Shown in pieces: positions 1 through 64,000 of a stretch of DNA of 64,000 bases. Position 1 is the stretch's first letter. Every line of letters begins with the position of its first letter. The stretch comes from Mongoliibacter sp. Lineage in GTDB: Bacteria > Bacteroidota > Bacteroidia > Cytophagales > Cyclobacteriaceae. Location: assembly GCF_007692705.1 (NCBI RefSeq), contig NZ_REBN01000128.1:1-64000 (forward strand), written 5' to 3'. Under the pieces are notes generated by a model that saw nothing but the letters and a program-made list of their open reading frames with translations, was not told the DNA's origin and searched no databases. A program made the translations under genes and the position numbers.

Positions 1-1013
1 CTCATTAGTGACTCATTGGTATTCTTCAATACATATTCCTCATTGTTTTCCAATACCAAATCAATCCCTTGATCTTTTGCAATACCCTCCCAGTCTTCTA
101 AAATTTCACTCACCAACACATGACATTTCACCACCTCTGTTTTGATGAATTGAGCATTATTTACCTTAGAAATCAGTAATAGGGCATTTACTGTTTTCTT
201 CATTTGAGAAATTGTCCCCTGCATATCCATGAGTTTTTCCATCTGTACATGATCCACCCCTTCACTACCAAACATGGCTTCCACCTTTGATTGAAGAATA
301 GAAATTGGGGTCTTGAGTTCGTGTGATGCATGCGAGATAAAAACCCTCTCCTGATTGAAGGCTTTTTGAATCCTACCCATCATGTCTGATATGGCTTGAT
401 CCAAAGCCTCAAACTCCTCAGTGTTGGTCTCAATTTTTTGATGTATAAATTGCTGAGGTTCATTGATTCCTGACAGTTTTGTCCCCACAATACGATGAAA
501 TGGAGCCATGATTTCTTGGGAAAATTTATAATCAAGCAAAAATGAAAACACCAGAAAAATCATAATTAGCCCAACAAATATGCGGAAGACTATGTCTTTG
601 AATTCCTGAATGGTCCCTAAGCTCCTACCTATTTCCATTAAAAACATCTCCTCTCCTGCCACGAAAGTAGAGGCTAAAACCCGGTAAGAAACGGGTGTCT
701 CGTCCAAAATTCTTTCCTCTACAAAAATAGTATCAGAAGCATACAAGAAATTCACTTTCTCCAACAAGATGTATTCTTCCTTGAGTAGGTTATAGCTCCC
801 ATAACCTATATCTCTATTTTCTTCTGAAATAAAACTGTATATACCATCCTCTTCAATGATCGCAATTACTTCTTGCTTTTTTTCATCGAGAAGTCTATCC
901 GTATTTTTTACTGCCAAAAATTCAATCAAAAACGGGCCTGCTATCAAAAAAACAATGAGCAAAAATCCTTTGGCCAAAAAATTATAAATCAAAAACTTGG
1001 CTGAAAGTTTCAT
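1..1013 (-). CDS. sensor histidine kinase, C-terminus truncated by window start
   Basis: Minus-strand reading from CAT at 1011-1013 gives MKLSAKFLIYNFLAKG...; two TM segments and H-box SHASHELKTPISIL; directly downstream of an OmpR-type regulator gene. Confidence 0.85.
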   Translation of the reverse strand, partial: MKLSAKFLIYNFLAKGFLLIVFLIAGPFLIEFLAVKNTDRLLDEKKQEVIAIIEEDGIYSFISEENRDIGYGSYNLLKEEYILLEKVNFLYASDTIFVEERILDETPVSYRVLASTFVAGEEMFLMEIGRSLGTIQEFKDIVFRIFVGLIMIFLVFSFLLDYKFSQEIMAPFHRIVGTKLSGINEPQQFIHQKIETNTEEFEALDQAISDMMGRIQKAFNQERVFISHASHELKTPISILQSKVEAMFGSEGVDHVQMEKLMDMQGTISQMKKTVNALLLISKVNNAQFIKTEVVKCHVLVSEILEDWEGIAKDQGIDLVLENNEEYVLKNTNESLM

Positions 1014-1019
1014 AGGCTA

Positions 1020-1694
1020 TTAAATTTTCACCTTGTATCCTAGGCCTCTCACAGTTTCGATCCATTCTGTGGACGCATAAGTACCGAGTTTTTTACGAAT
1101 ATTCTTAATGTGGACATCAATATAGTTGGATTGATATTCATCATCCAAATGATCTCCCCAAAGATGTTCTGAAAGCTGGAATCTATTAAGTACCCTGTTT
1201 TTATTAAGCACCAAAAATTGAAGCAGGATAAACTCTTTACTTGTCAATTTTATTTCCTGTCCCAAATAGCTTACAGCTTTAGCAGAAAAATCTATCAAAA
1301 AGCCGTCAATTGAAATCTCTGAATTCTTTAACCCACTTTTTCTTCTCAATATGGCATGCATTCTTGCTTTCAATTCCAATAAGGAAAATGGTTTGGAAAG
1401 ATAATCGTCTGCTCCCATTTGGAGCCCCTTTACTTTATCATCAATCTCTGATCTGGCAGTCAAAATAATCACAGAAGCCATTTCCTGAAATTTTCTAATT
1501 TCTGTCAAAAGCTCAAGGCCATCTCCATCAGGCAATCCAAGATCCAAAAGGATGAAATCATAGGGATTTGTGGCTAAATTTTCGGAAGCATCCTTAACTT
1601 TTTGAGCCACATCACATACATAATTTTCTGATCTCAGAAAATCCTTAATTTCTTTGACCAACTGTGGTTCATCTTCTACCAATAATACCCTCAT
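1020..1694 (-). CDS. OmpR/PhoB-family response regulator
   Basis: REC domain (VEDEPQL...LLDLGLPDGDG...K) plus winged-helix C-terminus (VHIKNIRKKLG...TVRGLGYKVKI). Confidence 0.95.
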   Translation of the reverse strand: MRVLLVEDEPQLVKEIKDFLRSENYVCDVAQKVKDASENLATNPYDFILLDLGLPDGDGLELLTEIRKFQEMASVIILTARSEIDDKVKGLQMGADDYLSKPFSLLELKARMHAILRRKSGLKNSEISIDGFLIDFSAKAVSYLGQEIKLTSKEFILLQFLVLNKNRVLNRFQLSEHLWGDHLDDEYQSNYIDVHIKNIRKKLGTYASTEWIETVRGLGYKVKI

Positions 1695-2530
1695 CTTTTT
1701 TTTCTGATATTTTTTTTGACTGGTATAGAATAAGAAGCCTGTCCAAGAAATAAAGACCTCGGTCGGGAAGGATCAAACAAAGGCACACTGAACGGATTAA
1801 CAAACCTATACTGAAACTCCAACTCAAACAGCCCTTTAGTGAAAGTCAAAGGAAGCATAAACTCGAAACTTTGGAGACCAAATTTCCCCAGGTCATCCTG
1901 TTCTTCAGGAAGCATTTCAAAGTTACCCATTTGATAAAAGTTATTGGTGCCCGCCATCAGTGATAATTTAGGCTCAAATGATACCACCACAGATTTGAAG
2001 AGCCTTTGGTCAATTTCAAAATACCGCGAGTGGTGACTAGTAAAAAAGTAGTCGATACTTTCATTAAATAAAGTCTGTGCTTGAAAACTACTATACAAAG
2101 GACCCCATTCCCAACCGAAGCTACCTTGCAAAAATGCCAGGTTCTGAATCCCGGCAATAGCACTTTCTCCGGCAACCAAGAACTGCGAATAACTGATATT
2201 AATATCTGTTGTTTCACTCAAATCAGTGGCGTAGCCTAAGGAAAGTGCATATTGCCAGGGTAGGTTCTCTTCCATGAATTTCAAGGCGGAGAGGTTGACA
2301 TAGACCCCACTTCGAAAATAGTACATCAAGTCGGTGGAAATAATCGGGATATCGAGTCCGAAATCCCTTCCCATAAACGTGAATGCATTCTGGAACCTTG
2401 AATTGATTATGACAAAATCATAACCAATACTTTCAACGGATGCTGTTTGAACAGAATCCTGATCCTGGGCAGATAATTGCCCACTTAATGAGAAGAAAAA
2501 CAGTATTATAAATCCAAGCTTCTTTATCAT
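1691..2530 (-). CDS. secreted/outer-membrane beta-rich protein of unknown function
   Basis: Signal peptide (MIKKLGFIILFFFSLSGQLSAQ), aromatic-rich beta-strand-like C-terminus; 4-bp overlap with the response regulator start. Confidence 0.75.
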   Translation of the reverse strand: MIKKLGFIILFFFSLSGQLSAQDQDSVQTASVESIGYDFVIINSRFQNAFTFMGRDFGLDIPIISTDLMYYFRSGVYVNLSALKFMEENLPWQYALSLGYATDLSETTDINISYSQFLVAGESAIAGIQNLAFLQGSFGWEWGPLYSSFQAQTLFNESIDYFFTSHHSRYFEIDQRLFKSVVVSFEPKLSLMAGTNNFYQMGNFEMLPEEQDDLGKFGLQSFEFMLPLTFTKGLFELEFQYRFVNPFSVPLFDPSRPRSLFLGQASYSIPVKKNIRKKR

Positions 2531-2580
2531 CAGCTCATTTCAAGTAATTAAATTCAAAACTTTACTTTTACAGTATTGTA

Positions 2581-3069
2581 TCATCCCCCTGGTTTGCCTG
2601 GGGGGTTTGGTCTGTTAGGAGGCGTGTTCGGTCTGCCCGGAGGGGTGTTTGGTCTTTGAGGAGCGGGCCTGTTAGGCCTGACTACCGGAGCATTTGGCCT
2701 AGACTGAGGGACATTGATAGATGGTCTTGCCTGGGGTGGAAGTTCTGGTTTCCCAACTCCATCAGGCTTGCCGCTATTTCCTTGTCCATTACCTCTATTA
2801 GCGTTATCAGCTCTGGAAGCAGCTCTTTCTTTACCGTACTCAGAATTGCCTAGAGCATTGCCGGAATTGGCTCTTTCTCTCATCAGGGTACTTCTTCTGG
2901 CAGCACTTGATACACTTAAGCCTTTTTCCTTTCCACTACCGGAAGATCCACCGGCTTTTTCTTGAACCACATTTACTTGTTCAGATTTTTTTCCTATTTC
3001 TTTCTCATTGCTTTGCGCTTGGACTGATATAACCCATAGCATCAAAACCATGATCATAGATAACTTCAT
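2581..3069 (-). CDS. small secreted low-complexity protein with Pro/Arg/Asn-rich C-terminus
   Basis: Signal peptide from MKLSMIMVLML...VQAQ, then RPNxP-type repeats to the C-terminus; start moved to internal Met (ORF track starts at 3093). Confidence 0.6.
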   Translation of the reverse strand: MKLSMIMVLMLWVISVQAQSNEKEIGKKSEQVNVVQEKAGGSSGSGKEKGLSVSSAARRSTLMRERANSGNALGNSEYGKERAASRADNANRGNGQGNSGKPDGVGKPELPPQARPSINVPQSRPNAPVVRPNRPAPQRPNTPPGRPNTPPNRPNPPGKPGG

Positions 3070-3256
3070 AGGTTTCCTTTGTTTAGCTTTCAAAGAACGT
3101 TATTTCAGACATAAGTGCAAATATCCAAGACCATGAAAGGACTCAAATACTTAATATTATATCACAAACGCTTGATTGAAACTTTCAATCAATACCTCAA
3201 AGAAATGGTAGAAAGATGAAGGGAAAATGAAGAAGTACCCATCTCATTCAAAAATT

Positions 3257-5419
3257 TTACTTTTTCTTAAAAAGTTTGGAAACAGATTTTGTGAATTGCT
3301 CAAAATGATTTACTCCGGATAGGATTGGTGGCAATAATAAGGTACCTCCTAGTCCTAAGTTGTCTTTCTTGCCTTCATGAGCCTGCATAGGGTAAAGCAA
3401 GATAAAGTTTGAATGTTGAAAATACCTATTCAAGTATCTAGGAAGTTTCTCCATGGTAGGATTGTATGAAAACCCTTCATTCCTACTCATAATAACAAGA
3501 AGTGCATCATTTTCTTGCATATCTCTTGATACAATTAGGAAATCTTCCCAATCCGAGAATTCAATAAAGCTAGCCTCTATAGCAAACTTTTTTTGAACCA
3601 ATGATATGTATTTAATAGTATCATTGCTTGCATAAAAAACCAGTTTGGCTCCTGTATTCCTTCCAATATTCCAAACTCTTAGCAACCAAAACACAAATCC
3701 AATCTCTTTTTCTGCATCGGGAGGAATGACCACAATATACCTTCCTATAGTATTTAGAGGTTGGGTACTTTTATAAATCAGCGTAGTTGTATTGACTTTA
3801 CTCAGGAGGCCTTCTGTAAGTTTCCCTAAAAAAGACCCTGATATTTCCTGATTATTATGTAGGCCCAGAATTAAATCAGTCGCTTTTATTTCTTTAGCCA
3901 CATTAGAAATAGCCTGCACCACATTGGAGTCGTACCTAATTACTTCATTCAGTATATTATCAGTTGCAGCTGCACTCACACTCGCTTTTTCTAAGAGTTT
4001 TTTAGCTTGCTTTTCTTTTGATGGATCAAGAGAATCTGAGGGTACAATATTCAGTGCTGTCAATGCATTTTTTTCAGAATGACTTTTAATGGTCACTCCT
4101 AAATGAATAAGTTCTTCAATATTTTCAGGATAGTTAATCGGTATTAAGATCCTTTCTTCATTTGCCTCGTCGTCGTCCTCATCTGTCCCATTATCCTCTT
4201 CCAAGGCCAGTTGCGCAGCTCCTTTTTGTGCCACAATTGAGGCAACAGTACAAGTGACCAAAATCATCAGGATAGTTCCGTTAAGAACGCTTTCACTCAA
4301 TAACCTGATTGGCTGACCATCCTCTGTTTCCCCCAAAATCACCCTATATCCCACCAAAACTGCAGCAAGTGTAGCTGCTGCCTGGGCATTACTCAATCCG
4401 AATATCACATCACGCTGAGCTTTGGAAAAATTAAAAGTTTTTTGTGTAAACCACGCCGCCAAAAACTTTGAAGCCATGGCTATTACAGTCATTACAACAG
4501 CTACTAAAATGGTTTCTATATCATTAAAAAATACCCTGTAGTCAATCAACATCCCTACTCCTATCAAGAAAAAAGGTATGAAAAGGGCATTCCCAACAAA
4601 CTCAACCCTATTCATTAAAGGAGAGGTATGAGGAATAAGCCTATTGAGGGCCAAACCAGCTAAAAAGGCTCCAATAATAGCTTCAATACCAGCTGCTTCT
4701 GCCAGAAACGCTGCCATAAATACCAGAGCCAATACAAATATGTATTGAGATATATTATCATCATATTTTTTAAAAAACCAGCGGCCTATAATCGGAAATA
4801 AAAAAATCACGATAGCAGCAAATACCACTATAGAGATACTCAACCTCCACCAAAAATCATTACTCATTTCCCCTGAGTACATCCCTACGACCACAGCCAG
4901 CACTAAAAGGGCTAGCGTATCTGTAATTACCGTTCCCCCAACGGTGATGTTAACCGCCTTGTTTTTCACCACACCCAACTTACTGATGATAGGGTAGGCT
5001 ATCAGAGTATGCGAGGCAAACATGGATGCTAACAAAATAGATGTAGGCAAAGCAAACTGTAGTATATAAAGCCCCGCTAGCGTACCCAATACCATAGGAA
5101 TCACAAAAGTATAGAGACCGAAGACCACACTTTTACCACTATTCTTTTTGAAATCTCCCATGTCGATTTCAAGACCCGCCAAAAACATGATGTATAAAAG
5201 CCCTACTGTACCAAAAAGTACTACGCTGCTATCTCTTTCTAACAAATTGAACCCATTGGGTCCGATCACTGCCCCTGCGATGATCAAACCTATCAACTGG
5301 GGAATCCGAATTCGGTTTAGTAGTATAGGGGCAAAAAGAATTATGAATAAAATAATGGCAAAAATCAGGACAGGGTTGGTCCATGGTAATTCAAAATTCA
5401 AGTCAGATAACAATATCAT
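3257..5419 (-). CDS. CPA2/Kef-type cation:proton antiporter with C-terminal Usp-like region
   Basis: About 12 TM N-terminus with GLIIAGAVIGPNGF and LAGLEIDMGDF; soluble C-terminal region with universal-stress-like pattern. Confidence 0.9.
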   Translation of the reverse strand: MILLSDLNFELPWTNPVLIFAIILFIILFAPILLNRIRIPQLIGLIIAGAVIGPNGFNLLERDSSVVLFGTVGLLYIMFLAGLEIDMGDFKKNSGKSVVFGLYTFVIPMVLGTLAGLYILQFALPTSILLASMFASHTLIAYPIISKLGVVKNKAVNITVGGTVITDTLALLVLAVVVGMYSGEMSNDFWWRLSISIVVFAAIVIFLFPIIGRWFFKKYDDNISQYIFVLALVFMAAFLAEAAGIEAIIGAFLAGLALNRLIPHTSPLMNRVEFVGNALFIPFFLIGVGMLIDYRVFFNDIETILVAVVMTVIAMASKFLAAWFTQKTFNFSKAQRDVIFGLSNAQAAATLAAVLVGYRVILGETEDGQPIRLLSESVLNGTILMILVTCTVASIVAQKGAAQLALEEDNGTDEDDDEANEERILIPINYPENIEELIHLGVTIKSHSEKNALTALNIVPSDSLDPSKEKQAKKLLEKASVSAAATDNILNEVIRYDSNVVQAISNVAKEIKATDLILGLHNNQEISGSFLGKLTEGLLSKVNTTTLIYKSTQPLNTIGRYIVVIPPDAEKEIGFVFWLLRVWNIGRNTGAKLVFYASNDTIKYISLVQKKFAIEASFIEFSDWEDFLIVSRDMQENDALLVIMSRNEGFSYNPTMEKLPRYLNRYFQHSNFILLYPMQAHEGKKDNLGLGGTLLLPPILSGVNHFEQFTKSVSKLFKKK

Positions 5420-5481
5420 TTGTCAGGATTTTCTAGATATAAATCAATATTAATTTAAGATACGAGAGATTTAAAACAAAA

Positions 5482-7368
5482 CTAAAGCTTAATGGCTACG
5501 GAAAGCTCAAGTTCAATTTCTTCCTCCAAAATTTTCTGTACCTCGTTTTTGACTTCTTCCAATTCAAAGGTATCTAACGGGGATTCTGATACGATGGTCA
5601 TGGACAAACGCATGGGGTTTACTTGTATTACCCTTACTTCTCTTAGTTTCCCCTGCGGGATTTCCGTTCCACTGAGCCTTTGTATAAGTTTATTTTCCTT
5701 TACCATTTTAGAAAACCCAAAGCCTAGAGGAGCACTGATCAACACCACAAAAAGCATTGAAATCAACAATCCTTTTTTGGCAAGTCTAAAAGGACTAAAG
5801 CCCAAAAACAAAAATGTCAAGGCTCCCGCCAAAACCATTCCTGCAAGGTTGGTTCCAAGTAACAGTAAAGCTCCGAAAAACACTGACCAATCTCCCCAGC
5901 CTAAACCTATTCCGGAAACAGCCAGAGGAGGAACTAAAGCCACAGCGATGGCTACACCTGCCAAAGTTTTAGCTACTTCTTTTTTAGCATGTGCGTAAGC
6001 GCCTGCCACCCCAGATGCAGCTGCAATACCCAAATCAAGAAGATTGGGGCGAATCCTTGCTACAATTTCACTGTTTGCAGTGTTCAATGGGGTGATCCAT
6101 GTAATCAATACTGCAAATAGATATCCTACAGCCATCCCGTAAGCAATCGTTAAAAGACTATTTTGTATCAAATCATTTTCTTGACGCAGTACACCCATGG
6201 ATAATGAAATAATGGGTGACATCAAGGGAGCTAAAATCATGGCACCTATGATCACCGGGGAAGAATTCCCAAAAAGGCCAAAAGTGGCAATAATAGTAGA
6301 CAAGGCCATCAGCACCATGTAACTCGTTGAAAGCTCAGAATTCTCTCTTAAAGCCGTAAAAAGCCATTTAAATTCCTCCGTCGTAGCGTGATTACTGATC
6401 GGCAAATACCTTTTTAACAGCTCTCTTTTCAGTTCACCGGTTGGAAGATTTTGAATCTTAAATACCTTTTTCTTTTCAACTTCCTTATTGGTATCCAGAA
6501 GCATTCCGGGCACTATACTCAGGGCTTTTGGCTTCACTTCAAGCTCTATTTCTTTAGAGCTGGCAACCATTCCATCAGCAGAAAAATCCAGAGGTGATTC
6601 ACTCGAAATCTTTACCCAGTTTGTCTTGATATGTGCTACATATTCAGGAAGTGAGCTCTTACTTTTTGCCCTGACTATACTGTTAAACCCAAATTTTAAA
6701 ATCTCCCAATAACTTTTTGGCGCCAGTATCAAGCAGTGCATCAGCCCGTCATTAGGATTAGAATCTGCAAGGATCCTTCTGGATAAAATTGAACTTTTCC
6801 CATGTTGCACCACCAGAACTCCTAATCCCGCAGTGTCAATTTTTTTTATTTCATCCGAATCAGTACTGCATTCAATGATGTATGCTTGTAATTTGACCTT
6901 CCTAAAGGATCTTAAAAAATTCTTAAACCTAGCCAACACTTTGGATACAAGCCCATTTTCCACTCCTGATCCATACAATAAGCTGAATGTATTGCCTATA
7001 ATCAGTTTATTCAGAACCGGTTCGCCATTGGCATAAAGCAAATCTACCTCAAGCAATTCTTCTGTCTTAAGGATATTTTCTACAGCCGATTCCAGATTTG
7101 AAGATATTCCAAATCCCTGCAATCCCTCTTTCATTTTAGGATGGGGAAGAAAGCCTACTTTCCTATGATTTTCTATGATGTCATCAATAAACTCCCTCAA
7201 TTGCTGATCCGAGAGGTAGCATACCAAAAAATCATCATCAGTAAATTTAAAAGACCTGTAATCTTTATAAGCTACTTTGATTTTTATGTTATTGTCAAAA
7301 AGAGGAATGACCTCTCTTTCGACCTCTTCCAAAATTGCATCATCATAAATAAGAGTAATCGATTTCAT
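5482..7368 (-). CDS. DUF389 (TIGR00341-like) membrane protein with N-terminal diacylglycerol-kinase-like domain
   Basis: C-terminal multi-TM region NSSPVIIGAMILAPLMSPIISLSMG typical of DUF389; N-terminal half ends in SADGMVASSKEIELEVKPKALSIVPGM, like the DAGK C-terminal fold. ATG at 7368 preferred over TTG at 7389. Confidence 0.8.
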   Translation of the reverse strand: MKSITLIYDDAILEEVEREVIPLFDNNIKIKVAYKDYRSFKFTDDDFLVCYLSDQQLREFIDDIIENHRKVGFLPHPKMKEGLQGFGISSNLESAVENILKTEELLEVDLLYANGEPVLNKLIIGNTFSLLYGSGVENGLVSKVLARFKNFLRSFRKVKLQAYIIECSTDSDEIKKIDTAGLGVLVVQHGKSSILSRRILADSNPNDGLMHCLILAPKSYWEILKFGFNSIVRAKSKSSLPEYVAHIKTNWVKISSESPLDFSADGMVASSKEIELEVKPKALSIVPGMLLDTNKEVEKKKVFKIQNLPTGELKRELLKRYLPISNHATTEEFKWLFTALRENSELSTSYMVLMALSTIIATFGLFGNSSPVIIGAMILAPLMSPIISLSMGVLRQENDLIQNSLLTIAYGMAVGYLFAVLITWITPLNTANSEIVARIRPNLLDLGIAAASGVAGAYAHAKKEVAKTLAGVAIAVALVPPLAVSGIGLGWGDWSVFFGALLLLGTNLAGMVLAGALTFLFLGFSPFRLAKKGLLISMLFVVLISAPLGFGFSKMVKENKLIQRLSGTEIPQGKLREVRVIQVNPMRLSMTIVSESPLDTFELEEVKNEVQKILEEEIELELSVAIKL

Positions 7369-7472
7369 ATGATTATCATTTATTTTCAATTTTAAGAGCT
7401 CACTTTACAAACCTAAAAAACCTTCCAAAATGTGATACTTTGGGAATGATTGATCTCTTAAACTGAAAATGA

Positions 7473-9599
7473 TTAACTGCTATCCCTCATGAGTTGTTCC
7501 AAAATCTCCTTGGCTGCCTTGGAAAGAATAGTACCGGGACCAAATACAGCCGCCACCCCAGAATCAAATAAAAACCCATAATCCTTGGGAGGAATTACTC
7601 CTCCTGCTATGACCATTATGTCTTCTCTGCCTAACCTTTTGAGTTCCTGAATTAAAGCTGGCACCAAGGTCTTATGCCCCGCAGCCAAAGAGGAAGCACC
7701 AACAATATGGACATCATTTTCTACAGCCTGCATAGCTACTTCCTCCGGTGTTTGAAACAATGGCCCAATATCAACATCAAAGCCAAGATCAGCAAAGCCT
7801 GTGGCAATTACCTTAGCACCCCTATCATGACCATCTTGCCCCATTTTAGCAACCATTATCCTCGGCCTTCTGCCCTCCATTTCGGCAAATTTATCTGCAA
7901 GTGATTTGGCTTCATTGAAAGCCTTATCATCCTTGGCTTCTCCAGAGTACACCCCTGAAATAGACCGTATACTTGCTTTATGTCTTCCGAACTCTTCTTC
8001 CATTGCCATAGAAATTTCACCTAAAGTAGCCCTTTTTCTGGCAGCTTCTACAGCCAAGGCCAACAAATTGCCTTCTCCTGATTTTGCTGCTTTGGTGATT
8101 GCGAATAAAGCATCCTCCACAGCCTTTGGATCTCGTTCCGCTTTTAACTTCTCCAGCCTTTCTATCTGAGATTTCCTCACAGAGTCATTGTCTACTTCTA
8201 ATATTTCAAAGTCAGAAGTCTCATCAGTTTGATACCTGTTCACACCAACAATGACGTCTTTGCCACTATCTATCCTGGCCTGTTTTCTTGCCGCAGCCTC
8301 TTCTATCCGCATTTTGGGAATGCCTGCCTCAATGGCCTTTGCCATCCCTCCAAGGTTTTCTACTTCTTCTATTAACTCCCAAGCCCTTTCCACAAGCTGA
8401 TCTGTCAGGTATTCTACATAATAAGAACCTCCCCAAGGGTCAACCACCTTGGTAATACGGGTTTCCTCCTGAAGGTACAATTGGGTATTTCTTGCAATTC
8501 TTGCAGAAGAATCAGTTGGTAATGCAATGGCCTCATCAAAAGAATTGGTATGCAAAGATTGTGTATGCCCCAGTACTGCTGCCATTGCCTCCACTGTAGT
8601 CCTGGTTACATTGTTAAAAGCATCCTGTTCTGTCAATGACCAGCCCGAAGTTTGGCAGTGTGTCCTCAGGGCCAAAGATTTTGGATTCTTGGGATTAAAC
8701 TGATTCACAATCTTTGACCAAAGCAGCCTCCCAGCCCTCATTTTGGCTATTTCCATAAAATGATTCATTCCTATAGCCCAGAAGAAGGAAAGCCTTGGAG
8801 CAAAGTCATCTATATCTAAGCCAGCAGCCACTCCTGTCCTAAGATATTCCAGTCCGTCTGCCAAGGTATATGCAAGTTCTAGTTCAGCTGTAGCTCCTGC
8901 TTCCTGCATGTGGTAACCAGAGATAGAGATAGAATTGAATTTCGGCATTTTTTGGGAAGTATACTCAAAAATATCTGCTATGATCCGCATTGAAGGCTGT
9001 GGTGGATAGATGTAAGTGTTCCTTACCATAAACTCTTTCAAAATATCATTCTGAATTGTCCCTGTCAAGTGCTCGGGTTTAACTCCCTGTTCTTCTGCTG
9101 CAACAATGTAGAAAGCCAATACAGGAATCACAGCGCCATTCATAGTCATAGAAACGGACATCTGATCCAGAGGAATTCCATCAAAAAGCGCCTTCATATC
9201 CAGTAAGGAATCAATCGCCACTCCAGCCTTGCCCACATCTCCTACAACTCTAGGATGGTCGGAATCATACCCTCTGTGAGTAGCCAGATCAAATGCCACT
9301 GAAAGCCCCTTCTGGCCAGCAGCGAGGTTTCTCCTGTAAAATGCATTGGACTCTTCTGCTGTAGAAAATCCTGCATACTGCCTGATGGTCCAAGGTCTCA
9401 TGACATACATGGTGCTGTAAGGCCCCCTTAGGTAGGGAGGAATTCCCGCAGCAAAACCCAAATGGCTTATACCTTCTAAGTGATTGGCATCAAAAGCAGA
9501 TGGCAAATTGATTTTTTCGCCTGTATCCCATGAAGACTCAAGGTTTAGAGACTTACTTGTAGGCTTATCTTGTCCGAGTTTACTTATATCAGGTCTCAT
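7473..9599 (-). CDS. mutB: methylmalonyl-CoA mutase large subunit
   Basis: [36 protein letters not shown]-terminal B12-binding [15 protein letters not shown]. Confidence 0.97.
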
Positions 9600-11014
9600 T
9601 TTTTAGCTAAATTTGGATATTCGATTAAAAAACTTTCACGTAATGGCAACAATTGCCATTTCTCTTCAAGCCACTCCTCGTTTTCCAGAAGCGTTTTTTC
9701 ATTGGTCTGGTATTTATTTACACCTATTTTGGTTTTGAAAGAAGTCTTTACTTCCTCAAGCTTCCCATATCGGGCTGCCTTTACCAAATCCTGCAATTGG
9801 TGCGTCTCATACGTACTCCACCAACCTCCTTTTGACTCCAAAATCACGAGTTCATTTTTGACTTTTTCGATCAACTGAGCCGTGACAGTCTCCAAAAAAT
9901 AACTACCGGCTATAGGGTCCATTACTTTATCCAGATAAGATTCCTCTTTCAAAATATTAGAAATATTCCTCGCCATTCTTTCGGCAAAGGAATTGGGCTC
10001 CTTTGCCACCTCATCATGAAGTCTCACCCATAAACTGTCACAGCTACCCAAAATAGCTGACATCGCTTCTGTAGTATTCCTCAACATGTTGGTTTGGATA
10101 TCCGATTTCGCTTTGGTCCAATAACTCGTACTTACAAGCATCCTGATATCTTCAGCCTTCAACTCCACCTGATACAAACAGGCCAATTGTTGAAAGAGTA
10201 TCTTAAAAGACCTCAGCTTTGCAATTTCAAGAAAATAATCCGACCCTGAGGACGCTTGCAACATTGTATTTGAAATAATAAGTTCTGTGCTTAAACCTCT
10301 CTCTGTCAAGCCATCCAAGAGCTCAATATAAGCACCTAGAGGTAAAAATAATTGCTGCGCTAAACTAGCCCCACAGTTATGATAGTATTCAGCATCTATA
10401 CAGAAAGTTTTGAATTCAGGATAATTTTTATTCCTTGACAATGCCTCTGAAGCGGAATTAATGATATTGGGTAATGAGATTTTCTTTGACAGGCATTCAG
10501 CAATAGGATCCCAAAGCAGTCCCCCTTTGAGAACGTTTTTCTTTTCCTCCACAGTGGAATACCAATCCAGAAAATCACTTAGAACAGCCTGGTTGTCTTC
10601 CTGTGATTTTAAATAAACCTCTATATATTGGGTATCAACATTTTTTAAAAGTCCTCCATAATCCACACCTTTCTTTACAAAAAGTAATAAGGCATCTGCA
10701 CCGCTCATTAAGGCCTGAAGGATTTTTTTATTATCAGCTACCACATCATTCACGTTAACCGCGAAAATATTTGACCAATACCTCGGAGACATACCCGGAA
10801 TTTCAGAAGGCTTGTTAAGCCTGTTGTGGTATTCCTGCAGCCATTGCAAATCGGCTATATCTTCCTCCGTATAGAATGGAAATAACTCCACTCCATCAAA
10901 ACCATTGGAAACCAGCGTCTTTTGAAAATCCTTGCCTTTGATATCTTTGATGGCCTGACCTATCCATTCTTCTTTGGTAACTTTCTGGAAGTCAGCAAAA
11001 AGGTTGTTTTTCAT
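9596..11014 (-). CDS. mutA: methylmalonyl-CoA mutase small subunit
   Basis: Divergent mutase fold ([50 protein letters not shown]); 4-bp overlap with mutB. Confidence 0.93.
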
Positions 11015-11146
11015 ATTTGGGTTAAATTAATGCTTATGCTAAAAGTTACATTCCCAGACCTTCCTAAAAAGGAATTACTGTATCTTTAGCAATCAAAAAT
11101 AAGACTTACAAGTTTGAAAAACGATTATTTGATATCAATTCGAGAA

Positions 11147-11899
11147 ATGGGGAAGTTAAAAAGCATATATTCCTTGGGCCTTTTTTTGGCATTCAGCCTT
11201 CTTTTTGCATGTTCACCGCAGTTGCATAAGAATGTACAGGCATCCTATATACCCGCAGATTCAAATGTAGAAATCCATCCTGAAATGGAAGACTATGTAA
11301 GTCCTTACAGGGAAAATCTGGATGCTGAAATGAATAAAATCATAGGCGAGACAACCACTGAAATCAATAAGTCAGGTAGTGGGGAAACCGCACTTGGAAA
11401 TCTCATCACCGACCTTCAAAAAGAACATGCTGAAAAAACTTTTGGCTACACTATCGATATTTCTGCCATGAACAATGGTGGGATCAGGAATATACTTCCT
11501 GAGGGAAAAATAACACTTGGAAACATTTATGAGCTTTCTCCTTTTGACAATTATTTATATGTATTGGAATTGGATGCTGATAGGGTAAAAAAACTAGCAG
11601 AGTATGCTATCAATAGAAAAAGTCTCGGTCTTTCTGGGCTGTTTGTTGAAAGTGAAGGTGGAGTTTTAGTCCGTTACCTGATCAACGGTGAAAAGGTAGA
11701 CGAAAGCAAGACCTACCTACTTGCCGTAAATGACTATATGGCCTCAGGAGGAGACAACCTTGATTTTTTGATTGATGCTCCCGTCAGAGAACAAACAGAC
11801 ATTGTTCTCAGAGACTTATTGATTGAACGTATCAGGGCGATTAGTGAAAAAGGAGAGAAAATTTCTGCCCGAATCGAAGGAAGACAAAAACTGGATTAA
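11147..11899 (+). CDS. 5'-nucleotidase C-terminal domain lipoprotein
   Basis: NLITDLQKEHAEKTFGYTIDISAMNNGGIRNILPEGKITLGNIYELSPFDN matches the 5'_nucleotid_C domain; lipobox LLFAC; ATG at 11147 preferred over TTG at 11114. Confidence 0.9.
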   Translation: MGKLKSIYSLGLFLAFSLLFACSPQLHKNVQASYIPADSNVEIHPEMEDYVSPYRENLDAEMNKIIGETTTEINKSGSGETALGNLITDLQKEHAEKTFGYTIDISAMNNGGIRNILPEGKITLGNIYELSPFDNYLYVLELDADRVKKLAEYAINRKSLGLSGLFVESEGGVLVRYLINGEKVDESKTYLLAVNDYMASGGDNLDFLIDAPVREQTDIVLRDLLIERIRAISEKGEKISARIEGRQKLD

Positions 11900-11900
11900 A

Positions 11901-12812
11901 ATGAAAAGACGGGATTTTATATTTAAATCATTGATTACAGGAGTTGGTTTGACATATTCTGGAAACCTGGCTTTTGCAGATATTATACCCGATGGTAAAA
12001 GAATCAGTATCCTGCACACCAATGATATGCATTCCAGGATTGACCCCTTCCCTGATGACGGTGGCAGAAATGCCAATCAGGGTGGTATGACTAAATTGGC
12101 AAACCTTGTTGCACAAATAAGGAAAGAGGAGGAAAACCTTTTGCTTTTGGATGCCGGAGATGTATTTCAAGGAACGCCTTATTTTAACTTTTATGGAGGA
12201 GAATTGGAGTTCAAATTGATGAGCAAGATGGGCTTTGATGCATCCACCATAGGGAATCACGAATTTGACAATGGCCTGGAAGGAATTTTTGAGCAATTAC
12301 CAAATGCCCAATTTTCCCATATCTGTTCTAACTATGATTTCTCAAATACCATATTGAAAAATAAAATCCTTCCCTATAAGGTGTACAAAAAGAAAGGGCT
12401 TAAAATTGGGATATTTGGCTTGGGGATTGAATTAAATGGGTTAGTGAGCAAAAAAAACTATGGCAACACCCTTTATCTTGACCCTATATCTAAAGCAGAA
12501 GAAATGGTCTCCGAATTGCAGTCCAAAAAGTGTGATTTGATCATTTGCCTCTCACATTTAGGATACTCCTACAGAAGCGCCAAAATAGACGATCTCAAAC
12601 TCGCTTCTTCCGTTAGTGGAATAGACTTGATCATCGGAGGTCATACCCATACATTTCTTGATGAGCCCACTCGGGTCAAAAATCAGCAAGGCTTTGAGAC
12701 AATAGTACATCAAGTGGGCACTGGAGCCTTGAGACTAGGTAAAGTAGATTTTGTCTTTTCCAAAGAAAATAAAATGAAATTGGCATCTGTCAGGAGTTTG
12801 CCTATTTCTTAA
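11901..12812 (+). CDS. 5'-nucleotidase/UshA-type metallophosphatase domain protein with Tat-like signal
   Basis: MKRRDFIFKS N-terminus; ISILHTNDMHSRIDPF, LDAGDVFQGTPYF, TIGNHEFDNG, IGGHTHTFL metallophosphatase motifs. Confidence 0.93.
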   Translation: MKRRDFIFKSLITGVGLTYSGNLAFADIIPDGKRISILHTNDMHSRIDPFPDDGGRNANQGGMTKLANLVAQIRKEEENLLLLDAGDVFQGTPYFNFYGGELEFKLMSKMGFDASTIGNHEFDNGLEGIFEQLPNAQFSHICSNYDFSNTILKNKILPYKVYKKKGLKIGIFGLGIELNGLVSKKNYGNTLYLDPISKAEEMVSELQSKKCDLIICLSHLGYSYRSAKIDDLKLASSVSGIDLIIGGHTHTFLDEPTRVKNQQGFETIVHQVGTGALRLGKVDFVFSKENKMKLASVRSLPIS

Positions 12813-12928
12813 AAAGTCAACTGATTTTTCATTTTTTATTTAAATATATTTTCCCCAAATTTGATGCCCCCGTATTTAGCAGGGATGGGGTTTATATTTC
12901 TTTTAAGCATAGTTATTTTATCGTATTA

Positions 12929-14350
12929 ATGAGTTCAGAGGCTACTGCAGTTTGGGGTGAGTGTTTACGTGTTATTGAACAACACGTGAATGATCAAAGC
13001 TATTCTACCTGGTTCAAGCCTATCAACCCTGTAAGATTAGATGGTAGCAGCCTGACCATACAGGTACCGAGTCAGTTTTTTTACGAATGGCTGGAAGATA
13101 ATTACGTACAAGTACTCAAACTTGCTATCAAATCTACCTTAGGGCCTAATGGCAGGTTGGAATATGCTGTAGTGGTAGACAGGGGTAATTCCCAAAACCA
13201 ACCATATGTGGTTTCTTACCCTCAGGGAAATTCATCATCTCCCAATAAAAAGGCGCCTGAAAAGAATGACCATAAAAGCCCTTTTGAAATGCAGTCACTC
13301 AACAGTGACATGCTTTTACAATCCAACCTGAATCCTAATTACACTTTCAATACATACATAGAAGGTGATTGCAACAGATTGGCGCGCTCAGCGGGATTTG
13401 CAGTGGCCACCAAGCCCGGGATTACCTCATTCAATCCATTGATGGTATATGGGGGTGTAGGCCTCGGTAAAACCCACTTGGTACAAGCCATAGGCAATGA
13501 GATCAAAAACTGTCCTGAAGAAAAATTTGTACTTTATGTTTCTTCCGAAAAGTTTGTAAACCAATTCATGGATTCCATCAAAGACGGAAATGTGAAAAGT
13601 TTTACAAATTTCTATATGCAGGTAGATGTACTTATTATTGATGACATACAGTTTTTGGCTGGAAAAGACAGGACTCAGGAGATGTTTTTCCATATCTTCA
13701 ACCACCTGCACCAAAGCAAGAAACAGATCATCATGACTTCCGATTGTCCACCAAAGGATCTCAAGGGTCTTGAAGAGCGACTATTGTCTAGATTCAAATG
13801 GGGATTGACTGCGGATCTTCAAATGCCGGATTTTGAAACCAGGGTTGCAATCATTAAAAGAAAAATGCAATCTGAGGGTATTTACATCCCTGATGATGTC
13901 ATTGAATACCTGGCCTATACAGTAGACACCAACGTCCGTGAATTGGAGGGAGTAATGATTTCTCTTATCGCCCACGCTTCTCTCAACAGAGTAGAAATCG
14001 ACCTTGGCTTGGCAAAGACGATTATGAAAAATATCGTCAAAGATATAGAAACAGAGGTCGGCATTGATTACATTCAAAAAACAGTTTCGGATTATTTCGG
14101 AATCAAAATTGAAGACTTAAAGGCTAAAACAAGAAAAAAAGAAATTGTAACAGCCAGACAGGTTTCAATGTATTTTTCTAAGGAGTTCACCAATCACTCC
14201 CTCAAATCCATCGGCTACCATTTTGGAGGAAGAGACCACAGTACGGTTATACATGCTGTCCAGACAGTCAATGACCTTATGGAAACCGATACCGCCTTCA
14301 GGAACTCCGTAAACGAACTTAAGAAAAAATTCAAAATGAGATCTTATTGA
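12929..14350 (+). CDS. dnaA: chromosomal replication initiator protein DnaA
   Basis: Walker A GGVGLGKTHL, IDDIQFLAGKDRTQEMFFHIFN, C-terminal FGGRDHSTVIHA. Confidence 0.99.
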   Translation: MSSEATAVWGECLRVIEQHVNDQSYSTWFKPINPVRLDGSSLTIQVPSQFFYEWLEDNYVQVLKLAIKSTLGPNGRLEYAVVVDRGNSQNQPYVVSYPQGNSSSPNKKAPEKNDHKSPFEMQSLNSDMLLQSNLNPNYTFNTYIEGDCNRLARSAGFAVATKPGITSFNPLMVYGGVGLGKTHLVQAIGNEIKNCPEEKFVLYVSSEKFVNQFMDSIKDGNVKSFTNFYMQVDVLIIDDIQFLAGKDRTQEMFFHIFNHLHQSKKQIIMTSDCPPKDLKGLEERLLSRFKWGLTADLQMPDFETRVAIIKRKMQSEGIYIPDDVIEYLAYTVDTNVRELEGVMISLIAHASLNRVEIDLGLAKTIMKNIVKDIETEVGIDYIQKTVSDYFGIKIEDLKAKTRKKEIVTARQVSMYFSKEFTNHSLKSIGYHFGGRDHSTVIHAVQTVNDLMETDTAFRNSVNELKKKFKMRSY

Positions 14351-15102
14351 TCTAGGACATTTTTGTTCAATAGGTTTTTAATATCATTTTTTGAGAATCT
14401 CAAAACTGTGGGCCCCATGGCATATGGAGCTATCTCATAGGAGTTATAATACAAAACCAATTCATCCTGTTCCAATCCAATTGCAAGTGGAAGGGAAAAT
14501 TCTTTGTCATTTTTCAGGAAAAACCTCCCGTCATCTTCCAAGCTAAATCCTTCCTCCACCTCATGGTATTCTCTAAATGCCTTTTCCGCTGACTGCAACA
14601 TCTCCCCCTCGTTTTGGATCAATTCGCTGTTTTTTAACAGCTTGGCTTTATATTTATCAATATTGAGGTATTGCCGAATAGTATTAGGGTGTGCTCCCCC
14701 CCTTGATGAATAAGCATCAAAACTGATCGTCAAAATTTTATCATTTTGAAAAGTAACACGTGCATTGATATCTATTTCCCAGCTTTGATTGAAATTCGTA
14801 TTTTGTGTAAACTCCAAAAAAGTATCAAAAAAGTTTTGTGAGGCAGTTTTTACGGTTTGTTGCGAGACAGCATCTTCATATCTTATCATCATGACCAACT
14901 GCTGTTCAACATATTCATTTAGGGTTGAGGCTGTCGTATTTTCATCTGTGAAATAGGGATAATTTAGTATCACGGTAGCACAATCACTTTCTTCACAAAC
15001 CTTATCTTCGTAGCTTCTTTGTTCAAAAGCCATATTCACCAACTTTTCATTCTTCACACAGGCACTTAAAAACAAAATGATTAATATGAAAAATCTATTC
15101 AT
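14344..15102 (-). CDS. lipoprotein with DUF3298/DUF4163 (RsiV-like) domain
   Basis: Lipobox FLSAC; DAYSSRGGAHPNTIRQYLNID and YEIAPYAMGP are typical of DUF3298. Confidence 0.8.
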   Translation of the reverse strand: MNRFFILIILFLSACVKNEKLVNMAFEQRSYEDKVCEESDCATVILNYPYFTDENTTASTLNEYVEQQLVMMIRYEDAVSQQTVKTASQNFFDTFLEFTQNTNFNQSWEIDINARVTFQNDKILTISFDAYSSRGGAHPNTIRQYLNIDKYKAKLLKNSELIQNEGEMLQSAEKAFREYHEVEEGFSLEDDGRFFLKNDKEFSLPLAIGLEQDELVLYYNSYEIAPYAMGPTVLRFSKNDIKNLLNKNVLDQ

Positions 15103-16102
15103 CCTTCCTTCCTTCTTTCTGAATGAAATTCTCCACCAAAGTTCTCCCAAATGCTATTGCCGAGGTATTTCCTACTCGCACATTCTCGATCGAAGAATTA
15201 ATTAATTCTTTGATTATAGGGTCTTGATAAAACTTACTTTCCAGTAAATACCTAATGTGCTCATGCATCCAGTTTACACGCTGAGAGGCACGGTTACTTT
15301 CAAAAAATCCATTCGACAGCATATTCTCTTTATATGCTAGAATCATCTGCCAAATCTCAGTCATTCCGTCACCTGTTATAGCAGAACTGGTCTTAACTTT
15401 TGGATACCATCCATTTTCTTTTGCAGGAAACAAATGCAAAGCATTTGAATACTCCCTTTTAGCCCTTTTGGAGGCTTCAATATTCTCACCATCCGCTTTG
15501 TTGATAATAAGAGCATCACACATTTCTATAATCCCTTTCTTGATCCCCTGAAGTTCATCTCCAGCTCCCGCCAACATCAGCAACAAAAAGAAATCAACCA
15601 TTCCCCTCACTGCAATTTCGGACTGGCCAACTCCTACAGTTTCAATAAACACCACATCAAAACCCGCTGCTTCACAGAGCAACATCGCTTCTCTCGTTTT
15701 GGCACTTACCCCCCCTAGCGTACTCCCTGCTGGGCTAGGGCGTATATAAGCCCTTTTATCAGCAGCTAATTTTTCCATTCTGGTCTTATCTCCAAGGATA
15801 CTTCCGCCAGTTTTCTGGCTACTTGGATCTACTGCGAGAACTGCAAGCCTGTATCCTGATTCCAAAATCAGGTTCCCAAAGCTTTCTATAAAAGTACTCT
15901 TACCTACTCCTGGAACTCCTGTGATACCTATCCGGATAGACTTCCCCGCATAAGGAATCACTTGTTCCATCACTCCTTCAGCTAGCAGCTGGTCTGAATC
16001 CAACCTGCTCTCAACTAAAGTAATGGCTCTACTGAGAATCATCCGGTCACCCTCTAAGACACCTGATACATATTGATCTACCGAAAGTCTATTTCTTTTC
16101 AA
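15095..16102 (-). CDS. meaB: methylmalonyl-CoA mutase-associated GTPase MeaB (ArgK family)
   Basis: GITGVPGVGKSTFIE, LAVDPSSQKTGGSILGDKTRM, IRPSPAGSTLGGVSAKTREA. Confidence 0.97.
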   Translation of the reverse strand: MKRNRLSVDQYVSGVLEGDRMILSRAITLVESRLDSDQLLAEGVMEQVIPYAGKSIRIGITGVPGVGKSTFIESFGNLILESGYRLAVLAVDPSSQKTGGSILGDKTRMEKLAADKRAYIRPSPAGSTLGGVSAKTREAMLLCEAAGFDVVFIETVGVGQSEIAVRGMVDFFLLLMLAGAGDELQGIKKGIIEMCDALIINKADGENIEASKRAKREYSNALHLFPAKENGWYPKVKTSSAITGDGMTEIWQMILAYKENMLSNGFFESNRASQRVNWMHEHIRYLLESKFYQDPIIKELINSSIENVRVGNTSAIAFGRTLVENFIQKEGRKDE

Positions 16103-16135
16103 ACTGATTTATTTTTAAAATTTAAATATAACCAA

Positions 16136-16552
16136 TTAAAAGAAGGGATACTTGGTGAACCTCACTTCTCCCATCGCAGTTTTTTCATATTTGGCTATGC
16201 ATGAAGATTGAAACTCTTCTTTGAAATACGGTTCTTTACCTTGAACATTATCTGGAGTAGTTGCCTCATCAGTAAAGAAAAAAACTTTTGTATTTCCGTA
16301 TTTGGTATGTGGCATAAAATCACCATATTCTCTCATTTCTGACCAAAGGCTATCTGTGGTATAAACTGCATACACTCTGATAACAGGTCCTGTATTATTT
16401 TCATTTCTATAGAAAGCCATTTCTTTAAATTCCCCTGCTAAATCCACTACTCCAGGCTGGGTCATCGTTTCTGCCGATATCCATACAATGAGAACCAGGA
16501 CAATCCCCCCAATAAAATAAAACAGTTTCTTACCTTGCATATCAGATGTCAT
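16136..16552 (-). CDS. hypothetical membrane-anchored protein
   Basis: Single N-terminal TM helix (LFYFIGGIVLVLIVWISA), intact 138-aa ORF. Confidence 0.6.
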   Translation of the reverse strand: MTSDMQGKKLFYFIGGIVLVLIVWISAETMTQPGVVDLAGEFKEMAFYRNENNTGPVIRVYAVYTTDSLWSEMREYGDFMPHTKYGNTKVFFFTDEATTPDNVQGKEPYFKEEFQSSCIAKYEKTAMGEVRFTKYPFF

Positions 16553-16589
16553 TCAATTTAATGCATTAATTTAGAGGAAAAATTCAACA

Positions 16590-17126
16590 ATGGCCTTCGA
16601 ATATATCAAAGCCCTTCATATCATTTTTGTAATCACCTGGTTTGCAGGACTATTTTATATAGTCAGGCTATTCATCTATCAAACAGAAGCCTTAGAAAAA
16701 CCGGAAAATGAGCGAAAAGTCCTCGTGCCCCAATTTAAGCTCATGGCCAATCGATTATGGATGATTATCACTTGGCCATCTGCCATCCTTACCTTGATCT
16801 TTGGCTTTTGGGTGCTCTATTACCGATCGGGATATTTGCAGCTAGGCTTCATGCAGGCCAAACTCGGATTTGTGTTATTCCTTTATGTTTATCATTTGAT
16901 CTGCCACAAAATCTACAAAGATTTGCAAAATGGCATCACAAAATGGACCTCAACTCAGTTAAGAGTTTGGAATGAAGTTGCAACTATTTTACTGTTTGCA
17001 ATTGTTTTCCTAATAGTACTAAAAAGTCTTATCAGTGTCGTTTGGGGAATCGTTGGTCTAGTAGGACTTGGTATTCTAATGATGCTAGGTATCAAATGGT
17101 ACAAAAAAGTAAGAGAAAAACAATAA
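16590..17126 (+). CDS. hemJ: HemJ/CopD-like membrane protein (protoporphyrinogen oxidase HemJ family)
   Basis: KALHIIFVITWFAGLFYIVRLFIYQTEA, WPSAILTLIFGFWVL, YHLICHKIYKDL; four TM helices. Confidence 0.88.
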   Translation: MAFEYIKALHIIFVITWFAGLFYIVRLFIYQTEALEKPENERKVLVPQFKLMANRLWMIITWPSAILTLIFGFWVLYYRSGYLQLGFMQAKLGFVLFLYVYHLICHKIYKDLQNGITKWTSTQLRVWNEVATILLFAIVFLIVLKSLISVVWGIVGLVGLGILMMLGIKWYKKVREKQ

Positions 17127-17141
17127 TAATTTATTTAAAAA

Positions 17142-17816
17142 ATGAAAAACAGCAGAATATACGTCTATTCAGTTTTAATATTTTCGATTCTTATGAGTAG
17201 CTGTGAATCAGGAAATTCCGAAAAGGAAAGTGACCGGAATAAAACACTTCCTATTCTTGGAAACTCACATGTCAATGAATTTGAAATGGAAGGTAAGGTT
17301 GTCCAAGATACGGTATATCACAAGATCGGGCAGTTTAAGTTTATCAATCAGGAGGGAAGAGAAATCACTAATTCCTCTACTGATGGCAAAGTGTATATTG
17401 CTGATTTCTTTTTCACTACCTGTCCTACCATCTGTCCTGTCATGAAAACCCAAATGCTACGGGTTTACGAAAAGTTCGATAACGAACCGGACTTTATGAT
17501 TTTAAGTCATACGCTGGACCCAGAGCATGATACTTCGGAACTACTAAAAGATTATGCCGCCAAAATCGGTGTAGAAAATGACAATACTTGGCACTTTCTC
17601 ACAGGGGATCAAGAAAAAATATTTGAAATCGGACAGACAAGTTACCTGACAACTGCCATGTCAGACCAAACTGAACCAGGGGGGATTCTTCACTCAGGAG
17701 CATTTGTTCTTGTAGATCAGAAAGGGAGGATAAGAGGCGTTTATGACGGCACGAAAGAAGATCAAGTCAACAGGCTGATGAAGGATATCCCTAAATTACT
17801 CCCATCGAATGAGTAA
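17142..17816 (+). CDS. SCO1/SenC-family copper chaperone-like lipoprotein
   Basis: YIADFFFTTCPTICPVMKTQM (CxxxC copper motif) and conserved HSGAFVLVDQKGRIRG. Confidence 0.95.
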   Translation: MKNSRIYVYSVLIFSILMSSCESGNSEKESDRNKTLPILGNSHVNEFEMEGKVVQDTVYHKIGQFKFINQEGREITNSSTDGKVYIADFFFTTCPTICPVMKTQMLRVYEKFDNEPDFMILSHTLDPEHDTSELLKDYAAKIGVENDNTWHFLTGDQEKIFEIGQTSYLTTAMSDQTEPGGILHSGAFVLVDQKGRIRGVYDGTKEDQVNRLMKDIPKLLPSNE

Positions 17817-18261
17817 GAATTTAGCCTATTATTTCTATATAGTGGTATTGAGCGGATTATTTTCCTGCCAATCCGGTACCAAAAAGGATGAAAACACCCT
17901 TGCTTCTATCAAAGACAGTAAGGTACTTCAGTATGCCATTGAAGGCAAAGTGCTTTATGAGAGTTATTGTGCCAATTGCCATCAAAAGGATGGGACTGGT
18001 TTAGGAAAACTTATTCCTCCCCTAAACCCATCCGACTATATGAAAGAAGATATCGGCAGAACAGCCCATATCATCAAATACGGACAAAAAGGCGAAATAA
18101 TGGTAAATGGTGTTGTCTATGATCAAGTAATGCCGTCAAACCCAAGACTTACCAATATGGAAATCGCTCAGATCATGACTTATATATACAATATTTGGGG
18201 GAACAAAGAGGGGCTTATCGATGCCAATACTGTTGGCGGTTATTTGGAAAAAAACGATTAG
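17809..18261 (+). CDS. c-type cytochrome lipoprotein
   Basis: Lipobox LFSC; YCANCHQKDGTGLGKLIPPL haem motif; 8-bp overlap with the SCO1 gene. Confidence 0.92.
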   Translation: MSKNLAYYFYIVVLSGLFSCQSGTKKDENTLASIKDSKVLQYAIEGKVLYESYCANCHQKDGTGLGKLIPPLNPSDYMKEDIGRTAHIIKYGQKGEIMVNGVVYDQVMPSNPRLTNMEIAQIMTYIYNIWGNKEGLIDANTVGGYLEKND

Positions 18262-18692
18262 CCTTTTGCATCCAAAATCACCTTTGCTTCATTCATGGTA
18301 GCTTTAATATCTGCATTAACTTTTTGAACTTTTTCTTTTTGATCCAGCAAATACTCTCTATACTCTTTTTCGGACATATCTTCAGAACCGGGTTTGTATT
18401 GACGCATCCAAACGAACATGCCATCAAAAGCTTGATCCATTCTTTCTGCCAATGATTCCAACTTCCCTATCAATTCTGCATGCATCACTGAATCTTCCTG
18501 ATACAAGGTTTCAGAAACTGCTAAAATGTTTTTTTTCAAGGTTTTAAGTTCTCCCATCTTAGGCATTACCTCATCATGAATGGCTATTACCTCATCTTTT
18601 AGCTCTTCATTACTTTCATTTTGTGTGCCACAAGAAAGTAAAATAATTGTAACATAAATAATACAGCTTACACTGCTAAAAATGTTTTTCAT
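18258..18692 (-). CDS. small lipoprotein, coiled-coil, unknown function
   Basis: MKNIFSSVSCIIYVTIILLSCG lipobox, helical acidic body. Confidence 0.7.
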   Translation of the reverse strand: MKNIFSSVSCIIYVTIILLSCGTQNESNEELKDEVIAIHDEVMPKMGELKTLKKNILAVSETLYQEDSVMHAELIGKLESLAERMDQAFDGMFVWMRQYKPGSEDMSEKEYREYLLDQKEKVQKVNADIKATMNEAKVILDAKG

Positions 18693-18921
18693 AATTAAAT
18701 GGTTAGACATTCGTAATGTAGTACATATTTTATAAAACCCACAATTTATTTACAAATACTTTATAGGGATAAATTTAATCCATTTTTTAATTGTAATAAT
18801 TATTATTTTAAATTTTTTATTCCAAAACCTGAGATTTATTCTCTTTTTAAAATAAATCTCTTCTACCTGACATGAATAGGAAGCGATTTCTTATTTTTAA
18901 AATGTTAATCAAAAGAATTAT

Positions 18922-19746
18922 ATGAAACAGTATTGTTTTGCCCAAGATCAGATCACCTCGTCTGAAAAAGCCAGTATACACCCCATGGATATAGGACTGA
19001 TAAGAGGGTACGGAATTTTTGATTTTTTCAGAACATCAAACTACAAACCTCTCTTTCTGGGTGACTATCTGGATAGATTCATTCGCTCAGCAGAAAAAAC
19101 TTACTTGACTTTAAATTACTCTAAAACGGAATTGGAGCATATCATACTTGATTTGATAGAAAAAAATGATTTATCTGACGGAGGAATCAGAATGCTGCTT
19201 TCAGGAGGTGTTTCAGAAAACCATTTTTCACCAACGGATGGGAGCTTATTCATCTTCAACGAAGACTTAGACTTCCCCTCAAAAGAGAAGTATGAAAATG
19301 GTATCAAGCTATTGCCTGTAGAACATGTCCGTTATATTGCTGATATCAAGACTACCAACTATGCATTTCCTGTCTGGCACAGTAAAATATGGAAAGAACA
19401 AGGTGCCGAAGATGTATTATACCATATGAATGGTTATGTTTCAGAAAGTTCCCGGTCTAATATTTTCTTGGTAAAAGATGGAGAACTTGCAACTCCAGAC
19501 AAGGATATATTACATGGAATCACTAGAAAAAGAGTACTCGAATTGGCTGGGAAGGTATCAATCAGACCAATTTTGTACGATGAATTCTTAAATGCTGATG
19601 AAGCTTTCATCACCTCGACCACCAAGAAAGTCTTGCCTGTTACTCAAATTGGAGTCCATAAAATCGGGGATGGTAAGGTCGGAGAAAAAACTAAGGACCT
19701 TATAAGAAAGTTTGCTGAAATGGAACAAAAAAGCTCTCAAAAATGA
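18922..19746 (+). CDS. aminotransferase class IV (BCAT/D-amino-acid aminotransferase-like)
   Basis: IGLIRGYGIFDFFRT, Lys in KTTNYAFPVWHSKIWKEQGAEDVLY, SRSNIFLV. Confidence 0.93.
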   Translation: MKQYCFAQDQITSSEKASIHPMDIGLIRGYGIFDFFRTSNYKPLFLGDYLDRFIRSAEKTYLTLNYSKTELEHIILDLIEKNDLSDGGIRMLLSGGVSENHFSPTDGSLFIFNEDLDFPSKEKYENGIKLLPVEHVRYIADIKTTNYAFPVWHSKIWKEQGAEDVLYHMNGYVSESSRSNIFLVKDGELATPDKDILHGITRKRVLELAGKVSIRPILYDEFLNADEAFITSTTKKVLPVTQIGVHKIGDGKVGEKTKDLIRKFAEMEQKSSQK

Positions 19747-19757
19747 GAGCTTTTTTT
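19727..19757. terminator. Rho-independent terminator, bidirectional, overlapping the aminotransferase stop codon
   Basis: AAAAAAGCTCTCAAAAATGAGAGCTTTTTTT: AGCTCTCA/TGAGAGCT stem with flanking A and T tracts between convergent genes. Confidence 0.85.
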
Positions 19758-19758
19758 A

Positions 19759-20226
19759 TCAGTTAAGCAATTCCGCATTTTTAAGAATATACATCAATTT
19801 TTCGGGGTCGGAATCATTCAAGGTAAGCGTACCTCGTACTTTGACTCTTTTTGATGTGTATTTGATCGGGTTTTTCATCAAGACCTCCATTACGGTTTCA
19901 GGCCCGCCCGAACCACAGAAAAAACATTCCGCCAATGGCAAGGAAGATAATATAATATGTTCAGGCTTAAACATACCTTCAAATGGTATGATATATCCAT
20001 CAGCCTCCACAGTTTTGCCTTCAAGTCCTTTGATATTGTCACCAAACACAGGGATGTACAATTCTCCAAATTCGTCCTGACCGATTTTGTAAGTTACTTC
20101 TGAAAGATCTCTCCAAACATTATTTGATGACTGGGCATAACTTACACCTACTGCCAAAATCAATAGCGTGGATAGAAATATTCTTTTCAATATCATATTA
20201 ATATACTTTTTGATGGTTGATTTCAT
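19759..20226 (-). CDS. DUF3299-like secreted protein with CxxCG motif
   Basis: Signal peptide; ADGYIIPFEGMFKPEHIILSSLPLAECFFCGSGGPETVMEV; last gene of ABC operon. Confidence 0.75.
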   Translation of the reverse strand: MKSTIKKYINMILKRIFLSTLLILAVGVSYAQSSNNVWRDLSEVTYKIGQDEFGELYIPVFGDNIKGLEGKTVEADGYIIPFEGMFKPEHIILSSLPLAECFFCGSGGPETVMEVLMKNPIKYTSKRVKVRGTLTLNDSDPEKLMYILKNAELLN

Positions 20227-20229
20227 TCA

Positions 20230-21456
20230 TTAAGATTTTGTAAGTTGTTTAGCAATATCTGTTTGGTACGCAGTCCAAGCAGGAATAAGAGATGCCAAAA
20301 TACCTACTACAACTGCATATCCCAAAATATACAATTCTTCTATCAAGAATACAGACGCACTTAAGCTGCTGATGGCACCTTGTTCGTTAAGGTTAACGAT
20401 AATACTTAGGAAAAGGTGCCCCATTGCCATACCGACCAAGGCTCCTAGGAATGTCAGAATCACTCCTTCCAGAATAATATGTAGAAAAAGCTGACCACTT
20501 GAGGCCCCGAGAGTTCTCATGACTGCCAAGTCATATTTCCGTTCCTTAAGAGAGTTGAAAAGCGCTATAAAAATACTGAGACCTGCAATCACTATAATGA
20601 CCAAAGCCAGTCCCTGAATAAGCTTCACACCTATCCCCAAAAGTTCAAAAAGCCTGGAGATCTCAAAAGATGGAGAAGCTGCCTGTAAATTAGTCCTGCT
20701 GTTGATCATTCGTGGAAGTTGCACAGCTGCCATTGGGTTCCTGTATTGGATGAGTAAGGAAGTCAGTTCTCTATCCTCGTCTCCAGGATCAGGAAATCCT
20801 GAAGTAGCTACTGAAGCCTCAAACTTTTCATGATCATGCTCATCATCATGGGTATACCAAACTGACTCAATGCTAGTCAATACCAGTTTGTCCAAAACAT
20901 TATTCATAGGCTCAAGAATACCTGTAACCAAATAAGGGTGCTCATCATGTTCGTGACTACTACTGCCAATCCCATGGGAACCGATAAAGTTATCCCCCAC
21001 TTTTAAATCAAGCTTTGCTGCAACTTCATTTCCCAAAACCACATCAAATGGTTTTTCCCATCTTTTCCCTTCTAGTAAACCTGCATCATATAAGTCAAGG
21101 TAATCGTAATTTGTCCCTACTATCCTGTAACCTTGGTAATTGTCTCCCATTCCCAATGGAATGATATTTTTGACAAGCCTATTCCTAGTCAATGCAGTAG
21201 CATCCTCGAGGTCAATATTTCCTGTAGGAAAATCAATATGGTACACACTCGACAAGATAAGTTGAAGGGGACTTCCCTTCGCACCAACGACAAGATCAAT
21301 ACCTTGAGAATCCTTTGTCATCTTGTTTTCAAACTGATCTTGGATAAGAATCAGAACCGTAATGATAGCCAATCCAAGCGCCAACAATAAGATATTCAAT
21401 CCAGTATTCAGTGGCTTGGCTATCAGATATTTCCAACTTAATTTCAACATGTTCAT
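20230..21456 (-). CDS. FtsX/MacB-type ABC transporter permease with His-rich periplasmic loop
   Basis: Four TM helices in FtsX layout (N-terminal TM; LALVIIVIAGLSIFIALFNSLKERKYDLAVMRTLGAS); SHEHDEHPY and THDDEHDHEKF in the large loop. Confidence 0.92.
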   Translation of the reverse strand: MNMLKLSWKYLIAKPLNTGLNILLLALGLAIITVLILIQDQFENKMTKDSQGIDLVVGAKGSPLQLILSSVYHIDFPTGNIDLEDATALTRNRLVKNIIPLGMGDNYQGYRIVGTNYDYLDLYDAGLLEGKRWEKPFDVVLGNEVAAKLDLKVGDNFIGSHGIGSSSHEHDEHPYLVTGILEPMNNVLDKLVLTSIESVWYTHDDEHDHEKFEASVATSGFPDPGDEDRELTSLLIQYRNPMAAVQLPRMINSRTNLQAASPSFEISRLFELLGIGVKLIQGLALVIIVIAGLSIFIALFNSLKERKYDLAVMRTLGASSGQLFLHIILEGVILTFLGALVGMAMGHLFLSIIVNLNEQGAISSLSASVFLIEELYILGYAVVVGILASLIPAWTAYQTDIAKQLTKS

Positions 21457-22085
21457 ACTAAACCTCCCATCGTTATTTGATTAGAAATATGATCCTTGAC
21501 ACGTTGATCATGGGTGACTATCACCAATGCCGCATTGAATTTCTCGGCCTGTTCCTTTAAAAGTTTTACGACATTCTCTGCATTTACATCATCCAGGCTT
21601 GCCGTAGGTTCATCCGCGAGAATTACCTTAGGTCCATTTGCCAATGCCCTTGCGATGGAGACCCTCTGGGCTTCACCTTCTGAAAGAGTAGTGACCTTAG
21701 AATGCTTTTTATCGAAAATACCCAGCTCTTTTAAGATGCTGTCAATCTTATTCCCCTCTTTCCCTGAAAAATAATTAGCCAACTTGAGGTTTTCTTCCAC
21801 TGTCAACGGAGAAAGAATATGAGGTTTTTGAAAAATGATACCGATGTTTTTCCCCCTAAACTTATCCAAGCTGGCTCCTGAGAGTGAATACAAGGAAGTT
21901 CCATCAATAGTGATTTCCCCTTTGAGAGGCTTCAATAGCCCACCTAGCATATTCAAAACTGTGGTTTTGCCACTACCGGATGCTCCTATAATAAGCAATT
22001 GCTCTCCGGGAGAGAGACTGATATCCGGTATATTGAATTTTTGCTTTTCCTGATAGTAGAATTCCAGATTTTTTGCTTCAAGCAT
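21453..22085 (-). CDS. LolD/MacB-type ABC transporter ATP-binding protein
   Basis: IIGASGSGKTTVLNMLGG, LSEGEAQRVSIARAL, VILADEPTASLD. Confidence 0.97.
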   Translation of the reverse strand: MLEAKNLEFYYQEKQKFNIPDISLSPGEQLLIIGASGSGKTTVLNMLGGLLKPLKGEITIDGTSLYSLSGASLDKFRGKNIGIIFQKPHILSPLTVEENLKLANYFSGKEGNKIDSILKELGIFDKKHSKVTTLSEGEAQRVSIARALANGPKVILADEPTASLDDVNAENVVKLLKEQAEKFNAALVIVTHDQRVKDHISNQITMGGLV

Positions 22086-22087
22086 AT

Positions 22088-23266
22088 CTATTTTTTTATT
22101 GGTATGGAGACGCGAAAGGTAGTGCCTTTTCCCGGCTTACTTTCAAACGTAATTTCACCATTCAAAACGTCTATACATTTTTTTACTATTGACAAACCCA
22201 AACCCGAGCCTTCAATGATTCCAACGTTTTTAGCCCTGAAAAAGCGCTCAAACAATTGGTCATGCTCTTTCTCGGGAATTCCTATTCCATGGTCACGGAT
22301 TATGCCTGTGAGTATTCCGCCTTCTTCTGAAACTTCAAAGTCTACTTCCTGACCGTCTTTGGAATATTTCACAGCATTGGAAAGTAAGTTTTCATAGATC
22401 TGATAGAGGAGATCATGGTCAGAAACGATTGTTTTAGGAAGCTTACCTATCTTAAGATTGATTTTAACATCATTTTCACTTCCCGCTTTGACTACATCCA
22501 ACACTTCATTGAACATTGCCATCAAAAACATTTTATGCGGCTTGTAATCAATCTTATTGGCATCAGCTTTACCGAAAAACAAAACAGAAGTCAGGAGGCT
22601 ATTCAAACTGCGGACTGAGTTCTCAATCTTATCTGCATGCTTTACAATCTTGGCTTTGAAAGGATGCTCCATCTCAGCATATTTCTGCAATAACTGGGCG
22701 GAACTGAGTATTGAAGTCAGAGGGGTTTTGAATCCATGAGATACATTCAAGACTATCCTTGATTTCAACTCACCGATTTCTCTTTCCTTTTCCAAAGCCC
22801 TGGTCAGCTCCTTATTGGCCTCAGCCAAATCAGCAGTTCTTTGTTTAACTTTTTCTTCAAGCTCATTATTGAGTTTTTGGAGTTCTTTTTCCTTGCGATC
22901 TTTGAAAATTGCCAACTCAATAACCATATTCAACTCCCTGATATTAAAAGGCTTGATCACATATGCTGATGGGTTGGTTCCCACAACTTTAGACAGGGTT
23001 TCTGCATCCGAACTGGCGCTGAGATAAACGACCGGAATATCATATTTCTCATTGATAATTTCTGTAGTACGGATTCCATCAAGTTCTCCGGCCAAATTGA
23101 TATCCATCATCACAATATCTGCGGTATTTTCTTCCAGAATTTCCAAGGCTCTTTCCCCAGAATCTGAAATACCAATTATTTGATGATTATTTTTTTCTAG
23201 TGCTTTTTTGAGTAAAAGCGCGGAGACATGGTCATCTTCCGTGATCAATATCCTTAATGGGAACAT
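22088..23266 (-). CDS. response regulator receiver-histidine kinase fusion (REC-HisKA-HATPase)
   Basis: REC (ILITEDDHVSALLL...MMDINLAGELDG...KPF), H-box NVSHGFKTPLTSIL, HATPase (NAVKYSKDGQ, GLGLSIVKKCID). Confidence 0.95.
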   Translation of the reverse strand: MFPLRILITEDDHVSALLLKKALEKNNHQIIGISDSGERALEILEENTADIVMMDINLAGELDGIRTTEIINEKYDIPVVYLSASSDAETLSKVVGTNPSAYVIKPFNIRELNMVIELAIFKDRKEKELQKLNNELEEKVKQRTADLAEANKELTRALEKEREIGELKSRIVLNVSHGFKTPLTSILSSAQLLQKYAEMEHPFKAKIVKHADKIENSVRSLNSLLTSVLFFGKADANKIDYKPHKMFLMAMFNEVLDVVKAGSENDVKINLKIGKLPKTIVSDHDLLYQIYENLLSNAVKYSKDGQEVDFEVSEEGGILTGIIRDHGIGIPEKEHDQLFERFFRAKNVGIIEGSGLGLSIVKKCIDVLNGEITFESKPGKGTTFRVSIPIKK

Positions 23267-23318
23267 ATTTGTTGTCAATAATAAAGTGCAAATTACTAGA
23301 TTAATCCAATATCAAAAA

Positions 23319-26300
23319 TCAATTTGAGCCGAGTGGCAGCAAAACTGTAATACAGGTTCCCTTGCCTTTTTGACTGTCAATGGTAATATCTCCCTTCAAC
23401 AGAGTAATCAGGTTTTTGGTGATTACCAATCCCAAACCCGACCCCTCATAAGCTCTTCCATACCCACTGCTTTCTTGCTCAAATGGAGTGAATATCTTAG
23501 TCAGGAATTGATCACTGATCCCCACTCCTTCATCTTGAACTTGGAAGTACAATTGACCATCTGTTTCCTTCAAAAGAACTTTAATCATCCCCTTCTCTGA
23601 GTATTTGATGGCATTGCCTACCAAGTTATTGACTATCATTTCAAAATACCTTTGATCGATAGCACCTTCAAATGGTTGTGTTTCGTACTTCACCCTGAGC
23701 AATAACCCTTTTTTCAATGCTAGAGATTTTAATGGAACCATCACCTTACTCAGAAAGTCATTGATATTAGTATCTTTAAAAACCACATCCATTTTATTAG
23801 CTTCTATTTTGGAAAGGTCAAGGATACTATTGATGGTTTCAAGAAGTCTTTCACCTGATTCTCTGATGATTTCCAGCTGGTTTGCCAATGCCTCGTCCTC
23901 CTTTCTTTCCATGATGATATTTTCAGCAGTACCCAAAATTCCATTTAAAGGAGTCCTGATTTCATGACTCATATTGGCTAAAAAACTGGATTTAACCCTA
24001 TTGGACTCCTCAGCCTTTTCTTTGGCCTCTTTTAGGCTACGTTCATATTCCTTTTTAGAAGTAATATCTCTGAATACGCTTAGAAATACTTTTTTCCCTT
24101 CTGCATTTGAGTTAAGATTTGTAATATAAAATTCCACATCTTTTAAGCCTGACTTAAAAGGCATCTTCATATCAGCCTTCACCACTTTCCCTCCTGACTG
24201 TTGCAGCATTTCCAGCAATAAAGTTCGTTGGTCATAATAATAATCCGGGTCGGTAAAAAAGTCTGAAATAGTTGGGTCTTTAACAAGGGAAATATCCAAA
24301 CCAGCCAATGAAGTCATAGAAGGGTTTGCAAACATAACCCTACCGCCTTCTACAGAGATTACCAACCCATCCTGAGAACTGTTCCACACATTTCTAAACT
24401 GGTCTTCAGTCACTTTAGCCTCTTCTGTTTTTTCATCAATCTTTTTCTTGAGCACACCCTGTTTTTTCAATTGACTCAATAAAGTACTGAGTAAGAATCC
24501 TATTCCCAGAAATCCCACTAAGACCAAAATCACAAACCAAGTCTGGAGATACATCGGCTTGCGGATTATAAATTTCTCTGACACCACCTCTTCAGACATC
24601 TCCAGACCTCTTAATCCCGCTTTCAGGTGCAGTTGATATTCTCCTGGAGGTAAATTGTTGAAATATAGCGTATTCTCTCTAGGGTTAATGAGTTCTACCC
24701 AGTCTTCATGGTAACCTTCAAGCCTGTATGATATCACAAGGTCTGAAACTTGTAAAAAAGAAACGGCATCATAAGCTATGCGGATAGAATTCTCTATGTA
24801 TGGAATCCTGTCCAACTCGAAAGTTTTTTCAGGTGAATTGACAAGGTTGATCTCACCCAGATTTACCATAGGCTTATAGTCCCATCTCAAATCATCATCG
24901 GGATTATAAATAGACATCCCTCTTTGTGTGCCGATATAAATCTTTCCATCATAGCCCTCTTTGAATGCACCACGATTGATTTCTGATCCGGATAGCCCAC
25001 TCCGCTCATCAAAGATTCTCAAGGTTTTGCCATCAAACTTATAGGCCCCTTTGTCTGTACCTATCCAAATGTTATCCCTGGAATCCTTAAGTAAGGCATA
25101 AATAGGTCTTTTGATTTGCTGACCATTGATTTCCCAAAAGTCAAATTCCCCATTTTTCCACAGCTTCAAGCCTTCTTCTGTGCCAAATAAAATTGAATCC
25201 TGAAGATCCAAAAAATCAAAACCGACTACAGTGACCATGCTATCATCTTCATATAGCCCATCTTTAAGAAAATTGCTACCTCCTTGCATATACACCATCC
25301 TTCCATCGCCAAGCTTATCTACTTTCCTGAAATATGCTTCCTTCTGATTTAACTTGTCGAGAAAAATTTGTGTAACATCATTTTCAAAATGGCTTTCAGA
25401 TTGATTGTGAATCGAAGAAAGATAAACCCTGTCTCTACTGACAACAAACAAAGAGTCTCCTGCAGCTGAAACTGCAGTAACAAATTTATCCAAAGGACTA
25501 GGTGTAAAATTTAACTTATTCCTTTTGTGGTCATATCTTCCTAAACCTTCAAGGTTGGACGAAAACCAAATTATGCCATTTTTATCTTTGGAAAAATTAG
25601 TAATCCTATTTCTAGGCTGCCCAACCATACTTTGGTCTTCCATTAGGGTATTGACAGTCCCTTGAGAAAAAATCTGCAATCCATTATTGAAACCTAATAA
25701 AAGTTTATCAGGCTCCAATTCATAAATAGCCGTTACCTCATCATCCAATAAAGGATTGAACTTGAAATTCTGAAACCTCAAAGATTTAATATTCAAGACT
25801 CCTCTATGAGAGCCTAACCATATAATATCCTCTCTATCTACGTAGGAATTGTAAATATTGTAAGATTTCAATTCATCAAAAGCATCTATTTCAATGATGC
25901 TTCCTTTGTCAAGGTCAAGCTTGTACAGATGAGAGTTATAATGAAAAAACACAATCCCATTTATTACCTGCAAACCACTATAGTCCAATAAACTATACGT
26001 ATTACGGACAAATCCTGAATGGTGAATTTCATCTGGCCTATCTATTTCAGGACCTGAGGCCAAAAAATCTTTTCCTAAGAAAAAATACCTGTCTCTGTAT
26101 GCATCATATTCAATATGACTTATACTTTCGGGAAGAGATATACCATTAAATCCAAATTCAGATATTTGCTCTTTATCGAATAAAAGTGTTCTGTTTTTGA
26201 ATAAAAGCAAAAATGAATCACCATAAGCCTGAACTGATTGAAAATTCCCAAGTTCATTTATTGGAATCCTGTGGTGAGACCAATCCTCACTGTCAAAGAT

Positions 26301-26747
26301 TGTGAGATGTGTATTTGACTGTAGAAAAATGGCCCGATTTTCACCTTGCCCACTAATTAATAATTTATGTTGGATCTCAGGAGAGCCAGTTTGGACCTCT
26401 TTAGGAAACTCAAACTCATGCCAATCCTTATAGTCCCAATAAAATGCTTTGACTTTTCCAATTTGATTATAAACCCACATTTTGCCGTCACCGTCTTTGA
26501 GTAAACCTACTTTGAAAGAAAGTTGATCTATGATATGATCAGGCAATGCATGCGTAAAAAAACCATCTGAATAGTATACTCCTTGAGCGGAGTTGAACCA
26601 CATTTTCCCTTCATCATCCTGGAGAATTTCAAAAACATTATCAGAAGGGAGGTCCAGCCCCCTGATATACCTATTGAATTGGAATACCTGAGCATGTCCG
26701 ATTTGAAAAATCAAAAGCGCATATAAAAGGAGAATCGGTTTCTTCAT
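23319..26747 (-). CDS. two-component-regulator-propeller sensor histidine kinase with Y_Y_Y and PAS domains
   Basis: Repeated propeller motifs (FEILQDDEGKMWFNSAQGVYY, LLKDSRDNIWIGTDKGAYKFDG), Y_Y_Y domain, TM, PAS, H-box ANMSHEIRTPLNGIL, HATPase; no C-terminal REC or AraC domain. Confidence 0.95.
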   Translation of the reverse strand: MKKPILLLYALLIFQIGHAQVFQFNRYIRGLDLPSDNVFEILQDDEGKMWFNSAQGVYYSDGFFTHALPDHIIDQLSFKVGLLKDGDGKMWVYNQIGKVKAFYWDYKDWHEFEFPKEVQTGSPEIQHKLLISGQGENRAIFLQSNTHLTIFDSEDWSHHRIPINELGNFQSVQAYGDSFLLLFKNRTLLFDKEQISEFGFNGISLPESISHIEYDAYRDRYFFLGKDFLASGPEIDRPDEIHHSGFVRNTYSLLDYSGLQVINGIVFFHYNSHLYKLDLDKGSIIEIDAFDELKSYNIYNSYVDREDIIWLGSHRGVLNIKSLRFQNFKFNPLLDDEVTAIYELEPDKLLLGFNNGLQIFSQGTVNTLMEDQSMVGQPRNRITNFSKDKNGIIWFSSNLEGLGRYDHKRNKLNFTPSPLDKFVTAVSAAGDSLFVVSRDRVYLSSIHNQSESHFENDVTQIFLDKLNQKEAYFRKVDKLGDGRMVYMQGGSNFLKDGLYEDDSMVTVVGFDFLDLQDSILFGTEEGLKLWKNGEFDFWEINGQQIKRPIYALLKDSRDNIWIGTDKGAYKFDGKTLRIFDERSGLSGSEINRGAFKEGYDGKIYIGTQRGMSIYNPDDDLRWDYKPMVNLGEINLVNSPEKTFELDRIPYIENSIRIAYDAVSFLQVSDLVISYRLEGYHEDWVELINPRENTLYFNNLPPGEYQLHLKAGLRGLEMSEEVVSEKFIIRKPMYLQTWFVILVLVGFLGIGFLLSTLLSQLKKQGVLKKKIDEKTEEAKVTEDQFRNVWNSSQDGLVISVEGGRVMFANPSMTSLAGLDISLVKDPTISDFFTDPDYYYDQRTLLLEMLQQSGGKVVKADMKMPFKSGLKDVEFYITNLNSNAEGKKVFLSVFRDITSKKEYERSLKEAKEKAEESNRVKSSFLANMSHEIRTPLNGILGTAENIIMERKEDEALANQLEIIRESGERLLETINSILDLSKIEANKMDVVFKDTNINDFLSKVMVPLKSLALKKGLLLRVKYETQPFEGAIDQRYFEMIVNNLVGNAIKYSEKGMIKVLLKETDGQLYFQVQDEGVGISDQFLTKIFTPFEQESSGYGRAYEGSGLGLVITKNLITLLKGDITIDSQKGKGTCITVLLPLGSN

Positions 26748-26823
26748 GTGGTTATTTCCTGCCATCTAAATTAGAAAAAGATATGCACACTGTAAATTAA
26801 TTGGATATTGTTTACCATTTCTT

Positions 26824-26853
26824 TTTGTCTACGGGCTTAATCTTATATTTTTG
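26824..26853 (+). promoter_or_regulatory. putative Bacteroidota housekeeping promoter of sucD
   Basis: TTTG (26824-26827), 18-nt spacer, TATTTTTG (26846-26853, fits TAnnTTTG), 22 nt upstream of ATG 26876. Confidence 0.5.
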
Positions 26854-26875
26854 TTGAAACTTTAAAAATCAAAAC

Positions 26876-27757
26876 ATGAGTGTTTTAGTAAATAAGGATT
26901 CAAAAGTAATTGTGCAGGGCTTCACGGGATCTGAAGGTTCGTTCCATGCACAGCAGATGATAGAATACGGAACCAACGTCGTTGGTGGCGTTACTCCGGG
27001 TAAAGGTGGTTCTACTCACTTAGAAAGGCCGGTTTTCAACTCTGTGGAAGAGGCAGTAGAAAAAACAGGTGCCAATACTTCCATTATTTTTGTTCCGCCG
27101 GCATTTGCGGCAGACGCCATTATGGAAGCTTCAGATGCAGGAATCAAAGTAATCATTGCCATCACGGAAGGTATACCAGTGGCAGATATGATGAGAGCCA
27201 AGCCTTACATGAAAGAAAGAGGGGCGACACTAATAGGGCCTAACTGCCCAGGTGTAATCACTCCGGGAGAAGCTAAAGTAGGTATCATGCCAGGCTTTGT
27301 CTTCAAACAAGGGCGTGTTGGCATTGTCTCCAAATCAGGTACTTTGACTTACGAAGCTGCTGACCAGATCGCAAAAGCCGGATTAGGAGTTTCCACTGCC
27401 ATAGGTATTGGCGGCGACCCAATTATAGGTACTTCTACAAAAGATGCAGTACAATTGTTGATGGAGGATCCTGAAACTGACGCAATCGTCATGATCGGTG
27501 AAATAGGAGGAAACTATGAAGCTGAGGCTGCCAAGTGGATAAGAGAAAACGGTAACAAAAAACCTGTTGTTGGCTTTATCGCAGGACAAACTGCACCTCC
27601 AGGACGCAGGATGGGTCATGCCGGTGCAATTATCGGTGGTGCAGATGATACTGCAGCTGCCAAGATGCGTATCATGGCTGAAAATGGAATACACGTAGCT
27701 GAATCACCTGCAGAAATCGGAGCTGTAATGGCCAGAGTTTTGGGTGTGGAAGCATAA
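26876..27757 (+). CDS. sucD: succinyl-CoA synthetase alpha subunit
   Basis: [60 protein letters not shown]. Confidence 0.98.
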
Positions 27758-27802
27758 AATAATATATATAAAGAATATTTATACATTATTTTTCAAGCAT
27801 TA

Positions 27803-27846
27803 AAAAGGATTGTTGTGGAATTTCATTTCCAGCAATCCTTTTTTTA
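27803..27846 (+). terminator. Rho-independent terminator of sucD
   Basis: AAAGGATTGTTG...CAGCAATCCTTTTTTT stem-loop with T tract downstream of the sucD stop. Confidence 0.75.
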
Positions 27847-28074
27847 TAATATTTTTTCAAACCCATAATTATGCATTTTGAATTCATTAAAATTATTTTT
27901 ATAACAAATTATATTTTTTTTAAGTCATAGGATTTGCAATTTACGCTTGGTAAGTTATACCAGACAAAATAATTAATACACCTATTTCAAGGCATTTTCA
28001 AGGTAACCTTTCTATTAATCTTGTGCGTAATAATTTGCTCAGGATTCTATTTATAAAATTAAAGGATAGGAATT

Positions 28075-29478
28075 ATGACTATAGGCACTTTGAATTTCAG
28101 CATGTTAGACCCAATGATGCGGTTTATCAAAAAAAGCACATTCAGCTCATTTCTTTTATTTTTTTCAGCTGCGATGGCACTGATACTGTCTAATTCTCCT
28201 GCCAATAATTATGTACAATGGTTCTTGAATCAAAGCATTGGCTTTACCTTCGGAGGCTTTGCGTTAGAAAAATCCTTATTACTTTGGATCAATGACGGTC
28301 TAATGTCAATTTTCTTCTTTGTTGTGGGCTTGGAGTTAAAAAGAGAAATTCTAGCGGGAGAGCTTTCTGTGCCCAGAAATGTCCTCATGCCTATAGTAGG
28401 AGCTGTTGGTGGAATGTTGATTCCTGCCTTGATATACTTAGCTTTTAACTACGGGGGTTCTGCTGAAGTAATCCGGGGCTGGGGTATTCCCATGGCTACA
28501 GACATCGCGTTTGCTTTAGGTGTTCTGTACCTTTTAGGTCCAAGAGTTCCTATTCAGTTAAAAGTATTTTTGACAGCTTTGGCTATTATGGACGATCTGG
28601 GAGCCGTGTTAATCGTGGCCATATTTTATACTTCTGAAATCTCTCTTTTAAACCTTACTATTGGAGGAATAATTCTTGGTCTGATGTTCACCCTCAATAA
28701 ATTAGGCGTGAGAAGAGTATTAATATTTGCGATTTTAGGAATTGGTGGCGTTTGGCTGGCAACACTGCTTTCAGGAGTGCATGCCACAGTTGCAGCGGTG
28801 CTCGCAGCCTTTGCAATTCCTGCAGACAGAAAAATCAACAAAACAAACTACCTCAACAATATCAAACAATTGGCGGCAAAGTTTAAAACAGCCAATAAAG
28901 CCGAGCAGGAAATGTATTTACTTTCAAGCGAAGAAGAAAATATCATTGGAGAAATAAAAAGAATCTCCAAAGCCTCTATATCCCCACTCCAAAGACTTGA
29001 AAGAAATATGCATGGGTTAGTGGTTTACTTGGTCATGCCGATATTCGCTCTTGCCAATGCGGGTGTTGTTATTGACAGCAACTGGCTACAAATGATAGGT
29101 AGCCCGGTAGCTATGGGAGTAAGTTTTGGACTTCTCTTTGGGAAAATTATAGGAATTTATGGGCTTTGTATTTTAGGGTTAAAATTGGGCTGGTATGAAA
29201 TGCCGGATGGTTTCAACAAATCCATGATTTTGGGTGTCTCCTGTCTTGCCGCCATAGGTTTCACCATGTCACTATTTATTACTGCCCTAGCCTTTGAAAA
29301 CCCTGTTTATATAGAGCAGGCAAAAATGGGGATTTTAATGGCTTCAATGGTTTCAGGACTAATGGGCTACTTAATTCTCAAAAGGGCTACAAGCCATAAA
29401 AACAGATTCTTCTCATCTTCTAAAAATGTGGTCGCTACTGAAGGTGGAGAAGAGGTACTGGAGAAACAAAATGCATAA
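28075..29478 (+). CDS. nhaA: Na+/H+ antiporter NhaA
   Basis: LLLWINDGLMSIFFFVVGLELKREILAGELS, GWGIPMATDIAFALGVL, LAIMDDLGAVLIVAIFYT. Confidence 0.98.
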   Translation: MTIGTLNFSMLDPMMRFIKKSTFSSFLLFFSAAMALILSNSPANNYVQWFLNQSIGFTFGGFALEKSLLLWINDGLMSIFFFVVGLELKREILAGELSVPRNVLMPIVGAVGGMLIPALIYLAFNYGGSAEVIRGWGIPMATDIAFALGVLYLLGPRVPIQLKVFLTALAIMDDLGAVLIVAIFYTSEISLLNLTIGGIILGLMFTLNKLGVRRVLIFAILGIGGVWLATLLSGVHATVAAVLAAFAIPADRKINKTNYLNNIKQLAAKFKTANKAEQEMYLLSSEEENIIGEIKRISKASISPLQRLERNMHGLVVYLVMPIFALANAGVVIDSNWLQMIGSPVAMGVSFGLLFGKIIGIYGLCILGLKLGWYEMPDGFNKSMILGVSCLAAIGFTMSLFITALAFENPVYIEQAKMGILMASMVSGLMGYLILKRATSHKNRFFSSSKNVVATEGGEEVLEKQNA

Positions 29479-29497
29479 ATGATTCTATCAAGCGGTC

Positions 29498-29540
29498 ACA
29501 AAAAACCCCGGTTATAATTTGAGTATAACCGGGGTTCCTA
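29498..29540 (-). terminator. strong intrinsic terminator for the minus-strand gene 29569-29841
   Basis: AACCCCGGTTATA (29504-29516)/TATAACCGGGGTT (29524-29536) 13-bp perfect stem; T6 tract follows on the minus strand. Confidence 0.85.
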
Positions 29541-29568
29541 ATTACAAGCGGATCATATCGAAATAGAT

Positions 29569-29841
29569 TTACTCATCTTCCATTTTATCCAATCCATGCT
29601 TTTGCTCAAACTGGTTTCTTTTAATTTCAAATCTTTCAATTTCTGCATTAACTAAATCAAGGGACTCATTGTAACGGCTAAAAAGGTCTCCCATGTTTTT
29701 CTCCATATCCGAAAAATTGAACTCCATTGCGTCCATCTGTAACTGAGAAGCTTTTTCCACCATAGCCACCTGACTGTTTTTCAAGTCTTCGAGCATCCTG
29801 ATTGCCCTGTCCATTTTGTTTAATTTCTCTCTGTTATTCAT
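29569..29841 (-). CDS. small helical hypothetical protein
   Basis: 90-aa intact ORF, coiled-coil-like composition, followed by a strong terminator. Confidence 0.65.
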   Translation of the reverse strand: MNNREKLNKMDRAIRMLEDLKNSQVAMVEKASQLQMDAMEFNFSDMEKNMGDLFSRYNESLDLVNAEIERFEIKRNQFEQKHGLDKMEDE

Positions 29842-30115
29842 AGTTTTTAAAATATAGTTTCGTTAAAAAGTGCAAATATTGTTCCGAAATCAGAATTGGG
29901 GTCGATTTCAATAATCTAAGCTATTTGGATACTCTAAACATCAAATTCAGCAAAAAGTGGATGGATTTATAAATAAAAAAATCAAGAAAATTCCACAAAT
30001 TGAGGCATTGTCCGCTATAAACAAAAAGTCGATTAATATTTTTTAACTATGCTTATCGTACCCAAAACCTATCTTTGGGACAAAATATTTGAAGTGGATT
30101 CAAAATTTTAATCGA

Positions 30116-30988
30116 ATGAAAATCAATTTCACATTTATCTTTTTGATATCCTGTATATCGATTTGTTTTGCCCAGAACAATGTAATCCAAGGACAAATTG
30201 TTGATGGCTTAACAGGTGAACCTTTATCCTTCTGTAGCATTGGTTGGCTTAATTTAAATAAAGGAACTGTTGCCGGACCGCAGGGCAAGTTCAAGTTGGA
30301 ATCTATCTCTGAACAGACTAACCCAACTTTGAAAATTTCTAAAATAGGTTACAAACCACTAAATATTTTATGGTCAGAAATTAAAGAGCATTGCATTTTG
30401 GGCGATTGCCCAATGGTGTTTGAATTAACTCCGGATTCTGTGGAATTGCCGGAATTTGTATTGGAAAGTGAAGGGGAAAATGCTTATAGAAATTGGGGGA
30501 AAACCAGCCGGAAATCAATGTTTGGATTAGCTTATAATCCAAAAAGTAGGAAGCCGGAAGAAAATCTGGGAAGAGAAATAGGTTTTGAGATTGACACAAA
30601 AGGCAAACAAGTGAAACTCCTTTCAGTCAAAATGGGCTTATCACTATTACAGTTTGAAAGTGCTGTTTTCAGAATTAATATTTACAAGGTAATGAATGAC
30701 GAGAAATTTGAATTAATCCATACAAGAGATGAATTGATTTGGACTTTGAAGCCAAACGATACCAAGGAGTATGAATTTGATCTGGAATCCATGAATATCT
30801 TATTGCAAGACAGGCACCTGATTGGAATTGAATGGATTGCTTATGAAAAAATTATCGAAGACGGGATTATCAGCATGACAACAGGATTCCCTTTTGGGAA
30901 ATCCTTTCTAAAAAAATCAAGTCATGACGGATGGGAGGAGGTAAAAGGTGCTCCATCAATTCAGGTAAGTGGAATGATTTTGAATTGA
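30116..30988 (+). CDS. carboxypeptidase-like regulatory domain protein (CarboxypepD_reg-like)
   Basis: Signal peptide MKINFTFIFLISCISICFAQ then NVIQGQIVDGLTGEPLSFCSIGWLNLNKGTVAGPQGKFKLE; ATG at 30116 preferred. Confidence 0.8.
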   Translation: MKINFTFIFLISCISICFAQNNVIQGQIVDGLTGEPLSFCSIGWLNLNKGTVAGPQGKFKLESISEQTNPTLKISKIGYKPLNILWSEIKEHCILGDCPMVFELTPDSVELPEFVLESEGENAYRNWGKTSRKSMFGLAYNPKSRKPEENLGREIGFEIDTKGKQVKLLSVKMGLSLLQFESAVFRINIYKVMNDEKFELIHTRDELIWTLKPNDTKEYEFDLESMNILLQDRHLIGIEWIAYEKIIEDGIISMTTGFPFGKSFLKKSSHDGWEEVKGAPSIQVSGMILN

Positions 30989-31039
30989 TTGAAATTGACG
31001 GAATGAGTTGCTTTCACTAAACTATCCTCCGGAGAAATA

Positions 31040-31258
31040 GACAGGATCGTATATATTTCTACTTTATTTCAACCTTATTTCTACATTATTTCCTCTTCAT
31101 TTATACCCCAATATCCACTTATATCAAAAAGTATCCCCCAATATCTCAATAGTCCTATATCCCACTTATTTCTATCATATTTCAATTTTATTTCGAACCG
31201 CTTTGCTCTCGCGATCTTCGTTTCACTACGATTTCATGAAATTTATTTCAAGAATAAA
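31040..31258. repeat. AT-rich degenerate repeat region (TATTTC/ATATCC units) upstream of the ABC-F gene
   Basis: Recurrent TATTTCTAC, TATTTCAA, CAATATC, with CGCTTTGCTCTCGCG; complementary in style to 32930-33075. Confidence 0.5.
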
Positions 31259-31259
31259 T

Positions 31260-31267
31260 TACCTTTG
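31260..31267 (+). promoter_or_regulatory. putative -7 promoter element of the ABC-F gene
   Basis: TACCTTTG fits TAnnTTTG, 20 nt upstream of ATG 31288; no clear -33 TTTG. Confidence 0.35.
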
Positions 31268-31287
31268 CCCCTTGAATTTCAAATACC

Positions 31288-32922
31288 ATGATCTCAGTTG
31301 ACAATATTGCCGTCATCCATGGCGGACATGCCTTATTCAGTGACATTTCCTTTTCCATCAACCCTACCGATAAAATTGCCCTGATGGGTAAAAATGGCGC
31401 GGGAAAATCCACCATGCTCAAAATCATTGCCGGGGTGACCAAACCTTCCAAAGGTGGAGTCTCTGCTCCCAAAGATGCGGTGATTGCATACCTGCCCCAA
31501 CATTTGCTGACAGCGGATAGTTGTACGGTATTTGAAGAAACCGCCAAGGCTTTCGCAGCATACCTTGATCTCAAAACTGAAATCGATAGGTTGAACGAGG
31601 AACTGACTGTCAGAACTGATTATGAATCTGAAGAATATTATAAAATCATTGAACGGGTATCTGAAGTATCAGAGAAATTCTACTCCATAGAAGAAGTCAA
31701 CTATGAGGAGGAGGTGGAAAAGGTGCTTTTGGGTCTTGGTTTTGAAAGAGCTGATTTCCATAGGCCTACCACGGAGTTTTCAGGGGGATGGAGAATGCGT
31801 ATTGAGCTGGCCAAAATCCTTTTACAAAAGCCTGACCTGATCTTGTTGGATGAGCCCACCAATCACCTTGACATTGAGTCCATCCAATGGTTGGAGGAAT
31901 TTTTGACCGAAAAAGCCAAGGCTGTGGTGGTGATTTCCCACGATAAGGCATTTGTGGACAACATCACCAACCGAACCATAGAAGTGACCATGGGCCGGAT
32001 TTATGACTACAAAGCCAAATATTCCCATTACCTGGAACTGAGAAAAGAAAGGCGCGAACAACAGCAAAAGCAATTCGAGGAGCAGCAGCGAACCATTGCC
32101 GATATTCAAGGGTTCATTGACCGCTTCAAAGGCACCTATTCCAAAACCCTTCAGGTACAGTCACGGGTGAAAATGTTGGAGAAAATGGAAATCATAGAAG
32201 TAGATGAAGTGGATAGCTCTGCATTGAGATTACGCTTCCCTCCTTCTCCAAGATCGGGAAAATATCCGGTGATTGTGGAAGAACTTACCAAGTCCTATGG
32301 GGACCATGTGGTGTTCAAAAATGCTTCCATGACCATAGAGAGGGGACAGAAAGTAGCCTTCGTGGGTAAAAACGGGGAAGGTAAATCCACCATGATCAAA
32401 GCCATCATGGGAGAAATAGACTATGAAGGTAAATGTGAACTGGGTCACAATTCCTTAATCGGCTACTTTGCACAGAATCAGGCTTCATTGCTGGACGAAA
32501 GTCTGACCATCTTCGAAACCATAGATCAGATTGCAGTTGGGGAAATCCGTACCAAAATCAAGGACATGCTCGGTGCATTTATGTTTAAGGGAGATGATAT
32601 CAACAAAAAAGTCAAAGTTCTTTCTGGAGGAGAAAAAACCCGTTTGGCCATGATCAAACTTTTACTTGAACCGGTTAACCTATTGATCCTGGATGAACCT
32701 ACCAATCACCTGGACATGCGTACCAAGGACATCATCAAGGATGCTTTGAGGGATTTTGACGGGACTTTGATCCTTGTATCCCATGATAGGGACTTTTTGG
32801 ATGGCTTGGCCACCAAGGTATTTGAATTCGGTAACAAACGTGTCAAAGAACACTTTGAAGACATCAATGGCTTCCTGCGAAATAAAAAGTTGGAAAATTT
32901 GAGGGAGGTTGAAAGGAAATAA
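31288..32922 (+). CDS. ABC-F family ATP-binding protein (duplicated ATPase)
   Basis: Two Walker A (GKNGAGKST, GKNGEGKST), two signature/Walker B sets (LLDEPTNHLD, LILDEPTNHLD), no TM domains. Confidence 0.97.
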   Translation: MISVDNIAVIHGGHALFSDISFSINPTDKIALMGKNGAGKSTMLKIIAGVTKPSKGGVSAPKDAVIAYLPQHLLTADSCTVFEETAKAFAAYLDLKTEIDRLNEELTVRTDYESEEYYKIIERVSEVSEKFYSIEEVNYEEEVEKVLLGLGFERADFHRPTTEFSGGWRMRIELAKILLQKPDLILLDEPTNHLDIESIQWLEEFLTEKAKAVVVISHDKAFVDNITNRTIEVTMGRIYDYKAKYSHYLELRKERREQQQKQFEEQQRTIADIQGFIDRFKGTYSKTLQVQSRVKMLEKMEIIEVDEVDSSALRLRFPPSPRSGKYPVIVEELTKSYGDHVVFKNASMTIERGQKVAFVGKNGEGKSTMIKAIMGEIDYEGKCELGHNSLIGYFAQNQASLLDESLTIFETIDQIAVGEIRTKIKDMLGAFMFKGDDINKKVKVLSGGEKTRLAMIKLLLEPVNLLILDEPTNHLDMRTKDIIKDALRDFDGTLILVSHDRDFLDGLATKVFEFGNKRVKEHFEDINGFLRNKKLENLREVERK

Positions 32923-32929
32923 CTTCTTT

Positions 32930-33075
32930 GAAATAAATGGAAATATGCTTCGCGAAAAATATTAGAAATATTAGAATAGATGTTGATATTTATTGAATGA
33001 TATTGATGGATATTTTTTATTGATATATCATGTGCGAAATATATGGATATATGCCTTCGGCGAAATAATTTCTAA
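32930..33075. repeat. interspersed AT-rich repeat with ATATGC(C)TTCG(G)CGAAAT modules
   Basis: AAATATGCTTCGCGAAAAATATT (32941...) and GGATATATGCCTTCGGCGAAATAATT (33044...) plus TTGATATTTATTGAATGATATTGATGGATATT. Confidence 0.6.
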
Positions 33076-33357
33076 GAATCAAGCCTTATTTCCATGAAAT
33101 TTTTCCTTGAGAAGATATTCATAGATACTTGGTTGATATTAAGGCATTTATCTCCCTGAATTATGTATTTGATCTGATTTTCTCTTGATAGTTAGGATTT
33201 ACAAAAAGTTTTTTGTCTTTATTTGAGATATAGCAACAATATATTTGATATCATGCCACTTTGGAATGCTATTAATTACAGGGAAGTTAAAAAAGAACCA
33301 AGTAGAATAAAAATCAGTTTTTATGATGTAATTTCATATATTTATTAAAATCAGGCT

Positions 33358-33597
33358 ATGACACATGCAGAACGCCATATCGTAGAAACGTATTCCGAGC
33401 TCATTGAAAGTTTAAATTCAGCAAGCAAACTAGAGCTGCTAGAACGGCTTGCGAAATCTATAAGGAAAGGGAGAAAGTCTAATGAAAAGGATTTTTTCAG
33501 TTCCTTCGGAGGTTTGATATCTGAGAAGCCCGCCGAAGAAATCATAAAAGATATTAGAAATAGTAGGAAATTCAGAGAGAAAGACTTGAAGCTTTAA
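33358..33597 (+). CDS. putative antitoxin of PIN-domain toxin-antitoxin pair
   Basis: 79-aa ORF ending 3 bp before the PIN-domain ORF; short, charged, C-terminal tail RKFREKDLKL. Confidence 0.7.
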   Translation: MTHAERHIVETYSELIESLNSASKLELLERLAKSIRKGRKSNEKDFFSSFGGLISEKPAEEIIKDIRNSRKFREKDLKL

Positions 33598-33600
33598 CAT

Positions 33601-34005
33601 ATGCAATATTTGCTTGACACGAGTATTTGTGTTTTTTTTCTAAGGGGTAAACTCAATCTTGATAAAATTATTAATGAAAAAGGTCTTGAGAATTGTTTCA
33701 TTTCTGAAATAACAGTTTTTGAACTAAAATACGGAGCAGAAAATAGCGATGATCCAAAAAAATCTCACAGGGCGGTTGATAAATTTGTAAAAGGACTAAC
33801 TATCATTCCTATTTTTGGAATAGTAGACCAGTACGCAAATAACAAAGTCTTACTTCGAAAAAACGGAACACCTATGCATGATGAATTTGATTTGATCATT
33901 GGTGTTACTGCACAAACAAACAAAATGATTCTAGTGACGGACAACATAAAAGACTTCCGAAATATCAAAAACCTGAAACTAGAAAATTGGGCGGAAAGAA
34001 TATAA
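33601..34005 (+). CDS. VapC-like PIN-domain toxin
   Basis: LLDTSICVFFLRG, FISEITVFELKYGAE, MHDEFDLIIGVTAQTNKMILVTDNIKDFRNI: conserved acidic PIN residues present. Confidence 0.92.
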   Translation: MQYLLDTSICVFFLRGKLNLDKIINEKGLENCFISEITVFELKYGAENSDDPKKSHRAVDKFVKGLTIIPIFGIVDQYANNKVLLRKNGTPMHDEFDLIIGVTAQTNKMILVTDNIKDFRNIKNLKLENWAERI

Positions 34006-34049
34006 CCTACCTGTAATCGAGAAGTCCTCGCCAAACGATAAATTGACGA

Positions 34050-34190
34050 AGTGCGCCTCTCACACCACTGCCGATAGCTATCGGTACTCCACATTGAACC
34101 TGCCTACCACCAGGTTTTCGTCGGCAAAGACATTTCACCCTCTGAAATAATTTGGTGTCTTCAATACCAGATACTCATGCTGGGCACACA
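34050..34190 (-). mobile_element. possible internally deleted group II intron remnant
   Basis: Minus strand begins GTGTGCCCAGCATGAGTATCTGG (5'-end-like), continues GAGGGTGAAATGTCTTTGCCGACGAA (domain I-like) and ends GGAGTACCGATAGCTATCGGCAGTGGTGTGAGAGG (domain V-adjacent-like); no reverse transcriptase ORF. Confidence 0.4.
34071..34084. repeat. perfect 14-bp palindrome CCGATAGCTATCGG
   Basis: Directly read. Confidence 0.8.
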
Positions 34191-34204
34191 CATCACCTTG
34201 GCAG

Positions 34205-34232
34205 ACCGCCTGCATTCCGGCAGCCAGGCGGT
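34205..34232. repeat. inverted repeat ACCGCCTG...CAGGCGGT
   Basis: 8-bp arms, 12-nt loop containing CCGGCAGC. Confidence 0.7.
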
Positions 34233-34331
34233 TCAGAGTAAATTGAAAGTTTAGTGTTTTAAGAATTTAGGAGTAGGTTGGAAAGAACTGTTCAGAATAC
34301 CCGCCATCTCCAAGCTGAATCCTGTCAGCTC

Positions 34332-35078
34332 TTAAACCATCCCTCCAACACCAAGCAACAAGTAAATACCGGCTGCAATTGCTGCGCCTATTATAGGACC
34401 AAGAATTGGCACCCAGCTATAGGCCCAGTCACTGCTTCCTTTCCCTTTTATTGGTAAAATCTGATGCATAATCCTAGGACCCAAATCACGGGCAGGGTTA
34501 ATGGCGTATCCTGTGGTTCCTCCTAAAGAAAGACCGATTACCCAAACTAAAAAGGCAACTGGCAAAGCACCAAGTGAACCCAGGCCAATTGGCGTTCCAT
34601 TACCATCCTCAATGACAGGCTCAGTTGAATATAAGATGACAATAATAAGTACAGAAGTACCTACAATTTCCGAAATCAGGTTTGAAGGTAAATTTCGGAT
34701 GGCAGGGACTGTCCCGAAAGGGGCAAACTTCAAGCCCTTATCTTCTGTCGCGTCAAAGTGATCTTTATAAACTAGCCATGCAATACTTGATCCAAACATG
34801 GCTCCAAGTATTTGAGCAAAAACATACTTAGGTACCATTTCCCAGGCAAAATCTCCAGTAATAGCCAAACCTATGCTGACAGCTGGATTGAGATGAGCAC
34901 CGCTATATGGCCCTGCCACCACTACTCCGATAAAAACACCCAAGGCCCAAGCCGTAGTGATGACCATCCACCCGCTGTTTTGTCCCTTGGTCTGATTGAG
35001 CACTACATTGGCAACTACACCTGAACCCATAGAAATGAGAAGGGAAGTACCTACAAATTCAGCTACAAATGCATCCAT
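34332..35078 (-). CDS. glpF: glycerol uptake facilitator (MIP family aquaglyceroporin)
   Basis: Two NPA motifs: GAHLNPAVS and YAINPARDLGPR. Confidence 0.96.
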   Translation of the reverse strand: MDAFVAEFVGTSLLISMGSGVVANVVLNQTKGQNSGWMVITTAWALGVFIGVVVAGPYSGAHLNPAVSIGLAITGDFAWEMVPKYVFAQILGAMFGSSIAWLVYKDHFDATEDKGLKFAPFGTVPAIRNLPSNLISEIVGTSVLIIVILYSTEPVIEDGNGTPIGLGSLGALPVAFLVWVIGLSLGGTTGYAINPARDLGPRIMHQILPIKGKGSSDWAYSWVPILGPIIGAAIAAGIYLLLGVGGMV

Positions 35079-36569
35079 TTATTCTACCCAGTTTTTAGAA
35101 CGTTCAATTGCTTTGTGCCAAAAATGTAAAAACTTTTCCACTTTCTCTACCTCCATCTGAGGTTCAAAAACTTTATCCGATTCCCATAATTCCTTAAGTT
35201 CCTCTTCGCTACTCCAATATCCCACAGCTAACCCAGCCAAAAAGGCTGCTCCTAGGGCAGTAGTCTCTATGATTTGAGGTCTTTTGATGGCACAGCCCAA
35301 AATATCAGCCTGAAATTGCATAAGGAAATTATTCGCAGAGGCTCCTCCATCTACACGCAATTCCTTAGTAGACTCTCCGCTGTCTTTTTCCATGGCTTTT
35401 AACACATCATTGACTTGGTATGCGATCGCCTCCAATGCGGCTCTTGTCATATGGGCAATGGTAGTACCTCTAGTCAACCCAAAAAATGCCCCACGGGCAT
35501 TTTGATCCCAATGTGGCGCCCCCAAACCAGCCAAGGCTGGAACAAAGTACACACCATCATTATCTTCAAGACTTATTGCCAACTCTTCACTCTCCTTGGC
35601 ATGACCAAAAAACTCTATACCATCCCTAAGCCACTGAATTGCCGCTCCCCCTATGAATACAGAACCTTCCAATGCATAATTGATTTTCCCATTGACTTTC
35701 CAGGCTACAGTTGTGAGCAGTTTATTTTTGGAAGAAACTGGTTTCTCACCAGTATTCATCACCAAGAAACATCCGGTACCGTAGGTTGTTTTTCCCATTC
35801 CAGATTGTGTACATTGCTGCCCAAACAAAGCTGCCTGTTGATCACCTGCCACTCCAGCTATGGGGATTTTATGAGATAAAATATCTCCTGCAGTTTCCCC
35901 GATTACCTCAGAACTTTCTTTTACTTCAGGGAGTAAGCTTTCTGGTATTTCAAAAAGATCCAGAAGTTCCTCGTCCCATTTTTCCGTATGGATATTAAAA
36001 ATCATTGTCCTGCTGGCATTACTGATATCCGTGGCATGTGTTTTTCCACCGGTAAGCTTCCATATAAGCCAAGTATCTATGGTTCCAAAGGCAAGCTCCC
36101 CTTCTTCGGCTTTTTTCCTTGCCCCCTCTACATGATCCAAAATCCATTTTATTTTGGTGGCCGAAAAGTATGCGTCCAATATCAAACCCGTCTTATCTGC
36201 AATCATTTCGGATTTACCAGCAGCCTTCAATTCATCACAGTAAGCAGCAGTCCTCCTATCTTGCCAAACAATAGCATTATGGATCGGTGCACCTGTTTTT
36301 CTATCCCAAATAACCGTGGTTTCCCTTTGGTTGGTAATGCCAATAGCTGCTATTTGATTCGCCTTGATACTTTCATTGGCCAAAGCTTCAATCATTACAG
36401 CAGACTGACTAGCCCATATTTCTTGAGGGTCATGCTCCACCCAGCCTGATTTAGGAAAGTGTTGTTTGAAATCTTTTTGGGCAACTGACACTATCTGCCC
36501 TTTTTTATCAAAAACAATGGCTCTTGAACTGGTTGTACCTTGGTCTAGGGATAGAATATATTGGGACAT
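35079..36569 (-). CDS. glpK: glycerol kinase
   Basis: [54 protein letters not shown]. Confidence 0.98.
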
Positions 36570-36671
36570 TTTATTTTGGGTTGTTTGGTTTAAAGTTTTT
36601 CCACCTATGGTTTATTAGACATGTTGTTTTTTAAGTAAATAAATCAAATAAGCCTTTCGTGTTTTCAACAA

Positions 36672-38237
36672 CTACGGTTTCAATATATACTTATTTGCCA
36701 ACTTTTTGAAGTCTTCCAACTCAGAGTTGACCCAGCTGTCATCTTTCCCCAACTCCAAAGCCATTAGCTTCGCAACTACGGGTGCCATTTGAACAGCTGC
36801 TTTTGCATCTAAAAGCAACATTCTTATCCTCCTACTCAATACATCTTCCACCTTGACCGCCATTTCATACCTTGCACTCCATACAACTTCAGCTTTGGTG
36901 TAGGGATATTCAGCATGAAGCTTTTCCCCCAGACTGGCATCAGCTTTTATCATTTTTTGTATCTCTGCAGCATGAGATCCATATCCTTTCCAATGACCAT
37001 CTTGAGGACTTTGAGTGTAGCCATGGTATTTGATATTTCCCGATTTACTTTCATTTAGTTTTTCTCCAGTTACCTGTGGAAAATAAGAAACCGTATCCTC
37101 TCCCATTTTGCGAAAAGTCGTCCACTTACCCCCGGTAATAGAAATGAGCTTGCTATCCGAGACGATTACTTTATGAGATCTTGAAATTTCTTTTGTTTTG
37201 GTGCTTCCTTCTTTTGGGGCAGCTAGTGGCCTTAAGCCTGCAAATACAGATAATACATCTTCTCTACTTGGGGCTTTGCTCAAATAAGCCTCTGCGGTTT
37301 CTAGTATGAAATCAATTTCTTTGACCAGCGCCTCAGGCTCAAGTTTCGCTTTATCTCTAAGTGTATCCGTAGTCCCTACTACAAGCTTCCCATGCCATGG
37401 CACTGCAAATAAAACCCTACCATCAGAAGTTTTTGGAATCATCAGGGCATCTTTCCCCCCGAGGAAACTCTGATCCAATACCAAGTGTATTCCCTGACTT
37501 GGCTGTATACTTTTAGGCGCCTCAGGCTTATCCATTTTCAGAATCTTATCAGCAAATACACCTGTAGCATTGACCACCATTTTAGCATTGATATTGTAAT
37601 TCTTCTTACTAAAAGTATCCTGGACTTTGACACCGGAAGTTGTACCAGCATCATCTTTCAGCAATCCAACTACCTTGACATAATTAAGCATACAGCCACC
37701 CATTTCATTACAGGTCATGGCAATACTCAATGCAAGTCTTGCATCATCAAACTGTCCATCATGGTAAACTACACCTCCACTAAGTCCTTTACTTTTTACT
37801 TGCGGCAACCTTGCCATGGTTTCTTTTTTTGAAATAAACCTTGACTTACCCAACCTCAAACGACCTGCCATCCAATCATAGATTTTTAAACCTACGCTAT
37901 ATTGGATACGATCAAAAATAGAGTAAATCGGAATAATAAAAGGCTGGTTATAGGTTAGGTGTGGAGCATTTTGCAGTAACCGGCCTCTTTCCCTCAATGC
38001 TTCAAATACAAGCCCTACATCCCCTTGCGCAAGATACCTCACGCCACCGTGAACCAACTTGGTACTTCTGCTTGAGGTTCCGGTGGCAAAATCAGCTTTT
38101 TCTACCAATACCACGGAAAGACCTCTAGAAAGAGCATCCAAAGCAACTCCCAAACCCGATGCCCCTCCACCTATCACAGCAATATCCCAAACTTCCCCTT
38201 TGTCATTTATCCGATCAAGATTTTTAATTCTATCCAT
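36672..38237 (-). CDS. glpD: aerobic glycerol-3-phosphate dehydrogenase
   Basis: FAD motif DIAVIGGGASGLGVALDALSRGLSVVLVEKADFATGTSSRSTKLVHGGVRYL; ATG 38237 preferred. Confidence 0.97.
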   Translation of the reverse strand: MDRIKNLDRINDKGEVWDIAVIGGGASGLGVALDALSRGLSVVLVEKADFATGTSSRSTKLVHGGVRYLAQGDVGLVFEALRERGRLLQNAPHLTYNQPFIIPIYSIFDRIQYSVGLKIYDWMAGRLRLGKSRFISKKETMARLPQVKSKGLSGGVVYHDGQFDDARLALSIAMTCNEMGGCMLNYVKVVGLLKDDAGTTSGVKVQDTFSKKNYNINAKMVVNATGVFADKILKMDKPEAPKSIQPSQGIHLVLDQSFLGGKDALMIPKTSDGRVLFAVPWHGKLVVGTTDTLRDKAKLEPEALVKEIDFILETAEAYLSKAPSREDVLSVFAGLRPLAAPKEGSTKTKEISRSHKVIVSDSKLISITGGKWTTFRKMGEDTVSYFPQVTGEKLNESKSGNIKYHGYTQSPQDGHWKGYGSHAAEIQKMIKADASLGEKLHAEYPYTKAEVVWSARYEMAVKVEDVLSRRIRMLLLDAKAAVQMAPVVAKLMALELGKDDSWVNSELEDFKKLANKYILKP

Positions 38238-38261
38238 TCCGCTTCTTGTTTGAATCAAAAG

Positions 38262-38338
38262 TAATAAAAAAGGAAATAAAAAGAAACAAAAGGAAACATA
38301 TTATTAATTTTGTATTTCTTTTACTTTCCTTTTATTGA
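38262..38338. promoter_or_regulatory. glpD/DeoR divergent operator region with inverted repeat
   Basis: AATAAAAAAGGAAATAAAAAGAAACA and, on the opposite strand, AATAAAAGGAAAGTAAAAGAAATA flank the central TATTATTAATTTTG. Confidence 0.55.
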
Positions 38339-38372
38339 AGATTATGATTACTTTTAGTCGAAAGAAATACCA

Positions 38373-39134
38373 ATGACCATTGCAGAAAGACATAAATATA
38401 TTTTAGATGAGTTGAACAAAAATGGTTTTGTCGGGGTAGCCGAGCTCAGCAAAGAACTGGACGTGACAGTCGTAACCATAAGGAAAGACCTTAAAATCCT
38501 GGAGGATAAAGGCCTCCTCTATCGTTCACATGGATCGGCAACACCTGCTTCACCTTATGTAAATGACAGATCTGTAAATGAAAAGAAACTTGTTCGGGTA
38601 GAGGAAAAAATGAAAATTGCTTCAGAAGCAGCAAAGCTTATAGATGAAGACGATGCCATTATCATCGGTTCAGGTACTACTGTGGTTTCATTTGCTCAGG
38701 CAATACCCAAAAATAAAAAATTGACTGTCCTTACTGCCGCCATGAATGTAACGCTAGCCTTGATCGACGCTCCTGAGATCGAAATTGTTCAATTGGGGGG
38801 AGTGGTCCGGAAAAGTAGCAGTTCGGTCGTTGGAAATTTTGCCGATGAAATGCTTCAACAATTTGCCTGTTCAAAGCTTTTTCTCAGTGCTGATGGAATC
38901 AGCTTGGATCATGGTCTTACCACTTCCCATATGATGGAAGCACACCTGAACGCAAGGATGATTAAAGGTGTGCAAAAAACTATAGTACTTGCAGATTCAA
39001 GCAAATTTGGGAAAAAGGGTTTTGGCAAAATCTGCAATTTAGAAGATATTGATATGGTGATTACGGATTCTGGAATTCCTGAACTCTATAAAGAAAAGCT
39101 AGAAGAAATAGGGATTGAAGTAAGGATATTATAG
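38373..39134 (+). CDS. DeoR-family transcriptional regulator (GlpR-like)
   Basis: DeoR HTH MTIAERHKYILDELNKNGFVGVAELSKELDVTVVTIRKDLKILEDKGLLYRSHG plus sugar-phosphate-binding domain; divergent from glpDKF. Confidence 0.93.
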   Translation: MTIAERHKYILDELNKNGFVGVAELSKELDVTVVTIRKDLKILEDKGLLYRSHGSATPASPYVNDRSVNEKKLVRVEEKMKIASEAAKLIDEDDAIIIGSGTTVVSFAQAIPKNKKLTVLTAAMNVTLALIDAPEIEIVQLGGVVRKSSSSVVGNFADEMLQQFACSKLFLSADGISLDHGLTTSHMMEAHLNARMIKGVQKTIVLADSSKFGKKGFGKICNLEDIDMVITDSGIPELYKEKLEEIGIEVRIL

Positions 39135-39177
39135 CCTTCCTCATTTTCTCAATGACAAAGCATATATGTAAATAAAA

Positions 39178-39208
39178 AGAGCACTGATTACTCAGCGCTC
39201 TAATATAT
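39178..39208 (+). terminator. possible terminator of the DeoR gene
   Basis: AGAGCACTGA-TTAC-TCAGCGCTCT stem with one mismatch, then TAATATATTTT. Confidence 0.5.
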
Positions 39209-39352
39209 TTTAAAATGATTTTAAGCTACTTTGATTGTAACCTTAGGTTCTAGTATTAATGTTTGCACTTGATCAGTATCAATTAGTTTCGAAATGAATC
39301 AAAAAGCAGACATTTATTTCACTACTGGCATAATTACGTAAATACATAGATT

Positions 39353-39871
39353 TTAAAAATCCCTGTACAACTTTCTTTCCACTTTTGAGCCGCCCTTATC
39401 ATCCAAGGTAACTACAAAAATATAATCGTATTCTATATCTTCTAATTCAGGGTATTTTACACCGTCTCCCACAAAATAATTAACAAGATGATGCACAGTA
39501 TTACTGTGCCCCACTACCAATATATTCCCTTTCCTTTTCTTTAACTCGTTTACCAAATCATCATGCCTTTCAGCATCATAGGCTTCAATCTCTGCACCAG
39601 AATGATTGGAGACATGTCTTGCAGTAGCTATTGTGCGAATGGTGTTGGTACTAAAAACATGGGTAATCTGCTTATCTTCCAAAATCTGACCAAGCTTTAC
39701 AGCCCTAGCCGAACCGGCGACACTCAATTCAGGATCATCTTCAAGCAATAGTTTCTCAGCATGACGAACAACATAGATTGTTTTGGATTCCTGTTTTTGA
39801 GTACATGAGTACTGAAATGCCAAGGTAATGATTACAAAAATTACACTTTTAAAATACCTGAGTCTATTCAT
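39353..39871 (-). CDS. histidine phosphatase (phosphoglycerate mutase-like) lipoprotein
   Basis: IYVVRHAEKLL, VVGHSNTVHHLV; lipobox FQYSC. Confidence 0.9.
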   Translation of the reverse strand: MNRLRYFKSVIFVIITLAFQYSCTQKQESKTIYVVRHAEKLLLEDDPELSVAGSARAVKLGQILEDKQITHVFSTNTIRTIATARHVSNHSGAEIEAYDAERHDDLVNELKKRKGNILVVGHSNTVHHLVNYFVGDGVKYPELEDIEYDYIFVVTLDDKGGSKVERKLYRDF

Positions 39872-40020
39872 CTTAACATTTATTCATTCAAATTAATAAC
39901 TTCATTTCCTGAAAACCTGATTAAAGTCAAGTGTATCAACCCTTGAACAACTTGTCAAAACTACTATATCGCTGAATTTTTATCCTATTAATTGAATTGA
40001 ATATTACCTGAAACGAGAGA

Positions 40021-40695
40021 TTATTTGTTCTTTTCAGCATTCATCAGCATGATAAGTCTTCTAATGTCATTTTTATCCTTCAGGTCTAGTTTGTAATTAT
40101 TACTTAAATCATTGATTATAGAATAACCCTCATCTCCAAAGAATCCAACAAGAGCTTTCTTTCTAGGCTTCCAAAGAAATGCTTCACCATCCTTAAAAAC
40201 ATATAAATCTTCGGTATTAGAAAATGCCTTTGCTCTTTGTGAACCGTAAGTCGCACCTGGATCATCAATCATCTTTTTATATTTATGATTGACAAGAGTA
40301 TAATCTCCGTCAACCAATATTTCTACAAACCTATTAGATCCTATACCGGGAATATTATATCCAGAGCGAAATAACTGTGGAGCAGATTTGGCATTTAAAA
40401 TAAATCCATTGATTCTACCTGGAGAATAGGCCATCAACTCTCTGCCCTCCCTATATTCAAGAGTATGATTGAAGGCATTAAATGCTATTACCACTTCCTC
40501 AGCAGTATCTTTTTCAGAAAAAATAATAGAACCCTGATCAAATTCTGTCCAATATTGAGAGCCCTTTACTTCGGGGTATGGGTTTGCCATCACTGGATTA
40601 CCAGTGGCCTGATCTCTCATAACCTGTAATTGAGCAGAAGCAAAACCAAATGAACAAACGTATACTATACTTACTAATAAACTAAACTTTTTCAT
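40021..40695 (-). CDS. secreted hypothetical protein downstream of the SusCD locus
   Basis: Signal peptide MKKFSLLVSIVYVCSFGFASAQ; 225-aa intact ORF. Confidence 0.65.
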   Translation of the reverse strand: MKKFSLLVSIVYVCSFGFASAQLQVMRDQATGNPVMANPYPEVKGSQYWTEFDQGSIIFSEKDTAEEVVIAFNAFNHTLEYREGRELMAYSPGRINGFILNAKSAPQLFRSGYNIPGIGSNRFVEILVDGDYTLVNHKYKKMIDDPGATYGSQRAKAFSNTEDLYVFKDGEAFLWKPRKKALVGFFGDEGYSIINDLSNNYKLDLKDKNDIRRLIMLMNAEKNK

Positions 40696-40710
40696 ATACA
40701 AATCTAAATA

Positions 40711-40736
40711 AAAGGCCGGAAATATCCGGCCTTTTA
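40711..40736 (-). terminator. intrinsic terminator/attenuator downstream of the SusCD-lipoprotein genes
   Basis: AAAGGCCGGA-AATA-TCCGGCCTTT perfect 10-bp stem; minus strand continues TTTTATTTAG. Confidence 0.8.
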
Positions 40737-40760
40737 TTCTATAAATTATTGGAATAATGA

Positions 40761-41249
40761 TTATCCTTCCACTGCTGGAGGGCTTGGTCTGGTTATTCTC
40801 AATTGTACTCTTTTGTAGTTTTCACTTGCCTGAATAGTGGAATTACCTTCCAACTCTAGCAACAAGTCAACTGAACCACCGATTTCACCGGTATTGATGA
40901 TGTCCACCTCTAAAGTAGCAGTGGAAGAGTTAGCCGGGATTACCAAAGATCCGGATACATTGTAATCGGTTCCTTCTACTGCTGTAGTTCCTTCAGACAC
41001 TACTCTGTAAGTAATGGTCTCGTCACTGTCTCTCTGTCTGGCAACAAGATTTACTTGAAGTCCATAAGTGCCAATGCTGTTTGCGATGGATATCCTTGGG
41101 TAGTTTTGACCCGCAATAGGTGCGGTCACTACTGAGGCCTGGAATTCAACCTCAGCTCCTTCCCAAATCGGATAGTTCTGCTCGATACAAGAACCGAACA
41201 CAAAAACCATCACAAGAGAAAATATAGATAATATCTTTTTCATAGTCAT
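40761..41249 (-). CDS. SusCD-associated lipoprotein, Calx-beta/DUF4843-like
   Basis: Lipobox FGSC; EGTTAVEGTDYNVSGSLVIPANSSTATLEVDI pattern. Confidence 0.75.
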   Translation of the reverse strand: MTMKKILSIFSLVMVFVFGSCIEQNYPIWEGAEVEFQASVVTAPIAGQNYPRISIANSIGTYGLQVNLVARQRDSDETITYRVVSEGTTAVEGTDYNVSGSLVIPANSSTATLEVDIINTGEIGGSVDLLLELEGNSTIQASENYKRVQLRITRPSPPAVEG

Positions 41250-41257
41250 TTTCAATT

Positions 41258-42805
41258 TTAGTATCCTCTGTTTTGATTAAGGTTCGTGTTACCATCAACC
41301 TCACGCTGAGGTATAAGAGGAAGTATTCTAAAGTCATCGAAAGGCACGAAGTTATTTGGACCTAAATATCTTTTATCCAAATCTCTTCCGTATCTCTTAA
41401 GATCAAAGAATCTATGTCCTTCAAACGCAAATTCTTTAAATCTTTCTATAAGGATCTCTTCAAGAATATCTTCACCGCTCATGGTTACAGGCTCAAGCCC
41501 TCTCAAAGCTTTGAAATCATTCAATTCTGCAAGTGCATCACCAGTATTACCCAACTGATAGTTGGCTTCAGCCCTGATCAAATGCATTTCAGACTTTCTG
41601 ATTACAGGAACGTTGTCACCATAAACAAATCCAGCCTTGGCTATGAATTTAACACATTCAATGTTTCTTGATCCTCTAACAGTACTTCCAGTAGTGTAAA
41701 GGTGAGCCCTTACATCTTCATTTCTGGTAACATCCCAGCTATTGTTGTCATCAGGATTATCACCCACTTGAAGCGGTGCCAATCCAAAGAAATCAAGGAC
41801 TCTTTGATTAGGCACGAAATCTCCCCATCCACCTTGCGCATTCTTGTTGTCTAAATTTAACAATACAGTAAAAGAAGATTGAAGTGATTCGTTAACACCG
41901 ATTGATTCACCAGCAATTTGAAATCTAACTTCAAACATAGCTTCAGGATGATTCTGTGCTCTCCAACCTTCTACATAATCCATACCGCCAAGAACAGTGC
42001 CTGCACCAGATGCTAAAGCCGCAGTAGCTGCGTCTCTTGCAGCAGCCCAGTTACCTCTATAGAGTTCTACTCTTGCCAATAGACCTTGAGCAGCTCCTAC
42101 TGAAGCAAACTGAGAACCAGCCCTGCTTGAAGTACTCAAAGCAGTAATCGCTTCGTTTAGGTCTAATACAATTTGTGCATAATTCTCATCGATTGTAGCT
42201 CTTGGAGAATTCCTTGTAAATGCGATATCAGAAGTAATTGAACCTTCCAAAGGCATAGGAATTCCACCTTCGTCAACCAAACCTGGCTGATAAATAGCTG
42301 TTGGAATGTAAGTATATACTTTCGCCAAGTCGAAGTAGTTTAAAGCTCTTAAGAACTTCAATTCGCCTTCCCATCTTGCAAGCTGGGCAGCAGAAGCGCC
42401 TTCAACTCCAGAAGCTACCGCATCAAGAATTAGATTAGCCTCATTGATGGCAAAATAAGTAGTTTGCCAGAAACTCAGGTTGTTGGCAGGTATGGAATTA
42501 AAGTGCGCATTTGGCTGATTATTATTTTCCTGAATCAAACGTCCGGAATTGGAAGTAGTTCTTCCCACATCTGCCAAAGCATCAGATAATGCCAATAGGT
42601 TTCTACCATAATTATTGGTAGCCCTAAGCCTTCCATACACGGAATTTACAGCAGCATCTACACCATCGGGTGTGTTCAATGCTAGATCTGCATCAATTGA
42701 TTGTCTCGGGTCAACATTCAAGTCACAGGAAGAAACCGCAACTCCAAGTCCCAAGAGAACCGTAAATGCATATTTATATATATAATTTTTCATTTTCATT
42801 GTCAT
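41258..42805 (-). CDS. RagB/SusD-family nutrient-binding lipoprotein
   Basis: LNVDPRQSIDADLALNTPDGVDAAVNSVYGRL, LRALNYFDLAKVY, LIRAEANYQLGN, ILIERFKEFAFEGHRFFDLKRYG. Confidence 0.97.
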   Translation of the reverse strand: MTMKMKNYIYKYAFTVLLGLGVAVSSCDLNVDPRQSIDADLALNTPDGVDAAVNSVYGRLRATNNYGRNLLALSDALADVGRTTSNSGRLIQENNNQPNAHFNSIPANNLSFWQTTYFAINEANLILDAVASGVEGASAAQLARWEGELKFLRALNYFDLAKVYTYIPTAIYQPGLVDEGGIPMPLEGSITSDIAFTRNSPRATIDENYAQIVLDLNEAITALSTSSRAGSQFASVGAAQGLLARVELYRGNWAAARDAATAALASGAGTVLGGMDYVEGWRAQNHPEAMFEVRFQIAGESIGVNESLQSSFTVLLNLDNKNAQGGWGDFVPNQRVLDFFGLAPLQVGDNPDDNNSWDVTRNEDVRAHLYTTGSTVRGSRNIECVKFIAKAGFVYGDNVPVIRKSEMHLIRAEANYQLGNTGDALAELNDFKALRGLEPVTMSGEDILEEILIERFKEFAFEGHRFFDLKRYGRDLDKRYLGPNNFVPFDDFRILPLIPQREVDGNTNLNQNRGY

Positions 42806-42810
42806 CTATT

Positions 42811-45800
42811 TTAAAATCCTAACTGTACACCGATCTGATAACTTTTTACAATCGGAAGCTGACCTGTACCTGCACCAACGAACTCAGGATCATATCCAGG
42901 ATAGTTAGAGTATGTCCAAAGGTTCATTCCTTGAGCATATACCCTAGCTCTGGTAAGTCCCAAGCTTCTAAGAGTACTTGGATTAAAGCTGTATCCAAAT
43001 TGCAATTGTGCTAATCTGATAAAGTCAGCATTCAAAAGCCCTGCAGTACCGAAGTTTCTTCCTTGGCTTCTTACTTCATTACCACCATTGGAGTTACCTA
43101 CGTTTCTTGGAATATCAGTCATATCACCTGGGCTTGTCCACTGTCTGTCTACCACTTCTCTTAGGGTATTCAAAGCCAAACGGGTACCTGCTTCTCTCAT
43201 AAAGCTATATTGACCATCAGTAACCACCGCACCATATTCATAAGTAAAGAATGCAGTCAGTTCAAATCCTTTGTATCTGAAGGTATTGCTTAGACCACCA
43301 TATATTGGGGCTAGGTTTGATCCGAAATATACTCTGTCTGCTGCAATAGGCTGGTAAGTTCTGTTACCTGCTGCATCCAACCACATAGGACGGCCTGTTG
43401 CTGGGTTAACACCGGCATACTCAGCAAAGAAATGTGAACCTGGTGCCTGATCTCCTGGGAAAGCAGGGTTTCCAACTGGCTGACCAACTGCTATACCCGG
43501 ATTAGCGGGAAGGAAATCCAAATCATCATAAAGAGAAATTACTTCATTTCTAATATATGTAAAGTTGAAGGATGTTCTCCAAGAGAAACCGCTTCTATCT
43601 ATGTTCACAGTACTTACTTCAAATTCAACACCCCTGTTCATCAACTCACCCACATTGTTGGCAATAGAGCTGAATCCATTTGTCCAAAGGATAGGTTGAT
43701 TCAAAAGCAAATTCTTGGTTCTCTGATCAAATAAATCAACAGAACCTGTAACCCTATTGCTGAAGAAACCGAAGTCAAGACCTAAGTTTACTGTTTCATT
43801 TGTCTCCCAACCTAAGTCAAGGTTAGCCAATGAAGTAGGTCTAATACCTGCATTTCCAGCGTAGTTACCTGCAGTTGGAGCGCCATAAAGACCTCTAGCT
43901 GCGAAGTTTCCAATCTGATCATTTCCAGATTGACCCCAAGAAGCTCTCAATTTCAAATCTGTAATCGTTTCGGAATCTTTTAAGAAATCTTCCATTGCAA
44001 TATTCCAACCAGCTCTAACAGATGGAAAAATACCATATTGTGTATTGGCTCCAAATCTGGAAGAACCATCATATCTTGCTGTAGCAGTAAATAGATACTT
44101 CTCTTTGTAGTTGTAGTTTGCGTTTGCAAATACACCTTGTCTTCTGTAACCTGTCCAGAAACCACCCACAAACTCCGGAGTAGCACCTGAATCGATATAC
44201 CTGAACTGGAATGTTGGGAAACCAATGGCTTCAGCATTCAACCCTTCTCTTGTTTCAGAAACAAATTCAAAACCTACCAAAGCCGTAAGGTTGTGGACAT
44301 TATTGAAAGTTTTGTTCCAATTTAAAGTGTGCGTGGTAATAAACCTTGTTCTCCAGTCATTTGCTGCAGTAGCTCTACCCCTTACCCCAGCCCCATCAGG
44401 AGTTCTTGGATCTCTATACCTGTTTTCAGTAAGCATTCTGTAATCAACACCTACCAATCCACGATAAGTAAGATTATCTAAGATTTTATAATTGGCAATA
44501 GCATTACCTACAATAGAGTTAGTGGTTGTTGTACCTGAGTTAAAATCATTAACCAAAGCAACGTTTTGATTCAAAACACCAGCAATATTAGTGTTGTAGC
44601 TACCATCTTCATTGAAAATTGCATTGTGTGGCAATACTGTTGAAGAGGAGAAAGCAGGATTACCCAAAAATGCACCATCTATAGCAAAAGGAGAATTTTG
44701 AGTAATGGTTGACAAGTTAATATTTGTTTCTAAAGTAAGTCTATCATTTGCTTTATGAGTCAAAGCCGTTCTAAATGTACCTCTTTCGAAATCGACTGGA
44801 CGGAATGAAGATTCTTGAACATTGTAAGAACCAGAAATAAAGAAAGTAGTTTTGTCATCACCACCGGAAACGTTAAGTTCATAGTTTTGAAGTCTACCTC
44901 TTCCCATCAATTGTCTTTGCCAATCAAATGTAGGCAGACCCAGACCAATGGCGTCAAGACCATCAGCACCCAATTCTTGCCAGTTACCTGGTAGTCTACC
45001 CATAGCATTCAAAGCATTTGCCTGAGGGTTACCAACGCCAGCATTGATCAAACCGTCTCTTCTCATAGTATACCACTCATCACCACCCAATACATCTAGT
45101 ATTTTCATTGGTTGAGTTTCACCTGCAAAAGCGTTGAATTCAAATCTTGCCTTACCTTGCTTACCTTTTTTAGTGGTAATAATAACAACACCATTAGCTG
45201 CCTGAGAACCATAAATAGCAGCAGAAGCTGCATCTTTAAGGATTTCCATAGACTCAATATCATTTGGGTTTAAGAAAGCAAGCGGGTTGTCTTGGGTAAA
45301 GCTAGCGTTACCTGCATTGTTCAGCTGAACACCATCTACAATAAAAAGTGGCTCATTACCTGCTGTAATAGAACCTACACCACGGATACGGATGTTAACC
45401 GCACCACCTGGAAGACCATTTGCAGATCTAACCTGTACACCGGCAGCTCTACCCTGCAACGCGCGGTCAAAAGATTGCATAGGAAGGTTTTCAATCAACT
45501 CACCTTTTACGGATGAAACCGCACCGGTGACTTCTCTTTTTGGCTGAGTACCGTAACCAGTTACGATAACTTCTTCCAAACTCCTAGTATCAGGCTGTAA
45601 TACCACATTGACCTGAGACCTATTACCAATATTGACTTCTTGCATTTCAGTACCTACAAATGAAAACACCAATGTGTTATTTCCTTGTGGGACATTCAGC
45701 GAGAAATTGCCGTCTAAGTCAGTAGCTGTACCCACAGTGGTACCTTTCACTACGACTGAGGCTCCCGGAATCGGTAACCCATCTTCTCCAGATGTCACCG

Positions 45801-45882
45801 TTCCAGTAACTACGCGACTTTGGGCAAATGCCGTAGCAGATGCCAACAAGAACGCAAGTCCTAGAAGTAAAATTTTCCTCAT
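42811..45882 (-). CDS. SusC/RagA-family TonB-linked outer membrane receptor
   Basis: CarboxypepD_reg N-terminus (VVTGTVTSGEDGLPIPGASVVVKGT), VIVTGYGTQPKREVTGAVSSV, IRIRGVGSI, C-terminal beta strand. Confidence 0.98.
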   Translation of the reverse strand: MRKILLLGLAFLLASATAFAQSRVVTGTVTSGEDGLPIPGASVVVKGTTVGTATDLDGNFSLNVPQGNNTLVFSFVGTEMQEVNIGNRSQVNVVLQPDTRSLEEVIVTGYGTQPKREVTGAVSSVKGELIENLPMQSFDRALQGRAAGVQVRSANGLPGGAVNIRIRGVGSITAGNEPLFIVDGVQLNNAGNASFTQDNPLAFLNPNDIESMEILKDAASAAIYGSQAANGVVIITTKKGKQGKARFEFNAFAGETQPMKILDVLGGDEWYTMRRDGLINAGVGNPQANALNAMGRLPGNWQELGADGLDAIGLGLPTFDWQRQLMGRGRLQNYELNVSGGDDKTTFFISGSYNVQESSFRPVDFERGTFRTALTHKANDRLTLETNINLSTITQNSPFAIDGAFLGNPAFSSSTVLPHNAIFNEDGSYNTNIAGVLNQNVALVNDFNSGTTTTNSIVGNAIANYKILDNLTYRGLVGVDYRMLTENRYRDPRTPDGAGVRGRATAANDWRTRFITTHTLNWNKTFNNVHNLTALVGFEFVSETREGLNAEAIGFPTFQFRYIDSGATPEFVGGFWTGYRRQGVFANANYNYKEKYLFTATARYDGSSRFGANTQYGIFPSVRAGWNIAMEDFLKDSETITDLKLRASWGQSGNDQIGNFAARGLYGAPTAGNYAGNAGIRPTSLANLDLGWETNETVNLGLDFGFFSNRVTGSVDLFDQRTKNLLLNQPILWTNGFSSIANNVGELMNRGVEFEVSTVNIDRSGFSWRTSFNFTYIRNEVISLYDDLDFLPANPGIAVGQPVGNPAFPGDQAPGSHFFAEYAGVNPATGRPMWLDAAGNRTYQPIAADRVYFGSNLAPIYGGLSNTFRYKGFELTAFFTYEYGAVVTDGQYSFMREAGTRLALNTLREVVDRQWTSPGDMTDIPRNVGNSNGGNEVRSQGRNFGTAGLLNADFIRLAQLQFGYSFNPSTLRSLGLTRARVYAQGMNLWTYSNYPGYDPEFVGAGTGQLPIVKSYQIGVQLGF

Positions 45883-46432
45883 AATTATAATGTTTGATTT
45901 AATGAACCCCCAATTCTATTTATAATCCTTAAATAATGCAAAACCATTTACATAAAATGCATATTCATGTTGATGTATTTAATTTAAAAAAATTCTGAAT
46001 AATCTATTTCTATAAAATTAAAGTTGTTATGAGTAGTGTATAAAGGACTTTAATAAATTTTAATTCTATTTATTATATATTTAAAGAATATTATTCTTTT
46101 TTAAAACTTCTTAACATTTAAGTAAATAAAAGTTAATATCGGTTAAGTCTCGAAAATATATTATTTCAATTTTCAACCTTTAAATAGCATATAAATAATA
46201 TTTTCACCAAATATTTTACTTTTATTACTATTGAAAAACTTAATTTAATTCTGAATTTCACCAATTATACAGGCAAATTAACCAAAGGAGGTATAAAAAG
46301 TATTTTTTTAAACTGAAAAAAGGTAAAATTGTGATATTTAAATATGCAAAGTTTATTAAAAACCAAAAAAAAGCGCTTATTTACCGCTTAACCAAAAATA
46401 AAACATGGCGTTAATTAATTTGTTCGAAAAAA

Positions 46433-47536
46433 TCACTTGAAATTGTTATGAATAATAAAAGCCGTAGTCTTGGAAGAGGAATTTTTTCCCAATTTATTTT
46501 TCACCAAATCGTAACCCTGCAAAACCCTTGCCTTTTGTTGGATATCGGATAAGAGCATGTTCAATTCTTCTGCAACATTTTTACTGTTAAAACCACGCTG
46601 AATCAGTTCTTTTACTACCTCCTGATCCGCGATTAAGTTTACCAAAGAAATATAAGGAACTCTAATCAAGCTCTTCGCAATAAAATAACTCAGCCAGCTG
46701 GTTTTGTAGACAACCACTTGGGGAACTCTAAATAATGCAGTTTCTAATGTAGCTGTTCCTGAAGTAACTATTGCCGCTGTTGCATGATGCAGCAAATCAT
46801 ATGTTTGATCAAATACGATCCTTATACCAGCTTTAATGGCAGGTCGGTAAGCTTCTGGTTTTAGATTACCCACTCCGGCAATCACAAACTGTGCATTTGG
46901 AAATTTCTTAACCACATCCAGCATTACTGAAAGCATCTTATCCAGTTCCTGTTGTCTGCTTCCTGGTAAGAGGGCAATTATCGGTTGATAATTCAATTCG
47001 TTTTTTTGATGAAAAAACGGATGAGGCTCAAACTTGGATATTTCATCCAAAAGCGGATTACCTACATACAAGGCCTCTACTCCAAACTTTTTATAAAACT
47101 CTGGCTCAAAAGGAAGAATGGAATAGACATGATCCGTATGCTTTTTGATTTTCAATGCCCTGCTCTGGTTCCATGCCCAAACTTTTGGGGGTATGTAATA
47201 ATGAACTTTTATATTGTGACTTTTAGCAAAGGCAGCAATCTTCATATTGAACCCACCGAAATCCACCAATATCAAAGCATCTGGCTTAAATTTTAGTAAA
47301 TCCTTTTTGATTAAAGCCAAGTGTTTCAATACTTTTCTGAATCCAAGCAATACCTCTATGAAACCCATCACGGATACATCCTGATAATGGGCTACAAGCT
47401 CAAGGCCTGCATTGGAAGAATAATCTCCGCCCATTCCACGAAATGAAGCTTCCGGATCCAGTTCCTTGATGGACTGAATTAAATTGGAACTATGTAGGTC
47501 CCCGGAGCGCTCTCCGCAAATGAGATAATATTTCAT
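46433..47536 (-). CDS. lpxB: lipid-A-disaccharide synthase
   Basis: YYLICGERSGDLHSSNLI, FRGMGGD, YYIPPKVWAWNQSRALKIKKHTDHVYSILPFEPEFY, LLPGSRQQEL. Confidence 0.97.
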   Translation of the reverse strand: MKYYLICGERSGDLHSSNLIQSIKELDPEASFRGMGGDYSSNAGLELVAHYQDVSVMGFIEVLLGFRKVLKHLALIKKDLLKFKPDALILVDFGGFNMKIAAFAKSHNIKVHYYIPPKVWAWNQSRALKIKKHTDHVYSILPFEPEFYKKFGVEALYVGNPLLDEISKFEPHPFFHQKNELNYQPIIALLPGSRQQELDKMLSVMLDVVKKFPNAQFVIAGVGNLKPEAYRPAIKAGIRIVFDQTYDLLHHATAAIVTSGTATLETALFRVPQVVVYKTSWLSYFIAKSLIRVPYISLVNLIADQEVVKELIQRGFNSKNVAEELNMLLSDIQQKARVLQGYDLVKNKLGKNSSSKTTAFIIHNNFK

Positions 47537-47572
47537 AATATATGTAATTAAAAAAATAAATAAGCTGAGTGC

Positions 47573-47992
47573 TTATTCACCATAGTATTCTACAAAGTTT
47601 CTAGGTGTTTCGTAAAGCGTTAACTTGTACAAACTCCCATGAGGCACAATGTCATTGATAGCAGGTTCTAGAATTTTCCAGAATTCCACTACAAGATTTT
47701 CACAGCTCGCCATTTTCCCCAACATGAATTCTACATCCATATTCAGGTTCTTATGGTCTACTTTATCAATCACCAAAGTTTTGATTATACCACTCAAAGC
47801 CTTCAAATCAACAACGAATCCCGTTTCAGGATCTGGCATTCCTTTTACGGTCACAATCAGCTCAAAATTATGCCCATGCCAGTTGACATTGGAACAAGGT
47901 CCAAACACTTCCTTATTTTTCTCCTCCGACCAGTTGGGATTCCAAAGCTTATGAGCCGCATTAAAATGCTCTTTTCTGCAAACGTGTATCAT
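47573..47992 (-). CDS. queD: 6-carboxytetrahydropterin synthase
   Basis: FNAAHKLWNP, GPCSNVNWHGHNFELIVTVKG, DHKNLNMD; zinc His motif. Confidence 0.93.
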   Translation of the reverse strand: MIHVCRKEHFNAAHKLWNPNWSEEKNKEVFGPCSNVNWHGHNFELIVTVKGMPDPETGFVVDLKALSGIIKTLVIDKVDHKNLNMDVEFMLGKMASCENLVVEFWKILEPAINDIVPHGSLYKLTLYETPRNFVEYYGE

Positions 47993-48159
47993 CACTCTAT
48001 TCAATTGAGTGGCAAAAATAAGGAAAAAGATGAGGAATTGATAGTCTTACTTCAAATGAGAAATAAAACCTGACAGGTCTCTTCCTGAGATAATTTAAAA
48101 AATCAAAACAAACTCAAAAGACCTTTCTGGTTTGGTGCCCAATTTAAAATAAATTGGTA

Positions 48160-50088
48160 TCAAAAATTTTCCTGAATAGAAATGGTAATTCTTCTGTTCA
48201 TTGCCCTGTTATCAGCAGAATCATTTGGCCGTATTGGCTCCCTATCCCCTTTCCCGACCGGTATGGCGCGCCCTTCCTTAATGCCATTTTCTAAAAGATA
48301 CCGCTTCACACTTTCTGCACGTCTTAGACTCAGGCTCTCATTATAGGCAGCACTGCCCACATTATCAGTATGCCCTACAATATATATATTGACATTGTAA
48401 TTGGTAACAAGGAAATCCCTGAGCCTTTTAAGCGAACTCATGGATTCTTGTTTCAATTCATCTTTGTCGAAATCGAAGAAGATATTTTCAAAAACAAATT
48501 CTTCCCCGGGACCTATCGGTGTCAGAGAAATTTCCAAGGACTCTTGATCTTTGAGATTATCTCTTTCTACATTATAAATTTTCGGAAGGTAACCTTCTTT
48601 TTCCACATATAGTCCTGAAAATGATTTGTCGGGATACAACATCATAAAATCTCCCGTCTTGCCATCCGAACGAAATTGATACATCGTACTGTCGTTGGCA
48701 AGACTTACCAAAGACAGCTTGGCGTCCACTGGCTCTCCTGTTTTGGAATTAAGCACCTTACCCTGGGTAACGATAAGCTTTTCTCCTAATGCAATTTCAT
48801 CAGGAAATTTAAATCTATATAAGAATGATCTTTCTACTTTTCCCTCTGCATATGATGTTTCTGTATAATAGGCATAATCTCTCTGAGCCGTAATAAACAA
48901 GGAGAATTGATCTTGATGGTCATTAATAGGATAGCCTAAATTTTCAGGCTCGGTAAATTCTCCATCCACCACTCTGGACACAAATAGGTCCATACCACCA
49001 AAGCCCCTATGCCCATTGGAAGCAAAAAATAAAATTTCATTATTAAAGTAAATAAAAGGAGAAACCTCATCCTTAGGTGTGTTGACAGTAGATCCCAGGT
49101 TTTTTGCTTCAGCCCAAGAACCGTCATCATTTCTTACGCTGTACCAAATGTCATTTCCTCCAAAACCTCCACGCCTATTCGATGAAAAGAACAATATTCT
49201 GCCATCTGCAGAAAGTGAAGGCTGGGATTCCCACGAACGGGAATTGACATTTTTCCCCATATTGGAAGACCTTTGCCAGATGTTGTTAACTTTATAAGCG
49301 ACATAAAGATCGCAACTCCCAAAGGAATCCGGAGCATCGCAGGAGGTGTAAATAAGAATGTTCCCATCAGCTGAGATCGTACAGGTACCCTCGTTATAAT
49401 AGGTGTTGATATTCTCTGAAATACCTGCAGGCAGGGTCCAGCTTTCACCATCATCAGCCAAATAAGACACATAGATATCTTCTTTTTGGTTATCCTGAGT
49501 GCCATCTCTTTTGGTAAAAAGTATCTTACGGCTATCGGCGGTCAATACTGGGAAATACTGCAGTGTAAACTCATTGATTGGCTCTGGAAGTTTTTCTTTT
49601 TTGATGACGAGTTCCTTTTGAAGATTTTCGTTCAAAAAATCCATTTGCTCTTTGGTCTCCATGTAATTGGGAGACCTTTTGAACTCACTGGCCAGAATTA
49701 AATCTACATCCTGAAACTCCCGTAGTGCTTCCTGAAACTGACCTAGAGAAAGATAAATATGGGTTTTGAGCCATCCGAAGTCTCCTTTAACTTGATCAGA
49801 AGCTTTGGCAGCTCGTCTCTCACCTCTTTCCACTACTTCCAATGCCTCTTGAGATCGGCCTGAGGTCAAAAGAATCCTCCCCCATTTCACATATGATTCC
49901 AAAAAATTGGCTTCCCGGTTGATAGAAGCTTTATATTTTTCTATTGCCTCTGCATATTGACGCCTAAGGACAAGCTCATTTCCTTCCTCATGCATCTTGA
50001 TAGCTCTGGAATCGATAATAGAATACTTCTGTCCGTAGCTTATCTGGACAACACAAATCAGAACCAAAGAAAGAAGAAGTACCCTCAT
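48160..50088 (-). CDS. OmpA-family protein with TPR and PD40 beta-propeller repeats
   Basis: TPR N-terminus; FPVLTADSRKILFTKR and PSLSADGRILFFSSNRRGGFGGNDIWYS; C-terminal OmpA FDFDKDELKQES...VGHTDNVGSAAYNESLSLRRAESVKRYL. Confidence 0.95.
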   Translation of the reverse strand: MRVLLLSLVLICVVQISYGQKYSIIDSRAIKMHEEGNELVLRRQYAEAIEKYKASINREANFLESYVKWGRILLTSGRSQEALEVVERGERRAAKASDQVKGDFGWLKTHIYLSLGQFQEALREFQDVDLILASEFKRSPNYMETKEQMDFLNENLQKELVIKKEKLPEPINEFTLQYFPVLTADSRKILFTKRDGTQDNQKEDIYVSYLADDGESWTLPAGISENINTYYNEGTCTISADGNILIYTSCDAPDSFGSCDLYVAYKVNNIWQRSSNMGKNVNSRSWESQPSLSADGRILFFSSNRRGGFGGNDIWYSVRNDDGSWAEAKNLGSTVNTPKDEVSPFIYFNNEILFFASNGHRGFGGMDLFVSRVVDGEFTEPENLGYPINDHQDQFSLFITAQRDYAYYTETSYAEGKVERSFLYRFKFPDEIALGEKLIVTQGKVLNSKTGEPVDAKLSLVSLANDSTMYQFRSDGKTGDFMMLYPDKSFSGLYVEKEGYLPKIYNVERDNLKDQESLEISLTPIGPGEEFVFENIFFDFDKDELKQESMSSLKRLRDFLVTNYNVNIYIVGHTDNVGSAAYNESLSLRRAESVKRYLLENGIKEGRAIPVGKGDREPIRPNDSADNRAMNRRITISIQENF

Positions 50089-50090
50089 GT

Positions 50091-50717
50091 TTATGGAATA
50101 TCCATAAACTTATGCGTTTGGAGTGAAATTTTCCATTCCGGGTTGGATTTCACATATTCAATGATGCTCCCCAAGTACTGGGATGACTTACTCCACTCCG
50201 GCTGCAAGAGTTTATGGCAGCTTTTATTTACCAAATCTGCATGTTTTTCTGCAAAATCAAAGTCAGATTTATGAAAAATAACCACTTTTAACTCATTTGC
50301 ATGCTCATAAATGCTCGAATGTGGTTTTTTAAACTTTTTGGGAGAAAAACAAACCCAATCAAATTGTCCTGAAAATGGGTGCGCACCTGAAGTTTCTATA
50401 TTGATCGTAAAACCCTCTTTTTTCAATAAAGCCGTCAAGGGACCCAAATCATACATTAAAGGCTCACCACCAGTAATCACAACCATCCGGCCGGGGTATT
50501 CCAAGGCTTGATTGACAATTTCTTGAACGGAATGGATAGGCCATTTCTCGGCTTCCCATGACTCTTTCACGTCACACCACACACAGCCCACATCACATCC
50601 GCCAAGTCTTATAAAATAAGCAGGGGTGCCAGTATGCACCCCTTCTCCTTGGATGGTATAAAAGGCTTCCATTACTGGAAGCATCATTCCTTTGTCAACA
50701 GCTTCTTTCTTGTCCAT
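50091..50717 (-). CDS. queE: 7-carboxy-7-deazaguanine synthase
   Basis: AFYTIQGEGVHTGTPAYFIRLGGCDVGCVWCDVKESW radical-SAM motif, VVITGGEPLMY. Confidence 0.96.
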   Translation of the reverse strand: MDKKEAVDKGMMLPVMEAFYTIQGEGVHTGTPAYFIRLGGCDVGCVWCDVKESWEAEKWPIHSVQEIVNQALEYPGRMVVITGGEPLMYDLGPLTALLKKEGFTINIETSGAHPFSGQFDWVCFSPKKFKKPHSSIYEHANELKVVIFHKSDFDFAEKHADLVNKSCHKLLQPEWSKSSQYLGSIIEYVKSNPEWKISLQTHKFMDIP

Positions 50718-50827
50718 ATCAATTTTTGATAAAGCGGGTGATTGAACCGCTTGGGTATTTGATTTTTTAAAAGGACTGCAAAGCTAAGGGAATTTTAAGC
50801 AGTTGCAAAACTGAGGCAAATATCCCT

Positions 50828-51670
50828 CTATTTGATCTGAGATTTGATTTTATTGATATAGGCAACACTTTGCGGGATTTGTTCAACAGATCTGGTGGAT
50901 TCATCTTCTATGACCAAATATTCCACTTTATGTTTTACCGCCAATTCAATAAGTGATTTGATGTCAATATCCCCTTCTCCCAAGACTACGTTCGTTTCTA
51001 CATCACCTCTACCATCTTTCGAGCCCGGAGTCCCCTTTTTCCTGTCTTTCAAGTGTAAAAGTGGGTATAATTCAGGATTAGCTTTGAGGTAAGCTACGGG
51101 ATCTCCTCCTCCCATCTGCACCCAGTAAACATCCATATTGAACTTGTAATTATTGGCGTTTTTGACCATTTCATCAAACAAAACTCCGGATCCGTGTGAG
51201 GTGAATTCGTAACCATGAGGATGGTACAAAAGTGTTATACCTTCTTTTTGCATTTCCGCACCTGCTTTATTGAATAATTCTATGGCTTCCTGGGTTTCTT
51301 TAATTGTGAAATTGCCATCACCTTGGTGAGGGATCCAAAAGCAGGTTGCATATTTGGCTCCATAGGCTTTCGCTTGATCAATAATTTTCTGAATATTGTT
51401 GTTTTTGAGTTCGTTGTAATCCGCACCAACGCCTATCACAGAAAGCCCCATTTCGGAAATCATTTTCTTGTATTCTTCCTGACTCATGCCATAAGTGCCT
51501 CCTCCTTCCAGGTACTTGATTCCCCAGTCTGCAACCAATTGGTGTGAACCTTTGACATCATCTTTGGTTTGGTTGCGGAGACTATACATTTGCAGGGCTA
51601 TTTCCTGTGCCTGCAATTGGGCTGTAAATAAGAATGTGAGGCCCAGAACTAGTGTTATTATTCTTTTCAT
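50828..51670 (-). CDS. secreted sugar phosphate isomerase/epimerase (xylose isomerase-like TIM barrel)
   Basis: MKRIITLVLGLTFLFTAQLQAQEIALQMYSLRNQ..., LLYHPHGYEF, MDVYWVQMGGGDP, LHLKDRK; ATG 51670 preferred (ORF track N-terminus runs into repeats). Confidence 0.9.
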   Translation of the reverse strand: MKRIITLVLGLTFLFTAQLQAQEIALQMYSLRNQTKDDVKGSHQLVADWGIKYLEGGGTYGMSQEEYKKMISEMGLSVIGVGADYNELKNNNIQKIIDQAKAYGAKYATCFWIPHQGDGNFTIKETQEAIELFNKAGAEMQKEGITLLYHPHGYEFTSHGSGVLFDEMVKNANNYKFNMDVYWVQMGGGDPVAYLKANPELYPLLHLKDRKKGTPGSKDGRGDVETNVVLGEGDIDIKSLIELAVKHKVEYLVIEDESTRSVEQIPQSVAYINKIKSQIK

Positions 51671-51703
51671 ATGATTATAATTTCTTTCAATGGTCATAAC
51701 TTG

Positions 51704-51818
51704 TCCCGTATCGGGATAGCCTGTCCCGACTTTCGGGAGAATCTTCGCATGGTTTTTAATCATCCCTGTGTGTGATCCCGTAGGTACGGGATCATGCCTG
51801 CCTGTCCAGTAGGCAGGC
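51704..51818. repeat. cluster of four palindromic hairpin repeats
   Basis: TCCCGTATCGGGA 51704-51716; TCCCGACTTTCGGGA 51724-51738; GATCCCGTAGGTACGGGATC 51774-51793; GCCTGCCTGTCCAGTAGGCAGGC 51796-51818. Confidence 0.8.
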
Positions 51819-52012
51819 TCGATTTCATGGTTTAATTGGGTTTGATTTGGAATATTGTCAAAAAGATAAAGAATCCCTCTCATTTTTTTACCAGTGGAAT
51901 ATTTACTTTTTCAAAACTGATTTGGTCAATGAATTTACATAAATTGTATATCATCTGATCATATATGTGACTATAAAAGAAAATTGAAATACTTAACTGA
52001 ACTCAGTAAAAA

Positions 52013-52123
52013 ATGAAACATGTAGTAGTCGGCTGGAAAGAAGGTATTGAGGAATTTTTGAAAAAGAATTTCTCCTTTGCAGAGTATAAAATTGTAAAGC
52101 AAGACTCAAGGATATACTTTTAG
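52013..52123 (+). CDS. possible 36-aa small ORF, MKHVVVGWKEGIEEFLKKNFSFAEYKIVKQDSRIYF
   Basis: ATG 52013 to TAG 52121-52123, below the ORF-track cutoff; could be a remnant or chance ORF. Confidence 0.25.
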   Translation: MKHVVVGWKEGIEEFLKKNFSFAEYKIVKQDSRIYF

Positions 52124-52143
52124 CGAACCGTAAACAAATCATT

Positions 52144-53397
52144 ATGAAAAGAATACTTAGTATTTTATTTTCTTTATTTATTCTTTCATCAAGCTTTGCT
52201 TGGGCTCAGGAAAAAAAGCCCTATGTCATATTGATTTCTTTGGATGGTTATAGGTATGATTATACCGAAAGATTTGCCCCGGAAAATATCTCAAAATTCA
52301 TTCAGGAAGGTACTGCTGCACAATCCATGATCCCATCTTTTCCAAGCAAGACTTTCCCAAATCATTACACCATAGCCACGGGAATGAAGCCTGAAAACCA
52401 CGGATTGGTCAACAACGCTTTTTATGAACCAGAAAAAGATCAAACTTATGTCATCAATGATAGGAGTATTGTCGAGGATGGTTACTGGTATGGAGGCACC
52501 CCGCTTTGGGTCTTGGCGGAGCAAAATGGAATCAGGGCAGCAAGCTATTTCTTTGTAGGCACAGAAGCTCCTGTTCAAGGGGTTCAGCCTTCTTATTATT
52601 ACAATTATGATGGGACAATATCCAACTTAACAAGAATTTCCAAAGTGTTTGAATGGCTTGAATTGCCAGAAGATGAAAGACCCAGGCTGATTACATTGTA
52701 TTTTTCTGACATGGATGATATCGGCCACAGGTATGGGCCGAACAATGACCTGGAGTTGAGAAAGAAAATCTCCAAACTTGACAGGGAGCTTGGAGCTTTA
52801 TTTGAGGGTTTGAAAAGTTTTGATGAAGAAATCAATGTCATTATTGTATCAGACCATGGCATGAGTGAAGTTCCTAAGGAAAATTTACTTAACCTTGATG
52901 AAATCACAAAAAACACCAATGCGCGTGTGGTCAACAATGGCGCCATGGCACATCTTTACCTGGATAATCCATTGGAACTTGAAGAATTGTATCTTAAACT
53001 CAATTCAGTTGAAGGGCCCTTCAAAGTAGTAAAAGTTAAGGATGAAAATTATTATCAAAACACAGAAACTTACAGCAATAGGTTAGGCGATTTATTGATT
53101 CTACCCGATTTAGGTTTCTATTTAGCTACTACCTCAGATATGATCAAGTACCAAAACCGAGCAGCGATGTTCAAAACAAATGTTTTTGGGGAACATGGTT
53201 ACAGTCCTAAGTACAAGGACATGCACGGCATTTTTTATGCAAATGGACCACAGATCAAAAAATCCCATAAAATATCTTCATTTGAGAACTTTCATGTCTA
53301 CCCTTTGATTTGTAGTATACTTGGCCTTCCTATCCCTGAGAATATTGACGGGGAATTAGCAGTGCTCGAGAAAATTCTAAAAAATGTTGAAGATTAA
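52144..53397 (+). CDS. ectonucleotide pyrophosphatase/phosphodiesterase (alkaline phosphatase superfamily)
   Basis: YVILISLDGYRYDY, SFPSKTFPNHYTIATG, YFSDMDDIGHRYGP, IIVSDHGM, GEHGYSPKYKDMHGIFYANGP. Confidence 0.95.
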   Translation: MKRILSILFSLFILSSSFAWAQEKKPYVILISLDGYRYDYTERFAPENISKFIQEGTAAQSMIPSFPSKTFPNHYTIATGMKPENHGLVNNAFYEPEKDQTYVINDRSIVEDGYWYGGTPLWVLAEQNGIRAASYFFVGTEAPVQGVQPSYYYNYDGTISNLTRISKVFEWLELPEDERPRLITLYFSDMDDIGHRYGPNNDLELRKKISKLDRELGALFEGLKSFDEEINVIIVSDHGMSEVPKENLLNLDEITKNTNARVVNNGAMAHLYLDNPLELEELYLKLNSVEGPFKVVKVKDENYYQNTETYSNRLGDLLILPDLGFYLATTSDMIKYQNRAAMFKTNVFGEHGYSPKYKDMHGIFYANGPQIKKSHKISSFENFHVYPLICSILGLPIPENIDGELAVLEKILKNVED

Positions 53398-53791
53398 AAA
53401 AGATATAGAGACCCGCGTGGATGTTAGCCATTTGGTAAGAAGCTTTTATACCCGAATACGCCAACATGAAGTGTTAGGACCAATTTTTAATACTGTAATT
53501 GATGACTGGGAGGTTCATTTGGAAAGACTAACTGATTTTTGGGAAATAGTTATCTTAAACTCGGGTCCAGGTGCCGGTAAATTCAATCCAGTTCCTGTTC
53601 ATAAGGAAGTAGATAGATCCACAGGAAACAGTATTCAGCAGGCTCATTTTGGACATTGGCTTGAACTCTGGTTCAGTACCCTAGATACTTACTACATGGG
53701 GAAAAATACAGATTTCGCGAAAGAACATGCCCGTAGAATGGCACATATTTTATTTTTCAGGATTATGGAAGGTAGAATTGAAAAAAATTAG
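53384..53791 (+). CDS. group III truncated hemoglobin-like protein
   Basis: HLVRSFYTRIRQHEVLGPIFNTVI, LERLTDFWEIVIL, AHFGHWLELWFSTLD; overlaps the upstream gene by 14 bp. Confidence 0.9.
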   Translation: MLKIKKDIETRVDVSHLVRSFYTRIRQHEVLGPIFNTVIDDWEVHLERLTDFWEIVILNSGPGAGKFNPVPVHKEVDRSTGNSIQQAHFGHWLELWFSTLDTYYMGKNTDFAKEHARRMAHILFFRIMEGRIEKN

Positions 53792-53806
53792 CGTAAATAC
53801 TATTCA

Positions 53807-54421
53807 CTAAACACCGATCAGTTTAAAATGATAATCTAAGTTTTCGTTTTTCTGAAGGCTGATTTCTTTCCTTAAGTGATACACGGCTTCAAGTAATTTG
53901 GCGTTACCTAAACTACCGGCATCTACCCCCTTGAACCCTATAGCGGATATCAATCGGCTAACAATCTTTTTCTCAGGTATATCCGGACCACAAAAGTATG
54001 TTTCTTTGACAAGCCCCATTGGATCCGAAACAGGATAGTCTAAGCCCAGATTATTGAAAGCTTTAAAAAGGTAGCCCTCTTCCATTGCTGTTTTCAACAT
54101 TTCAGTGTTACAGGGCATATTCTCAGTATATGAAGCATTGGTGCAGTCTATGATGATTTTACCTTCCAAATCAGCTTCTTTAAGCTCTTCAGTCACACTG
54201 GCCAAGTATTCATTCTCACAACAAATCAATATAAATACCGACTCCTCGATCACTTTTTTATATGTAATGACTTTTCCCGGTGACATTTTGAGGATTTTCC
54301 ATTCTATTCCTTTTGCTTCAAAATCCTCTCTTACTCCAAAACGCACAATATTCGCTCTGGAAGACAAAACATCTCCCAAGTATAGGGCTAGTCTTGTACC
54401 TCCTATAATTCCTATTTCCAT
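53807..54421 (-). CDS. NADP-dependent oxidoreductase-like protein (F420-dependent NADP reductase-type Rossmann fold)
   Basis: MEIGIIGGTRLALYLGDVL nucleotide-binding start, IIIDCTNASY, KAFNNLGLDY; ATG 54421 preferred. Confidence 0.75.
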   Translation of the reverse strand: MEIGIIGGTRLALYLGDVLSSRANIVRFGVREDFEAKGIEWKILKMSPGKVITYKKVIEESVFILICCENEYLASVTEELKEADLEGKIIIDCTNASYTENMPCNTEMLKTAMEEGYLFKAFNNLGLDYPVSDPMGLVKETYFCGPDIPEKKIVSRLISAIGFKGVDAGSLGNAKLLEAVYHLRKEISLQKNENLDYHFKLIGV

Positions 54422-54728
54422 TGATTCATAATTTAAAAGGTGTGGAAACTTGCTTTTGTTTGTGGATTGGGTGCTTAGGGTGAAGAGCAAAGTTCCAAAT
54501 TTTATCACGGAATTTAATGTATATTTTTGATCAAAGCAAAATTTTGTTTGTTAAGTTATTGTAAACCAATTTTTTAAGAATAGAATACAAAAAAGTTACT
54601 TTTAAAACCTGTCTTCTAAATACTTAATTACCAGGTAGAAGAAGAGAGATTTAGTAGAATAGGACTACCATTGACAGATTTGTAGGGACAGTTACCCTGA
54701 TTGCAGCGGAAGCCTGCCACGATGATTT

Positions 54729-54739
54729 GGGGGGGGGGG
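54729..54739. repeat. poly-G homopolymer tract (about 11 nt)
   Basis: GATGATTT followed by an uninterrupted G run then AATAG. Confidence 0.75.
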
Positions 54740-54763
54740 AATAGTTTAAAAGGTTGGAGATCC

Positions 54764-54779
54764 CCCGCAATTCTGCGGG
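54764..54779. repeat. inverted repeat CCCGCA-ATTC-TGCGGG
   Basis: Directly read; in style with the other palindromic repeats. Confidence 0.65.
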
Positions 54780-54924
54780 ACAGACTTTCACCTCCGGAAA
54801 CTCCCGTTCAGTATGACGACCCCATCTGTCATTCCCTTTCTAGTAAATGTCAATTTTTATCACACATTTTAACATTTTCATCACCCAAAATTTCAAAAAA
54901 TAAAATCCCTATGATTTTTAAATC

Positions 54925-55701
54925 TTATTTTAGGATTTTAGCCAGTGGACTTGTTTTCCTGTTTTTAAAGGCATGGTAACTACTTGCTGAGAACAAAATT
55001 AAAGCGAAAAACAACGCAGCATAGGCAACAAACACTTCCGATTCCCACTGCTTGAAAGCTATGGCTGAAAAAGCCCAAACGCCCACCAAAGCTACTTCCC
55101 TCATGTTTCTATTGAAGGTAAGAAAAAGATATATTCCGGTTGCAACCATTATAATGAAGCATGTCCAAAACACAGGGTTTGAAAGCAAATCAATACTGTA
55201 AAGGAGAACAGAAGTGTTTACCACAGAAGCCGCTACAATCCAGCCAGTATAAATACAAATGGGCCACCATACAAAAGCAATGATATCCAAAGGAGCATCC
55301 CAAATTTCAAGCCTTAATTTAACTACCAATACCATAAGGCAAAACAATAAAGCGAAAATTACCAACACTGATACCAACAGCATTTCGGAAGTCCAAACGA
55401 CAATCCAAAGTCCATTGAGTACATTTGAAAGGCCAAACCAAATGGAGGAAGGCAGCAGTGATTTTTGATTTTGATTTCTGAAAAATGAAATCCACTGGTA
55501 GACAATAAAACCCAATAATAATAAATATATCAAGCCCCAGATAGAAAAGGCATATCCCGCCGGAGTGATCAAAACTTCATATCGGTTGCTGATTTCTCCA
55601 ACTGAATTTCTTTCTCCAACTCCTGCACCATAAAGGTAATTCAAGTAAATCATTGCAGCATAACTGAATGTATTAAAAATCAACAGAATGATATTTTTCA
55701 T
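54925..55701 (-). CDS. TspO/MBR-like tryptophan-rich membrane protein
   Basis: ITPAGYAFSIWGLIYLLLLGFIVYQW, DIIAFVWWPICIYTGWI; multi-TM, Trp-rich. Confidence 0.75.
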   Translation of the reverse strand: MKNIILLIFNTFSYAAMIYLNYLYGAGVGERNSVGEISNRYEVLITPAGYAFSIWGLIYLLLLGFIVYQWISFFRNQNQKSLLPSSIWFGLSNVLNGLWIVVWTSEMLLVSVLVIFALLFCLMVLVVKLRLEIWDAPLDIIAFVWWPICIYTGWIVAASVVNTSVLLYSIDLLSNPVFWTCFIIMVATGIYLFLTFNRNMREVALVGVWAFSAIAFKQWESEVFVAYAALFFALILFSASSYHAFKNRKTSPLAKILK

Positions 55702-55860
55702 GAACGACAGTTTTTGAGGTATATGAGAATTCAGGTAAGTTCAATCTTAAATTTGAATAAAACATAAACTTATAGCCAATATATATTCAGTCATAATTTA
55801 TCAAGAAATGAATTAGAAATAATCGTCCTTTTTCTTAGATTAATAAAAACTTTTGTAATT

Positions 55861-57195
55861 ATGAAAATAAACACCTGCTTCTCGGCTGCACTATTCTTAT
55901 TTCTTTTTTTAGCGACTGGCAAAATATATAGCCAGTCCAATAATAGGGTACTTTTTGAAAATGTACGGGTTTTTGATGTAAAGTCAGGAAGCTTAACCGG
56001 ATTAAGAAATGTACTTGTGGAAGGAAAAGAAATCAAAAGCATTTCGGCATCTTCAGAAGGTATGGAAGAAGCACTCATTATTGATGGAGGGGGTAAAACA
56101 TTGATGCCGGGACTTATTGATGTGCATGTACATATGGCATTTGGAGCCTTGACCATGCGGGAAATGATGTCGCCCATGATGTCTGAAGGCCTTATTGCTG
56201 AAAAAGTAAGCGTAAATGCTGAAAAGATGCTATTACGGGGATTTACCTCGGTCAGAGATGCAGGAGGACCTATCTTTCCCGTGAAAAAGGGCATAGATGA
56301 TGGTAAAATAACAGGTCCCAGAATTTGGCCATCAGGCGCTACCATCTCACAGACGGCGGGCCATGGAGACTTCAGGACTCCTGATGAAAAGTCAAGAAGA
56401 TTTTTTGGAGAGCCCTCCCGTGCTGAAAGATTCAATGCCACATTTATAGCTGATGGAAGAGCTGAGGTCTTGACAGCTGTTCGGGAGAACTTACGTTTTG
56501 GAGCAAGTCAGATTAAATTGATGGCGGGAGGCGGTACTTCCTCAGCATACGACCCTGTTGATGTAACCCAATATACTTTTGACGAAATGCGGGCTGCCGT
56601 GGAGGCTGCGGAAGATTGGGGAACTTATGTCATGGTGCATGCCTATACACCGAGGGCCATTCGAAGAGCCATTGATGCAGGTGTTAAATGCATTGAACAC
56701 GGACAGTTGTTAGATCAAAAGACTTTACGTTATGCTGCCAAAAAGAAAGTGTGGCTGAGTACGCAAATGCTGGTTGAAAACACCCCTAATATGGATCCTC
56801 AGAGAATTGAGAAGAGAAAACCTGTACTGGAGGGACAATCTAAAGTCTGGCCGATGGCAAAAAAACTTAAATTAAAATTGGCTTGGGGAACTGATTTTCT
56901 GTTCGAACCTGAGCTCAATGACAGACAAAACGAATTTATACTGAAGCTGCAACCATGGTTCAGCAATGCTGAAATCCTGAAAATGGTCACCCATGACAAT
57001 GCGGAATTACTACAACTTTCAGGGTTGAGAAGTCCATACCAAGGTAAATTGGGAGTAGTGGAAGAAGGTGCCTTGGCAGATTTGATTTTGGTGGATGGAG
57101 ATCCTTTGACTGACCTTTCCTTGATTGCCAATCCTGCAGAAAAGTTTGTGGTGATTATGAAGGATGGGAAAGTATATAAAAATATGATGGATTGA
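55861..57195 (+). CDS. secreted amidohydrolase family protein
   Basis: TLMPGLIDVHVHMAFG metal motif, TSVRDAGG, CIEHGQLL, LAWGTDF; signal peptide. Confidence 0.95.
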   Translation: MKINTCFSAALFLFLFLATGKIYSQSNNRVLFENVRVFDVKSGSLTGLRNVLVEGKEIKSISASSEGMEEALIIDGGGKTLMPGLIDVHVHMAFGALTMREMMSPMMSEGLIAEKVSVNAEKMLLRGFTSVRDAGGPIFPVKKGIDDGKITGPRIWPSGATISQTAGHGDFRTPDEKSRRFFGEPSRAERFNATFIADGRAEVLTAVRENLRFGASQIKLMAGGGTSSAYDPVDVTQYTFDEMRAAVEAAEDWGTYVMVHAYTPRAIRRAIDAGVKCIEHGQLLDQKTLRYAAKKKVWLSTQMLVENTPNMDPQRIEKRKPVLEGQSKVWPMAKKLKLKLAWGTDFLFEPELNDRQNEFILKLQPWFSNAEILKMVTHDNAELLQLSGLRSPYQGKLGVVEEGALADLILVDGDPLTDLSLIANPAEKFVVIMKDGKVYKNMMD

Positions 57196-57294
57196 TTCTG
57201 CTCATTTTGAAAAAGTTTTTGGTGGAAAAATACTTCATAATTTAGCTTTTAAGTTTCATAGTTGCAATTTTTGGCGAATGGTTCAAGTATTCAG

Positions 57295-57367
57295 GCTTGG
57301 ACCAAAAACGTAACAGTCTTCAGACTGTACAAAAGCAGTCTGAAGACTGCCACTGAAATGGTCCAAG
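57295..57367. repeat. nested inverted repeat between convergent genes
   Basis: Outer CTTGGACCA (57295-57303)/TGGTCCAAG (57359-57367); inner CAGTCTTCAGACTG (57314-57327)/CAGTCTGAAGACTG (57336-57349). Confidence 0.8.
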
Positions 57368-57395
57368 ACTAAGTCTTAAACCACCCCCTACCCCC

Positions 57396-60344
57396 CTAAT
57401 CAGTCGCATTCCAATACGCCATCCGCTCGCAACTCTCCACCTCTATGCTATAAAAGTCAAATTCCTGCGTTACTTTGCCTTTTATGAGGTAGATACCTTT
57501 GCCTTTGAAGGGATGCTTTTTGACCACAGGAGGAAAATGCACGGTATCTATCCAATCTCCCTCCCTATCTATAAAAGTCCCGAAATTCATCACATCACCC
57601 TTTACCGTGCGGGTATACTTGATGGTCACTAGATAACCGATGATTTGTACAGATTTACCTAGGCATTGTTTTAAATCCCTCGCTTTGATACTGGGCACAG
57701 TTTGGTCCTTGACCAAATGAAAAGGAGAATCCAAAGGAAATTCCAAAATATCGATCTGATCCACGATTTCCTGCCGGATATCCGCAGGTTCGAGTTCAGG
57801 AACCTGCAACTCGCGGAAACCAGCTTGCTTAAAGAGCTCATTACCCGTAGTGACTGTCTTTCGCTTGTTTAGGATAAAATGTGCCTCCCATAACAGTTCC
57901 TGTTTGCTTTTCCCGGTAAACCGGAAGCAGCCAATACGGATCAGGATCAATGCCTGCTCCAGACTGATATCCACCCTGCCAATAAAGTCGGAAAGTCCGA
58001 GGTAGTCCCCATTTGCCCTGCGCTCAGTGAGGATTTTTTCAACACTGATTTTTTCCAGAAACTTCATATGTACGAAACCGAGATAAACGGTTTTTCCTTT
58101 GATGTTGGTCAGGTAATCGCTTTCGTTGATATGGGGAGCTTGGATATCGGCCCCGTTCATCCGGAGTTCATGGATGTAAAATTCAGTATGGTAAAAGCCC
58201 CCGAAATTATTGATCACACCAACCATAAACTCCAAGGGAAAATAGGCTTTCAGATACAGGCTCTGATAACTCTCCACCGCAAAAGAAGCCGAATGACCCT
58301 TGGCAAAGGAGTAGCCGGCAAAACTCTCTATCTGATGCCAGACTTCGGTAGTGATCTTAGAGTCTCTTCCCAAGCGTTGGCAGTTACTGAAAAACTGATC
58401 TTTAACCCGCTGGAATTCATCTTTCGAGCGGGACTTCCCACTCATACCCCTGCGCAACACATCTGCTTCTGACAAACTGAGTTCCGCAAAGTAGTGAGCA
58501 ACTTTAATCACATCTTCCTGGTAGACCATGATACCATAAGTCTCAGGCATAATTTCCATCATCACAGGATGGGCCTGCTTGCGTCTTTCGGGGTCTACAT
58601 GTCGCAGGATATACTCCCGCATCATACCCGACCGGGCCACACCGGGACGGATAATGGAGCTTGCTGCCACAAGTTCCAGGTACTCATCCGCCTTCATTTT
58701 GGCAAGCAACATGCGCATAGCGGGAGATTCCACATAAAAAGCACCAATGGTATGTCCATCCCGCAGGTGTTCCTTGATTTTGGTGTCCTTTTTGAATTTT
58801 TCCACCTGCCTGATGTCCACCTTTACTCCCTGATTTTGGTAGATGATTTCAATGGCACTTTTGATATGCCCCAGGCCACGCTGAGAGAGAATATCAAACT
58901 TATGGAGACCAATATCCTCTGCAATATGCATATCAATATGAGCAAGTGGAAATCCTTTGGGGGGCATTTCTGTGGCTGTGTAATAGTGTATGGGCTTGTG
59001 GGAAATCAAGATACCACAGGCATGGATGGTCAGGTGGGAAGGCATGCCATGCAAGACCTGACTGTATTTGAGAATCAACTTTCCATATTGATCTGGAATG
59101 TACTCGGATTTACCTGCGTGGTAAATCAGGGATTCAATTTCTGTTTTGGGCAGTCCAAAAACCTTCCCGAGTTCCCGCAGCATGGAGTTGGCCTGAAAGG
59201 TACTATAGGAACCCAGTAAGGCCACATGTTCCTGTCCCTCTTTGTTGTATTTGTCAAAAATATATTGCGTCACCTCATCCCGATCCGTCCAACTGAAGTC
59301 AATATCAAAATCAGGAGGGTTCTCCCGGTAAAGATTGATAAAGCGCTCAAAGTAGAGGTCAAGTTCTACAGGGTCTACATCAGTAATCCCCAGACAGTAT
59401 GCCACAATACTATTGGCCCCACTACCCCTGCCTACGTGGTAATAGTTTTTGTGCTGGGCAAAGTTGACAATGTCGTAATTTATCAGAAAGTAGGATACGA
59501 AACCTTTTTGCTGTATCAGTTCCAGTTCTTTTTCTATACGCTTGCTGATTTCAGGCGACAGATCAGGGTATCGGTTGATAGCACCCTTAAAGGTCTCCTG
59601 CCTCAGGAAATCATAATCTTCCCAATCTGAGCCCAAGACATCTCTTTTGTTTTTGACAGCCTGGAAATAAAAGGAGAACTGACAGGCTTCCAGGAGTTTT
59701 TGGGCATTATAAAGTAAGTAACTGTGCCCCTCACAGCGACCTACTATATCTGCGTAGCTGTAGAGCATGTCACTAACCTCTCCTTGTTCCTCCGGCTCGA
59801 GTTTGCTAAGCAGGGTATTCTTATCCACTGCCCGCAGCAAGCGGTGTGTATTGAACTCAAGTTTGGAGGAAAAGGTCACGGGCTGTAACAGTACCAGCTT
59901 GTCTTTGTGTCTGAACCATGGTGATTTAATAATGCGGTTGAGTTGATAAGAATGTACACCGATGAATTCATTTTCCCGGAGAATAAAAAACTTGGAAGGT
60001 AAAGGGTAAACTACGAAACTATTCTGGAATACAGGAGCCCTTTCTCCAAAAGGAATTCCCTTGGTCCGGTGATGGGAAAGGTGACGATTAAGTTCATAAA
60101 AACCTTCCTGATTTTTGGCTAAGCCTATATATTGTTGCCGCACACCATTGCGAAAATCTGTGCCGATCACGGGATGTATACCATTTTTCTGTGCTTCCCG
60201 GATAAAGGGGAAGACTCCAGACACTGAATTGATATCGGTAAGGGCAAGGGCATCAAGCTTTTTAGCCTTCGCTTCTGCAATCAATGATGCTACCGACATC
60301 GTGCCGTATTTGAAACTATAATAAGAATGGCAGTTTAGGTACAT
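57396..60344 (-). CDS. DNA polymerase III alpha subunit, short DnaE form with degenerate PHP domain
   Basis: PHP-like start LNCHSYYSFKYGTMSVASLIAEAKAKKLDALALTDIN; catalytic PPDFDIDFSWTDRD; C-terminal OB-like region. Confidence 0.95.
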   Translation of the reverse strand: MYLNCHSYYSFKYGTMSVASLIAEAKAKKLDALALTDINSVSGVFPFIREAQKNGIHPVIGTDFRNGVRQQYIGLAKNQEGFYELNRHLSHHRTKGIPFGERAPVFQNSFVVYPLPSKFFILRENEFIGVHSYQLNRIIKSPWFRHKDKLVLLQPVTFSSKLEFNTHRLLRAVDKNTLLSKLEPEEQGEVSDMLYSYADIVGRCEGHSYLLYNAQKLLEACQFSFYFQAVKNKRDVLGSDWEDYDFLRQETFKGAINRYPDLSPEISKRIEKELELIQQKGFVSYFLINYDIVNFAQHKNYYHVGRGSGANSIVAYCLGITDVDPVELDLYFERFINLYRENPPDFDIDFSWTDRDEVTQYIFDKYNKEGQEHVALLGSYSTFQANSMLRELGKVFGLPKTEIESLIYHAGKSEYIPDQYGKLILKYSQVLHGMPSHLTIHACGILISHKPIHYYTATEMPPKGFPLAHIDMHIAEDIGLHKFDILSQRGLGHIKSAIEIIYQNQGVKVDIRQVEKFKKDTKIKEHLRDGHTIGAFYVESPAMRMLLAKMKADEYLELVAASSIIRPGVARSGMMREYILRHVDPERRKQAHPVMMEIMPETYGIMVYQEDVIKVAHYFAELSLSEADVLRRGMSGKSRSKDEFQRVKDQFFSNCQRLGRDSKITTEVWHQIESFAGYSFAKGHSASFAVESYQSLYLKAYFPLEFMVGVINNFGGFYHTEFYIHELRMNGADIQAPHINESDYLTNIKGKTVYLGFVHMKFLEKISVEKILTERRANGDYLGLSDFIGRVDISLEQALILIRIGCFRFTGKSKQELLWEAHFILNKRKTVTTGNELFKQAGFRELQVPELEPADIRQEIVDQIDILEFPLDSPFHLVKDQTVPSIKARDLKQCLGKSVQIIGYLVTIKYTRTVKGDVMNFGTFIDREGDWIDTVHFPPVVKKHPFKGKGIYLIKGKVTQEFDFYSIEVESCERMAYWNATD

Positions 60345-60460
60345 TGATATAAATGGATATAGACTTTGTGATATAAATAGAAATATGCCTCCCTACGGTC
60401 AGCGAACTAGGATTAATATAGAATATTTATAGCATATAGCTACGCTGAGAGATAAATTTG
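60345..60460. repeat. AT-rich interspersed repeat related to 32930-33075
   Basis: TGATATAAATGGATATAGAC...ATAGAAATATGCCTCCCTACGGTCAGCGAA: same ATATGC...GCGAA module. Confidence 0.5.
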
Positions 60461-60601
60461 TTTATATTATTAACATTTATGTGTTTATAATTTAAACAAT
60501 AAATCAACAACCAATCAAGTCCCTGAAGAAAATTGTCAGTAAAAGTTTTAGAACAGTTAGTAAAAGCGCAGCAGGGTAATTCCCCTAGCTGAAAAATAAA
60601 T

Positions 60602-61399
60602 TCAATTGAAACGTTTGGAAGAAACTACCTCTCTTAAAAAGATTTTTCTAATCCCGATAAATACCAATAAAAGAATGCTGTAAGCAATAAAAAAGGGAAT
60701 AATAAAATCTATCATCCCTAATGTGAGCATGACAGAAATAATCAATAATTGAAAGCCTAAGCCATAAATCGAAATGATCGACATAAACCAATTAGGGAAA
60801 GGAGCCGTCTTAACAGCATTTCTATCCAAATTAAAAATCGCCTTATCAAAAGCTCCATAGAGTATGTTGTAGGTATTGAATAGCCAATTGACTGTCCTCT
60901 GACTTTCCCCTGGCAATGCTGTTGGGCTCTTGTCTTCTATAATCTTACTGGTTTGCTCACCTCCTGCTGTATTATGCCTTAGGACCACATAATAATAATT
61001 ATATAAGGTTCCCTGAAGTTGAACACTAACAAAGGCAACCAGCGTCGCTAAAATTGAGGAAGATGATACAGACCAAATTGTAATGAACAAAAGGAAATTG
61101 AGAACAATATCAAAGATAGAATCCAGGTATCGTCCTGTATAGGAAGGAGTTTTTTTCACTCTCGCCAGTTCTCCGTCAGCAGCATCCAAAATAGATTTTA
61201 GTATTAGGAAAAATCCTGCTGCAAAATAATACTCATTCAAAATTGCATAAATAGCAAAGATGCCACTGAGACCAAAAAGATAGGTCACCTGCACAGGAGT
61301 CAATTTGGTATGTTCGACTTGGCTGACAAAAGCTCTTGCAAATGGTCTCCCATAATCGGATACATCTATAAATTTCTTGTCAGAAGGTAATTTGGACAT
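60602..61399 (-). CDS. CDP-alcohol phosphatidyltransferase family protein
   Basis: DAADGELARVKKTPSYTGRYLDSIFD matches DxxDGxxARx8GxxxDxxxD. Confidence 0.93.
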   Translation of the reverse strand: MSKLPSDKKFIDVSDYGRPFARAFVSQVEHTKLTPVQVTYLFGLSGIFAIYAILNEYYFAAGFFLILKSILDAADGELARVKKTPSYTGRYLDSIFDIVLNFLLFITIWSVSSSSILATLVAFVSVQLQGTLYNYYYVVLRHNTAGGEQTSKIIEDKSPTALPGESQRTVNWLFNTYNILYGAFDKAIFNLDRNAVKTAPFPNWFMSIISIYGLGFQLLIISVMLTLGMIDFIIPFFIAYSILLLVFIGIRKIFLREVVSSKRFN

Positions 61400-61669
61400 T
61401 AGGGATGAAGGAAATCATCCAAAGCCTTGCAAACTTTGGGTGATTTGGTTGTTTTAGAAATACGAATGGCAATATAACCTCAAGTTTCTGCTTATTGTTG
61501 TGTAGGATTTTTCTTTTTTTCGAAACTGCCTCTGGCTACTGTCTCGGATCACATGCTATGTTCAAAATATAAGAACCTGGAAAACATCATAATTAAGCAA
61601 ATATCACAAGACCTTCAAGCGACTATTTTTTTGTTAAAAAGAAATCTTCCTTAGCTTTACTTTTAGCCT

Positions 61670-62566
61670 ATGGAAATCTGGATCGAATACCTCAACAGCA
61701 TTGTAGAATATGAAATAAGGTGGAATATTTTCAAAACCATCCTTATCATACTTATACTGTGGTTGATCAAAAAAGGGATCTATCACCTGATAGGTGTAGG
61801 TAAAGATGCAGACCTCAAAAGAATTTACCACTGGAGAAAGACCGCACAATACACCCTGGTGTTTATCGGTTTTCTTTTAATAGGGAATATATGGATCAGT
61901 AACTTTCAATCCATAACAACTTTTCTTGGTTTATTGTCAGCAGGTATCGCTATAGCTCTGAAGGATATTTTTGTGAATATCGCAGGCTGGCTTTTTATTT
62001 ATTGGAGAAAACCCTTTGATGTAGGTGATCGGATTCAGATTGGTGAGCATAAAGGAGATGTTGTGGATTTAAGGCTTTTTCAGTTTTCACTCCTTGAGGT
62101 AGGTAACTGGGTTGATGCAGATCAAAGTACAGGAAGAATCTTGCATGTTCCCAATGGAAAAGTCTTTTCAGATGCACAAGCCAATTACAGTCAAGGCTTT
62201 GATTATATATGGAATGAACAAAACCTCTATGTAAGCCTGGACTCAAACCACAAAAAGGCTCAAAAAATCCTCAGGGAAATCATGAATGATTTGTTACAGG
62301 ATGGATTTAAAAGTATTGAGAGGGCAATGATGAAAGCCCATAAGGAACACTTTATCCACTTCGGGCAGTTTACTCCGACTGTGTACAGCAAAATCCATGA
62401 AAGAGGTATACAACTATCGTTACGGTATCTTTGCCATCCAAGAAAAAGGAGGGTGCTGGAACACCAGATTACTGAAGCTATTTTAGAAAAATTCAAAGCA
62501 GAAAGTGACATCAGGATTGTTTACCCTATCACTTCAGTGTATTTGGACAAGGGAATTGATTCATAA
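61670..62566 (+). CDS. MscS-family mechanosensitive ion channel
   Basis: LGLLSAGIAIALKDIFVNIAGWLFIYWRKPFDVGDRIQIGEHKGDVVDL. Confidence 0.92.
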   Translation: MEIWIEYLNSIVEYEIRWNIFKTILIILILWLIKKGIYHLIGVGKDADLKRIYHWRKTAQYTLVFIGFLLIGNIWISNFQSITTFLGLLSAGIAIALKDIFVNIAGWLFIYWRKPFDVGDRIQIGEHKGDVVDLRLFQFSLLEVGNWVDADQSTGRILHVPNGKVFSDAQANYSQGFDYIWNEQNLYVSLDSNHKKAQKILREIMNDLLQDGFKSIERAMMKAHKEHFIHFGQFTPTVYSKIHERGIQLSLRYLCHPRKRRVLEHQITEAILEKFKAESDIRIVYPITSVYLDKGIDS

Positions 62567-62597
62567 AAAAGCCCCCGAAACCTAAGTTTCAAGGGGC
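62565..62597 (-). terminator. intrinsic terminator of the minus-strand lipoprotein gene
   Basis: Minus strand GCCCCTTGAAAC-TTAG-GTTTCGGGGGCTTTTTT: bulged stem plus T6. Confidence 0.75.
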
Positions 62598-62655
62598 CCC
62601 GCTGAGGGAAATCTCTCTCCCTCCTGTTAACCTGCGTTCTCTTCATTTGGATATG

Positions 62656-63378
62656 TCAGTGTCCTGCATACTGGCAGCTTACGTTAGGGTTGAAAGGGAA
62701 ATACATACCTGAAGGGTTTGCTTTCCATAACCATACATGCAATTGGTAATGGGGTAATGAAGGTCCGCCACGATCCGGCTGGAACCTCATTACAGGCTCA
62801 TCATTTTCGTCTAAAACAGGAAACCCTTCCGCATCCAATACTGGGACCATTTTGCCCCAACGGTGATTATCGAAAGGAACATCTCCCAACATTGGCGGAT
62901 CCAACTCATCTACATCCCCTTCAAAAAGAGGCGTGGACGGAATTATGTACTCCACACCTACAAGCTTGAGCCTACCATTCTTCTGAGGTTCATATAAAAG
63001 GACGGAGGGAGCCAAAGGATCAAACCCAGCCATGACCAACGCAAAATTGGGTGCATGATGGCCCATTCCCCCTAGTTCAGGATGCTGTACACAATGGTCT
63101 AGCATATAGCCATCAGCAACAGCAGCATCAAAATCATGGTACTTGACAGTCGCTTGTCGTATTTGGGCTAGCAGCCTATTTTGGTTTGAAGGATTTTGTC
63201 TTAAAAACTCCGCTATCTCATCATTTTCCAAGAGGAAAACACCATCACTCAACTCCTCTGAACTCTCTGAAAGTGAAGGAGATTGTTCGTTGATATTCTC
63301 AGTCATACAGGCTGACCATATCAACATCACTGCAATCGATGCAGCAAACCTTATAGAATCATTCATTATTTTTCTCAT
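62656..63378 (-). CDS. His/Cys-containing lipoprotein of unknown function
   Basis: Lipobox LIWSAC; DHCVQHPELGGMGHHAPNF, HYQLHVWLWKANPSGMYFPFNPNVSC; ATG 63378 preferred (ORF track starts 63492). Confidence 0.75.
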   Translation of the reverse strand: MRKIMNDSIRFAASIAVMLIWSACMTENINEQSPSLSESSEELSDGVFLLENDEIAEFLRQNPSNQNRLLAQIRQATVKYHDFDAAVADGYMLDHCVQHPELGGMGHHAPNFALVMAGFDPLAPSVLLYEPQKNGRLKLVGVEYIIPSTPLFEGDVDELDPPMLGDVPFDNHRWGKMVPVLDAEGFPVLDENDEPVMRFQPDRGGPSLPHYQLHVWLWKANPSGMYFPFNPNVSCQYAGH

Positions 63379-63643
63379 GTTTTTGGCAATTGATGTTAAA
63401 TTATTTATTTGAAAAATCGTAATTAAGCTGTTCACTACAGCTGATAATGCTCCTGCAAGTACTTGTAGAGCATACCGAAGTCCAAAACCCATTTTCTCTC
63501 AACGGGAACAATCAATTACATGAGGCCTGCATGTGGTTACAAATTCCGTTTTTTTTAAAACTTGAAATTTGATAAGCTAAAATTGAAAAATAAAACACCT
63601 TGATGCTTCACCCTTATGGGTGATTTTAAGAAAAATTGAAAAA

Positions 63644-63790
63644 TCATTCTATTTCCAACATTACCAGTATGGTTTCAAGGGACATTCCCCCAGGGTTGAG
63701 ACCCAACTCACCTTCCGGTACTGCAATCCCAAGCTCATTAAAATAACTTTTCCAAATCGAAAATAACTCTCCTGTATCAGGATCATTGAT
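63644..63790 (-). pseudogene. C-terminal coding fragment lacking a start codon
   Basis: Minus frame INDPDTGELFSIWKSYFNELGIAVPEGELGLNPGGMSLETILVMLEIE*, immediately preceded in frame by TAA. Confidence 0.45.
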
Positions 63791-63796
63791 TTAAAT

Positions 63797-64000
63797 TTAG
63801 ATTACCATAAAAAAGAATATCAAGGCTACTCCCAGTACCAAAATCATTTTTTTGGCTTTCTCTTTTGTCTTATCAGTGATTTTTCTTTTCCTCATGACCA
63901 TCACTGCTATACTTAAGCCAAAAAGTTGTAATGCTATCCCGACTCCGTTCAAGGGGCCCATCGGTGCTTCCAGTAAATTGAGATTGAGGTTGATCAGCGC
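63797..64000 (-). CDS. partial membrane protein, N-terminus beyond window end
   Basis: Minus frame ...ALINLNLNLLEAPMGPLNGVGIALQLFGLSIAVMVMRKRKITDKTKEKAKKMILVLGVALIFFFMVI*. Confidence 0.6.
   Translation of the reverse strand, partial: ALINLNLNLLEAPMGPLNGVGIALQLFGLSIAVMVMRKRKITDKTKEKAKKMILVLGVALIFFFMVI

Follow-up and report, generated by a model that had tools for sequence, protein, structure and literature searches.

An operon that places two histidine kinases ahead of an ABC transporter, and that encodes no DNA-binding response regulator in any of its five ORFs, raises the question of what the kinases do for the transporter. The locus lies in a window of 64,000 nucleotides, the whole stretch of DNA that was analysed (Mongoliibacter sp., contig NZ_REBN01000128.1, positions 1 to 64,000), in whose ORF listing five consecutive minus-strand ORFs occupy 19759-26765 (Table 1). 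A first-pass annotation, made from the letters alone, had described a five-gene minus-strand operon with short gaps and had suggested that the kinases may control or respond to the transporter. The ORF coordinates and junctions agree with such an operon: as annotated, the junctions measure, in gene order, 40 bp, 2 bp, a 4-bp overlap and 3 bp. Alignment with orthologues places the probable true starts of the propeller kinase, the REC-kinase and the CFFCG protein at Met7 (about 26747), Met5 (about 23266) and Met11 (about 20196), respectively; because of the last of these, the final gap is probably nearer 33 bp. The Pfam domains likewise bear out the propeller sensor kinase, the receiver-bearing kinase and the FtsX/LolD transporter that had been named, and the motifs SHEHDEHPY, THDDEHDHEKF and CFFCGSGG were each found in the translations.

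Table 1. Features of the operon and its flanks (positions of the window)
Feature	Position	Strand	Remarks
Propeller sensor kinase	23319..26765	-	1148 aa
REC-kinase	22088..23278	-	396 aa
REC-kinase H-box, His181-Gly182	22733..22738	-	Gly replaces the acidic residue, invariant in 113 orthologues
ABC ATPase, LolD/MacB type	21453..22085	-	210 aa
Split MacB/FtsX-type permease, His-rich periplasmic loop	20230..21456	-	408 aa
His-rich stretch of permease, residues 160-212	20821..20979	-	conserved His161, His170, His203
Secreted CFFCG protein, putative divergent DUF3299 (ZrgE/PA4066-like)	19759..20226	-	155 aa
Divergent intergenic region, operon vs sucD	26766..26875	.	well conserved in the clade, without Zur-type palindrome
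sucD (succinyl-CoA ligase, by sequence), conserved upstream flank	26876..27757	+	outside the system
Aminotransferase-like gene, conserved downstream flank, opposite strand	18922..19746	+	outside the system

At this operon, a LolD/MacB-type ATPase gene adjoins a MacB/FtsX-type permease gene. The ATPase matches ABC_tran in Pfam and scores below the LolD equivalog cut-off. The permease, for which a Pfam search had been proposed, matches MacB_PCD/FtsX, and its structural model matches MacB and LolC/E, with a weaker match to BceB. Among 98 permease homologues, the three histidines listed in Table 1 are kept in 97-98, and the loop region contains 11% His, compared with 3% overall; because of both observations, the His richness of the loop exceeds chance. 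The permease was present in 61 of 148 sampled genomes of the order. At these 61 loci, the ATPase gene was nearby, mostly adjacent, in 42, and a small secreted gene lay near the permease in about half. Permeases beside genuine DUF3299 genes of the phylum are homologous to the one in the operon, and their His-rich loops are of similar length or much longer, and equally or more His-rich. Extreme His/Asp/Glu-rich loops with long HDH and HEH runs occur in permease relatives at L085, L221, L223 and L225-L227.

The small protein has a signal peptide followed, in the structural model, by an OB fold, and its CxxC (Cys101, Cys104) is invariant across a 23-member alignment. The first-pass annotation had named DUF3299 partners of such transporters in general. 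For the small protein a DUF3299 match held at the family level but not for the operon protein alone: by itself, the latter falls below the Pfam DUF3299 threshold and gave no direct Pfam or NCBIfam identification, while the 23-member family alignment matches DUF3299 profiles with 98.6% probability (hhalign) and 13 of the 23 members match PF11736 individually. The assignment to DUF3299 is therefore made through the family alignment and its members. The best solved-structure match of the family was 4hsp, a hypothetical protein (E 0.017). Foldseek matches were weak and to generic OB folds, E never falling below 0.001; they support a fold and not a function. A second CFFCG/DUF3299-like gene of the same genome (C201:2476-3193, L286), with a near-perfect Zur-type palindrome upstream (see below), lies on its short contig away from any close permease homologue.

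Because of the DUF3299 family match, the homologous His-rich permeases and the MacB-type fold, the ATPase, the His-rich permease and the divergent DUF3299 OB-fold protein are, as judged from sequence, a core of the Zrg/PA4063-66 type; the tie to the Vibrio and Pseudomonas proteins runs through Pfam profiles and the DUF3299 loci of the phylum. The core corresponds to Vibrio ZrgC-B-E and Pseudomonas PA4064-4066, minus the ZrgA binding protein. Vibrio ZrgABCDE is a Zur-regulated zinc acquisition system (PMC9817125), which likewise combines an ABC ATPase, a His-rich permease and a DUF3299 protein in one operon with a metal context; here, in contrast, there is no Zur-type box, two kinases are added and the DUF3299 protein is divergent (CFFCG type). 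A complete ZrgABCDE system was rejected in favour of a Zrg-like core, since the ZrgA/PA4063 periplasmic metal-binding protein (PF10986) was not found in this genome; it scored above the cut-off in 0 of 119 family genomes, and ZrgD was not found for the operon either. In Pseudomonas aeruginosa, PA4063-PA4066, a split MacB with DUF3299, has been proposed to export a pyochelin-cobalt complex (PMC11481552). It resembles the present operon in its split MacB-type ATPase/permease and DUF3299-type protein, whereas here no PA4063-like protein was found and kinases are added.

The metal module proposed in the first-pass annotation was retained in part. Permease homology, metal-gene neighbours and, in some genera, a Zur-type box speak for it as regards the transporter/DUF3299 core, but the kinases carry no metal link; because most relatives have the core without kinases, the link belongs to the core. 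In other genera, neighbours of the core include MerC-like genes, CobW/COG0523 GTPases and a TonB receptor with a DUF4625-like protein, and Pfam matches confirmed the CobW, TonB and DUF4625 genes of this genome, as well as one MerC homologue. Genes for MerC-like membrane proteins recur beside the core across genera (L054, L058, L061, L100, L101, L108, L112 and others). In the kinase clade, such a gene often lies between the aminotransferase-like gene and a 150-aa gene; none was called there in the window.

A palindrome, TTGCAAC-N3-GTTGCAA, counted at >=12/14 matches (a level reached by 0.7% of random windows), precedes the core at 11 of 67 kinase-less loci, a test that is partly circular on the core because the palindrome was first picked from three core loci. 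Independent support comes from the same genome, where it occurs at 20 sites, compared with 3 for a reversed control, with zinc genes downstream: the sites include two CobW genes (one adjoining a FUR-family gene), a TonB receptor/DUF4625 operon, the second CFFCG gene and a ZIP/ApbE pair. We infer that this palindrome is a Zur box. On C267, the FUR-family gene, the probable Zur of this genome, and a CobW GTPase gene (L291:3043-4605) form a likely operon behind such a palindrome. Upstream of the five-gene operon the palindrome is absent, as it is at all 113 kinase-clade loci, and a zinc role in this clade is therefore indirect. Kinase-less loci of the same family carried the box in 2 of 16 cases and lacked it in 14 of 16; for this reason, the idea that the kinases replaced Zur control was dropped.

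As for the kinases themselves, the propeller kinase comprises a signal peptide, Reg_prop repeats, Y_Y_Y, one transmembrane segment (about residues 737-755), PAS, HisKA and HATPase, and its H-box (SHEIRTPLN) is normal. Bacteroidetes hybrid two-component systems unite a propeller/Y_Y_Y sensor with kinase, REC and HTH domains on a single polypeptide; compared with these, the propeller kinase has the sensor and the kinase, and its Pfam domains include neither REC nor HTH. The REC-kinase consists of an N-terminal receiver (Response_reg, acceptor Asp59), HisKA and HATPase, with no transmembrane segment. Its H-box fails the H-E/D-x-x-T/N motif, reading H-G-F-K-T: the acidic residue is missing and the phosphatase Thr is kept. 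In 113 of 113 REC-kinases the box reads SHGFKTP. Nearly every orthologue retains both the acceptor Asp of its receiver and intact ATP-site motifs.

Other HisKA proteins of this genome with a readable H-box have Glu or Asp at the same position, and SHEF[RK]TP was read in 14 of the 15 nearest REC-kinase relatives examined (the fifteenth gene was not recovered). The nearest relatives, REC-HisKA kinases from other Cytophagales that come with a REC-cNMP-HTH_Crp regulator, have the same domain order but a normal HEFRTP H-box and a linked regulator, and are not located at a transporter. In several relatives the regulator gene follows that of the kinase; the present genome contained no full-length match to such a regulator. 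In Myxococcus CrdS, the substitution E372G, which introduces the same residue at the same position, abolished kinase activity and left phosphatase activity; the acidic residue after the phospho-His is required for autophosphorylation, and the Thr/Asn four residues past the His is needed for phosphatase activity (PMC3510030). Loss of the acidic residue thus predicts, without proving, loss of kinase activity in the REC-kinase, which is probably a kinase-impaired, phosphatase-type protein. On the simplest reading, a captured REC-kinase would have lost its kinase function and its regulator and kept a phosphatase or phospho-sensing function. Caulobacter DivL, which has Tyr in place of the His and acts with DivK, a separate protein, differs from the REC-kinase, which retains its His, has lost the acidic residue next to it and carries its receiver on the same polypeptide. 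Shared with the REC-kinase is a kinase fold with an altered H-box; DivL is proposed to be a repurposed kinase that reads the phosphorylation state of a receiver domain (PMC4211667).

In the species collection, the REC-kinase, ATPase and permease genes occur together, with the REC-kinase gene beside the ATPase gene, in all 80 named loci (Algoriphagus, Belliella, Echinicola, Cyclobacterium, Indibacter, Lunatimonas and others), which represent one evolutionary event and are not independent. It is in this single Cyclobacteriaceae clade, which also includes Mongoliibacter, that kinases accompany the permease. By tblastn, the CFFCG gene was present in all 80 loci except one truncated contig. Within the family sample, a REC-kinase adjoins the permease whenever identity exceeds about 60%, and never below that level; in the 31 family genomes that have a close homologue, the REC-kinase gene stands beside the ATPase gene. 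The closest unlinked REC-kinase relatives were at most 44% identical; as the searches scored the best few candidate kinases per genome, absence elsewhere holds at that similarity only. Neighbourhood conservation, put forward earlier as a check, was borne out by co-conservation of the five genes across >20 genera. Most loci are flanked by sucD and the aminotransferase-like gene, and some keep the operon with different downstream neighbours.

The view of both kinases as partners needs correction in that they are not equal: the REC-kinase is obligate (80/80 loci), and the propeller kinase is missing in 10 of the 80 loci through two independent losses on the tree, the other genes being retained. 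The dN/dS of the REC-kinase is 0.01-0.05, and about 0.02-0.04 where the propeller kinase is gone. The REC-kinase is under strong purifying selection, also without the propeller kinase, and in general evolves more slowly than the other genes of the operon. By linkage it is the obligate partner of the transporter, and the propeller kinase an optional one.

To explain these observations, we favour, at roughly even confidence, a metal module in which a kinase-impaired REC-kinase, acting as phosphatase or phospho-sensor, has become a captured, obligate companion of the transporter. In the core, ATP-driven movement of the periplasmic permease domain would move a transition metal, or a chelate of one, or set it free, an activity most likely tied to zinc scarcity; the His loop and the CxxC protein would serve as periplasmic metal ligands. 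Against the zinc reading stand the missing Zur-type box, both here and in most kinase-less members of the family, and the pyochelin-cobalt export proposed for the homologous Pseudomonas transporter (PMC11481552). The transporter operon of a single Cyclobacteriaceae clade would have captured a REC-histidine kinase of the ordinary type, which would have lost both the response regulator it worked with and the acidic residue for autophosphorylation, and would have become an obligate companion of the transporter, most likely acting as a phosphatase or phospho-sensor. Its REC domain might be phosphorylated by the propeller kinase where present, and otherwise by another donor. The phosphatase output of HisKA on an unlinked response regulator would then depend on that phosphorylation state or on contact with the ATPase, whereby demand on the transporter would be reported or damped. 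The model builds on the observed gene content, homology, linkage, conserved Gly, two propeller-kinase losses and purifying selection; from these we infer the metal identity, the transport direction, the phosphatase activity, its partner and the contact with the transporter.

Conventional two-component control would instead have the propeller kinase phosphorylate REC and the REC-kinase, still active despite its Gly, relay the signal to an unlinked DNA-binding regulator with the transporter genes as one target. The spacing of the five genes, which suggests co-transcription, the intact acceptor Asp, phospho-His and ATP-site motifs of the REC-kinase and the normal H-box of the propeller kinase are all consistent with such a relay. 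However, the invariant Gly occupies the position at which E-to-G abolished CrdS kinase activity (PMC3510030), and the REC-kinase persists in two lineages in which the propeller kinase proved dispensable, so we consider this relay rather unlikely.

Alternatively, the REC-kinase might be a physical companion of the transporter in the manner of Bce modules, binding the ABC ATPase and reading or gating its cycling through the phosphorylation state of REC, so that its target would be the transporter and not expression. A REC-kinase gene unseparated from the ATPase gene in 80 loci, junctions near zero in this region in most of them, the slow evolution of the REC-kinase, a permease fold shared with BceB among others and the absence of a response regulator from the operon would all fit; the lack of a membrane segment, unlike in BceS, and a fold match to BceB weaker than that to MacB or LolC/E argue against it, and we regard it as unlikely. 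Bce modules (BceAB-S-R) also encode an FtsX-type ABC transporter with a histidine kinase, but in them BceS sits in the membrane, plays an active part and has a response regulator linked to it (PMC10314905). Here the kinase is soluble, has an impaired H-box and comes with no regulator, representing similar logic with different parts. The operon lacks the Bce-type arrangement, in which the transporter is encoded alongside a membrane-bound histidine kinase and a response regulator of OmpR type. An unlikely, more far-reaching reading is that a Gram-negative metal transporter of MacB fold has, as an integral component, an obligate kinase-dead REC-HisKA phosphatase that reads its activity with no need for a membrane sensor, as a convergent and inverted counterpart of Bce. 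Finally, mere neighbourhood inertia, by which kinases and transporter would share a locus and promoter in one clade without a functional link, would agree with the single clade, its mostly conserved flanks and non-independent loci, and the loss of the propeller kinase with the rest unchanged, but is improbable given the REC-kinase with the transporter in every locus examined, including those with a changed downstream flank, the tight junctions and the strong purifying selection.

Returning to the captured phosphatase-type companion, nothing relevant on a histidine kinase with DUF3299 was found in open-access papers, nor was an obligate, probably kinase-dead REC-kinase companion of a transporter found in that literature. 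The transporter itself is of a known kind. Transporters of the Zrg/PA4063-66 type are a little-understood part of zinc-starvation physiology, and their transport direction is disputed. The same core occurs in cultured Cyclobacteriaceae (Algoriphagus, Belliella, Echinicola, Cyclobacterium, Mongoliibacter), tied to a signalling protein that bears a natural version of the kinase-dead, phosphatase-competent mutation. Two questions thereby become directly testable, namely which stimulus elicits a response from these transporters and whether a histidine kinase, once captured, can work for a transporter with nothing but a phosphatase or phospho-sensing function. The operon would allow tests on a transporter that comes with an integrated signalling partner, probably of phosphatase type.

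Two further observations concern the downstream flank. UPF0093, SCO1/SenC and cytochrome c genes stand in a row at 16590-18261 (+), conserved in the clade and suggestive of a respiratory or copper-related neighbourhood. The 150-aa gene mentioned above (18258-18710, -) encodes a helical lipoprotein-like product of no Pfam family. In kinase-less sister genera (L038, L039, L126), it immediately follows the CFFCG gene in the same orientation, and it may be a former operon member, now split off by the aminotransferase-like gene.
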